Shown here: one piece after another, positions 1-44,116 of the stretch | How the letters are laid out: each line of letters starts with the position of its first letter | Numbering within the stretch: the first letter of the stretch is position 1 | Assembly (NCBI GenBank): GCA_020853795.1 | Contig: JADYYF010000145.1 | Span: forward strand, 1-44,116 | Direction: 5' to 3' | Source of the DNA: Candidatus Zixiibacteriota bacterium | GTDB lineage: Bacteria; Zixibacteria; MSB-5A5; CAIYYT01 | DNA: 44,116 bases | The notes under the pieces: model-generated | Told to the model about the DNA's origin: nothing | Seen by the model: the letters and a program-made list of their open reading frames with translations, nothing else | Databases searched by the model: none | Program-made: the position numbers and the translations under genes

Positions 1-612
1 GGGGTCAATTTCTTTATTCTCGACCAAGGTAACAGCCGCATCATACGGTCGGACTACAATCTGGTGTTCTCGGACGAGCTGCGTTTCAACTACAATCCCG
101 ACCTGCAACTGCTCGGCAAGATCGCCGCGCTGGCGTACTCACGGTTCGGCAACATGTACCTGGTTGATCCGGACAATCTTAAGGTGATTGTTCTGGACAA
201 GGATTACGCGCGCCAGCAGGAGTTGTTTCCGGCCGGCGGGTTTGCCCACTGCGCGTTGATCCGGCTGACGGCGGCCGGCGATGTTTACGTTTACGACCGC
301 GATCGCAACACGATTTACATCTTCGATAGTTTCGGCAATCCGGACGGCAAAATCGCGCTGTCCGGGGTCGGCGAGTTGGGCGACTTCGAGCCGCAATCGG
401 AGCAGTTGATTGCCACCGACAAGGAGCGCAACGAACTGGTAGTGCTGGGGCGAGACGGGAGCGTGATCGCGGCGACGGGCAGTAGCGGCGGCGGCGGGCT
501 GAACTTCGCCAACCCGACGGGACTGGCAGTACGCGCCGACGGGAAGATCTTCGTATGCGACACCGGCAACAATCGCATCGTGATATATGAAATCGCGGCA
601 GCCCTGCCGTGA
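1..612 (+). CDS. NHL/beta-propeller repeat protein, 5' partial
   Basis: The frame is open from base 1, so this is the C-terminal 203 residues of a gene that begins left of the window. Recurring blade-like motifs are visible: FFILDQGNSRIIR near the edge, MYLVDPDNLKVIVLD, VYVYDRDRNTIYIFD and a final blade with IFVCDTGNNRIVIYE. The last is the classic NHL blade ending (D-T-G-N-N-R-I). Such propellers are usually extracytoplasmic and bind proteins or carbohydrates; no catalytic residues are evident and the substrate is unknown. It overlaps the next gene by 26 bases, which implies translational coupling with the large outer-membrane protein downstream. An internal GTG at 64 is unlikely to be the start because propeller sequence continues upstream of it. 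Confidence 0.8.
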   Translation, partial: GVNFFILDQGNSRIIRSDYNLVFSDELRFNYNPDLQLLGKIAALAYSRFGNMYLVDPDNLKVIVLDKDYARQQELFPAGGFAHCALIRLTAAGDVYVYDRDRNTIYIFDSFGNPDGKIALSGVGELGDFEPQSEQLIATDKERNELVVLGRDGSVIAATGSSGGGGLNFANPTGLAVRADGKIFVCDTGNNRIVIYEIAAALP

Positions 613-3600
613 TCTTTACCGAGCCGCGCGGATCGGGCCGGTAATCGGCCTCATCGCCATCTGCGCCTTACCTCTCATTGCTCAAGAACGCTCCGGTTTA
701 GTCGTGGAGCGCAAGATTGCACTCACCGCCGGTAGTTGTTTGGAAATTGGCGCCGGCGAGACGCTGCGGGCCATCATTGCCTGCGGTGACGACACGCTGC
801 GGGTGGGAATTGACTATGTAGTAAGTGATGGTCGTTCATGCCTGCTTGCGGGCAGGACCGGGTGCGACTCGGCGACGGCCGTGCTCGGTCGCGATTACAG
901 TCTGATCGGACGCGCGTTGGCTTTGCGCGAATACGGCACGACCGGTGCGCTGGCGCAAGCGCCATCGCCGCAGACGCCGACCGCGCAAGCGCCGTCACGG
1001 TCGCCGAGCAAGCTGCAGGTCTCCGGCAGCAAGAGCTTTTATGCCGACGTCTCCGATCGCGGGCGCTCGAATCTTTCGCAAGGATTGACCATGAGCGTCA
1101 CGGGCGAAATTGCACCGGGGGTGTTGGTGCGCGGGAGTTTTTCCGACCGCGGCCTGCGCGATAGCCGGCTGGTGACGCGGCGATTTTCGGAGCTGGAGAA
1201 TGTCTACCTGGAGGTGGAATCGCCGCGCCTGCACTCGGTGTTCGGGAGCTTCCCGCTGCGCCGGGACCGGTTTCGATTTCTGACGTTGGAGCGTCGGGTC
1301 CAAGGTTTGGAATTGGAGTACCGGCAACGGCGGGTCAGGACGGAAGCCTCGGTATCGGTGCCACAAGGGAATTTCCTCGACAATCAATTCACGACGGAGG
1401 ACGGCAATTACGGGCCGTACCGCCTCCGCGACCGGAGCGGCAATCCGGGGGTTGCCGTAGTGGAGAACTCGGACGTCGTGTGGCTGAACGGCATCAAGCT
1501 GCAGCGGGGGCGCGACCAGGATTATTACATCGACTATTTGCGCGGCGAGTTGTTTTTCACCGGACGGCGCGTGCTCGATACCGGTGATCGGGTGCGGGTG
1601 GAATTTGAATTTCAGCGGCTTGAATATCGCAAGACGATGTTCACCGGCGGCGCCCAGGTGACGGACGGCGACAGTGCAAACATACTGGCATTCGGCTATG
1701 CCGGTGTTATCGGCGCCCGCAATGACCCGTTGGACTTTGATCTGACCGAGGGCGACATCGCCGCCCTGACTTCGGCCGGTGATGATCCCGCCGCCGCAGT
1801 GGTTTCCGGTGCGACGCTGGTTGGGGCGGGTGCCGGTGATTATCGTGTCGAGACGGACACTGCCGGCGGTGTCCGCTACGAGTATGTCGGGGAGGGCAAC
1901 GGTGATTATCGAGTGGCGTTCAGCGAGACCGAGGGGGGTGACTATCTGTACCTGGGCAGCGGCCGGTACGAGTATGTCGGCGCGGGATTGGGGCGGTACG
2001 CGCCGGTACGTCGGTTGCCGCTGCCGGAGGCGGCACAGGCGGTGGCGACCGCCGGATCAATCGCGCTGACTTCGGACCTAATGTTGGCCGGGGAGTTGGC
2101 ATACTCGAACTATGATCGCAATCGGTTTTCGGCGCGGGATGATCACGATAATGCGCAAGCGGCTGGATTCGGGCAGTTGGAGTATCGGCAGCGGAATCGG
2201 GTCGTGACGGCGCAGATTGCGGCTGAGTATCTTCCGGCGCAGTTCTATCGTTTCAGCCGGATGGATCAGGTTGATGACGATTACGTGTGGCAGCGTTCGT
2301 CGAGCCGTCAACGCGATCGCAATCGCTACGATGCAGCGGTGACCCTGCGGCCGGATTCGACTCTTTCCGGCGAACTGCTGGGTGGAATCACGCGGGAAGG
2401 TGCGGGGTTTCGGTCGGAGCGCGCCGGCCTGCGCTTCAGCAGCAGCGGACGGCTGAACCTGGCAGCGAATGTCGCGATCGACGCAGCGGCAGCGGAAGAA
2501 GATGGGCTCGAGCGCAAGCTGATTCGGATCAAGCCGGATGTGCGCACCATCAAGTTGCCGGTCGTGCTGTTGGCGCGCGGCGAGTATGATCAACAACGGA
2601 GTCAGGCCGACGGCGCCGCGGCCATGACCGTGAGCAAACGCGAGATTGAAGCGGGCGGAGAATATGGCGGTGTGACGCTGACGGGGCGATTGCGCGAAAA
2701 CTGGGAGAATGCGGGGCGCTGGCGGGTGAGCGATTCAAAACGGAGTGTCATCGCTCAGGTCGCGCGGCCTCTGGGCGGGAACAGGCGCATCAATGCCACG
2801 GCGAGCGCCAACCGCTACCGCGGCGGATCTGCACGTCAAGATTATCAAACAGGCATGGTTGATTTGCTGGCGCCAGCGTTGGCGGGCGGGATCGACTTGA
2901 CCGCCAACTATCGATTGAATCGCCGCGGCGTGTCGCAATCGAATCAGACGTACTTGAAGGTGGATGACGGCGAGGGGGATTACGTCCTGATCGACTCGGT
3001 TTACGTTCCGCAGGCACGGGGAGACTACATCCTGGTGACCGAACAAGTCGGTACCGCGAGGCAGAGCATCGACGCGGAGAAACGCTGCGCGCTGGAGGTG
3101 CGGTTGGACAAGTTTCTGCGCAGTGCCGCGACGAGCGGCGTCAGCGTGCGCTACGAGGTCAATTTGCGCGAGATCGGCGCTGCCGACGCCGGTTTTGGCT
3201 GGGACTGGCTCGTGCCGCCGGTGCGGTTGTTTGACAATGCCGAGACGTACTCGCAGCGCAACGACAACTATCGTCTGCAGCGCTATGATCGCGGGATCGG
3301 ACTGCGGACAGAAGTGTCATATACGCGCAATCGCGACGTGAACCGGCTGGATCTGGCGTTCCCGGGACGGCGGGAGAGCGAAGAGGTGCGGGCGGGGTTG
3401 AACCAGGCCATCGGCGAGTGGGGTCTGGTTTCGGCTGCGGCGATTGGACGCAGTCGGACCTGGCGCGAGAGGGGACGACTCAATCTGTTTCTGAGCGAGC
3501 GCCGGATTGAACTGGGAGGAACGCGCTATGCCGGGAAGTTTGAGTATGTGGTGGCCGCGACGTTCGCGCACGAGCACGCCGATTCGTTGGACTTGGAGTC

Positions 3601-3883
3601 GACCAGTTGGCGCATCGCGCCCGGACTGAACTGCAACCTCGGTGCCGCGGGGAGAATTGAAGCGGCAATCTTCGGCCTGCAGGTGAGCGAGAACAACGAT
3701 CGAGTGATCTTGCTGCAGATGGCGGAGGGTTTCCCGACGGGCACGCATTATGGCGGGCGGATCAAGGTTGATATCAAGCTGTCGGAGACCTTTGTGTTCA
3801 AGGTGTTGGGAAATTGCGAGCTGCGCGAGGGGGAGCCAAATCGGTACTTCCTGCGCAGCGAACTGGTGTCGAGGTTTGAATGA
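587..3883 (+). CDS. Large outer-membrane beta-barrel protein of unknown function (1098 aa)
   Basis: ATG at 587 gives a basic N-terminus followed by a hydrophobic stretch ending near residue 32 (LPLIAQ), read as a Sec signal peptide. The mature protein is rich in Arg, Tyr and alternating polar/hydrophobic strands typical of an outer-membrane barrel, for example around residues 150-360 and 490-1098, and it ends in an aromatic-containing strand (LVSRFE). Residues about 415-483 hold a tandem Gly/Tyr repeat (GAGDYRV, RYEYVGEGNGDYRV, YLYLGSGRYEYVG), and weaker copies (GEGDYVLIDS, ARGDYILV) recur near residues 795-820. I do not recognise a named family. It overlaps the preceding propeller gene by 26 bases and the following Omp85 gene by an ATGA, so the three proteins probably act together in envelope assembly or export. 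The function is not assigned. Confidence 0.8.
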   Translation: MKSRQPCRDLYRAARIGPVIGLIAICALPLIAQERSGLVVERKIALTAGSCLEIGAGETLRAIIACGDDTLRVGIDYVVSDGRSCLLAGRTGCDSATAVLGRDYSLIGRALALREYGTTGALAQAPSPQTPTAQAPSRSPSKLQVSGSKSFYADVSDRGRSNLSQGLTMSVTGEIAPGVLVRGSFSDRGLRDSRLVTRRFSELENVYLEVESPRLHSVFGSFPLRRDRFRFLTLERRVQGLELEYRQRRVRTEASVSVPQGNFLDNQFTTEDGNYGPYRLRDRSGNPGVAVVENSDVVWLNGIKLQRGRDQDYYIDYLRGELFFTGRRVLDTGDRVRVEFEFQRLEYRKTMFTGGAQVTDGDSANILAFGYAGVIGARNDPLDFDLTEGDIAALTSAGDDPAAAVVSGATLVGAGAGDYRVETDTAGGVRYEYVGEGNGDYRVAFSETEGGDYLYLGSGRYEYVGAGLGRYAPVRRLPLPEAAQAVATAGSIALTSDLMLAGELAYSNYDRNRFSARDDHDNAQAAGFGQLEYRQRNRVVTAQIAAEYLPAQFYRFSRMDQVDDDYVWQRSSSRQRDRNRYDAAVTLRPDSTLSGELLGGITREGAGFRSERAGLRFSSSGRLNLAANVAIDAAAAEEDGLERKLIRIKPDVRTIKLPVVLLARGEYDQQRSQADGAAAMTVSKREIEAGGEYGGVTLTGRLRENWENAGRWRVSDSKRSVIAQVARPLGGNRRINATASANRYRGGSARQDYQTGMVDLLAPALAGGIDLTANYRLNRRGVSQSNQTYLKVDDGEGDYVLIDSVYVPQARGDYILVTEQVGTARQSIDAEKRCALEVRLDKFLRSAATSGVSVRYEVNLREIGAADAGFGWDWLVPPVRLFDNAETYSQRNDNYRLQRYDRGIGLRTEVSYTRNRDVNRLDLAFPGRRESEEVRAGLNQAIGEWGLVSAAAIGRSRTWRERGRLNLFLSERRIELGGTRYAGKFEYVVAATFAHEHADSLDLESTSWRIAPGLNCNLGAAGRIEAAIFGLQVSENNDRVILLQMAEGFPTGTHYGGRIKVDIKLSETFVFKVLGNCELREGEPNRYFLRSELVSRFE

Positions 3884-5490
3884 GGACGCTCGGGACGATC
3901 GCGCTGGTTTTGGTGTTGACCGCGACCGCGAGCGGGCTGCGGTTCACGGGGAACCACCACTTCGATGCGCGGGCACTCGGGGAGTTGGCGGCGCGCGCGG
4001 CGAATGCAGAAGAACTTCTGCGGGCGATTGCGGCGAACTACACTGAGGCAGGCTTCTTCGAAGCAGAAGTCGAGTTGAGTGCCACAGAAGATAGCATCGT
4101 CGTGATTGACGAAGGCAGGCGCTATCGCCTGAGCGATGCGATCGTCAGCGGAATCGATTCGGCGTATCTGCGATTGGATGGATTCAGCAAGAATGAGCCG
4201 CTGTCGGCCGCGCTCATCGAGAAGATTGGCTTGGGGGCGGTGGCGGCATATGCGGATTCGGGATATCCATTTGCCAGTATTCAACTGGTCGAGATTGCGA
4301 TTGCGCAGGGACGGGCGCAGTTGCGGTTTTCGGCGATAGCCGGTCCGCGGCTGCCGGTCGGCAAGATCACTTTTCCGGGCACAGTGGCGAGCCACCCGAA
4401 CACGTTGTTGCGCCGCGTTCAGTTGAAGCCGGGGGCGCCTTACCGGGAGAGTGCCGTCGAGGCGTCGACCCAGGCTCTGCGTCGACTTGATTTTGTCGCA
4501 AGCGCAAGCGAGCCGCAGGTCGCGCATGATCTGCATGGAAATCGCGCTGATATCGCCTTTCCGGTACGGGAGAGGCGGAATTTTGCGCTGGAAGGAGTTC
4601 TGACGCTCGATCCGGAAAACAAGCCCGCGGGCCAGGCTAACCTGGAAATCCTCAATGTGCTGGGGTATGGTGAGCGGGTCGGCTGGGGGTGGTCGCGCCG
4701 CAATGCCGCATCGCGCGAGTTGGCGCTAACGGCGGGGCTACCGTATGTCGGCGGAACGGAATTTGACGTTGGAGTTGCCGCGGCACAGGTCGATCGCGAC
4801 TCGAACTTCGTAAGCACGCGAGCGGCGCTTCTGATCGACTATCATCTCGGTCTCGACTGGCGGCTTGGCGGCCGCTTGAGCTGGCACAAGATTACGCCGG
4901 ATGAAGGACGAACGGCGCCGTCGGCACGAATTGTGGAGGCGGCTCTGACGACGGCTTTTGACGGCCGCGATCCGGCTGCCGTGCGCGCGAGTGCGGTGCG
5001 CGTCAGCACTGAGTTCGCCACTGCGTATCGCAAGTCGTTTGCGGAAGGTGACGGTGTCAGGACCGGCTATTCGACGCGGTTGGTGATTGACGGGTCGGGC
5101 TGGCTGGCGGTGGGAGGCGGGTTCATGCTGTACCAGCACGGGTTGTTGTTTCAGGTAAAATCCGACTTCACGCCGATTCCACTCGAACAATTTCTTGAAA
5201 TCGGCGGCGTGGCAACGCTGCGGGGGTATCGCGAGAAAGCGTTCCTGGCGCGCGAGGGTGCGGTCGGCGCGACCGAACTGCAGTATCTTGCGGGTGATGA
5301 TGCGATCCTCCGCGTGTTTTGCGACAATGGTTGGCTGCGGACGGCCTCGGACGAGCTGCGACTCACCGGATTCGGCGCGGGGACGTCGCTGCGGACATCG
5401 CTGGGGTGGTTCCGGCTCGATTTCACGTTGGGGGAGTCCAAACAATTTGATAGACTAATGGTTCACTTCGGATTCGATACAGCGTTGTGA
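3880..5490 (+). CDS. POTRA/Omp85-family outer-membrane assembly or translocation protein
   Basis: This 536-residue protein starts at an ATG in an ATGA overlap with the preceding stop. Residues 1-20 are a signal peptide (LVLVLTATASG). Residues about 60-230 contain POTRA-like segments: a DSGYPFASI-like motif around residue 125, and LPVGKITFPG followed by LLRRVQLKPGAPY around 160-190. A C-terminal 16-strand-type barrel follows from about residue 235. TLRGYRE at 446-452 matches the conserved (V/L)RG(Y/F) motif of loop 6 in Omp85 proteins (BamA, TamA, FhaC). Known members fold or translocate outer-membrane and secreted proteins. At 536 residues it is shorter than BamA and closer to TamA-like proteins with few POTRA domains. 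Its neighbour, the 1098-residue barrel, is a plausible client or partner, but that is inference. Confidence 0.85.
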   Translation: MRTLGTIALVLVLTATASGLRFTGNHHFDARALGELAARAANAEELLRAIAANYTEAGFFEAEVELSATEDSIVVIDEGRRYRLSDAIVSGIDSAYLRLDGFSKNEPLSAALIEKIGLGAVAAYADSGYPFASIQLVEIAIAQGRAQLRFSAIAGPRLPVGKITFPGTVASHPNTLLRRVQLKPGAPYRESAVEASTQALRRLDFVASASEPQVAHDLHGNRADIAFPVRERRNFALEGVLTLDPENKPAGQANLEILNVLGYGERVGWGWSRRNAASRELALTAGLPYVGGTEFDVGVAAAQVDRDSNFVSTRAALLIDYHLGLDWRLGGRLSWHKITPDEGRTAPSARIVEAALTTAFDGRDPAAVRASAVRVSTEFATAYRKSFAEGDGVRTGYSTRLVIDGSGWLAVGGGFMLYQHGLLFQVKSDFTPIPLEQFLEIGGVATLRGYREKAFLAREGAVGATELQYLAGDDAILRVFCDNGWLRTASDELRLTGFGAGTSLRTSLGWFRLDFTLGESKQFDRLMVHFGFDTAL

Positions 5491-6332
5491 ACAAGATCAT
5501 TGCCGGAATCAAGCTCATCCGACCACTGAACGGATTGGTCGCTGCATTATCACTGGTGGCTGCCGCGGCTGTAGCGCACGGGCGGTTGGAGCTGCCGCGC
5601 CTCGAAGCTGCCGCGGTGTTTTTCCTGGTATCATTCGGGTACGTGATCAATGATATCTTCGACCAAGGCGCCGATCGCATGAATCGGCCGCAACGCGCAT
5701 TGCCGTCGGGGGCGGTGACGGTGAAGGAAGCGTGGATGATCGCGCAGGGGATGCTCGTTGTTGGGCTCGGAGTTGCGTTGGCCGGCGGCACCAGACTATT
5801 CAGCTATTATGTTGCGGTTGCGCTGGTACTGATGCTTTATGCCAAGGCTCTTTCATCGCGATTGTTGGTGAGCAACATCGTTGTGGCCGCGCTCTGTGCA
5901 TCAGTCTTCCTGTTGCCGACGTGGCAGAAGAACGCCGGTTCGGTTGACTGGTCGGCAGTCCTGGCGGCGATCACGCTGACATTCCTATTCAACTTAATGC
6001 GCGAGATCGTCAAGGATATTGAGGATATTGCCGGCGATCGGGTCCTGAGCCGGACGACGGTGCCAATCAGATTCGGGGCGGGGCGGGCGCGGCTGATCGC
6101 GAGTTTGATCGGATTGCTGGTGGTACTGGCGAGCGTCGCAGCCGATGGCGCTTTGAATCGATCGATAACATATTTGACGATTGTGATCATTGGAGTGGAC
6201 CTGCCGTTGGCGATATTATTTATCCTGTATTTGCGTCGAGACCCAGTTGGTTTTGCTGGGCGGGTATCAGTAGTGCTAAAGGTATTGATGGTGCCGGCAT
6301 TGGTCGCATTGGCGGCGGCCGGTGTTAAATAG
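5487..6332 (+). CDS. UbiA-family prenyltransferase
   Basis: Starts at GTG in a GTGA overlap with the Omp85 gene stop. The 281-residue polytopic protein carries both aspartate-rich motifs of UbiA enzymes: NDIFDQGAD at residues 55-63, followed by RPQRALPSG, and DIEDIAGD at 177-184, followed by RTTVPIRFG. These bind Mg2+ and the prenyl diphosphate. UbiA enzymes transfer a polyprenyl group to aromatic acceptors, heme or geranylgeranylglyceryl phosphate in the membrane. The NDIxDxxxDxxNRPxRxxPSG pattern is reminiscent of geranylgeranylglycerol-phosphate geranylgeranyltransferase-like members, but the acceptor cannot be decided from sequence. Its coupling to envelope genes rather than quinone genes argues mildly against a simple menaquinone role. 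Confidence 0.88.
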   Translation: MNKIIAGIKLIRPLNGLVAALSLVAAAAVAHGRLELPRLEAAAVFFLVSFGYVINDIFDQGADRMNRPQRALPSGAVTVKEAWMIAQGMLVVGLGVALAGGTRLFSYYVAVALVLMLYAKALSSRLLVSNIVVAALCASVFLLPTWQKNAGSVDWSAVLAAITLTFLFNLMREIVKDIEDIAGDRVLSRTTVPIRFGAGRARLIASLIGLLVVLASVAADGALNRSITYLTIVIIGVDLPLAILFILYLRRDPVGFAGRVSVVLKVLMVPALVALAAAGVK

Positions 6333-6360
6333 TGTTAAGTTGGGAAACAGTATCAGGTTG

Positions 6361-7221
6361 ATGTGTAGTAGATCAAGTATGATGGGAAGAACACTAATCA
6401 CCTTAATTGTAGCGATGGTTCTGACGACCGGAGTCGCATCCGGGGAGATAGGATTCAAGGCGCGGGTTGACAAGGTGCAGTTGGCGTTCGAAGATGTGAT
6501 CGAGCTGACGCTCGAGGTGACTGTCGACAGTGCGGGAGTCAAGACCAAGCCGTTGCCACCGCCGGAGATGGTGAGCTTTCGGATGGGTGGATCGGGAAGC
6601 AGTGTTGAGCGGCAAGGCGAGCAAGTGCTTCGGCGCTATACGTATACACTTATTCCGGCGAGAAGCGGAGAAGTGACCATCCCGGCTTTCCAAGTAGAAT
6701 TTGCCACGGCAGAAGGTGCTGATACCCTCAGTTCTGAGCCGATTACAGTCACGATTGAACAACCACGACCATCCAGAAGTGGAGGGAGTGGCCTACTGTT
6801 TCTATATGTTGGGATCGGCGCAGTTTTGGTGATCGCAGGAGTAGGTTTCGTCTATTCGCGGCGACGTAAATCGGAGAGTCCGGAAGTCGCGCCTGACTGG
6901 AAGGATATTGCCGCGGGTGAGTTCGCGGGGATCATGAAACTGGCTGATCGAGAGGATTTTCGCCAGTTTTCCGGCCAAGTGAGCAGATTTGTCATCACGC
7001 TTCTGGAGAACAAACATGAGGCAAAGTTGAGCGGGTACACCTTTGCGGACGTACAACGCTGGATGGAGGAGCGGGGGCTGGACGGTGAGCTGCGCGGGAC
7101 GGTGAAGGAGCTGTTTGCCTTCTGCGAGGAAGTGAAGTTCGGGACGGGCAAGGTTGATGTGCAGAAGGGACGGGCGGCGGCGGCGCGCGCGCAAAAAATC
7201 GTGGAACTGCTTGTAAAATGA
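6361..7221 (+). CDS. BatD-like protein 1 (short; Ig-like ectodomain, one TM, cytoplasmic helical domain)
   Basis: The frame is open from GTG 6322, but ATG 6361 or ATG 6379/6382 gives a better N-terminus (a hydrophobic signal, GRTLITLIVAMVLTTGVASG). I chose 6361 because a weak AGG lies just upstream; the exact start is uncertain. The periplasmic part (AFEDVIELTLEVTVDS ... PPPEM ... SGEVTIPAFQVEF) is the BatD 'oxygen tolerance' Ig-like fold. A transmembrane helix follows around LLFLYVGIGAVLVIAGVGFVY. The cytoplasmic helical tail contains LSGYTFADVQRWM and FAFCEEVKFG, resembling the end of the other two BatD-like proteins at 10588 and 14458. It lies directly upstream of moxR and is probably part of the Bat operon. 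Confidence 0.75.
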   Translation: MCSRSSMMGRTLITLIVAMVLTTGVASGEIGFKARVDKVQLAFEDVIELTLEVTVDSAGVKTKPLPPPEMVSFRMGGSGSSVERQGEQVLRRYTYTLIPARSGEVTIPAFQVEFATAEGADTLSSEPITVTIEQPRPSRSGGSGLLFLYVGIGAVLVIAGVGFVYSRRRKSESPEVAPDWKDIAAGEFAGIMKLADREDFRQFSGQVSRFVITLLENKHEAKLSGYTFADVQRWMEERGLDGELRGTVKELFAFCEEVKFGTGKVDVQKGRAAAARAQKIVELLVK

Positions 7222-7269
7222 AGTCGTACAAATTGTTCGAAATAAACAGCCAGTTTGGGAGATAAAGAG

Positions 7270-8256
7270 GTGGATCAAGACATCAGACAAATTCAGGCCG
7301 AAGTCGAGCGCAACTACGAGTTCGTGCTTCGGCTCAAGAGTGAGGTCGGACGGGTCATTGTCGGTCAGGAGTATTTGATCGATCGGATGATCATGGCGCT
7401 GCTGGCGGATGGGCATATCCTGGTCGAGGGGGTGCCGGGGTTGGCCAAGACGCTGGCGATTAAGACGCTGTGTCAGGCGATCAAGGCTGATTTCCAGCGG
7501 CTGCAGTTTACGCCCGACTTACTGCCGGCCGATCTGATCGGGACGATGATTTATTCGCAGGCGGACGGCAAATTCTCGGTCAAGAAGGGACCGATCTTCG
7601 CCAACATGATTCTGGCGGATGAAATCAACCGCGCACCGGCAAAGGTGCAGTCGGCGCTCTTGGAGGCGATGCAGGAGCGGCAGGTGACGATCGCCGACAC
7701 CACGCATCCGCTGCCGAAGCCGTTCTTGGTCATGGCGACTCAAAATCCGATCGAGCAGGAGGGGACCTATCCGTTGCCGGAGGCGCAGGTCGACCGGTTC
7801 ATGTTCAAGCTGAAGGTGACCTATCCGTCCAAAGCCGAAGAACTGGAGATTCTCAACCGCATGACGGTGGGCGCGACTTTCGAGGTCAATCCCGTAATCA
7901 GTCCCCAAGATCTGATTTCAGCGCGGTCGGTGATGAACAAGATTTACGTCGACGACAAAGTGAAGGAATACATCGTCAACGTGGTGTTCGCGACGCGGAA
8001 TCCGGAAGCCTACAATCTCAATATCAAGGGGCTGATCGATTACGGCGCCTCGCCGCGCGCGACGATTAATCTGACGCTGGCTTCGAAGGCGCACGCTTTT
8101 ATGCGCGGGCGCGGCTATATCACGCCGGACGACGTGAAGACAATCGGGATGGATGTGTTGCGGCACCGGGTAATCCTGACGTACGAGGCCGAGGCCGAGG
8201 AGGTGGATTCCGAGGCGATCGTGACCAAGATCTTCAACGAGGTTGAGGTACCGTAG
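7270..8256 (+). CDS. MoxR-type AAA+ ATPase
   Basis: The frame opens at TTG 7255, but GTG 7270 is preferred because GGGAG at 7257-7261 sits 8 bases upstream; this gives 328 residues. Visible motifs are a Walker A, EGVPGLAKT (about residues 53-61), a Walker B, LADEINR (about 115-121), the ATQNPIEQEGTYPLPEAQVDRF sensor region split around residues 158-180, and a C-terminal lid with YGASPRATINL. MoxR ATPases are chaperone-like partners of von Willebrand factor A proteins and are encoded with DUF58 and Bat genes in aerotolerance operons. This is the operon's expected ATPase: the DUF58 gene begins 2 bases after its stop, and VWA genes batA and batB follow. ATP hydrolysis and metal binding are inferred from family membership. 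Confidence 0.93.
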   Translation: MDQDIRQIQAEVERNYEFVLRLKSEVGRVIVGQEYLIDRMIMALLADGHILVEGVPGLAKTLAIKTLCQAIKADFQRLQFTPDLLPADLIGTMIYSQADGKFSVKKGPIFANMILADEINRAPAKVQSALLEAMQERQVTIADTTHPLPKPFLVMATQNPIEQEGTYPLPEAQVDRFMFKLKVTYPSKAEELEILNRMTVGATFEVNPVISPQDLISARSVMNKIYVDDKVKEYIVNVVFATRNPEAYNLNIKGLIDYGASPRATINLTLASKAHAFMRGRGYITPDDVKTIGMDVLRHRVILTYEAEAEEVDSEAIVTKIFNEVEVP

Positions 8257-8258
8257 GC

Positions 8259-9137
8259 GTGCTGCCGTCCGAGATTCTCAAGAAGATTCGTCGCATCGAG
8301 ATCACCACGCGCCGGGCCGTCAACGACGTATTTGCGGGGGAATATCATTCGACCTTTCGCGGCCAGGGGATGGAATTCGAGGAGGTGCGCGAGTACCAGC
8401 CGGGCGACGACGTGCGGCTGATCGACTGGAACGTCACGGCGCGCACCGGGGTGCCGTTCATCAAGAAGTACCGCGAAGAGCGGGAGATGTCCGTGATGCT
8501 GCTGGTGGACGCGTCGTCCTCGGGGCAATTCGGGACGCGCACGCAGCGCAAGGACGAGATGGCGGCGGAGATTTGCGGATTGCTGGCGTTCTCCGCGATC
8601 CGGAACAACGACAAAGTCGGGATGATCATCTTCACGGATGAAGTGGAGAAGTACATCGCGCCGCGCAAGGGGCGGGGGCACGTGCTGCGGCTGATACGGG
8701 AAATCCTGTATTTCAAGCCGGTGGGGCGGTCGACGAATATCGGCAACGCACTGGAGTATCTCAACCGCGTGATCAAGCGTAAGTCGGTAGTATTTTTGGT
8801 GAGCGATTTTCTGAGCTCCGGTTACGCCAGCGATCTGATCATTGCCAATCGCAAGCACGACGTGGTGGCGATCAAGATCGGCGACGAACGCGAGGCGCGG
8901 ATGGAGGATTTCGGGCTGATCGACTTCGAGGACGCCGAGACGGGCGAGATCATCGCGATCGACACGTCCGATTCCGATTTTCGCCGCCAGTTTGGATTGC
9001 AGGCGACGGAGTTGTCGACGGAGTTGGAGAAGGCGTTCCGGCGGATGAATATCGACTTCGTGCAGTTGACGACCGGTCACGACTATTTCCTTCCGCTGAC
9101 GAAGTTCTTCAAGATGCGCGAGCGGAGGTTCCGGTAG
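8259..9137 (+). CDS. DUF58 domain protein (VWA-like)
   Basis: GTG at 8259, 2 bases after the moxR stop, gives 292 residues. The DUF58 signature GMEFEEVREYQPGDDVRLID followed by WNVTAR spans residues about 37-62. It is followed by a VWA-like strand with a metal-site motif D84-A-S-S-S88 in MLLVDASSS. There are no transmembrane segments, so this is a cytoplasmic or peripheral DUF58 protein, as expected next to moxR in Bat operons. In known systems the MoxR-DUF58-VWA set works as a chaperone or metal-insertion-like complex; the client here is unknown. Its stop abuts the start of the glycosyltransferase gene at 9138. Confidence 0.92.
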   Translation: MLPSEILKKIRRIEITTRRAVNDVFAGEYHSTFRGQGMEFEEVREYQPGDDVRLIDWNVTARTGVPFIKKYREEREMSVMLLVDASSSGQFGTRTQRKDEMAAEICGLLAFSAIRNNDKVGMIIFTDEVEKYIAPRKGRGHVLRLIREILYFKPVGRSTNIGNALEYLNRVIKRKSVVFLVSDFLSSGYASDLIIANRKHDVVAIKIGDEREARMEDFGLIDFEDAETGEIIAIDTSDSDFRRQFGLQATELSTELEKAFRRMNIDFVQLTTGHDYFLPLTKFFKMRERRFR

Positions 9138-10604
9138 ATGGGTTGGGCGCGCGAACACCGAGGGCTGGTGTGGATACTGGCGGCGCAGGCAGCGGTGGCG
9201 CTGGTGTTTGCGTTCACGCGGGTGGTGGATGCCGACGAAGGGTTTTATTTGGCGGCGGCGCAGCGTGTCAGTGACGGTCTGGTGCCGCACATTGATTTTT
9301 TCTATCCGCAGTCACCGCTGTTTCCGCTGATCTTTGCGCCGCTGGGCGGTTGGGGAATGGAATCGTTGCAGCTGTTGCGCGTGCTGGCGGTCGTAGCGAG
9401 CCTGGGATTGACGGCGTTGTGCTATCGCTTCGTGGCGAAGACGAGCGGAAATCGCGAAGCGGCCGTTGTGACGGCGGCGCTGGTGGCGATCAACGGGCTG
9501 GCGTTGACCTGGCATAGTGTGTTCAAGCCGTATGCGTTTATCGATCTGCTGATCTTTGCGGCGTTTTATCTGACGTTTGTCCGGGGCGATGAGAAACCTG
9601 GATACGGGCGGGTGTTTTGGATTATGGCGCTGACGGCGCTGGCAGCGAATCTGCGGTCAGTGATGCTGGTGCTCTTGCCGGTGTTGCTTTACTACCTGGT
9701 TACGCGCGGGCGAAGGCAGGGTGCAGCGACAGGGAAGTTGACAGTGGCGGCAATTGCCGGAATAGCGCTGCCGACGCTTCCGGCGCTGTGGATCGCCATC
9801 AGCGCACCGACCCAGTTCTTCTTCAACAATCTGGGGTTTCACCTGCAGCGAGAGCCGATCGAGCCGTTTTCGGCGCTCGTACTGCACAAGCTCACCGTGC
9901 TCGGGAAGTTCCTGGCCTTGCCACAAACGATTCTGCTTCTGGGCGCCGCGTTGGCCTCATGGCTGCTGATTCGGCAGAAACTGGAGCAAGCGCCGGACTG
10001 GTTGAAGCCGGCGGGAGTGGTGGCGCTGGTCCTGGCGCTGGTCTATCTCGTGCCGACGCCGGTGCACCTGCAATATTTTCAGCAGACGATCCCCTATTTG
10101 GCGCTCCTGACGGTTCCGTGCGCGGCGTTCGTGCTGCGGGAGGCCAAACTGCGGCTGATTCTGCGATCGGCGGGGATGCTGTATCTGGTCGGATTGTTGC
10201 CGTTTGTGGTGCTGTTTATTGTTTCGCCGCGTGAGCAGGACCAGCGATTTGAATGGACGCAGTTGAAAGCGGTGGTCGGCAAGATTGAGTCGCAGTCGCA
10301 ACCGAATGACACGGTGCTGTCGGAGTGGGCAGGCTATGCGGCGCTGGCGATGCGGCCGCAGTTGCCGGGATCGGAGCATGTCGGATTTCATTTTCCCCTG
10401 AAGATTTCCGCGGCAGAATTTGAACAGATGCACTTGTTGACGACGGCCGCGATTAATTCCGCTTTGGCAGCGCGGCGGCCGGAGTTGGTCATCGTCGACT
10501 ATCAGGTTTATCCGGAATGGCGGGAAGCGCTGGAGGCGAACTACCATGCCGCCGATAGCAGCGAGCGAACTTACATCTATAAGAGAAATGCGGCCAGTTT
10601 ATAG
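9138..10604 (+). CDS. GT-C fold membrane glycosyltransferase (ArnT/PMT-like) inside the Bat operon
   Basis: The ATG immediately follows the DUF58 stop and yields 488 residues with about ten hydrophobic helices. After the first helix there is an acidic motif D31-A-D33-E34-G-F-Y-L followed by FFYPQSPL. This is the typical first-loop D/E catalytic region of GT-C enzymes, which take a polyprenyl-phosphate sugar and glycosylate lipid or protein on the outside of the membrane. A C-terminal soluble segment (residues about 375-488: DTVLSEWAGYAAL, PELVIVDYQVYPEW) resembles the periplasmic domain of such enzymes. It is not a usual Bat component. Its end overlaps the next gene by 17 bases, so it belongs to the transcript. 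The acceptor is unknown. Confidence 0.82.
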   Translation: MGWAREHRGLVWILAAQAAVALVFAFTRVVDADEGFYLAAAQRVSDGLVPHIDFFYPQSPLFPLIFAPLGGWGMESLQLLRVLAVVASLGLTALCYRFVAKTSGNREAAVVTAALVAINGLALTWHSVFKPYAFIDLLIFAAFYLTFVRGDEKPGYGRVFWIMALTALAANLRSVMLVLLPVLLYYLVTRGRRQGAATGKLTVAAIAGIALPTLPALWIAISAPTQFFFNNLGFHLQREPIEPFSALVLHKLTVLGKFLALPQTILLLGAALASWLLIRQKLEQAPDWLKPAGVVALVLALVYLVPTPVHLQYFQQTIPYLALLTVPCAAFVLREAKLRLILRSAGMLYLVGLLPFVVLFIVSPREQDQRFEWTQLKAVVGKIESQSQPNDTVLSEWAGYAALAMRPQLPGSEHVGFHFPLKISAAEFEQMHLLTTAAINSALAARRPELVIVDYQVYPEWREALEANYHAADSSERTYIYKRNAASL

Positions 10605-11538
10605 TCTAATCATCCTTGCCGGGCTGATGCTGTCGGCGCCGGTACGCGGGCAGGACCGGATTACGGTCGAGTCGACGATCGACAAGCAGTCAATTACGAT
10701 CGGCGATCACGTGCGCTACACGGTGAAGATCAGCGCCGATACGTCGTTACTGGTGGACTCATTGGCGGTCGGAACGAACCTGGGGATGTTTGAAATCAAG
10801 GACTACACGCCCCGGAAGAGTGAAGTCAGCGGTGGGATGCGGGTGAGCACCGAGTCGTACGAAATCACGACCTTCACGACCGGCGACTATCAGATTCCGC
10901 CGATTACGATTCGATACCAGGACCGGGCGGGCGAGAGCAAGACGATTGCGACCGACCCGATTGCGATCAAGGTCAATTCGCTGTTGAAGGGAGAAGAGGG
11001 CGAGGACATCAAGCCGCTGCGCGGGCCGAAGGACTACGAAGGCCGGATCCCGCTGTGGGTGCTGATCACGGCGGCGGCGGTGGCGTTGGGGGTGTTGTTG
11101 TTCCTGTACTTTTATCGCCGCGCGGGCAAGCCGATCGATCTGGGGCGGGAGGCGGTGGACAACCGGTTGCCGTGGGAGATCGCGCTGGCGGAATTGCAGG
11201 CGCTGCGCAATTCCGATTTGATCGCGAAGGGGCTGTACAAGCCGTACTACTTGCGGCTGTCGGAGGTGTTTCGCAAGTATCTCGAGCGACGCTATGGAAT
11301 TTCGGCATTGGAGCGAACGACGCACGAGATCATCGGGGAATTCCGGGGGCTGGCGCTGGACAAAGTCGAAGAAGAGGCGATCCACAGGCTACTTGAGGAA
11401 TGCGACTTGGTGAAGTTTGCCAAGTACGATCCGACGCAGGCGGATATTGAACGGCACTACCAGATGGCGTACGATTTTGTGCTGCAGACGCGGTCGTTGC
11501 CGTACACTTCGGCGCCGCAGGCGGAGGCCGCCGGCTGA
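10588..11538 (+). CDS. BatD-like protein 2 (Ig-like ectodomain, one TM, cytoplasmic helical domain)
   Basis: The frame is open from 10546, but ATG 10588 gives a clean signal peptide (MRPVYSLIILAGLMLSAPVRG) and 316 residues, so I prefer it. The ectodomain starts with DRITVESTIDKQSITIGDHV, a BatD-type beta-sandwich, and includes TGDYQIPPITIRY. A transmembrane helix (LWVLITAAAVALGVLLFLYF) follows near residues 167-186. The cytoplasmic tail has YYLRLSEVFRKYLERRYGI and LLEECDLVKFAKY, matching the tail of canonical BatD at 14458. It directly precedes batA with a TGATG stop/start overlap at 11536-11540, implying coupled translation. It probably acts as the periplasmic-sensing or scaffold partner of the VWA proteins; that is inference. 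Confidence 0.82.
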   Translation: MRPVYSLIILAGLMLSAPVRGQDRITVESTIDKQSITIGDHVRYTVKISADTSLLVDSLAVGTNLGMFEIKDYTPRKSEVSGGMRVSTESYEITTFTTGDYQIPPITIRYQDRAGESKTIATDPIAIKVNSLLKGEEGEDIKPLRGPKDYEGRIPLWVLITAAAVALGVLLFLYFYRRAGKPIDLGREAVDNRLPWEIALAELQALRNSDLIAKGLYKPYYLRLSEVFRKYLERRYGISALERTTHEIIGEFRGLALDKVEEEAIHRLLEECDLVKFAKYDPTQADIERHYQMAYDFVLQTRSLPYTSAPQAEAAG

Positions 11539-12524
11539 TGTTCCAGTTTGCGCATCCGCAATTTCTGTGGCTGCTGTTGCTTCTGCCGCTGGTCGCCTAC
11601 TTCATGTTTCGACGGCGGCGGGAGGCAGCGATCAAGTTCTCAGATATCACGCTGCTGCGGAGTATCCGCAAGTCAAACAAGGCGCGCAACCGGCGGATCC
11701 TGCAGGTGCTGCGATTGCTGGTGCTGGCGGCGCTGGTGATCGCGCTGGCACGGCCGCAGTCCGGGAAGAAGACGACCGAGATTACCGCCGAGGGGATCGA
11801 CATCATGCTGGCGCTGGACGTGTCCGGGTCGATGAAGGCGGAGGATTTCAAGCCGCAGAACCGGTTGACGGTGGCCAAGGAAGTGATCAAGGATTTCATC
11901 CGCGGGCGGCAGAACGACCGGGTCGGGCTGGTGGTGTTTGCGCGGCAGTCGTTCACGCAATGTCCGTTGACGCTGGATTACGGTGTACTGGTGAACTTTG
12001 TCGATCAGGTGGACTTCGGGATGGTCGATGACGGCACGGCGATCGGGATGGGCATTGCCAACGCGGTCAACCGGCTGCGCGATTCCAAGGCGAAGTCGCG
12101 GATCATCATCCTGCTGACCGATGGTGTCAACAATGCGGGAGAGATCGATCCCTTGACGGCGGCCGATATCGCCAAGTCGCTGGGGATTCGCATTTATACG
12201 ATCGGTGCCGGACGGCCAGGGAAGGCGCTGGTGCCGATTGAAGACCCGATCTTCGGGAAGCGGTACGTGCAGATCGATCACGAACTGGACGAGAAGCAGT
12301 TGACGAAGGTCGCGGAGACCACTGGCGGCAAGTACTTCCAGGCGCGCTCGGAAGACATGCTCAAGAACATCTATCAGCAGATTTCCGAACTGGAGAAGAC
12401 GAAGTTCAAGGTGAAGGAGTATCTGCAGTTCGACCAGTTCTTCCCGTATGTCCTGCTGATCGCGGGCGTGCTGCTGGGCTTGGAATTATTGCTGCGCGAG
12501 ACAGTGTTCCGGAGACTGCCGTAA
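11538..12524 (+). CDS. batA: BatA, membrane-anchored VWA-domain aerotolerance protein
   Basis: 328 residues from ATG 11538 (TGATG overlap). Two N-terminal hydrophobic helices (residues about 8-25 and 52-70) precede a von Willebrand factor A domain with an intact MIDAS: LALDVSGSMK (D-x-S-x-S, from about residue 91) and LLTDGVNNAGE (about 191-201). The conserved Bat phrases RQSFTQCPLTLDYGVL and IGAGRPGK follow. A C-terminal helix near residues 298-318 (FPYVLLIAGVLLGLELLL) gives the second anchor. BatA/BatB are partners of MoxR and BatC-E; in Bacteroides fragilis the operon supports aerotolerance. The ligand of the MIDAS metal site is unknown. The neighbouring gene order matches the family. Confidence 0.93.
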   Translation: MFQFAHPQFLWLLLLLPLVAYFMFRRRREAAIKFSDITLLRSIRKSNKARNRRILQVLRLLVLAALVIALARPQSGKKTTEITAEGIDIMLALDVSGSMKAEDFKPQNRLTVAKEVIKDFIRGRQNDRVGLVVFARQSFTQCPLTLDYGVLVNFVDQVDFGMVDDGTAIGMGIANAVNRLRDSKAKSRIIILLTDGVNNAGEIDPLTAADIAKSLGIRIYTIGAGRPGKALVPIEDPIFGKRYVQIDHELDEKQLTKVAETTGGKYFQARSEDMLKNIYQQISELEKTKFKVKEYLQFDQFFPYVLLIAGVLLGLELLLRETVFRRLP

Positions 12525-12570
12525 GGCGCGCGGCCGTATGAACCGTATAATGGAGTAGATCGAGGACGAG

Positions 12571-13588
12571 ATGCGATTTGCCGCGCCGGAGTATTTCTGG
12601 GGACTGCTGATCATCGCCGCGCTGGCGTTGTTTTTCTGGTGGAGCGCGCGCAAGAAGAAGCGGCTGCTGGAGACGTTTGCCGACCGCGGGCTGCTGGGGA
12701 ATTTGATTCAGAATTATTCGCCGCGCCGCCGGCATTACAAGATGGCGTTTCTCTTTTTGGGGATGATCCTGTTGGTGCTGTGTCTGGCGCGGCCGCAGTT
12801 CGGGACGCACATGGAGGTCTTGAAGCGCGAAGGTCAGGATGTCATGATTGTCGTAGACTGCTCGGCCTCGATGCTGGCGGAGGACATGAAGCCGAACCGG
12901 CTGGATCGCGCCAAGCAGGAGGTGCGGGGGTTGATTTCGCGCTTGCAGGGGGACCGGGTCGGGCTGACGGCCTTCGCGGGCGGAGCGTTCATCCAGTGTC
13001 CGCTAACGTTGGACTATTCGGCGGCGGAGTTGTTTGTCGATGTGCTGAGCACCGATCTGATTCCGTATCCGGGGACGAATCTGGCCGAGGCGATCACCAC
13101 GGCGACGGGCGGGTTCGTCAGCAAGGAGCGGAAGAACAAGGTGATGATCGTGATCACCGACGGCGAAGATTTCGGCGAGGGGCTGGATCGCGCAGTGCAG
13201 GACGCCAAGCTGGCCGGAGTGCGGATTTACACAATTGGGATCGGGCGGCCGGAGGGTGAGCCGATACCGATTCGCAATGCGCGGGGCGAAATGGTCGGTT
13301 ACAAGAAGGATGAAGCGGGCGAGCTGGTGCTGACGCGGCTGGATGAAGCAACCTTGCAGCGTGTCGCCGCCGAGACCGACGGACGGTACTATCATGCGGC
13401 GCAAGGCGAAATAGCACTGGATGAGATCTATCAGGAGATCGCGAGCATGCAGAAGAAGGAATTGCACGATATTCTGATGACGCAGTACGAGGATCGGTTC
13501 CAGTACCTTCTGCCCGGGGCGATCGTGCTGCTGGCGGCGGAGGCGCTGTTGTCGGAGCGGCGGCGGCGCAAGAACAACGGAGGTACGA

Positions 13589-13605
<17 letters not shown>
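12571..13605 (+). CDS. batB: BatB, membrane-anchored VWA-domain aerotolerance protein
   Basis: 344 residues from ATG 12571, with a GAGGA Shine-Dalgarno just upstream. Like BatA it has two N-terminal membrane helices (YFWGLLIIAALALFFWW and MAFLFLGMILLVLCLARP), then a VWA domain with MIDAS D-C-S-A-S in VVDCSASMLAEDMKPNRL (about residues 93-109) and ITDGEDFGEG. The stretch PEGEPIPIRNARGE followed by LDEATLQRVAAETDGRYYHA is typical of BatB. A C-terminal helix (YLLPGAIVLLAAEALL) ends the protein. The 46 bases separating it from batA are the largest gap in the batA-E run and contain a TATAAT hexamer at 12546-12551, but no matching -35. It overlaps batC by 17 bases. Confidence 0.93.
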
Positions 13606-14452
<847 letters not shown>

Positions 14453-14457
14453 GCGCT

Positions 14458-16287
14458 ATGAGGTGGAAAGTCATCGCAGTAGTTGCGTGGCTGGGTCTTG
14501 CGGCCGGGCTCGTGTGGGCTGGAAAGGCGAATGTTGCCTCTCGGATCGACAAGAGCCAGATGACGCAGGATGAGACGGTCGAGTATACGATCGAGATCTC
14601 AGGCGAGGTCAGCCGTTACCCGAACATCCAGTTGGCCGATCTGCAGGACTTCAATGTCTACTCTTCCGGCACCAGCCAAAGTTTCACCTGGGTGAATGGG
14701 CAATCGCAGCAGTCGAAGCGGTATGTGTTCCGGCTGGCGCCGAACAAGAGCGGGCGGCTGGTGATCCCGGCGTTTGCGCTCGATATTGACGGTGTCCGCT
14801 ATACGACCGAGACGCAGGTCGTACAGGTGTTTCCGGCGCGGGCGACGCAACAGGCGCGAACGAGCGACCCGAATGCGCAGCGGCGGCAACAGCAACAGCA
14901 GCAGCAGCAGCAGACGGGGATTTCACGGGACGATCTGTTTGTTCGCACCAGTCTGGATCGCGATACGGTTTACGTCAACGAGCAAACCACGCTAGCCCTG
15001 CGGTTTTACAATGCGATCGAGTTGTTGCAGAATCCCGACTACAAACCGCCCGACAAGACGGGTTTCTGGGTGGAGGACCTGGGGCAGCAGAAGACCGATT
15101 TTCAGACGGTCAATGGCCGCGATTACCGCGTCCAGGAACTCAAGACAGCCTTGTTCCCGACGGGACCGGGAGTGCAGACGATCGGCGCGGCGGAAATCAC
15201 CTGTCTGGTGCAGGAGCGCCGGCGCAATCGCGATCCCTTTTCAATCTTCGACGATTTCGGGATGTTCGGCCAAACCAAGTCGGTGAAGCTGACTTCCGAG
15301 CCGCTCAAGGTCGTGGTGCTGCCGCTGCCGGAGGCCGGCAAGCCGGCCGATTTTTCCGGGGCAGTCGGGCAGTACCGGATCAGCGCCACGGTAGACAAGA
15401 CCAAGGTTGAGGCGAACGAGCCGGTGACGATGACGATCAAGATTTCCGGCACGGGCAACATCAAGACGGTGACGCTGCCGGAGCCGCCGCAGTTGGCGGA
15501 TTTTCGTTCCTATCAGGCGGGTGATTCGGAGAATGTCGAGCGCGTGAATTACCGGATTGGCGGGACCAAGACGTACGAGCAGGTGTTTATCCCGAAGCGA
15601 GCGGGGGCCTACGTGCTGCCCTCGGTGAGTCTCTCGTACTTCGATCCGGCAGCGCGCGCGTACAAGATCATCAGCACCGACCCGGTGCGGCTGGAGGTGG
15701 CGCCCTCGACGGACCGGTTCACGTCGCAGATGCAGAACTTGCAGAGCAACCGGATCGATCCGACAGCGGGAGCGAAGGATATCCGCTATCTCAAGTCGGA
15801 AGTGGGCAATTTGAATTCGCGGCGGAGCAAGCCGCTGGTGATGAGCCCGCTGTTTGCCTTATTGTATGCGTTGCCGATTGCGGCGTACGTGGTGATTGCG
15901 CAGCAGCAGCGGCGGCGGGAGAAGCTGGAGTCGGACCAGGGATTCCGGCGTTTGAAACAGGCGCGCAAGATGGCCGAGGGCCGGTTGGCGAAGGCCAAGG
16001 AGCATCTGAACGGAAACGCGGCGGACGCGTTTTATACCGAAATCAGCCGATCTCTGATTGATTATTTTGCTGATCGCTATAATTTGCCGGGATTCGGATT
16101 GACGGCCGACCAGATCAAGGCATTTGCCGCCGGCAAGGAGAACGACACGCTGATCGAGAAGATGCTGAGCTTGTTGGAGCAATGCGACTTCGGCCGTTTT
16201 GCGCCGGGCGGCGCGCGAGCGGCGCAGATGCAGCGGATGTGGGAGGAGGCCCGACAGTTGATCATCGACCTGGAGAAGACGCGTTGA
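14458..16287 (+). CDS. batD: BatD, oxygen-tolerance family protein (canonical, long form)
   Basis: ATG 14458 is chosen over TTG 14446 because it begins the signal peptide (MRWKVIAVVAWLGLAAGLVWA). It gives 609 residues, typical for BatD. Two or more Ig-like beta-sandwiches are visible: ASRIDKSQMTQDETVEYTIE at the start, then the second after a poly-Gln linker (RRQQQQQQQQQTG, near residues 142-154) at ISRDDLFVRTSLDRDTVYVN, and a third from ISATVDKTKVEANEPVTMTI. A transmembrane helix near residues 463-482 (PLFALLYALPIAAYVVIAQ) leads to a cytoplasmic helical domain containing SRSLIDYFADRYNLPGFGLT and LLEQCDFGRFAPG. The end overlaps batE by a TTGA, with the batE Shine-Dalgarno inside this gene. 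Confidence 0.92.
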   Translation: MRWKVIAVVAWLGLAAGLVWAGKANVASRIDKSQMTQDETVEYTIEISGEVSRYPNIQLADLQDFNVYSSGTSQSFTWVNGQSQQSKRYVFRLAPNKSGRLVIPAFALDIDGVRYTTETQVVQVFPARATQQARTSDPNAQRRQQQQQQQQQTGISRDDLFVRTSLDRDTVYVNEQTTLALRFYNAIELLQNPDYKPPDKTGFWVEDLGQQKTDFQTVNGRDYRVQELKTALFPTGPGVQTIGAAEITCLVQERRRNRDPFSIFDDFGMFGQTKSVKLTSEPLKVVVLPLPEAGKPADFSGAVGQYRISATVDKTKVEANEPVTMTIKISGTGNIKTVTLPEPPQLADFRSYQAGDSENVERVNYRIGGTKTYEQVFIPKRAGAYVLPSVSLSYFDPAARAYKIISTDPVRLEVAPSTDRFTSQMQNLQSNRIDPTAGAKDIRYLKSEVGNLNSRRSKPLVMSPLFALLYALPIAAYVVIAQQQRRREKLESDQGFRRLKQARKMAEGRLAKAKEHLNGNAADAFYTEISRSLIDYFADRYNLPGFGLTADQIKAFAAGKENDTLIEKMLSLLEQCDFGRFAPGGARAAQMQRMWEEARQLIIDLEKTR

Positions 16288-17027
16288 AGCGGATCGTGAT
16301 TGTCCTTCTGCTTACCCTCGGCGTCAGCGCAGCGCGCGCCAGCGTGGAAGAGGATTTTCGCGCCGCGATCAGTCTTTACGACCAGGGGAAATTTTCCGAG
16401 TCGGCGCAGTCGCTGCAGCAGATCATCGATCGCGGCTACGCCTCGCCGCAGCTTTACTACAATGCCGGTTGCGCGTACTACAAGTCGGGGCGGCTCGGGC
16501 ACGCCATCGCAAATTTCCGCCGGGCGCAACGGCTGGCGCCGGAGGATGAGGACATCAAGGCCAATCTCCAGTTCGCGCAGTTGTTTACCGTCGACAAGAT
16601 CGAAGCCTCGGACAAGGCACTGTTCCAGTCGCAGATCGGCTCGGTGCTGAATACGCTGTCGCCGAACCAGTACTTTTTGATCAGCCTGCTGGCCTTCGGC
16701 GGGCTGTTTTTGCTGCTGACGCTGAAGCGGACGGGGAAATTGCAGCGGTCGCCGACGGGCTGGCTGATCACGCTGGGGGTGGTGACGGCGATCTGCGTCG
16801 GGGCGATGATCTGGACCTTGAAAAGCAACTATCTGGTGGAAGAGGGGGTCGTGGTCGTCGAACAAACGGATGTGCTGTCGGGGCCGGGGACCGACTTTGA
16901 GGTGCAGTTTGAGGCGCATGAGGGGCTGCTGTTTCAGATTCTGGACAGCCGCGCGGACTACTACCTGGGACTGTTTGCCAATCAGCTGAAGGGGTGGGTG
17001 CGGCGCAGCGACGTGCTGACGATCTGA
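16284..17027 (+). CDS. batE: BatE, TPR plus SH3-like domain protein
   Basis: The frame is open from 16182, but TTG 16284 is the credible start. It forms a TTGA overlap with the batD stop, has GGAGAAG at 16271-16277 at good spacing, and begins a signal peptide (LKRIVIVLLLTLGVSAARAS). The 247-residue protein has TPR repeats at residues 20-100 (FRAAISLYDQGKFSESAQSL, YYNAGCAYYKSGRLGHAIAN), two membrane helices at about 130-180, and a C-terminal SH3b-like domain (TDVLSGPGTDFEVQFEAHEG ... LKGWVRRSDV). This TPR-TM-TM-SH3 layout is that of BatE, the last gene of Bat operons. The next gene has its own promoter, so the operon likely ends here. Confidence 0.9.
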   Translation: MKRIVIVLLLTLGVSAARASVEEDFRAAISLYDQGKFSESAQSLQQIIDRGYASPQLYYNAGCAYYKSGRLGHAIANFRRAQRLAPEDEDIKANLQFAQLFTVDKIEASDKALFQSQIGSVLNTLSPNQYFLISLLAFGGLFLLLTLKRTGKLQRSPTGWLITLGVVTAICVGAMIWTLKSNYLVEEGVVVVEQTDVLSGPGTDFEVQFEAHEGLLFQILDSRADYYLGLFANQLKGWVRRSDVLTI

Positions 17028-17050
17028 GCGTCGGGTGATCACCGATTTTA

Positions 17051-17079
17051 TTGACACCCGCCGGCGCAGGGGGTATCTT
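17051..17079 (+). promoter_or_regulatory. Sigma70-type promoter, -35 TTGACA / -10 TATCTT
   Basis: TTGACA at 17051-17056 and TATCTT at 17074-17079 are separated by exactly 17 bases in the 87-base gap after batE. It would drive the flippase-like gene at 17115. A 10-base palindrome GGTGATCACC at 17034-17043 lies just upstream and could be a regulator site or chance. Confidence 0.6.
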
Positions 17080-17114
17080 CTCAATTCCAAGCGCATTGCA
17101 ATCAGGCGGGAGTA

Positions 17115-18131
17115 TTGAAAGCGAACTTCGACTGGAAGAAAGCCGCCGGCGTGGTGATCGCCATCGGCCTGTTGTTCCTCAGTTTCTACAAGATCAATTT
17201 GCATGAACTCTGGCAGACGCTGGCCGGAGTCAATGTTCTTTATCTGGCGGCATCGTTCCTGTGCGCGATTGCGATGAACTGGGCCAAGGGGATGCGCTGG
17301 CGGGCGCTGATCCGCGACTATCGGCCGATCACGCGGACGCGGGTGTTTGCGCTGTTTCACGTCGGGCAGATGATCAACTTGTCGCTGCCGGCGCTGACCG
17401 GGCAGGCGGGCCGGATCGTGATGCTGTCGAAGCAGGAGGGATTGTCGAAGACGTTCTGCTTCACGACGGTGGCGATGGAGGTCTTGTTTGACGGGATTTC
17501 GTTGATCGTGCTGGTCTACGCAGCGTCGTTCATCTTCAAGTTTCCGTTGTGGATTCGGCAGGCGGAGATATACGCCGCGCTGGCGGTGGGGTTGCTGCTG
17601 ATTATCGTGTTCCTGATCTGGCGCAATCAGCGGGCGCTGGTCTATTTCGGCAAGACGAAAATTCGGAAGCGTTTTCCCAAGCTATACGTGAAGCTGGAGC
17701 AGTGGGCGACTTCGATGATCAACGGGATGGCCTCGCTCAAGAGCGTCAAGCGCATTCTCGAAGTATCGTGGTATTCCGGGCTGGTCTGGTTGTTTCATGT
17801 CATGATTGCCGTGATGTTGATCATGGCCTTCAAGCTGGAGGTCCCGGCCTGGGCGGGGGTGGTCGTGGTGATTGTCAACTCGTTCCTGCTGTTGATACCG
17901 ATTTCGCCGGGGAACATCGGGTCGTTCCAGTTCATCGTGATCAACGTGCTGCATGAGTTCTTCAATGTTCCCAAGGCCGAGGCGGGGGCGTTCAGCCTGG
18001 TGTTGCATTTTATGGACATCGTACCGGTCTTCGCGATCGGGATCTACTTCATGTTCACCCACCATGTCACCTTCCGGGCACTGCGCAAGGAGGTCGAGGT
18101 GGAGGCGCAGGAGCCGCACTTCGTGCCCTGA
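17115..18131 (+). CDS. UPF0104/lysylphosphatidylglycerol synthase TM-domain family membrane protein (flippase-like)
   Basis: TTG 17115, preceded by GGCGGGAG, gives 338 residues with about eight hydrophobic helices. Family features are the first helix (KAAGVVIAIGLLFLSFYKI), the loop NWAKGMRWRALI, the LPALTGQAGRIVMLSKQEGLS stretch (split around residues 93-114) where the family usually has a PARxGE-like motif, and the late SPGNIGSFQFIVINVL motif near 262-277 (the family P-G-x-x-G). Such proteins include AglD-type and MprF N-terminal-type flippase domains that move lipid-linked molecules across the membrane. There is no C-terminal synthase domain, so it is the membrane part only. The substrate is unknown. 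It is preceded by its own promoter and followed by corA. Confidence 0.85.
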   Translation: MKANFDWKKAAGVVIAIGLLFLSFYKINLHELWQTLAGVNVLYLAASFLCAIAMNWAKGMRWRALIRDYRPITRTRVFALFHVGQMINLSLPALTGQAGRIVMLSKQEGLSKTFCFTTVAMEVLFDGISLIVLVYAASFIFKFPLWIRQAEIYAALAVGLLLIIVFLIWRNQRALVYFGKTKIRKRFPKLYVKLEQWATSMINGMASLKSVKRILEVSWYSGLVWLFHVMIAVMLIMAFKLEVPAWAGVVVVIVNSFLLLIPISPGNIGSFQFIVINVLHEFFNVPKAEAGAFSLVLHFMDIVPVFAIGIYFMFTHHVTFRALRKEVEVEAQEPHFVP

Positions 18132-18152
18132 AATCAAACTTGACTTCACTGT

Positions 18153-18186
18153 TGAAACCGTCTTATTACGAGGTTTCACGAGACGG
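18153..18186 (+). promoter_or_regulatory. Alternative hairpins in the corA leader
   Basis: TGAAACC (18153-18159) pairs with GGTTTCA (18172-18178), while CCGTCT (18158-18163) pairs with AGACGG (18181-18186). The two stems share bases and cannot form together. A further small hairpin, GCAGG...CCTGC, follows before the corA start. This layout resembles a switching leader, but it does not match a known Mg2+ riboswitch consensus that I recognise. Confidence 0.3.
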
Positions 18187-18258
18187 GCGTCGCGCGCACC
18201 ACAACGGCGCAGGCGGCACCTGCTTGAGCGGATTTGCCGGCGGCAGGAGAGTAGGTCA

Positions 18259-19227
18259 ATGATCAGGTCGTTTTATTATACGCCCGATGACGGGTTGAGC
18301 TACTCCGAGGGGGTGCAGGATTTCCGCAAGCTGATGGCGCGACCGGACGCGGTGTTGTGGGTCGATTTGTTCGCGCCGACGGACGAAGAGTCGTACATTC
18401 TGACCTCCGATTTTCGTTTCCATCCCCTGGCCATTGAAGACGTGCTATCCGAGATGTCGCACCCCAAGGTGGACGACTACGACAATTACATTTTCACGAT
18501 CGTGCAGGTGCTGGGGCCGCCGATGCAGGAGACCGAGATCGAAGCGCGGGGCATCGGGTTGTTTTTGACGAAAAGCGCAGTGCTGACGGTGCATTTTCAC
18601 CCGGTGAATTCGCTGGAGACGGTGTTGCAGCGGATTCAGCGCGACAGCCGGTTGATTTCGCGGGGGGCGGATTTCCTGTTTCACACGATTGTCGACTACA
18701 TCGTTGACACCTATTTCAGCGCGCTCAATACGATGGAAAGGGAAGTCGATTTGGTGGAGGCGCAGGTGTTCGAGGACCCGGACGAGAAGGTGTTGCGGCG
18801 GATGTTTCGGATTCGCCGCGACTTGTCGATCATCCGGCGGGTGATCGTGCCGCAGTCGGAGGTGATGTCGCAGTTTACGCGGGAGAAGTTCGACGTGATC
18901 AGCTCCAAGGCGGCGATTTATTTCTCCGACATCAACGACCATCTGCACGTGATGATTTCGACGGCGGACAATCAGCGGGATTCGATCAATTCGGCGATGG
19001 ATCTGTACTTTTCGATGGTTTCGACCAAGACGAACGACGTAATCAAGTTTCTGACGATTTTATCGGCGTTGTTTCTGCCGGCGACGTTCATTGTCGGGTT
19101 TTACGGAATGAATTTTGAGAGCATCCCGGAATTCCGATGGGAATTCGGCTATCCCTTTGCGGTGCTGTTGATTGTGGCGGTGATTGGGGGCTTATTGATC
19201 TTCTTCAAGAAAAAAAACTGGATTTAA
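18259..19227 (+). CDS. corA: CorA-family divalent metal ion transporter
   Basis: The open frame begins far upstream at 17953 inside the previous gene. ATG 18259, with AGGAGAG about 7 bases before it, is the real start and gives 322 residues. The N-terminal cytoplasmic domain contains HPLAIEDVLSEMSHPKVDDY (around residues 55-74), the usual CorA signature. A long helix (RRMFRIRRDLSIIRRVIVP) follows. The channel helix carries FLPATFIVGFYGMNFE with the diagnostic GMN at 283-285, and the second helix ends in a basic tail (FFKKKNWI). CorA forms a pentameric inner-membrane channel for Mg2+, Co2+ or Ni2+. The 127-base leader has candidate switching hairpins. Confidence 0.95.
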   Translation: MIRSFYYTPDDGLSYSEGVQDFRKLMARPDAVLWVDLFAPTDEESYILTSDFRFHPLAIEDVLSEMSHPKVDDYDNYIFTIVQVLGPPMQETEIEARGIGLFLTKSAVLTVHFHPVNSLETVLQRIQRDSRLISRGADFLFHTIVDYIVDTYFSALNTMEREVDLVEAQVFEDPDEKVLRRMFRIRRDLSIIRRVIVPQSEVMSQFTREKFDVISSKAAIYFSDINDHLHVMISTADNQRDSINSAMDLYFSMVSTKTNDVIKFLTILSALFLPATFIVGFYGMNFESIPEFRWEFGYPFAVLLIVAVIGGLLIFFKKKNWI

Positions 19228-19246
19228 CGCTCTTTTTTTTGCAACC

Positions 19247-19266
19247 GACGGACTGACCAGTCCGTC
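19247..19266. promoter_or_regulatory. Palindromic operator of the TetR regulator
   Basis: A perfect inverted repeat, GACGGACTG-AC-CAGTCCGTC, with 9-base arms and a 2-base centre, ends 2 bases before the regulator's first ATG. TetR-family operators are typically near-perfect palindromes of about this size next to the regulator gene. There is no T-run after it on either strand, so it is not a terminator. TCTAAT at 19265-19270 could be the -10 it occludes. Autorepression and control of the downstream pump are inferred. Confidence 0.72.
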
Positions 19267-19268
19267 TA

Positions 19269-19880
19269 ATGGGTGATATGCGATCAGGCAAGAGCAAGAA
19301 ACGCCAGGTACTACCGGCGCCGGCCCGGCAAAAGATGATTCTCGACGCGGCGCTGGACGAATTTGCCCGGTTCGGGTACGACGAGTGCAACGTCGACGCG
19401 ATCGCGGAAAAGGCGGAGATCGGTAAGGGGACGATTTACCGGCAGTATCCGTCGAAGCTCGACCTGTATGCGGCGGTGGTGAAGCGAGGCCACGATATGC
19501 TCCATGAGAAGATGGGACAAATTGCGCACTGCGACTGCGGATTCGACGAAAAAACGCGACGCGGGATCAAGGAATTTGTGGACTTTTTCGTCACGAATCC
19601 CAAGTATTACCGGGTTATTTTCGTCGAGCGGCCGGATCGGCGGCTTAAACTCAACCGCATGGTGCCGCACGGCGAAGAGCACCTGGCGCAGGAGATTGCG
19701 CGGCACATCACGCACGGGGTTGAAAGCGGTGAATTCCGGGCGGTCGATCCGCATTTTGCGGCGCTGAGTTTCCTGGCGATAGCCAAGGTGATTATTGAGC
19801 GGCAGATTTACGGACGCGGGCATTCGCTTGATGCCGATACCCGTGCCGCGGCTGATATTTTGAAAGGAATCCACAAGTGA
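19269..19880 (+). CDS. TetR/AcrR-family transcriptional regulator
   Basis: 203 residues from ATG 19269; ATG 19278 is an alternative and neither has a good ribosome binding site. The N-terminal HTH is clear: KMILDAALDEFARFGYDECN, then VDAIAEKAEIGKGTIYRQYP and SKLDLYAAVV at about residues 23-73. The C-terminal helical domain (YYRVIFVERPDRRLKLN, HITHGVESGEFRAVDPHFAA) is the ligand-binding and dimerisation part; the ligand cannot be read from sequence. A perfect palindrome sits just before the start. The TolC, adaptor and RND genes follow with a GTGA overlap, so it most likely represses the pump and senses one of its substrates. Confidence 0.93.
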   Translation: MGDMRSGKSKKRQVLPAPARQKMILDAALDEFARFGYDECNVDAIAEKAEIGKGTIYRQYPSKLDLYAAVVKRGHDMLHEKMGQIAHCDCGFDEKTRRGIKEFVDFFVTNPKYYRVIFVERPDRRLKLNRMVPHGEEHLAQEIARHITHGVESGEFRAVDPHFAALSFLAIAKVIIERQIYGRGHSLDADTRAAADILKGIHK

Positions 19881-21205
19881 GGAAGACACCCTATGCAGTC
19901 GCGCTGATCCTGATGCTGGCGTGTCTGGCCGGCAGCGGGCAGGGGCGGGAGTTGACGCTGGAGCAGGCGGTCAACGAGGCCTTGGCCAACAACCAGGACT
20001 ATCTGATGGCGCGGGCGGAATTGGAGCGGGCGCAGGCAGAGATTCAGCGCGCCACGGCGGAAGCGCTGCCGGATTTGAGCTTCAGTTCGAGCTACACGCG
20101 CAACCTGGAAATCCCGGAAGTGGTATTCGGCGGGATGAGTTTCAAGCTGGGCACCGACAACAGCATCAGCGCCGGCCTGACCTTGAAGCAGCCGATCTGG
20201 CAGGGAGGCAAGGTGGCGGGCGCAATCAAGATTGCGCGGCTCTATCGCAGGTACACGGAAGCGGCGGTGCAAGAGACGGAAGCGGAGATTAAGTTCGCGG
20301 TCCGGCAGTCGTTCTTGAACGCCATTCTGGCGCAGGATGTGGTGGCGGTGTACCGCGACGCACTGGCAACGGCGGAGTTGAACCACGAGATGATTGCCAA
20401 GATGCAGGCCCAGGGGGTGGTGTCGGAGTATGAGAAGTTGCGCGCCGAGGTCGAGGTGGCCAATCTGAAGCCGCAGCTCTTGCAGGCGCAGAATCAAGCG
20501 ACGCTGGCACTGAACGCGCTCGAGAATTTGATCGCGGCCGACCGCCGCGAGGAGGTAACGCTGCGCTATGACTTTGATTCGACGCTGGCGCAGCAGAGTT
20601 ACCGGTTCGACCAATTGCTGGAGGTGGCGCTGGCGCGGCGCGCGGCGCTGCAACGGCAGGAGCGTTTGGCGGAGATCACGCAGCGCGCCATCGGCATTGC
20701 CAAAGCGGAGCGATCGCCGAAGTTCGATTTTGTGAGTCATTACGGCTGGAGCTATCAATCAGACGACTTCGGCCTGGAGGGCTACAAGTGGTCGCCCAGC
20801 TGGACGGCGACGATCAATCTGTCGTTTCCGATTTTCAACGGCTTCTCCACCAAAGCCAGCATCCGCAAGGCGAAGGTGGACAATCTTCAGGCCGAGTTGA
20901 GTTACGAGAAGCTGCGCGATCAGGTGGAGCTGCAGGTGCGCGACGCATTTTTGAGCTACAACGAAGCGACGGAGCGCCTGCAGACGCAGATCAAGACGAT
21001 CGAGCAGGCGGAAGAAGGGCTGCGCATTGCGCGCATTCGCTATCAGAACGGCGTCGGGACACAGCTGGAGATTCTGTCCTCGGAAACAGCGCTGACGCAG
21101 GCTCGCACCAACTACGTCCAGGCCACCCACGACGCGGCACTCGCCGTGTATCGCCTGTTGCGCGTCACGGGTGTCAACCAGATCAATGAGCTAAAGGAGC
21201 AATAG
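19877..21205 (+). CDS. TolC-family outer-membrane efflux protein
   Basis: GTG 19877 overlaps the tetR stop (GTGA) and has AAAGGA upstream, giving 442 residues. After a signal peptide (VALILMLACLAGSGQG), LTLEQAVNEALANNQDYLMA opens the first OEP repeat. Two OEP repeats follow with long amphipathic helices, the second ending in AEEGLRIARIRYQNGVGTQL and LEILSSETALTQARTNYVQA, a standard TolC/OprM ending. It forms the trimeric outer-membrane duct of tripartite pumps. Its length is normal for the family, and its partners are encoded immediately downstream. Confidence 0.94.
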   Translation: MRKTPYAVALILMLACLAGSGQGRELTLEQAVNEALANNQDYLMARAELERAQAEIQRATAEALPDLSFSSSYTRNLEIPEVVFGGMSFKLGTDNSISAGLTLKQPIWQGGKVAGAIKIARLYRRYTEAAVQETEAEIKFAVRQSFLNAILAQDVVAVYRDALATAELNHEMIAKMQAQGVVSEYEKLRAEVEVANLKPQLLQAQNQATLALNALENLIAADRREEVTLRYDFDSTLAQQSYRFDQLLEVALARRAALQRQERLAEITQRAIGIAKAERSPKFDFVSHYGWSYQSDDFGLEGYKWSPSWTATINLSFPIFNGFSTKASIRKAKVDNLQAELSYEKLRDQVELQVRDAFLSYNEATERLQTQIKTIEQAEEGLRIARIRYQNGVGTQLEILSSETALTQARTNYVQATHDAALAVYRLLRVTGVNQINELKEQ

Positions 21206-22225
21206 ATGAGACTGCGCTGGATATTTCCGGTAATCGCGGCGACGGCGATTCTGACATCGTGCGGCAAGAACTCCGGCGAGACGGCAACGATGTTGCCGAC
21301 AATTCCGGTGAAGACGGTCATGGCCGAGGTCGGTCCGATCAGAGCCGAGCGCGAATTCGCCGGGGGGCTGGAGGGGATTAAGCAAGCGGACATCATGGTG
21401 CGACTGTCGGAGGCGGTGGTCGAGCTGCCGTTTCGGATCGGCGACCGCGTGAAGGCGGGCGATGTGATTGTCTTTCTCGACAAGGGCGGGGCGTCGTCGC
21501 AGTACTTCCAGGCCAAGGCGACATTTGACAATGCGGAAAAAAACCATCGCAAGATGAAGTACTTGTACGATGAGAAGGCGATCAGCGAATCGGCGTTCGA
21601 TGCGGCCGAGAGCCAGTTCGAGGTGGCACGGGCCAATTTTCGGGCGGCGCGGGAGCTGGTAGAGTTGACCTCGCCGATCAACGGCGTGCTGGTGGAGCTA
21701 AATCCGAAGGTGGGCGACGTGCCGCGGGTCGGGACGATTGCCGCGCGGGTGGCGAATATTGAGACGCTGCGGATGTCGTTCGGGGTGCCGGCCAGCCTGG
21801 CGGGGCAATTCCGCAGCGGCATGAGCGGGAGCGTGCGCGTGGCCAGCGCCGAGACGGTGGACAGTTGCACGGTGACGCGGATCTCCTCGGCGGCGGATCC
21901 CCAGACGCGGTCGTTCACGATCGAGGTAGCAGTTCCGAATCCGAGCGGCCGGTTGATGCCGGGGACCTTCGCCAAGGCCCGGTTTGCGATTGCGAGTTCC
22001 GACAACGCCCTACGCGTGCCGCAGGCGGCGTTGATTTCGGAGGAGGGCGTTCAGTCGCTGTACATCGTCAGGAACGACACGGCCTACGCGCGGACGGTCA
22101 GCGTCGGGATTTACAACGAGACGACGGTGCAGATTCTCTCCGGTATCGAGGCGGGGGATGAGGTGGTTTATTTGGGGCAGGGATTTTTGGCGGATGGGTA
22201 CCCGGTTGTAAGGGACAAGAATTAG
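21206..22225 (+). CDS. RND efflux periplasmic adaptor (membrane-fusion lipoprotein)
   Basis: 339 residues from ATG 21206, directly after the TolC stop, with AAAGGAG upstream. The N-terminus has a lipobox (AILTSC, Cys about residue 18), so the adaptor is probably lipid-anchored in the inner membrane. The biotinyl-lipoyl-like half-motifs are seen around VELPFRIGDRVKAGDVIVFL and LTSPINGVLVELNPKVGDVP, flanking an alpha-hairpin (FQAKATFDNAEKNHRKMKYL). The beta-barrel and membrane-proximal domains follow (GRLMPGTFAKARFAI, ALRVPQAALISEEGVQSLYI). It bridges TolC and the RND pump. Confidence 0.94.
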   Translation: MRLRWIFPVIAATAILTSCGKNSGETATMLPTIPVKTVMAEVGPIRAEREFAGGLEGIKQADIMVRLSEAVVELPFRIGDRVKAGDVIVFLDKGGASSQYFQAKATFDNAEKNHRKMKYLYDEKAISESAFDAAESQFEVARANFRAARELVELTSPINGVLVELNPKVGDVPRVGTIAARVANIETLRMSFGVPASLAGQFRSGMSGSVRVASAETVDSCTVTRISSAADPQTRSFTIEVAVPNPSGRLMPGTFAKARFAIASSDNALRVPQAALISEEGVQSLYIVRNDTAYARTVSVGIYNETTVQILSGIEAGDEVVYLGQGFLADGYPVVRDKN

Positions 22226-22226
22226 T

Positions 22227-25200
22227 ATGATACTCTCGAAGATAGCCATCAACCGTCCCGTGTTTACGGTCATGGTCACGCTGGCCCTGGTCGTGCTCGG
22301 GCTGTTTGCCTACCGCGATTTGAGCGTCGAGATGTTTCCCGATATTGATTTTCCGTTCGTGGTGGTGACCGTGTCGTATCCGGGTGCGTCGCCGGAGACG
22401 ATGGAGACGGAGATCGTGACCAAGATCGAGGACGCGATGAACACGGTGTCGGGGGTCCGGCACATTACTTCCAAGTCGTACGAGGGGTATGCGTTTACGT
22501 TTGCCGAGTTTGAGCTGGAGGTCAACGACGACGTCGCGGCGCAAGACGTGCGCGAGAAGATTGCCGGGATCCGCCGGGATTTGCCCGACGACATGGAGGA
22601 GCCGGTAATCCAGAAATATGACCCGATGTCAATCCCGATCATTTCGCTGGCCGTCTCGGGCGATCGGTCGGCGCGCGAGCTGACGCTGATTGCGCGGGAG
22701 GATATCAAGAAGGCGCTGGAGAACATTCGCGGCGTCGGCAACGTCGAGTTGATCGGCGGCGAAGAGCGGGAAATTCTGGTCGAGCTGGATCTGACGGCGC
22801 TAGAAGCCTATAATCTGTCGATTTTCGACGTGCAGGGCCGGGTACAGGCCGCGAGTCTGGAATTGCCGGCGGGCAAGCTGGAGCGCGGGGAGCGCGACTT
22901 TTCGATTCGCACGCTGGGCAAGTACGTCACGGTCGACCAGATCGCGAATACGGTCATCAAGACCGACCGCGGGGTGCAGGTGTTGTTGCGCGATATCGCA
23001 ACCGTCAAGGACACCACGAAGGAGATCGAGTCGATTTCGCGCCTGAATGGGCGGCGCGCTGTCGGCCTGGCGCTGATCAAGCAATCGGGCGCCAACGTCG
23101 TCGACGTGGCGGCGGAGGTAAAGGCGCGACTGGCAGAACTGCGGCAGCAATTGCCGAAGGACGTCGAGATCGTGATTGCGACCGACAATTCGAAGTTTAC
23201 GGAAGAGGCGGTGCATGACGTCGTGGTCAACATCATCTACGGCGGCATTCTCGCGGTCATCGTGATCTTCTTCTTTCTCGCGGACACGCGCGCGACGATC
23301 ATCTCGGCGATCGCGATTCCGACCTCGATCATCGCGACGTTCCTATTCATGGGGGCGCTGAATTTCACGCTGAACTTCATGACGCTGCTGGCGCTGTCGC
23401 TGGCGGTGGGGCTGTTGATCGACGACGCCATTGTCGTCATCGAAAATATTTACCGACATTCCGCGTACGGCAAGAAACCGGGGGAGGCGGCCTACGACGC
23501 CACGAGCGAAATCGCGCTGGCGGTGCTAGCGACGACGTTTACAATTATCGTGGTGTTCGTGCCGGTGGCGTTCATGAAGGGGATCGTCGGGCGATTCTTT
23601 TATGCCTTCGGCATCACGGTGGCGGTGTCGGTGGCGGTCTCGCTGTTTGTCGCGTTTACCCTGACACCGATGCTGTCATCGCGCTGGTTGCGCGGCGAAC
23701 ATGAATTTCACAAGGCGACGAAAAACCCGATTTACCGGTTCACCAACTGGTGGAACCAGCTGTTCGAGCGATTGAACGACTACCTGCAAATTGCCGTACG
23801 TTACGCCTTGACCCACCGCGGAGTGGTTGTGGCGGCGGCGCTGCTGACCTTTGTCGGGAGTTTGATGCTGGTGCCGTTGATCGGCACGGAGTTCATCCCG
23901 GAGTATGACCGGGGCGAGTTTTTCGTGGCCGTGAAGTCGGCGCCCGGCACCAGTCTGGACGGAACCGCGACGCTGACGGCGGGGGTGGAGAAGGTCCTCC
24001 GCACGTATCCGGAGATTCAGGACGTCTATACGACGATCGGTTCCGGTATCACTCCGGACAACGAAGGGACGATCACGGTGCGGATGGTAGAGCTGGACAA
24101 GCGCGAACGGTCATCGTTTGAGGTGATCAGTGCGCTGCGGAGGGAATTGGCCGCGTACCCGGGATTGCGGTTGAGTTTCTCGAGCGAGAACTCGAGAGGT
24201 GGCGGCGGTTCGCCGGTGGAGATTTCGGTGGCCGGAGAGCGAATGGAGCAGTTGACTGCGCTGGCGGCGATGGTCGAGGACTCGGTGCGAGCCACGCCCG
24301 GGGCGGTGGAGGTAGATAATTCCTTGGGTGAGGGCAAACCGGAGTTGCAGGTCGCGCTGGATCGGGAGAAGATCGCCGATCTGGGTTTGAATGTGTCGCA
24401 GATTGCTTTGGCCGCGCGGTATCTGGTCAACGGCGTGGTGCCGCTGAAGTTTCAGGAGGGCGACCGGCAGGCGGATGTGCGGTTGCGGCTGCGCCCGGAG
24501 GACCGCAATGATCTGTCCGATCTGTCGCGAATCCTGATCCCGTCATCGAAGGAGATTGACGGCGAGAAAGGACAGCAGTTCCCACTGAGCTACGTCGCGA
24601 ACTTCGCGGAGGCCAGCGCAGTCGCGGAGTTGTCGCGCTATGACCGGATGAAGACGATTACAGTCTCGGCAAACAATTCCGGGCGGTTTGCCGGCGACGT
24701 GCGCACCGACGCGATGGCGAAGGCCGGGCAGATCCCGACGCCGCCGGGGTATCGCATTTACGCTACTGGCGAAGCCGAAATACAGGCGGAGTCATTCGGC
24801 TATATTATTGAAGCGTTGTTCCTGGCGATCATTTTGATCTATTTCGTGTTGGCGTCACAATTTGAAAGTCTGACTGATCCGTTTGCGATCATGTTGTCGT
24901 TGCCGATGTCGCTGCTGGGAGCGTTTCTCGGACTGCTCTTGCTGGGGAGTTCGATATCGATCATGTCGCTGATCGGCATTGTGATGTTGATGGGGCTGGT
25001 GACCAAAAACGCCATCCTGCTGGTGGATTTTGCCAAGCAGGATCTGCGGCGGGGAACGCCGCGCACGGAGGCGTTCGTGAAGGCCAGTTCGGTGCGGCTG
25101 CGCCCGATCATCATGACGACGGCGGCGATGATCTTCGGGATGTTGCCGCTGGCACTGGGAATTGGGCCGGGCGCGGAGCTGCGCGCCGGCATCGCGCGGG

Positions 25201-25331
25201 CGGTGATCGGCGGCCTGATAACTTCAACCGGATTGACGCTGGTTGTCGTACCAGTCGTATATACTTTGCTGGATGATCTGGTCCGAAAAGTTCGCGGTAA
25301 GAGTCAAGTTGCAGTCGACGTCAATAATTAG
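22227..25331 (+). CDS. RND-family efflux transporter (HAE1/AcrB-like inner-membrane pump)
   Basis: 1034 residues from ATG 22227, 1 base after the adaptor stop; full length for AcrB-type pumps. The N-terminal helix (FTVMVTLALVVLGLFAY) is followed by YPGASPETMETEIVTKIEDA, the porter-domain opening of HAE-type pumps. Proton-relay residues are present: GLLIDDAIVVIENIYRH near residue 396 (the paired Asp of helix 4) and GLVTKNAILLVDFAKQ near 924 (the helix 10 Lys). SRGGGGSP near 653 marks the second large periplasmic loop. It should export hydrophobic or amphipathic compounds using the proton gradient. Its end overlaps or abuts bshC, so pump and bacillithiol genes are probably co-transcribed. Confidence 0.95.
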   Translation: MILSKIAINRPVFTVMVTLALVVLGLFAYRDLSVEMFPDIDFPFVVVTVSYPGASPETMETEIVTKIEDAMNTVSGVRHITSKSYEGYAFTFAEFELEVNDDVAAQDVREKIAGIRRDLPDDMEEPVIQKYDPMSIPIISLAVSGDRSARELTLIAREDIKKALENIRGVGNVELIGGEEREILVELDLTALEAYNLSIFDVQGRVQAASLELPAGKLERGERDFSIRTLGKYVTVDQIANTVIKTDRGVQVLLRDIATVKDTTKEIESISRLNGRRAVGLALIKQSGANVVDVAAEVKARLAELRQQLPKDVEIVIATDNSKFTEEAVHDVVVNIIYGGILAVIVIFFFLADTRATIISAIAIPTSIIATFLFMGALNFTLNFMTLLALSLAVGLLIDDAIVVIENIYRHSAYGKKPGEAAYDATSEIALAVLATTFTIIVVFVPVAFMKGIVGRFFYAFGITVAVSVAVSLFVAFTLTPMLSSRWLRGEHEFHKATKNPIYRFTNWWNQLFERLNDYLQIAVRYALTHRGVVVAAALLTFVGSLMLVPLIGTEFIPEYDRGEFFVAVKSAPGTSLDGTATLTAGVEKVLRTYPEIQDVYTTIGSGITPDNEGTITVRMVELDKRERSSFEVISALRRELAAYPGLRLSFSSENSRGGGGSPVEISVAGERMEQLTALAAMVEDSVRATPGAVEVDNSLGEGKPELQVALDREKIADLGLNVSQIALAARYLVNGVVPLKFQEGDRQADVRLRLRPEDRNDLSDLSRILIPSSKEIDGEKGQQFPLSYVANFAEASAVAELSRYDRMKTITVSANNSGRFAGDVRTDAMAKAGQIPTPPGYRIYATGEAEIQAESFGYIIEALFLAIILIYFVLASQFESLTDPFAIMLSLPMSLLGAFLGLLLLGSSISIMSLIGIVMLMGLVTKNAILLVDFAKQDLRRGTPRTEAFVKASSVRLRPIIMTTAAMIFGMLPLALGIGPGAELRAGIARAVIGGLITSTGLTLVVVPVVYTLLDDLVRKVRGKSQVAVDVNN

Positions 25332-26931
25332 ATTCGAGCAAATGCCGGGTAGTCGGAAGTTGTTTCTGGACTACCTGGCGGGCAAGACCGCGGAATACTT
25401 CCACTACGATTTTAATTCCGACGACGCGCTCCGGCAGGTGCAGGAGCGCGTCAGCCGGCGTTCCTACCAGCGCGAACGGATCGTCGCGGTCTTGTTACGG
25501 CAGAACCAGGCGTATGGCGCCGGACCGCGGACGATCGAGAATATCCACCGGCTGTTGGATCAAAGCACTTCGGCAGTTTTCACCGGCCAGCAAGTGACGC
25601 TGTGCGGCGGGCCGCTGTTCGTGTTTTACAAGGCGGCGTTGGCGGTCAAGCTGGCGGCGAGTAATTGCCGCAAGCTGGAGGGCCGGGTGGTGCCGATTTT
25701 CTGGATGGCGGCTGATGATGCCGATTTTGATGAAGTCGCGCGGCTGCAGATTCCGACACCAGAGAATACGTTACGCGAGCTGATCTACCGGTCGTTGGGT
25801 GATGTGTCCGGGCAGCCGATGGGCGCGGTGGATCTGGATGCCGGAATCAACACGCTGCTGGATGAACTGGAGCAGGCGCTGCCGCAGGCGGAATTCCGAG
25901 CGGAGTTGATGACCCTGCTGCGCCGGTGCTATCAGCCGGGCACATCGATCGTGACCGCGTTCGGCCGGCTCATGAGCCAAGTTTTTCACGACAGCGGCCT
26001 GATCTTTGTCGATCCGAGTGATCCGGAATTTCGCGAGATGGCATTGCCGGTGTTCCGCCGCGAGTTGGAATTGGGCGAGCAGGCGGCGCAACTCATCGAG
26101 GGACGAAATCGCCGGTTGGAGGCGCAGGGTTATCATTTGCAGGTGGCGCGCCCCGGCGGCTACTCGAATCTGTTCTATTATAACGGCAAACGAACGCGCA
26201 TCGATCTGGCGCCGGATGGATTTGCGATCGACGGCAAGGCATACAATCGTGCCGAACTGGCGGGGGTGCTGGAGCGGGCGCCGGCGTTGTTTTCGCCGAA
26301 CGTCTTTTTACGCGCGATCGTGCAGAGCCACATCTTTCCGACCCTGGTATATTTTGCCGGTCCGGCGGAAGCGGCGTACTTCAGCCAGATTCGCGACTTG
26401 TTTGAGCTGTACGGCGAGGAGCCGCCAATTATCTATCCCCGCTTTTCGGCGACGATCATCGAGCCGGCGATCGCGCGACTGCTGGAGAAGTTGGAGATCG
26501 GTGTGGAGCAGACCTTCGGGGATGTTAATCAACTGGTCAACGAGATTCTGCTGCGGACTTTCCCGGGGGACTTTGAGCAGGGTTTTGCGTCGTTGCGCGA
26601 GGAGGTGCGCCGCCGGATGGACGAAATTGCGGCGCGGCTAGACCAGTCGGATCATGGGCTGATCACCAACGCCAATCGCATTGCCGGCAAGCTGGACCTG
26701 GAGATCAAGAATCTTGAGGAGAAAGTCTTTCAGGCGCACCGCAAGAAGAACCAGACGCTGCGGGCGCAGATCGAGCGCGTGGGATTCAACCTCTACCCCA
26801 ACGGCAAGTTGCAGGAGCGGAGTTTCCCGTTGATCTACTACATGGCGAAATACGGGCATGGCATCATTGACCGACTGCTGCAGGCGGTGGACTGCAACAG
26901 CAAGGTGCACCACCTCATCTATCTGGAGTAG
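25309..26931 (+). CDS. bshC: BshC, putative cysteine ligase of bacillithiol synthesis
   Basis: The frame is open from 25243. TTG 25309 gives MQSTSIIRFEQMPGSRKLFL, whose register fits known BshC N-termini; ATG 25342 is the alternative. The protein is 541 residues from the chosen start, the usual size. Key stretches are VFTGQQVTLCGGPLFVFYKA, VPIFWMAADDADFDEV, and GYSNLFYYNGKRTRIDL. Near the C-terminus a coiled-coil leads to FNLYPNGKLQERSFPLIYYM, the BshC ending. BshC adds cysteine to GlcN-malate in the last step of bacillithiol synthesis. It is the first of three consecutive bsh genes and overlaps the RND gene by 23 bases with this start. Confidence 0.9.
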   Translation: MQSTSIIRFEQMPGSRKLFLDYLAGKTAEYFHYDFNSDDALRQVQERVSRRSYQRERIVAVLLRQNQAYGAGPRTIENIHRLLDQSTSAVFTGQQVTLCGGPLFVFYKAALAVKLAASNCRKLEGRVVPIFWMAADDADFDEVARLQIPTPENTLRELIYRSLGDVSGQPMGAVDLDAGINTLLDELEQALPQAEFRAELMTLLRRCYQPGTSIVTAFGRLMSQVFHDSGLIFVDPSDPEFREMALPVFRRELELGEQAAQLIEGRNRRLEAQGYHLQVARPGGYSNLFYYNGKRTRIDLAPDGFAIDGKAYNRAELAGVLERAPALFSPNVFLRAIVQSHIFPTLVYFAGPAEAAYFSQIRDLFELYGEEPPIIYPRFSATIIEPAIARLLEKLEIGVEQTFGDVNQLVNEILLRTFPGDFEQGFASLREEVRRRMDEIAARLDQSDHGLITNANRIAGKLDLEIKNLEEKVFQAHRKKNQTLRAQIERVGFNLYPNGKLQERSFPLIYYMAKYGHGIIDRLLQAVDCNSKVHHLIYLE

Positions 26932-26940
26932 GGAGCAGAC

Positions 26941-28083
26941 GTGAAGATCGGCATTACGTGTTATCCAGTGGTGGGTGGTTCGGGTATTGTCGCAACCGAA
27001 CTGGGGATGTCGCTGGCGGCGAAGGGGCACCAGGTACATTTCATTTCGTACCAGTTGCCGTTCCGGCTGGATCAGTTCCGCGAGAACGTCTATTTCCACC
27101 AGGTTGATGTTTCGAGCTATCCGCTGTTCAAGTACCCGCCCTACACACTTTCGTTGGCGGCGAAGATGGCGGACGTGGTGTGCCGCTGGAAGCTCGATTT
27201 GTTGCACGTTCATTATGCCATCCCGCATGCAACCGCGGCGTTCCTGGCCAAGCAGATTGCGGGGGACTGCAAGATCAAGGTGGTGACGACGCTGCACGGC
27301 ACCGATGTGACGTTGGTGGGGAGCGAGCGTTCGTTTTTCGAGATCACCAAATTCTCGGTGCAAGTATCAGACGGCATTACGGCGGTCTCGCAGGCGATTC
27401 GGACGCAGACGCTGGAGATGTTCGGACTCGACAATCACATTGAAGTCATACCGAATTTTGTCGACACGGAGTTGTTCAAGCCGGAGATTCGTCATTGTTC
27501 GCGGCGGACGTTCGCGGCCGATGACGAGAAGATCATCATGCACGCCTCGAATTTTCGTCCGGTCAAGCGGATTCCCGACGTGATTGAGACGTTTCGGCTG
27601 ACGCGGGCGCAGGTGAAGTGCAAACTGATCCTGGTCGGGGATGGTCCGGAGATGAGCCTGGCGGAGCACTTGATTTCGCAGTACGGCCTGACCGAAGATG
27701 TGATGCTGCTGGGGAATCAGGATTCGATCGCGACGATTCTGCCGGTGGCGGATGTGTTCTTGCTGCCGTCGCAGACCGAGTCGTTCGGTTTGGCGGCGCT
27801 GGAAGCGATGTCGTGCGGCGTGCCGGTGATTGCCAGCGACACCGGCGGCTTGCCGGAACTGGTGACCGACGGTCGGGACGGCTATCTGACACCGGTCGGC
27901 AATGTGCATCGTCTGGTCGAGGCGACAACTGCATTGTTGACCGATGAGGCCCGGCTGCGCAAGATGAAGCAGGCGGCGCGCACAACGGCGATCGGGCGGT
28001 TTTCGTCGGAGTTGATGGTGCCGAAATACGAAGATTACTACCTACGAGTGATAGCGGGAACAGGGAATGAGCGCAACGGTTGA
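26941..28083 (+). CDS. bshA: BshA, N-acetyl-alpha-D-glucosaminyl L-malate synthase
   Basis: GTG 26941 lies 9 bases after bshC and gives 380 residues. The GT4/GT-B pattern of BshA is clear: MKIGITCYPVVGGSGIVATE at the N-terminus, LLHVHYAIPHATAAFLAKQ (around 91-109), TTLHGTDVTLVG, and the C-terminal donor site QTESFGLAALEAMSCGVPVI followed by ASDTGGLPE. BshA joins UDP-GlcNAc to L-malate, the first committed step of bacillithiol. The bshA stop overlaps the bshB1 start by 17 bases. The family is well separated from other GT4 enzymes by the GGSG(I/V)VATELG start and by this gene context. Confidence 0.93.
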   Translation: MKIGITCYPVVGGSGIVATELGMSLAAKGHQVHFISYQLPFRLDQFRENVYFHQVDVSSYPLFKYPPYTLSLAAKMADVVCRWKLDLLHVHYAIPHATAAFLAKQIAGDCKIKVVTTLHGTDVTLVGSERSFFEITKFSVQVSDGITAVSQAIRTQTLEMFGLDNHIEVIPNFVDTELFKPEIRHCSRRTFAADDEKIIMHASNFRPVKRIPDVIETFRLTRAQVKCKLILVGDGPEMSLAEHLISQYGLTEDVMLLGNQDSIATILPVADVFLLPSQTESFGLAALEAMSCGVPVIASDTGGLPELVTDGRDGYLTPVGNVHRLVEATTALLTDEARLRKMKQAARTTAIGRFSSELMVPKYEDYYLRVIAGTGNERNG

Positions 28084-28783
28084 CTGCCTGGCAATTGCCG
28101 CCCACCGGGATGATCTGGAGATCACCTCGGGTGGCTTGATCGCGAAGCTGGTTGATTTGGGGCATTCGGTGGCGATGCTGGATTTGACGGCGGGCGAGAT
28201 GGGATCACAGGGCGATGCGGCGGTGCGGACGGCGGAAGCGACAGCGGCTGCGAAGGTGCTGGGAGTCGCCGTGCGTGAAAATTTGGAGTTGCCGGATGCG
28301 TACCTGCAGCCCGCGCTGGACTTTCGGGCACGGCTGGCGCAGAAAATCCGCGACCTGCGACCGCAATTGGTGATTCTTCCGCACTGGCTGCAGCGACATC
28401 CGGATCATCGAGTGGCCTCCGAACTGGGGTTCGATGCGTGTTTCTATGCCGGACTCAAGAAAGCAAAGTTGGAGGGGCAGCCGCATCGTCCGCGCAAGAT
28501 CCTTTATTCGATTTACTACGGCCTGGCCGAACCGACCTTCGCGGTGGACACGACGCAGCAGTTGGAGCGGAAGCTGGAGTCGATTCGGTGCTACAAGTCG
28601 CAGTTTGCGGAGAACGACAAGGAGAACAAGGTGTTTTCGCCCGGCACGGATGTATTCGAACTCGTGCGAGTGCGCGATCGGGCGCTGGGGATGCGGATTC
28701 GCGTCGGTTACGCGGAGGGTTACGTGCAGCGAGAGCTGGTCGCAGTAGACGACCCGATGAAGTTGGGTGGCTTTTCCATTTGA
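28067..28783 (+). CDS. bshB1: BshB1, bacillithiol biosynthesis deacetylase (LmbE/PIG-L family)
   Basis: 238 residues from ATG 28067. PIG-L/LmbE features are the N-terminal AHRDDLEITSGG (residues 12-23), LDLTAGEMGSQGDAAVR (about 40-56), ENLELPDAYL, and the second metal motif RHPDHRVASELG (about 109-120). BshB deacetylates GlcNAc-malate to GlcN-malate using Zn2+. The first metal motif is normally A-H-P-D-D; here Pro is replaced by Arg (codon CGG at 28106-28108), while the His and both Asp are kept, so activity is plausible. Later phrases IYYGLAEPTFAVDTT and KVFSPGTDVFELVRVRDRAL fit BshB1. It completes the three-gene bacillithiol set. Confidence 0.9.
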   Translation: MSATVDCLAIAAHRDDLEITSGGLIAKLVDLGHSVAMLDLTAGEMGSQGDAAVRTAEATAAAKVLGVAVRENLELPDAYLQPALDFRARLAQKIRDLRPQLVILPHWLQRHPDHRVASELGFDACFYAGLKKAKLEGQPHRPRKILYSIYYGLAEPTFAVDTTQQLERKLESIRCYKSQFAENDKENKVFSPGTDVFELVRVRDRALGMRIRVGYAEGYVQRELVAVDDPMKLGGFSI

Positions 28784-29394
28784 ACTCAGCAAAGGAATTA
28801 GCAAGCACGGGGCGAGTCGTTGAGCCGACAAGGGTCGTCGATACGTATTTGGGGCTTCTAGTCGTATGGGGGCCACCGGGCAGGAAAGGCGGGCAAGTTA
28901 TTGGTAAACAGGTAGATAGTGTAACTCAGCCGACTGCGACGTTGCTGTACGCATTATATTCGCAATTTACTCGCAGTTTCAAGGGTTGACGTAATCGATC
29001 ATTTTAGCGATGTTCCTCTGTCTACAGATATTCAAATAGCGGAAGGTCAGGCATTGCAGCGAAGGTACCGGGGCGAATCCTTTCGTGAATCCCCAGCTTC
29101 CGAAGAAACTTTAGGTCGTCAGACGCTGACATTTGAACAAACTGTGAAGTTCAGGTCGCGAGCCGGATGAGGCATTTGCAGAATCCAGACGGGAGGTGAT
29201 CGAGAACAAGGAGAAGGGCGGGCGGAGTCATTGTTGAGATCTCGACTTCGCGCGCGGCAATTCACGGCACGAGGGTGCCGTGATCTGTTGACCGAAGACC
29301 AAGCGGTTGCCTGAGGCAGTCAACTCCGGTGAGCAATTTCCGGATGATCGGCGAAAAATCGGGCAAGTGCGCATTATTCAGGGAGGGTTAACCA
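28784..29394 (+). promoter_or_regulatory. Long non-coding leader before the secreted beta-helix gene
   Basis: 611 bases without a convincing gene; the longer readings here are in frames left over from bshB1. Visible structure: TTGACG at 28986-28991 as a possible -35 without a good -10; a region closed by GTCAG (29046-29050) and CTGAC (29126-29130) that holds a GGGG...CCCC hairpin around 29070-29095; and a perfect hairpin at 29262-29283. A strong ribosome binding site, GGGAGGG, lies about 8 bases before the ATG at 29395. Length and structure suggest a structured 5' untranslated region, but no known riboswitch family is recognised. Confidence 0.4.
29262..29283 (+). promoter_or_regulatory. Perfect 9-bp hairpin in the leader
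   Basis: TCACGGCAC (29262-29270) and GTGCCGTGA (29275-29283) form a 9-base-pair stem with a GAGG tetraloop. No T-run follows, so it is not an obvious terminator. The GAGG loop resembles an anti-Shine-Dalgarno target, but it lies over 100 bases from the start codon. Confidence 0.5.
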
Positions 29395-32300
29395 ATGTTA
29401 CAAAGCTCTATCGTGAAATCGTTGTTGGTGGCTGTCGTCCTGATTTTGTCATTGACGGTAGTCATGGCAGCGGCGCCGGTGAAGCCGCCAGTGAACCAGA
29501 CGGAGCCGGCGGGTCAGCTTTCCGGGAAGGCGGCAATTCCCACTGCAACAATGAAGTTGCAGGCGGGCGCGGCTGGTGTGGCCGATGACGGACCGGGGAT
29601 TCCGGCAAACATACCGGCAATGCCAACGAAGCAGTTTCGCCCGGCGACGGCGGCAGCCACCGCTATCTATCATGGTGAGTTTGGCGGGGCACCGTATGCC
29701 AAGGTCGATGCCGGGGCAGTAGCGGCATTTAAAGCCGAGGCGGCATTGATCGGGGCCGGGGGCTACACATCAGATACCGAATATAGAGGCTTGGATGCCT
29801 GTCTTATATCGTTTGACAACGGCTCGACCTATGCGACCGACCGCGGCGGATGTATCTACATCCAGACCGTAGTTACCGGTCTGCAGGCGGGTGATATCGT
29901 GTATGTCGACAACAATTACTTCTATGACGATGGAACGGGATATTACTCGTACTGGGATCAAGCGCCCTACTGGGTGCTGATTAATCCTTACACGCACAAC
30001 TCGACCGCAACGATCAACAACTGGTTGATCTACTTTGAGGCGGATGGTCTCGGTGGTTACACCATGGTGATCGGCTCGGGCGAGTACAACCTGGCGTTGA
30101 ACAATGACGACCTCACGACAGTAATCGGAGACAAGTTCCGGTTGACGCGCCAAGTGCGGGTGTACCAGGGCGCCACACTGGTGAGCCCGGCAACAAGTTC
30201 GCGAGGATATACCTACTCGACAGCGGGTATCACGGGCGGCACGGAGACTGACGCAAGTTACCTCGACACGCCGGACCTCGATTTGGTGGGAGCCAGCCCG
30301 GTCTGGGTGGATGACGACTGGGCCGGTTCGGACAATGGCGATATTGTCGGCGGGCACATTTACGGTGAGGATGCCTTCGACAATATCCAACAAGGTGTCG
30401 ACGGCAGCGTGGCCGGCGGTGTGGTTAATGTACTTGCCGGCGGTTATGTCGAGAACATCGTCGTCGGCAACTCAGTACACGTCAGCGGCGCCGGTCAGGC
30501 GGTGGTGACAGTGTATCCGGCGCTATCGGCGCCGAATCCGGTGGGAGGCGGTTCGATGCCACCGGGGGCGAGCCACATGATGCTGATCGCGGCGAATGAT
30601 GTCGAGCTATCGGGTATGACGCTGGACGGCGACAATCCAGCCTTGACCAGCGGAATCGTAGTCGGCGGCGCCGATCTGGATGCGCGGAACGGGATTATCA
30701 CCGATCATCCCAGCGGCGTCTATAACGGGCTGCTGATTCACGATTGCACGGTGAAGAACATCTACCTGCGCGGAATTTACGCCTCATCGGGCGGGACGTT
30801 CAATTTCCATCACAACACGGTGGACAATGTCAACGCCGAGTACGCCTCGATCGGCATGTTTAACTATGGCGGCGCGGGGACGTTCGCTTACAATACCGTA
30901 TCGAACTGCAACGACGCGATCTCGTCGAATCATTCGCGAGGCTGCCAGTTCCTCAACAACATTGTGACGGGGTGCGGCAGTGGTGTTCACACCGACAACG
31001 CCGGCGACGGTGGCGGTGTGGCCGATCTGATCGACGGCAATCAGATCTCGAATAGCGCACTCTACGGCTACGGCATCTTCACGTTCGTGCCGTACATCTT
31101 GCCGGTGGTGCAGAACAACACAATCACTAATGTGGATGTGGGTTTGACGGCGGCGGGATCGTATGCGGCGGTAACTCCGCAGTTTCTGAACAACACGGTT
31201 GACGGTCAGAACAAGACCAACAGCACCGGTGTGTATATCACGACCGAGATCTGGGGTTATACTTCCGGCAACGTTACTGTGTTGATGCAGAATAACTCGA
31301 TCACGAACAACACGGATGCGTTCTATGTCGTGGCGGAGGCGGGCTTCACAAACGCCTTGACGGTTTTCGACAACGAAATTCGAAATAATTCGAATTCCAG
31401 TGTGTATGCCGCGACGGGCACCATGGGCGCGGGGACGTTCAATTTGAATTTCTCCGGGAACTGGTGGGGAGTCACCGACCCGACGGCGGTGGCGACACCA
31501 ATTTACGCGGTGGCTGATTATACGCCGTGGCTGGGTGGCGGCACGGCGACGACGCCGGGTTTTGCCGGCGATTTCTCGCTGCTGTGGGTTGACGACGACT
31601 CGCCGCAAACCGGTTCGGTGAATCGGGTTCAGGAAGCTGTCAATCTGGTATCGGGGAGCACGATCAATCTGGCGCCGGGGACCTACCCGGGGCAGGTCGT
31701 GATTTCCGGTTTCACTGATCTCGATCTGATCGGCGCGGGGATCGGCGTGAGCACGATCCAGGCGACGGCGTCGATGGCGCATTCATTCAACAGCGGCTCG
31801 AACAACAACTTCGCGGTGGTATCTGTGGAGAGCTCGACCGGTGTTGACATTTCCGACCTGACCATCGACGGCCTGGGACTGGGCAACAGCAATTATCGGT
31901 TTGTCGGCGCGGCGTACTTCAACGCCGGCGGCAGCATGACCGATGTCGAGGTCAAGGATTGCCGCAACACGCCGTTGGACGGCGGCCAGCACGGCATCGG
32001 CATCTACGCGCTGATCCTGGATGCGGTCGATCGGACGCTGGATCTGACCGATTGTATCGTGAGCGGTTTCCAGAAGGGCGGCATCGTGTTCATCGGCGCC
32101 GACCTGACGGCCACGGCGAACGGCTGTACGGTCACAGGCGGCGGTCCGATGCAATTGGGCTGGCCGGCGCAGAACGGTATCCAGTTCAGCACGGTGGCAG
32201 GCGGCTCGGCGATCGGGAATACGATCAACTACATTTCCTACGTGCCGGCGACCTGGGCTGCGACCGGATTCTTGATCTATGGGCCGGAGACGCTGACGAT

Positions 32301-35013
32301 CGACGGCAACAACCTGAACGAATGCCAGTTCGGCGCGTACATGATCGACGCCGCCGGCAGTTTTTCAGGCAATGCATTTACGGCGACACCGGCGGGTACC
32401 GGGATGCAGGAGTATTACGGCCTCTATGTCTTGTCGCAAGTCGCGGCGAAAGGGAAGCAGCGCCAGGCCCAGCCGTACGACGCTGAGCTGATCGCAGGGA
32501 TCAAGAGCGATTTGGAGCGGCAGGCACTGGCGCCGAATGCGCTGGTAGTCACGGCTGACGACAATATCATGGACGGCGGGAACGGCACGTCATCGCAGGG
32601 AATCGTGGCGTATTCGTACACGGCGGGGAACCTGCAGTTCTCGGCGGACAACAACCGCCTGACGAACTTCGAATGGGGTGCCGGAGTGTATGCCAATCCA
32701 TCGCCGGTTACGGCGGTCTTCACAAACAGCGAATTCCTGTACAACAATGTGGGATTCGAGAGCTACGGCGGCACCGTCGATGTGCAGTTCAACATCTTCC
32801 AGAACACGACAAATGCCACGGACGATTTGGCCGGCAACACCTACAATCAGAATTGCTGGCATGACTGGTCGGGAGTCGGGCCGTATGCGATCGGCGGCGG
32901 CGGTGGCAACACCGATGCCAATCCGGTAGCCGACTGCGGTCTGGACATGACGCCGAACAGCATCGTGTACGATTGCTCGGGCGATTTCACGTTTGACGTC
33001 GGTATCGGCAGTGCCGTGACGGCGTTGGATGCCGCCAACATCTGGCTGGAGTATCCGGCTGAGCTGACGGTAACGAACGTGACCGGGGCGAGCGGCAATT
33101 ACTTTGTCGCGTACACGCAATCGACGAACATACTGAACACGCGGGACACGCTGAAGGTGAATCTGGGTGTGCTCACAGGTGTGGAAGACGGCCCGGCGCC
33201 GCTGTTTACGGTGGCGATGAACGGTAGCGTCTCGTGCCTGGCGGGCGACATCATGATGATCTATCGCGATCTGCGCGACAGCACGAACTCGCAGATCATC
33301 GTGCCGCCGGCCACCGCGATCGACTTCCAGTCGAACTGCGCTGATCCGGACGTGGTGGTCAACTCGCCGGCTGCGGGCGGATTCTATAATATCGCGCCGG
33401 TGCTGAGTCTGACGGCCACCGACGACTGCGATTTGAACGCGCTTTACTATCAGGTGGACGGTTGCACGCCGGGCGGCTGGCTGCCGATTGCCACCGGACT
33501 GAGCGGCACGATTTACAATAATCCGACCTGGTCATTGTCGGGCGCGGAATTTGCAGCCTTGACGGAGGCGAGCCACTGTATTCGCTTCAAAGTGACCGAC
33601 GATTTCGGCCGCGCTAATGCCGATTCGTGCAGCTATACCTGGTGCTTCACCAAGGACGTGACGGCACCGACGCCGCCAATCAACCTGGTGGCGCAGCCGG
33701 GTCACAACAAGGTACAACTGAGCTGGATCAATTCCAGTTCACCGGATGCGATCGGCGTACAGATTCAGCGGATCCCGTGGACGGACTATCCGAACTACGG
33801 CAGTATGCCGACGCCGACCGCGGCGCCGGCCTATCCGGCCAACCAGTTGACCGGCACGACGATTTTAAGCGCGGGCGCGACGCCCAGCACGCCGGGCAAC
33901 CACACGGATGTTATGGGTCTGAGCAATGCGACGCGTGACATCTATTACTTCGGGGCGTTCGCCTATGACGCCGCGGGCAATTACTCCGTGGCGGCACCGT
34001 CGGCGCAGGCGCGGTCGACTTCATACTGGCTGGGCGATCTGGCCAATGAAGCGGTAACGCTGGGCGCGTTCGATGGACTGGTGTACTTTGGCGACCTCGT
34101 GCATTTTTCGTCGACGTACGGGCTGAATGAAGGGGATGGCGGGTATATCAGCCACGCCGACTTCGGGCCGACACACAACAACAGCCCGAAGGGGATTCCG
34201 ATGCCGGACGACAAGGTGGAATTCGAAGACCTGGCGATCTTCGCGATCAACTTTGACGATGTCGTGCCGATGGCGGCGAAGTCTTCGCCGCATCTGACCG
34301 GTGTGGCACCGCTGCCCTACACGGGGATGACGTTGGAGTCGCGGGCTACCACGGACGGGTACCTGGTTGACCTCGTTTTGGCCAACGGCAACAACGACGC
34401 CAAGTCGCTGTTGGCGGAGATCACCTATGATCGAGTCAACCTGACATTGGTAAGTGTACAGCCGGCCAGTGATATTGTCGCAGGCGGTCAGCCGGTGTTC
34501 TTCAAGACGCTGGATAGTGAGAACGGTATTTCGGTCTCGGTAGCCGCGCTGGGCAACGGCGTGAGTTTCCGCGGCTCGGGTGTGATTGCGACGCTGCAGT
34601 TCCAGCAGCGGACGGCGCAGCCGGCCAAGGTCGTGCTGGGGCGGCAAGAAATCCGCGACAACGAGAACCGATCGCTGTTGCCGGCGGTGTTGCCGACTGA
34701 GGAGCCGGTGACAATTGCGGCGGAAGCAGCGGCGGGCACCTGTGTCGTCTACCAGAACTCACCGAACCCATTCAATCCGGACACAAAGATCGCGTACTCG
34801 CTACCGAAGGCGAGCGCGGTCTCGGTGCGGATTTACAATGTGATGGGCCAGGCGGTGCGGACGCTGGTTGACGGCGCGCAGACCGCGGGATATCATGAAG
34901 TGATTTGGAACGGCCGCGATGAGAGCGGGAATCTCGCTGCGTCCGGAGTGTACTTCTATCGGTTCGAGACGGACGGTTTTGCCAAGACCGTCAAGATGAC
35001 ACTGATGAAGTAG
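29395..35013 (+). CDS. Giant secreted beta-helix protein with FlgD-like C-terminal sorting domain (1872 aa)
   Basis: ATG 29395 is supported by GGGAGGG upstream. Residues 1-26 are a signal peptide. Residues about 60-300 form an uncharacterised N-terminal beta domain. Two right-handed parallel beta-helix regions follow, each introduced by a WVDDD motif (residues about 303 and 730) and full of repeats such as NNTITNVDVG, VQNN and GNTINYISYV, like NosD/PbH1 proteins. From about 1185 a cohesin-like segment appears, then Ig/FN3-like domains (FN3 at about 1421-1530), a dockerin-like Ca2+ region (YWLGDLANE ... DGLVYFGDLVHF ... DDKVEFEDLAIF, 1544-1615), a cohesin-like domain (1640-1770), and a final NSPNPFNPDTKIAYSLPKAS to FAKTVKMTLMK domain (1787-1872). 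That last domain is the FlgD-like/type IX-style sorting domain. It is probably a surface adhesin or polysaccharide-binding protein; no catalytic site is assigned. Confidence 0.88.
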   Translation: MLQSSIVKSLLVAVVLILSLTVVMAAAPVKPPVNQTEPAGQLSGKAAIPTATMKLQAGAAGVADDGPGIPANIPAMPTKQFRPATAAATAIYHGEFGGAPYAKVDAGAVAAFKAEAALIGAGGYTSDTEYRGLDACLISFDNGSTYATDRGGCIYIQTVVTGLQAGDIVYVDNNYFYDDGTGYYSYWDQAPYWVLINPYTHNSTATINNWLIYFEADGLGGYTMVIGSGEYNLALNNDDLTTVIGDKFRLTRQVRVYQGATLVSPATSSRGYTYSTAGITGGTETDASYLDTPDLDLVGASPVWVDDDWAGSDNGDIVGGHIYGEDAFDNIQQGVDGSVAGGVVNVLAGGYVENIVVGNSVHVSGAGQAVVTVYPALSAPNPVGGGSMPPGASHMMLIAANDVELSGMTLDGDNPALTSGIVVGGADLDARNGIITDHPSGVYNGLLIHDCTVKNIYLRGIYASSGGTFNFHHNTVDNVNAEYASIGMFNYGGAGTFAYNTVSNCNDAISSNHSRGCQFLNNIVTGCGSGVHTDNAGDGGGVADLIDGNQISNSALYGYGIFTFVPYILPVVQNNTITNVDVGLTAAGSYAAVTPQFLNNTVDGQNKTNSTGVYITTEIWGYTSGNVTVLMQNNSITNNTDAFYVVAEAGFTNALTVFDNEIRNNSNSSVYAATGTMGAGTFNLNFSGNWWGVTDPTAVATPIYAVADYTPWLGGGTATTPGFAGDFSLLWVDDDSPQTGSVNRVQEAVNLVSGSTINLAPGTYPGQVVISGFTDLDLIGAGIGVSTIQATASMAHSFNSGSNNNFAVVSVESSTGVDISDLTIDGLGLGNSNYRFVGAAYFNAGGSMTDVEVKDCRNTPLDGGQHGIGIYALILDAVDRTLDLTDCIVSGFQKGGIVFIGADLTATANGCTVTGGGPMQLGWPAQNGIQFSTVAGGSAIGNTINYISYVPATWAATGFLIYGPETLTIDGNNLNECQFGAYMIDAAGSFSGNAFTATPAGTGMQEYYGLYVLSQVAAKGKQRQAQPYDAELIAGIKSDLERQALAPNALVVTADDNIMDGGNGTSSQGIVAYSYTAGNLQFSADNNRLTNFEWGAGVYANPSPVTAVFTNSEFLYNNVGFESYGGTVDVQFNIFQNTTNATDDLAGNTYNQNCWHDWSGVGPYAIGGGGGNTDANPVADCGLDMTPNSIVYDCSGDFTFDVGIGSAVTALDAANIWLEYPAELTVTNVTGASGNYFVAYTQSTNILNTRDTLKVNLGVLTGVEDGPAPLFTVAMNGSVSCLAGDIMMIYRDLRDSTNSQIIVPPATAIDFQSNCADPDVVVNSPAAGGFYNIAPVLSLTATDDCDLNALYYQVDGCTPGGWLPIATGLSGTIYNNPTWSLSGAEFAALTEASHCIRFKVTDDFGRANADSCSYTWCFTKDVTAPTPPINLVAQPGHNKVQLSWINSSSPDAIGVQIQRIPWTDYPNYGSMPTPTAAPAYPANQLTGTTILSAGATPSTPGNHTDVMGLSNATRDIYYFGAFAYDAAGNYSVAAPSAQARSTSYWLGDLANEAVTLGAFDGLVYFGDLVHFSSTYGLNEGDGGYISHADFGPTHNNSPKGIPMPDDKVEFEDLAIFAINFDDVVPMAAKSSPHLTGVAPLPYTGMTLESRATTDGYLVDLVLANGNNDAKSLLAEITYDRVNLTLVSVQPASDIVAGGQPVFFKTLDSENGISVSVAALGNGVSFRGSGVIATLQFQQRTAQPAKVVLGRQEIRDNENRSLLPAVLPTEEPVTIAAEAAAGTCVVYQNSPNPFNPDTKIAYSLPKASAVSVRIYNVMGQAVRTLVDGAQTAGYHEVIWNGRDESGNLAASGVYFYRFETDGFAKTVKMTLMK

Positions 35014-35023
35014 AACCATCGAC

Positions 35024-35051
35024 ACGGCCGGGCTGGTGACAGCCCGGCCGT
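35024..35051 (+). terminator. GC-rich terminator-like hairpin
   Basis: ACGGCCGGGCT (35024-35034), loop GGTGAC, AGCCCGGCCGT (35041-35051): an 11-bp perfect stem just after the stop of the giant gene. Only a short TT and a C/G-rich tail follow, so it is not a textbook intrinsic terminator. A sibling hairpin with the same arms is at 37150-37178. Confidence 0.5.
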
Positions 35052-35070
35052 TCGTCTGCGGAGCACGATT

Positions 35071-35808
35071 ATGACTATTGACGCGAAGCGACTTCTGATA
35101 GCAGCGACAATCCTACTGGCGGCGTGCGCGACCGGTTTCGGCCAGAACGACAGCAGCGGCCACATCTACATCTTCCCGGAAGAAAAGATCGTGAACCTCA
35201 ACGACACGTTCAGTCTGTACGTGCACGTCGATACGGTTCGCGATCTCAAATCATTTCTGCTCGACGTGGAAGTTGACACGACGGTGATTCAGTTGGTGTC
35301 GGCGACACGGGAGAGCTTTTTCAGCGGCCCGTCGGGAGCATTCTTCTTTTGGAAGGATACGGTGCAGTCGTTCGTGCCGCCGGATTCCGCGTACGTTTAC
35401 GAGCTGCTGGCGTCGCTTTTCGGGCCGACAGCCAACGTCGACGGACCGGGCAACCTGGTGAAGATGAATTTTGTTGCACGCGCGCACGGCGTCAGCTTCG
35501 TCATTTACCGGCGGGTGCAGTTGCTGGATGTTGCCAACGCGCCGATTGTCGCAGCGGATTCGCTGAACGGGATGGTGATTGTCTGCCCGACGGACTACTT
35601 CTTTGGCGATGCCGATTTCAACGGGATCGTCAACATCTCCGACTGCGTCTATCTGATCACCTACATCTTCGGCGGCGGACCGCCGCCGTACCCAATCAAG
35701 TTGATTGGTGACGCCGACTGCAACGATGTGATTAGTATTTCGGACGTAGTCTACATAATCAGCTACATTTTTGGCGGTGGACCACCGCCGTGTAATCCCT
35801 GCGATTAG
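35071..35808 (+). CDS. Secreted cohesin-like plus dockerin protein 1
   Basis: 245 residues from ATG 35071 with a signal peptide (LLIAATILLAACATGFGQ; the Cys at about 17 may make it a lipoprotein). Residues about 35-170 are a cohesin-like beta-sandwich (VNLNDTFSLYVHVDTV, LKSFLLDVEVDTTVIQLVSA, NLVKMNFVARAHGVSFV). The C-terminus is a type I-like dockerin with two Ca2+ loops: GDADFNGIVNISDCVYLITY and GDADCNDVISISDVVYIISY, each followed by IFGGGPPP, and a C-x-x-C-D tail. In known systems dockerins bind cohesins through calcium; a protein carrying both could self-assemble. It sits 57 bases after the giant protein and 14 bases before a similar protein. Confidence 0.85.
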   Translation: MTIDAKRLLIAATILLAACATGFGQNDSSGHIYIFPEEKIVNLNDTFSLYVHVDTVRDLKSFLLDVEVDTTVIQLVSATRESFFSGPSGAFFFWKDTVQSFVPPDSAYVYELLASLFGPTANVDGPGNLVKMNFVARAHGVSFVIYRRVQLLDVANAPIVAADSLNGMVIVCPTDYFFGDADFNGIVNISDCVYLITYIFGGGPPPYPIKLIGDADCNDVISISDVVYIISYIFGGGPPPCNPCD

Positions 35809-35822
35809 CAGGAGAAGGGCAA

Positions 35823-36524
35823 GTGAGCATGACTACGAAGCTAATCGTTCTGCTAATTACGCTACTGCTGACGGCGGCCGCGGCGAGCGCGACGCCGATC
35901 ATGGAATTGGTTCCGGATTCCACCACCATTTTTCGCGATTCGTTGTTCGCAGTGGATTTGCAAGTCGATGCGACCTCGACGAATCTGAAGGCCTATTCGG
36001 TGGAAGTCGTTTTCAACCGGGCGGTGGTGAGGACGGATTCGATCAGCGTGACGGAAGGGGGATTGTTGGCTTCGATGTCGCAGCCGACATTTTTCTGGAC
36101 GGCGTTCGCACCGGATTCGGCGACGTTGTACATCGACGGGGCGATCCTGGGCGACGGCATCACGGTCAGCGGCGGGGGCGAGTTAGCGCAGATCGTGTTC
36201 TACACGATCGGTTTCGGCGAGAGCGATTTACAGGTGCAGTCGATCCGGGCGCGTGACGGGCTGAACCAGCCTTTAAGTTACCTGGCCGGGAACGCCTGGG
36301 TCAAGGTGTGTCAATTCGTCGGGGACGTCAACGCGGACAACCGCATCAACATCTCGGATTGCGTGTATCTGATTAACTGGATTTTTGCGAACGGCCCGAC
36401 GCCGATTCCTGATCCGTTGGTAGGCGACGTTGAATGCAACGGCTACACTAATATCAGCGACGTCGTGTACCTGATTAGCTATATCTTCTCGGGCGGTCCG
36501 GCTCCGTGTGACGACTGTTATTAG
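35823..36524 (+). CDS. Secreted cohesin-like plus dockerin protein 2
   Basis: GTG 35823 or ATG 35829, both behind AGGAGAAGGG; 233 residues from the GTG. Signal peptide (LIVLLITLLLTAAAASA). The cohesin-like domain (LFAVDLQVDATSTNLKAYSV, VVFNRAVVRTDSISV, GELAQIVFYTIG) occupies about residues 30-155. The dockerin follows: GDVNADNRINISDCVYLINW, with IFANGPTP, and GDVECNGYTNISDVVYLISY, with IFSGGPAP, then C-D-D-C-Y. The layout matches the preceding gene, so the pair is likely an old tandem duplication that has diverged. The function is probably surface assembly or attachment; there is no enzymatic domain. Confidence 0.85.
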   Translation: MSMTTKLIVLLITLLLTAAAASATPIMELVPDSTTIFRDSLFAVDLQVDATSTNLKAYSVEVVFNRAVVRTDSISVTEGGLLASMSQPTFFWTAFAPDSATLYIDGAILGDGITVSGGGELAQIVFYTIGFGESDLQVQSIRARDGLNQPLSYLAGNAWVKVCQFVGDVNADNRINISDCVYLINWIFANGPTPIPDPLVGDVECNGYTNISDVVYLISYIFSGGPAPCDDCY

Positions 36525-36726
36525 GCGGTGCGGCCGCGATTCAGAATGAACCACGGGGCGGCGGCTGAGGCCGCAGCGCGGCGAACAAGCGGCGCGACAT
36601 GATTTTCGAGACCGGCGAGCAGGAAAAAGCGGGGTCGGGCGCATCTAATTTTGCCGGCGGTATCTGCCGATCATATTTACAGGACAAATTCTAACGAGCC
36701 GTAAGGCTTGAAGAGAGGGGAACCCT
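36525..36726 (+). other. Intergenic spacer before the PilZ gene
   Basis: About 200 non-coding bases. GC-rich dyads (GGCGGCGGCTGAGGCCGC region near 36558-36575) and a small AGCC-GTAA-GGCT hairpin just before the PilZ ribosome binding site are visible. No promoter could be assigned with confidence. Confidence 0.4.
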
Positions 36727-37113
36727 ATGCAGGAACGCCGCAAGAACATGCGACGCCTTCCGGAGTCCGATCTGTACCTAATCGACCTGCAGAGCGATCA
36801 GCCGCTGGGGGTCATCCGCGACTTGACGGTCGACGGTTGCAAGCTGAGCGGTTCGGCACCTGTCAAGCTCGGGCAGGCGCTGCATTGCCGTCTGGCACTG
36901 CCGGAAGCGGTGCTCGGTTGCAGCGAACTGAGTATCATGGCCGAAACCCGATGGTGTACGGCGGGCGACAAGCCGAACACCTTCGAGATCGGTCTGCAAT
37001 TCCGCGGGCTCAGCGACAAGGAGCAGATGATCATCAAGATGCTGACGGTGCCATGGGAAGAGTCCGAGCCGCCGCGTCATGCCACGAGCCAGCGGGCTGC
37101 AGCCAAGAAGTAG
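36727..37113 (+). CDS. PilZ-domain protein (putative c-di-GMP receptor)
   Basis: 128 residues from ATG 36727, preceded by GAGAGGGG. The N-terminus has an Arg-rich switch (QERRKNMRR, giving R-x-x-x-R at 5-9), and the second motif appears as DLTVDGCKL (D-x-T-x-x-G, close to the consensus D/N-x-S/A-x-x-G). W-C-T-A and FEIGLQFRGLS complete the PilZ beta-barrel pattern. PilZ proteins bind c-di-GMP and change motility, secretion or polysaccharide output. There is no other domain. The Thr in the second motif is a mild deviation, so binding should not be assumed. The gene stands alone after the dockerin genes. Confidence 0.8.
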   Translation: MQERRKNMRRLPESDLYLIDLQSDQPLGVIRDLTVDGCKLSGSAPVKLGQALHCRLALPEAVLGCSELSIMAETRWCTAGDKPNTFEIGLQFRGLSDKEQMIIKMLTVPWEESEPPRHATSQRAAAKK

Positions 37114-37149
37114 AATCCACAGCGCCTTAACCAGCATCATCCAGCAATG

Positions 37150-37178
37150 ACGGCCGGAGCTCCAAGGAGCCCGGCCGT
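37150..37178 (+). terminator. GC-rich terminator-like hairpin, sibling of 35024-35051
   Basis: ACGGCCGGAGCTCC pairs with GGAGCCCGGCCGT (37166-37178) with one bulged A and a very short loop, followed by T. The arms repeat the ACGGCCGG/CCGGCCGT core seen after the giant gene. It lies 37 bases after the PilZ stop, a sensible place for a terminator. Confidence 0.5.
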
Positions 37179-37362
37179 TGGCGTTGTGGGCCGCAACAAC
37201 GGCGTCTGAATGCTGAACGACCCTGGCTGAATTCTGCACAGAGGCCGCTGAAAGTTTTCAGAGTTAGGCTTGTTCGATCCATTTTCCTCAAGATTCGCAA
37301 AAGCGGCGACGACACTGGAAGCAGAATAGCAGTAACGAGTCGACGCCCTACAGATCCAAGCA

Positions 37363-37384
37363 GCGGAGCTCAAGGGAGCTTTGC
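37363..37384 (+). promoter_or_regulatory. Hairpin just upstream of the outer-membrane protein ribosome binding site
   Basis: GCGGAGCTC and GAGCTTTGC pair over nine positions (two G-T) around an AAGG loop. It ends about 8 bases before the GGAAGGAGAG ribosome binding site of the gene at 37405, so it could affect initiation or mRNA stability. This is a weak claim. Confidence 0.3.
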
Positions 37385-37404
37385 GAAGTCGGAAGGAGAG
37401 TGTT

Positions 37405-38103
37405 ATGAACAGGGCAATCGCAGTTATGACGGTGCTGGTGCTGTGGGGAGGCGCTGTCCAGGCACAGGTGGCGCCGCCGCCCGCGGTTTCCGGCTCCGTT
37501 TCCAACCGGTTTTTCACGGGAGAAGTTTACGCCGGTTATTACGGCGGCGTGGGGATCCACGCCTGCGGTACGATCTCCAATTTTGCGCAGGGTTTGCCGC
37601 TTGAGGTTCGCCTCGGGCTGGGTTATGCCTGGGTGCCGACCGGCGACGCCTTGCGCGCGCGCCGCGTTTTCATCGATCAGGCGACCAACGGCAGCCCGCG
37701 CTCGCGCGGCAAGATGTGGGATGCGCGGGTGGATTTACTGTACCCGGTGAAGTTACTCGGATTGGAGCGCTCGCGGCTGTTTGGCGGCCTGCGGCGCAAC
37801 AACTATACGGCCTATTTTGAGTACATTGGCGGGAACGAGACCTTCGATGTGATTTGCAACCAGTGGGGCGCCGGTGGCGGGCTGGAAACAGCGTTCGCCG
37901 TCAGCCCGAAGGTCGACTTGTTGCTCACCGCCGGCCTGGACTATTACTTCCGGGCCACGATGTCTGGGCATGACACGTACTACCGGCCCAACGGTGATGA
38001 TCTGCACGCCAAGGAAGATTTCACCTATCGTGACGCGGATGCGGCGATCAACCAGCCGGATTTGAATTCGCGCTTCATGCTGGGTGTTGCTTACCGGTTT
38101 TGA
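37405..38103 (+). CDS. Small outer-membrane beta-barrel protein
   Basis: ATG 37405 is preferred over the longer open frame from 37381 because GGAAGGAGAG precedes it and a signal peptide (MNRAIAVMTVLVLWGGAVQAQ) starts there; 232 residues. The mature part alternates polar and aromatic residues (FFTGEVYAGYYGGVGIHACG, LEVRLGLGYAWVP, LLLTAGLDYYFRATM) and ends in FMLGVAYRF, a classic C-terminal barrel strand with a final Phe. This is an 8- to 10-strand porin-like barrel (OmpA/OmpW-like fold class) with no recognised specific family. It is followed 21 bases later by a DUF4266 lipoprotein and a DUF3570 barrel, so the three are likely one transcript. Confidence 0.8.
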   Translation: MNRAIAVMTVLVLWGGAVQAQVAPPPAVSGSVSNRFFTGEVYAGYYGGVGIHACGTISNFAQGLPLEVRLGLGYAWVPTGDALRARRVFIDQATNGSPRSRGKMWDARVDLLYPVKLLGLERSRLFGGLRRNNYTAYFEYIGGNETFDVICNQWGAGGGLETAFAVSPKVDLLLTAGLDYYFRATMSGHDTYYRPNGDDLHAKEDFTYRDADAAINQPDLNSRFMLGVAYRF

Positions 38104-38124
38104 GAGGATCGCCGGGAGATGCAA

Positions 38125-38355
38125 ATGAAGCGGAAAAACGACATCGGAATTGTGCTGGCAGTGCTGGCAGCAACGCTGATGGCGGGTTGCAGTCACGCCG
38201 GGGTTGAAGTGTGGGAGCGGGAGGTGCTGGCGAAGCCGGAGATGCAGTTCGACCACCGGGCGCATGATTTGACGATAGACGACCACATTTACTTCAGTAA
38301 AGAGGCTGCCAGCGGAGGCCGCGGCTTCGGCGGCGGCGGTTGCGGGTGCAATTGA
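38125..38355 (+). CDS. DUF4266 family small lipoprotein
   Basis: ATG 38125 is chosen over 38119 because GGGAG at 38114-38118 is better spaced; 76 residues. A lipoprotein signal (VLAVLAATLMAGC, Cys about 22) is followed by VEVWEREVLAKPEMQF, HIYFSKEAASGG and the C-terminal GFGGGGCGCN. This matches DUF4266, whose members keep the W-E-R, S-(R/K)-E-A-x-x-G-G and G-G-G-C-G-C-N tail. The function of the family is not established; the CGC tail suggests metal or thiol chemistry, which is my inference. The TGA stop overlaps the TTG of the DUF3570 gene, the partner that usually accompanies DUF4266. Confidence 0.88.
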   Translation: MKRKNDIGIVLAVLAATLMAGCSHAGVEVWEREVLAKPEMQFDHRAHDLTIDDHIYFSKEAASGGRGFGGGGCGCN

Positions 38356-39623
38356 AGCGAGCGTCGATTCGGAAGACGCTGGCGGCGATGACCGCAACGC
38401 TGGTCGGCTCGACGGCGGCCCATGCCGCCGGCGGGCACTCCGAGACATCGCTGTTGATCTACTCGGAGCGGGATCGCGTGCGGGCGACGGAAGGCAACTT
38501 CAGCCTGACGAAGCCGATAAAGTCGGACTACACGTTGAGTCTGCGGCTGACCTTTGACGGCCTGACCGGCGCGACGCCGACGGGGCGGTCGCCTTCCAAG
38601 TATCCACAGACGTTGACGCGCGCGTCGGGCGGAAAGACGATCACCGTGCCGGCGGGCGAGTTTCCGGTGGACGAGTATTTCAAGGATACGCGTTTTGCCG
38701 CCGAGGCATCCTTGGCGCGGCCACTCGGCCGGAAGACTACGGGATCAGTAGGCGCAGCCGCCTCCAGCGAGCGCGACTACAAGTCGATCGGCGTCAACGG
38801 CGGTCTGACACGGGAGTTCAACCGCAATAATACGACGCTGGGGCTGGCCGCGGCCTACACGCGCGATGTTATAACTCCGGTCGGCGGCTTCTACGAGCCC
38901 TTCTCGGTATTCGGCGAGGAACTGGACGAGGACCGCGACGACCGGCTGGCGCGATTTGCGGGAAAATCGAAGCGGGTCACCGATCTAGTCTTCAGCCTGA
39001 CGCAGGTGCTGGATCGGATGACGGTGGTGCGGATGAATTTCTCGCGAAGCCACGCGTCGGGATATCAAACCGATCCATACAAGATTATCAGCGTGGTCCA
39101 GCCGCCGGATTCAGCCGATGCGGGCGAGCCGACACGGGACCTTTACGAACGGCGGCCGGACACGCGGAGCAAATATGCCGTCTACGTCGAGCTGCGGCGG
39201 CAGATTGCCGGCTGCGCGACGAGCATAGCGAGTCGTTACTTCTGGGATGATTGGGGGATCGAATCGTACTCGATTGATTTGGCCACCCGGCTCGGCATCG
39301 GGAAGCGCGGGGCGCTGCAGCCGCGACTCCGGTGGTATCGGCAAGCGCAGGCGGATTTCTACGCGCCTTTCCTCGTCGACGGGCGGCCATTGCCGGAATA
39401 CGCTTCGGCTGACGGCCGCTTGTCGCAGTTTTATGCGATCACCAGCGGGATCACCTGGAGTGTGCCGGTCAGTGAGCGTTCCTACGTGAATATTACGACG
39501 GAGTACTATTTGCAGCGCGGGGACAGCAGTCCGCCGCCGGAATACGGTTCACAACTCACCTTCGATTTGTTCCCGAAGCTGGATGTGGTGATGTTGCGGT
39601 TGGGATATGCGCGGGACCTTTGA
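38352..39623 (+). CDS. DUF3570 family outer-membrane protein
   Basis: The frame opens at TTG 38340, but TTG 38352 in a TTGA overlap with the DUF4266 stop is more likely; about 423 residues. A signal peptide (KTLAAMTATLVGSTAAHAAG) is followed by SETSLLIYSERDRVRATEGN and LTFDGLTGATPTG, the conserved start of DUF3570. Repeated barrel strands follow and the protein ends in VVMLRLGYARDL. I recall DUF3570 proteins being encoded with DUF4266, and often with a thioredoxin-like protein and a flavin transferase (ApbE); neither of those two is in this window. Role unknown; an outer-membrane location is inferred. Confidence 0.86.
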   Translation: MKRASIRKTLAAMTATLVGSTAAHAAGGHSETSLLIYSERDRVRATEGNFSLTKPIKSDYTLSLRLTFDGLTGATPTGRSPSKYPQTLTRASGGKTITVPAGEFPVDEYFKDTRFAAEASLARPLGRKTTGSVGAAASSERDYKSIGVNGGLTREFNRNNTTLGLAAAYTRDVITPVGGFYEPFSVFGEELDEDRDDRLARFAGKSKRVTDLVFSLTQVLDRMTVVRMNFSRSHASGYQTDPYKIISVVQPPDSADAGEPTRDLYERRPDTRSKYAVYVELRRQIAGCATSIASRYFWDDWGIESYSIDLATRLGIGKRGALQPRLRWYRQAQADFYAPFLVDGRPLPEYASADGRLSQFYAITSGITWSVPVSERSYVNITTEYYLQRGDSSPPPEYGSQLTFDLFPKLDVVMLRLGYARDL

Positions 39624-39632
39624 GAGCCACAG

Positions 39633-39660
39633 GGGCGGAATCGCGCACACGGTTTCGCCC
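39633..39660. terminator. Hairpin between convergent genes
   Basis: GGGCGGAATC (39633-39642) pairs with GGTTTCGCCC (39651-39660) over 10 positions, two of them G-T, with an 8-base loop. It lies between the plus-strand DUF3570 stop and the minus-strand stop at 39665. GCTGTTATT follows on the plus strand, a weak T-rich tail. Confidence 0.45.
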
Positions 39661-39664
39661 GCTG

Positions 39665-40462
39665 TTATTGGGGCGACGACGAATCGGCGGCCTGGGCTTC
39701 GCGGGAGCTTTCGTCGATCAGGCGGCAGCCTTCCATTAGGATGAATTCGTTGGGCAGTGAGTTGTTGGCGGGCGGCAGGTCGCTTTCGGTAACGGGCTCC
39801 AACAGCCAGGTGCCGCGTTCCCACGCGAGCGCCTTGTAGATGGCCTGTTCGGCGAGCAATTCGCCGTACTGCGCGAAGGCGATATTGCCGCGGTTGAGGT
39901 AGATGATGAGCGCGCCGTTGCCGGCGTCGGGTCGGACGGTGATGCGCGCGGTACGCTGGCTGGGGCCGAGAGCCTGGATCAGATCGATGATGCTCATATC
40001 GGAGAGATTGCCCCGGGAGCCGGACTGGGGGCGCGGGACTTCGCTGTCGAGGGGTGCATTCAAAATCAGGCGACTGCGCACTTCCTTGAGCTTCGGGACG
40101 AGCGCGTCGATGCCTTCGTCGACATCGACGATATCCTGCAGGCCGATTTCCAAGAGCGGGATGAGGAAATGGGCGACGCAACCGCGCACGAGCAAGAAGG
40201 TCGGCGAATGGCCGAAATTGATACCCTGGCTGGAGAGGCGCTTGAGGATTTTGACGACATCGCGCGGCAAGGCGAAGGAACGGATGATGAGGATGTCGGG
40301 AGTCTGCTGTTTGTAGAGCAAAATGAAGGAGTCGAGCGTCGGCGAGGTGGTCAGGCGAAACCCCTCCTGGCGCAAGCGCACTTTCATGGCATAGTTGTGA
40401 TCGGCGCGATCGGAATAGACCAGAATATGCGCGGCTTTTCCGTGATGTCTGTGGTCGACCAC
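39665..40462 (-). CDS. Degenerate receiver plus DUF4388 domain protein
   Basis: GTG at 40462 reading leftwards, 265 residues. The N-terminal half has a receiver-like fold (AHILVYSDRADHNYAMKV, EGFRLTTSPTLDSFILLY, TPDILIIRSFALPRD, then QDIVDVDEGIDALVPKLKEV), but the phospho-acceptor Asp that should follow DIL(I/L) is Arg (IIRS), so it is a pseudo-receiver. From about residue 150 a DUF4388 (PatA N-terminal-like) domain follows: GNLSDMSIIDLIQALGPSQR, ARITVRPDAGNGALIIYLNR, GNIAFAQYGELLAEQAIYKA, LAWERGTWLL. This pairing is common in signalling proteins of large-genome bacteria. A phosphorylation-independent regulatory role is inferred. Confidence 0.8.
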   Translation of the reverse strand: MVDHRHHGKAAHILVYSDRADHNYAMKVRLRQEGFRLTTSPTLDSFILLYKQQTPDILIIRSFALPRDVVKILKRLSSQGINFGHSPTFLLVRGCVAHFLIPLLEIGLQDIVDVDEGIDALVPKLKEVRSRLILNAPLDSEVPRPQSGSRGNLSDMSIIDLIQALGPSQRTARITVRPDAGNGALIIYLNRGNIAFAQYGELLAEQAIYKALAWERGTWLLEPVTESDLPPANNSLPNEFILMEGCRLIDESSREAQAADSSSPQ

Positions 40463-40999
40463 CTAAATTCCCCGTCCAGTACCAGCGGTCTTGGTTTGGC
40501 TCCGCTGCCTCATTGCTTTCAGCGAGACCAAGGCGTTTTGCCACAACGGCATTGCCTGAACTTGCCCGGTCCGAACCGCTCGCGTCCGAACTGCCTCGGC
40601 GCCAAGGCGTCCGACAAACCAGCAAGTTTACTCGCTTTCTATAGATTGTCGGAAGTTTTGGAGAGCGGCTTGAGAGTTGACGGCGGGGAGGTCTTTCGGG
40701 TTGAAACAGCAATAGCTGTTGCTCGTGAATAACCGGCCGAATTGTGCACGGAATGAGCGCGGGAAAACGTCCCGATGTCGAAGAATCTGCAAGGAGCCAC
40801 TTCGACCGACTAATCTCGATCATTGGAATTCTGCAAAGCCACCGCACCTACCCCCAACCCATGACGTCTTGTAATGGATTGCCACACAGTGAGTTACGAA
40901 AAACTTCTAATCTAGTACTTCCCAAGAAAGTAATACCCGCAGAACATGCGATGGAGCTGTTCGCCGAGAATTCACAACTGGAATGAAGGATCAGGCGGG
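40463..40999. other. Intergenic region between two minus-strand genes
   Basis: 537 bases with lower GC than the surroundings. An 80-codon plus-strand reading at 40744-40986 has no recognisable domain and a weak start, so I do not call it a gene. A direct repeat CCAAGGCGT occurs at about 40530 and 40601, and a small AACAGC-AATA-GCTGTT dyad near 40705-40720. It should hold the promoter of the DUF4388 gene and the end of the glycosidase transcript; neither can be pinpointed. Confidence 0.4.
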
Positions 41000-41833
41000 C
41001 TATTGCGGAGTGAGTTTCTTGATTCCGACCACGTTTGGCAGCGGCCAGAAGTGGTCGTTGGAGTCGGATGGGAGAAACTTGGTCTCAAAACTCCCGACCC
41101 GTCGGATCACGTGATCGTTATGGGACAAGAACAGCGAAGCTTCGGGACCGCCCTCGAGGTGTTGTGCCGCGACCAAATTGATGGGTAGACTGAGGAGGAT
41201 GTGGTTGAGATCGTACATCGAGTAGGGTGAGCGCGAGAAGATGAACAGGATATTGCCGTCCTTGTCTTCGCCCAGGGCGGCTTCGCTCCAGAGGTCATCC
41301 TGCTGCGACCAGGTATTGCGTCCCGGGTGTTTGATCAGCCGTAGGTTCTGAATCACCGTTCGGTACATCGCCTTGACCGAGTCGAGCGAGATCACATCGA
41401 GATCAAAGATCCGAAAAGGCGGCAGGGTCGAGTCGATTGGATCGGCGGCGGCAGCGGAAAGATACTTCGAGACACGCCTGGAGCTATTAACATGATCATG
41501 ATGGCGGAGGTAGCCGACGTGGGTCCGAAAGTCCTGCTGGAACATGCCGGCGTTGATGGCGGCCACGAGCTCGTATTGGCGGCACCATTCCTCGGCGGTG
41601 AGGCTGTAGGCTCCGGTTTCCGAGATCATCAGGATTTCGAGGGAATAAAGGTGCGGGTCGATGCGGATGATGTCGATGCGGGACTCCCCTGTTGTTGATG
41701 GCGGTGAGACCGGGAACTGTGCGTACTGCAGACCGGAATCGATTTCGATCCAGAGTGAGTCCGCCGCCGGTGCTTGCGCAGAGATGATCGTGAGTACGGC
41801 GAGTAGTGCGGTCAACCTGAAGATTCTGGTCAT
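41000..41833 (-). CDS. Secreted phosphodiester glycosidase (NAGPA/DUF2233) family protein
   Basis: ATG at 41833 reading leftwards, 277 residues. A signal peptide (IFRLTALLAVLTIISAQAPA) precedes the family core: LEILMISETGAYSLTAEEWC, ELVAAINAGMFQQDFRTHVG (the INAGMF motif), a catalytic-region strand EDKDGNILFIFSRSPYSMYD, and HLEGGPEASLFL (the E-G-G motif with an adjacent Asp/Glu). The family includes the human 'uncovering enzyme' and bacterial phosphodiester glycosidases that cleave sugar-phosphodiester bonds. The substrate here is unknown; a periplasmic or surface site is expected. It is divergent from the OPT transporter, with 223 bases between them. Confidence 0.85.
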   Translation of the reverse strand: MTRIFRLTALLAVLTIISAQAPAADSLWIEIDSGLQYAQFPVSPPSTTGESRIDIIRIDPHLYSLEILMISETGAYSLTAEEWCRQYELVAAINAGMFQQDFRTHVGYLRHHDHVNSSRRVSKYLSAAAADPIDSTLPPFRIFDLDVISLDSVKAMYRTVIQNLRLIKHPGRNTWSQQDDLWSEAALGEDKDGNILFIFSRSPYSMYDLNHILLSLPINLVAAQHLEGGPEASLFLSHNDHVIRRVGSFETKFLPSDSNDHFWPLPNVVGIKKLTPQ

Positions 41834-42056
41834 GTAGTATCCTGCCCAAAAGGATGGCGCCGGGGTGAAATCCCAACAGCAGACAAGCTAAGCAGCGATG
41901 CGGGATTGAGCAATCAGATTCGGCTTGCCGGCAAAACATCGGCAGAGCGGAAGCGGAAAAAACATTGCTCCGGCAAAAAGTGTATACTACCTTTCTACAC
42001 CCCAAATCCAGAATGGATTGCCGACGCACTTTAGCCATTGTAGAGGAGTCGACCAG
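41834..42056. promoter_or_regulatory. Divergent promoter region (glycosidase / OPT transporter)
   Basis: 223 non-coding bases must hold promoters for both directions. On the plus strand TATACT (41983-41988) is a good -10 without a clear -35. Alternatively TTG at 41965-41967 and TACCTTTC at 41988-41995, 20 bases apart, resemble the Bacteroidota-type -33/-7 arrangement. GAGGAG at 42043-42048 is the OPT ribosome binding site. Confidence 0.35.
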
Positions 42057-44116
42057 ATGAAGGATTCACCAACGTACACGCCGTACATTGCCCCGGAGCA
42101 ATCGATCAGGGAGATGACAATTCGCGGGCTGATCCTGGGATCGGTGCTGGGAATTGCATTCGCCGCGTCCTCGGTGTATCTGGGTTTGAAGGTCGGGTTG
42201 ACGGTGTCAGCATCGATTCCGATTGCGGTGTTGTCGGTGACGATCTTCCGGGCGTTCGGCAAGGCGACGATTCTCGAAAACAACATGGTGCAAACGGTAG
42301 GGTCGGCGGGCGAGTCGATCGCGGCCGGGGTGGCGTTTACGTTGCCCTCGCTGCTCTTGATGGGGCAGGATTTGGAGCTGATGCGGATCTTGTTGGTGGC
42401 GCTGTTGGGCGGGACGCTGGGCGTGTTGATGATGATTCCGCTGCGGCACGGGCTGATCGTGCAGGAGCACGGCAAGATCACCTACCCGGAAGGGACGGCG
42501 TGCGCGGAGGTGTTGATTGCCGGCGACAAGGGCGGGACTTCGGCCAAGACCGTATTTCTCGGGGGTGGTGTTGGATTCGTGTTCGGCTTTCTCAATCTGA
42601 TTGTGCGGTGGTGGAAAGAGACCTCCGACTGGACGCTCGGCTTTTTCAAAGGCGCATCGATTTCGGCGGAGGTGGCGCCGACGATGCTGGGGGTGGGATA
42701 TATCATTGGTGTCAAGACCGCATGTAATATGATGGCGGGCGGCGCGCTGGCGTTTATCGTGATCATCCCGCTGATCAAGGCATTTGGCGAGGGACTGACC
42801 GGCGCGGTATTTCCTGAGTCCTCGGCGTTGATCAAGGACATGAGTCCGGGCGCGATCCGCAATGCCTATGTGCTTTACATCGGGGCGGGCGCGGTAGCAA
42901 CGGGCGGGATTATCAGTCTGATTCGGTCAATTCCCTCGATCGTGGGTGCGTTCAAGCGCGGCCTAGGGTCGCTGGCAGCATCGCAACGGGGCGGGCAGCC
43001 GGTGATCTTGCGCACTGAGCGCGATATTCCGATGCCGTATGTTCTTGGCGGCTGCGTGATTCTCGTGCTGGCGATCTGGCTGGCGCCGATTCTGAACATC
43101 AACTTCGTCTCGTCGGCGCTGATCGTGCTGTTCGGGTTCTTCTTCGTGACGGTATCGAGTCGGATCACGGGCGAGATCGGTTCGTCGTCTAACCCGATTT
43201 CAGGGATGACGGTGGCGACGCTGCTGATTACCTGTCTGCTGTTCTTGCTGGTGAACTGGACGGGGGTTGATTTCCGGGTGATGGCCTTGACGACGGCGGC
43301 GCTGGTCTGTGTGGCGGCCTCGAACGGCGGCACGATCTCGCAGGATTTGAAGACGGGCTTCCTGGTCGGTGCGACACCATCACGGCAGCAGATTGGCATC
43401 ATTGTCGGCGTTGCGACGAGCGCGATGGTAATCGGCTGGACGCTGCTGTCGCTGAATCAGGCGATGACGACCTATTCGGCGCGCAATTATCCGAATTTCA
43501 CGGCACAGGTGCCGGCTGACGCCAAGCAGGTGGAGTACGACGGCAGGATGTACCGCCAGATTTCGCTTCCGGAATTGACCGACGGTGTGCCGACCGGGCG
43601 CTATCTGGTCAATGACGCCGGGAAGATCGTGTATCTGATCGATCCGGGCGTGTGCGGCACCGACTTGCATCGTGCGGTGCGCTTGACGGATGCTCAGTAT
43701 CGCAGTTACCAGGCGGGAGTGTTGCCCGACACGATGCCGACGTTCTTGACTGCGGACGGACCGCAGAAGATTCTGACGCTGGAGGCCGATCAAGGCGGCG
43801 TTGCGGCGGGGACGTACTTGGTCGATTCGACCGGCGCGCTGTCGCACCGGCTGATGCCGATTACGAAGTATGATGCGCCCAAGGCGCGGTTGTTCAGCCT
43901 GATTATCGACGGTATCCTGACGCACAAGTTGCCGTGGGCGTTAGTGCTGATCGGAATCTCTTTGGCGTTGATCATGGAGTTGGTCGGGGTGTCGTCGCTG
44001 CCGTTTGCGGTGGGGCTGTATCTGCCGATTTCGACATCGACACCGATCTTTATCGGCGGCATCATTCGCTGGCTGGTGGATCGGCGGAACAAGAATGCGA
44101 GCAGTTCGGAGGCGGA
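42057..44116 (+). CDS. OPT-family oligopeptide transporter, 3' partial
   Basis: I translated this frame by hand from ATG 42057 (GAGGAG 8 bases upstream). It stays open to the window edge, about 686 residues visible, so the end is missing. OPT features: IREMTIRGLILGSVLGIAFA, AASSVYLGLKVGLTVSASIP, ENNMVQTVGSAGESIAAGVA, ITYPEGTACAEVLIAG, SRITGEIGSSSNPISGMTVA, and many hydrophobic helices. The TYPEGTACAEVL and SSSNPISGMT stretches are diagnostic of the prokaryotic OPT branch, which imports oligopeptides or metal chelates with protons. Between helices there is a large hydrophilic insert at residues about 478-610 (ARNYPNFTAQV ... GVCGTDLHRAVRLT ... TYLVDSTGALSHR), likely a periplasmic loop. Substrate unknown. 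Confidence 0.88.
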   Translation, partial: MKDSPTYTPYIAPEQSIREMTIRGLILGSVLGIAFAASSVYLGLKVGLTVSASIPIAVLSVTIFRAFGKATILENNMVQTVGSAGESIAAGVAFTLPSLLLMGQDLELMRILLVALLGGTLGVLMMIPLRHGLIVQEHGKITYPEGTACAEVLIAGDKGGTSAKTVFLGGGVGFVFGFLNLIVRWWKETSDWTLGFFKGASISAEVAPTMLGVGYIIGVKTACNMMAGGALAFIVIIPLIKAFGEGLTGAVFPESSALIKDMSPGAIRNAYVLYIGAGAVATGGIISLIRSIPSIVGAFKRGLGSLAASQRGGQPVILRTERDIPMPYVLGGCVILVLAIWLAPILNINFVSSALIVLFGFFFVTVSSRITGEIGSSSNPISGMTVATLLITCLLFLLVNWTGVDFRVMALTTAALVCVAASNGGTISQDLKTGFLVGATPSRQQIGIIVGVATSAMVIGWTLLSLNQAMTTYSARNYPNFTAQVPADAKQVEYDGRMYRQISLPELTDGVPTGRYLVNDAGKIVYLIDPGVCGTDLHRAVRLTDAQYRSYQAGVLPDTMPTFLTADGPQKILTLEADQGGVAAGTYLVDSTGALSHRLMPITKYDAPKARLFSLIIDGILTHKLPWALVLIGISLALIMELVGVSSLPFAVGLYLPISTSTPIFIGGIIRWLVDRRNKNASSSEA

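Follow-up and report, generated by a model that had tools for sequence, protein, structure and literature searches.

Among described systems, the closest to the locus analyzed here is SprA, which reviews from 2020 and 2022 present as the T9SS translocon and the largest known single-chain outer-membrane barrel (PMC7463736, PMC9127263). In the account of the second review, inserts between strands 7-8 and 11-12 form a cap that seals the extracellular end of the barrel (PMC9127263). A 2024 paper likewise describes the pore as capped, with PorV bound at its lateral opening and the cap contacting the cargo CTD (PMC10994853). As to distribution, a 2016 survey places the T9SS in Bacteroidetes only (PMC4793230), and a 2025 study calls SprA FCB-specific (PMC12611786). 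Elsewhere, three barrels of D. radiodurans are predicted to have 38 strands (PMC9388160), and it is by predicted strand number alone that we compare them with the family described below.

The window, meaning the whole stretch of DNA that was analyzed, comprises 44,116 nucleotides from a Candidatus Zixiibacteriota bacterium. Near its start lies a gene for a protein that is likely a giant barrel of the SprA type. A preliminary description, made from the sequence alone, had called this product a large outer-membrane barrel of an uncharacterized family, and our searches bear that out. The protein matches zero Pfam families at E≤1 and just two NCBIfam models: that of SprA, far below its cut-off (residues 288-354; 16.7 bits, E 7.8e-4, cut-off 200 bits), and, weakly, a phage distal-tail model (residues 262-343; E 0.031). 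With the protein as query, a PDB sequence search found nothing; the family profile returned one chance-level match (E 0.69), and neither query identified a relative. A genome scan with the single protein as query likewise gave zero confirmed matches. Two alignments were drawn from the 70 long proteins listed, one joining the window's protein to 56 others and one joining it to 38. The layout of the gene is as follows:

587-3883 (+): uninterrupted open reading frame, 1098 aa; likely half-length, SprA-like giant barrel protein
587-685 (+), residues 1-33: hydrophobic N terminus resembling a signal peptide, as read from the sequence; low pLDDT
701-916 (+), residues 39-110: N-terminal domain with a degenerate SprA-like LNG..DY..DY..G.I.F element, from hhalign; low model confidence
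1016-1363 (+), residues 144-259: barrel strands 1-7, from the model and strand count
1364-1624 (+), residues 260-346: insert 1, between strands 7 and 8; SprA-domain homologue, from hhalign and fold match
1730-2029 (+), residues 382-481: insert 2, between strands 9 and 10, bearing the Gly/Tyr module; predicted models
1823-2005 (+), residues 413-473: the Gly/Tyr repeat proper, from shuffle test and alignments
2030-3880 (+), residues 482-1098: remaining barrel, strands 10-38, with a near-C-terminal Phe; model and strand count
2960-3031 (+), residues 792-815: Gly/Tyr hairpin 2, in the loop between strands 25 and 26; alignments and model

An AlphaFold2 model of the full-length protein, built with 57 sequences as input, reached a pLDDT of 81.3 and a pTM of 0.72, with pLDDT below 50 at residues 1-38, 81-85, 106-139 and 190-198. 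About 38 core strands, two of them short, can be counted in this model between residues 144 and 1097, after three of 41 (262-269, 335-342 and 805-812) were removed by hand as lying within inserts; if strand 805-812 were retained, all loops after it would change sides. The predicted odd-to-even loops average 18.7 residues (n = 19), compared with 4.2 for the opposite-side turns (n = 18). All long loops, among them the two inserts of 87 and 100 residues, fall on one side of the model, and every opposite-side connection has 13 residues or fewer. In barrels of this kind the side with long loops usually faces the cell exterior, and we predict the same orientation here. Residue F1097 is invariant among the 57 aligned family proteins. 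The Gly/Tyr module had been placed between an N-terminal part and the barrel, with structure prediction in the full-length context proposed as a check; in the resulting model it is instead an insert inside the predicted barrel, at strands 9-10, following about nine strands.

Structural comparisons with the full-length model favored SprA. SprA entries ranked 1, 2, 6 and 35 in Foldseek (8gl8_A, E 3.8e-8), and in VIA-align 8gl6_A was superimposed over 687 residues (Z 16.4, rmsd 8.6), the longest alignment of the best 50 rows. The Foldseek global TM to SprA is 0.27-0.29, however, with BtuB, Mtr and LptD scoring almost equally, and in VIA-align a FimD usher has a higher Z of 18.2, but over 330 residues only. 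Because the global TM is low and other barrels also match, the fold evidence is not decisive by itself. FimD-type ushers have 24 strands and TonB-dependent receptors 22. The ushers resemble our protein in combining a large barrel with an inserted domain, but Pfam finds no usher family in it at E≤1, and we rejected usher identity, for which the fold match was the sole indication. TonB-dependent receptors (BtuB, Cir) share the barrel fold (Foldseek E about 4e-7); their plug and receptor domains (PF07715, PF00593), in contrast, are absent at Pfam E≤1, and the protein is not among its own genome's PF00593 matches. TonB receptor identity was rejected on the lack of a Pfam domain at that threshold.

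Profile comparison ties the protein to SprA more specifically. When the family profile was aligned with hhalign to a profile of 15 SprA proteins, insert 1 matched at residues 273-374 with a probability of 97.3% (E 2e-11), and the N-terminal domain aligned to the same SprA element, columns 594-669, at 95.5%; the stretch between them reached 8.7% only. The protein thus contains the inserted domain found at about positions 600-666 of the SprA model. At E≤0.01 that model (TIGR04189) matches 20 of 39 family members, the best at 1.4e-11. By the whole-protein score of TIGR04189 given above, the protein nevertheless falls outside SprA/Sov, and it does so by length as well, since it has 1098 residues where about 2000-2400 are expected. 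The genome carries one SprA over the cut-off, a protein of 2003 aa on contig C137; the window's gene is distinct from it and was therefore rejected as the genome's SprA. In sum, the protein resembles SprA/Sov (6H3I, 6H3J, 8GL6, 8GL8) in its predicted giant barrel, for which we count about 38 strands against the 36 reported for SprA, in an inserted domain that is homologous, in having its large inserts all on one predicted side, and in occurring in the same genomes. The differences are roughly half the length, a score far under the SprA cut-off, a separate gene and a second insert that by our count lies at strands 9-10 and carries the Gly/Tyr repeat; a review puts that of SprA at 11-12.

The likeness could reside in insert 1 alone, with an otherwise plain barrel sharing a surface domain that SprA and phage neck and tail proteins also have. 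In structural superpositions of insert 1, phage neck and tail proteins give Z scores of 8-9, up to 9.1, slightly above the 7.3 obtained on SprA 6h3i_A (75 residues, 2.4 Å, 19% identity). In line with this, DUF2460 of Pfam matches 9 of 39 members, with E values down to 6.2e-8, and the NCBIfam phage distal-tail model 10 of 39. Such a coincidence would leave unexplained why the position of the insert and the number of strands come close to those reported for SprA, and why SprA is the best whole-chain match, and we think a plain barrel quite unlikely. When residues 256-496 were folded alone (pLDDT 92.3), SprA was again the best Foldseek row, if a weak one (E 0.038). Read most simply, insert 1 would correspond to the first cap insert of SprA, at strands 7-8, and the Gly/Tyr module would stand in for the second. 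As a separate observation, the fold of insert 1 (window positions about 1352-1621, residues about 256-345) is common to phage neck and tail proteins and to spore-appendage proteins.

The Gly/Tyr tandem repeat noticed in the preliminary description is real. Units of the form G-x-G-x-Y or Y-x-G-x-G start at residues 415, 427, 433, 437, 455, 457, 463 and 467, the GAGDY at residue 415 beginning at base 1829. These are eight units in a 66-residue stretch, while 5000 shuffles of the protein averaged 1.03, with a maximum of 4 and none reaching 8; the motif set was picked post hoc, once the sequence had been seen. Odd positions hold 22 of the 24 Gly and Tyr residues between 413 and 471, as would be the case for side chains on a single face of beta strands. 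Further GDY units, announced near residues 795-820, are present as well, at 795-799 and 810-814 in hairpin 2. Both blocks are well kept, within the class (41 members aligned) and across many phyla (57 proteins aligned). Among the latter 57, which include the window's protein, G417 is found in 56, Y419 in 55, G435 in 51, F445 in 57, G451 and Y453 in 56 each, G465 in 52, and G469 and Y471 in 53 each; in hairpin 2, G797 is found in 57 and G812 in 56. The class consensus is approximately VGxGxGDY..D..G..YxYVGxxxGDYxVxFSxVGxGxGDYxYxGxGxYxYVGxGxGxYLPV for the module and V.xGxGDYRxExGxYxPDPxGDYI for hairpin 2.

No known domain accounts for the module with confidence in Pfam, in the PDB profile search or among the fold rows, a check named beforehand. 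In Pfam nothing matched at E≤0.01, the best being 0.019 for a family matched by 2 of 26 members, and the PDB profile search gave nothing below E 0.33. None of the fold rows listed for residues 256-496 is confined to the module; insert 1 dominates these rows, which barely test the parts beyond it. With the module as sole query against 19 genomes, all matches at E≤0.01 were open reading frames or frame pieces of the half-size barrel family, and of the four weaker rows (E 0.16-0.48; G011, G013 and two in G007), one was hairpin 2 of the family protein in G007, while the other three were frames without relation to it. A pattern scan found no repeat units in the genome's own SprA.

The module had been suggested to be a plug, a ligand-binding module or a strand-exchange module. 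Strand exchange finds no support. A role in closing the barrel is plausible, with the module acting as a surface cap rather than as a periplasmic plug, because the long loops all lie on one predicted side and the adjoining insert is a homologue of an SprA domain. If the module bound a ligand, the protein would be a receptor of very large size, for uptake or for binding, whose extracellular site is the Gly/Tyr module. The module's predicted extracellular position would suit that role, as would the weak OAA-lectin matches of 3 of the 26 members, none better than E 0.028, and Tyr-rich surfaces often bind sugars. We nonetheless consider a receptor very unlikely: no TonB plug or receptor domain appears at Pfam E≤1, the neighboring insert is SprA-like, and conservation of the repeat across phyla would be atypical of a variable ligand site. 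That the Gly/Tyr module forms part of a surface cap is the best-supported interpretation.

We next consider how widely this protein occurs. In its class, 56 of 58 genomes gave a match, and in four of these (G011, G015, G042, G047) it lies inside SprA only, so that 52 of 58, the window's own genome included, carry the half-size family, mostly as one open reading frame of about 1100 aa unless cut by a contig end. A scan of the collection yielded at least 496 confirmed stretches, of which 80 loci were retained for study; the matches listed come from Zixibacteria, KSB1, Calditrichota, Ignavibacteria, Gemmatimonadota, Latescibacteria, Cloacimonadota, Neomarinimicrobiota and others, and thus from many FCB phyla. 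Our literature search, with most subscription papers outside its scope, found no publication describing another barrel like SprA, and a half-size SprA relative with a Gly/Tyr surface module, as the model predicts, would be new.

The family goes with T9SS genomes, yet it is dispensable for the T9SS. We drew 148 genomes evenly from a single phylum, that of locus L096 and presumably Bacteroidota. At E≤1e-20 the family was found in 94 (in two of them, G109 and G164, over about 240 positions only). All 94 also have SprA, in 23 genomes SprA occurs by itself, and 31 lack both (Fisher p 1.4e-17, uncorrected for kinship), and the family occurs in 0 of the 31 genomes that lack SprA. In this phylum, then, the half-size barrel was found solely together with SprA. 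Among 34 further family genomes, hand-chosen from the 80 retained loci, SprA exceeded the cut-off in 31, was partial in one and had no match in two. Conversely, the family is missing from 23 of 117 sampled SprA genomes, and the six class genomes without it (of 58) all have SprA over the cut-off, which means that the T9SS does not need the half-size barrel.

The genes around the barrel gene are the following:

1-612 (+): 3' end of a gene for an NHL beta-propeller, which begins on another contig of this genome, C91
3880-5490 (+): short Omp85 protein, 536 aa, with two POTRA stretches and LRGY; its start overlaps the stop of the barrel gene
5487-6332 (+): UbiA-family prenyltransferase, next in the conserved gene string

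Contig C91, which overlaps the window start by 127 exact bases, also holds two related proteins, an M6-like protein and a PorV-family gene. The order in relatives is PorV family, M6-like, two weakly DUF5683-like proteins, NHL, barrel, Omp85 and UbiA. At loci of the same class, Omp85 lies downstream in 37 of 38 testable cases and NHL upstream in 36 of 38, and at 33 of 40 an M6-like gene precedes the barrel by no more than four genes. A T9SS sorting domain is present on 34 of the 36 M6-like proteins scanned (35 of 36 frames from relatives, an 81-aa piece being omitted, plus that of the window's own genome), and the upstream frame belongs to the PorV family in all seven cases scanned (six relatives with enough sequence and the own genome). 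The own genome has 9 PorV-family and 42 sorting-domain matches, all over the cut-off, and with its SprA it looks like a T9SS organism.

Outside the class these associations thin out. At loci L066-L145, a few of which share contigs with L026-L065, NHL was found at 31 of 76 testable and Omp85 at 28 of 68; L116 (Latescibacterota) has PorU and the PorV family upstream of the barrel, both over the cut-off. The sampled phylum contributed 19 loci, those of 20 stretches that yielded the barrel frame (L193 excluded); NHL precedes the barrel at 3 of them, and Omp85 is next to it at none. NHL at those three aside, no constant partner was apparent at these 19 loci or in Ignavibacteria, and no constant T9SS neighbor was seen outside the class and L116. 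The M6-like model also matches neighbors in L094, L100, L106 and L117, and downstream in L103.

We consider it somewhat probable that the protein is a giant barrel of the SprA type whose inserts form a surface cap, and that this barrel is inserted by Omp85 and passes or holds the surface protein of its operon. The outer-membrane barrel, with some 38 strands in about half the length of SprA, would carry its inserts at strands 7-8 and 9-10 folded on the cell surface, where they would cap a wide pore much as the 7-8 and 11-12 inserts of SprA do. Rigid beta structure faced with Gly and Tyr would arise from the G-x-G-x-G-x-Y arcs, and hairpin 2, 16 strands further round, could meet the module across the pore mouth. 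The neighboring Omp85 may insert the barrel, which in turn may pass or hold a surface protein encoded in the same operon (PorV-family carrier, T9SS-tagged M6-like protein, NHL propeller).

A translocon role for the half-size barrel is plausible and is one of two live options. The other keeps the same structure and assigns a different function: the SprA-like barrel would be a capped scaffold or an outer-membrane biogenesis factor acting with Omp85 and NHL, exporting no cargo. NHL, barrel and Omp85 are the association that extends past the class, and the Omp85 is an extra one, given that a full BamA is encoded on contig C146 (504 bits). Co-occurrence with SprA in the 148 genomes and the T9SS neighbors within the class suggest secretion instead, and we regard a role without export as rather unlikely. 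The reading of a capped SprA-type barrel can be taken further, to an FCB-wide second family of half-size translocons beside SprA, each with dedicated T9SS-type cargo, a Gly/Tyr cap and its own Omp85; this we offer only as a tentative possibility. If the proposal is right, a compact second SprA-type barrel spread across FCB phyla would be an overlooked component of secretion or of the envelope, and it would provide a smaller model for how such pores become capped and opened.

The same BamA on C146 led us to reject the adjacent Omp85 as the sole BamA of the genome. A second long Omp85 (C137, 6271-8061; 272.9 bits to the BamA model) is encoded on the contig that carries SprA. On C91, the PorV-family gene (locus L179, 5223-7658, minus strand) lies in an 811-aa frame that is cut by the contig end and much exceeds the PorV match, possibly a fusion. 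Downstream of UbiA, window positions 7255-12524 (+) hold a MoxR-type ATPase, recognized by eye, and further genes whose order is kept in several relatives. Finally, an 1872-aa open reading frame at 29395-35013 (+) has a type A sorting domain of the T9SS at its C terminus (37.6 bits) and is a probable T9SS cargo.
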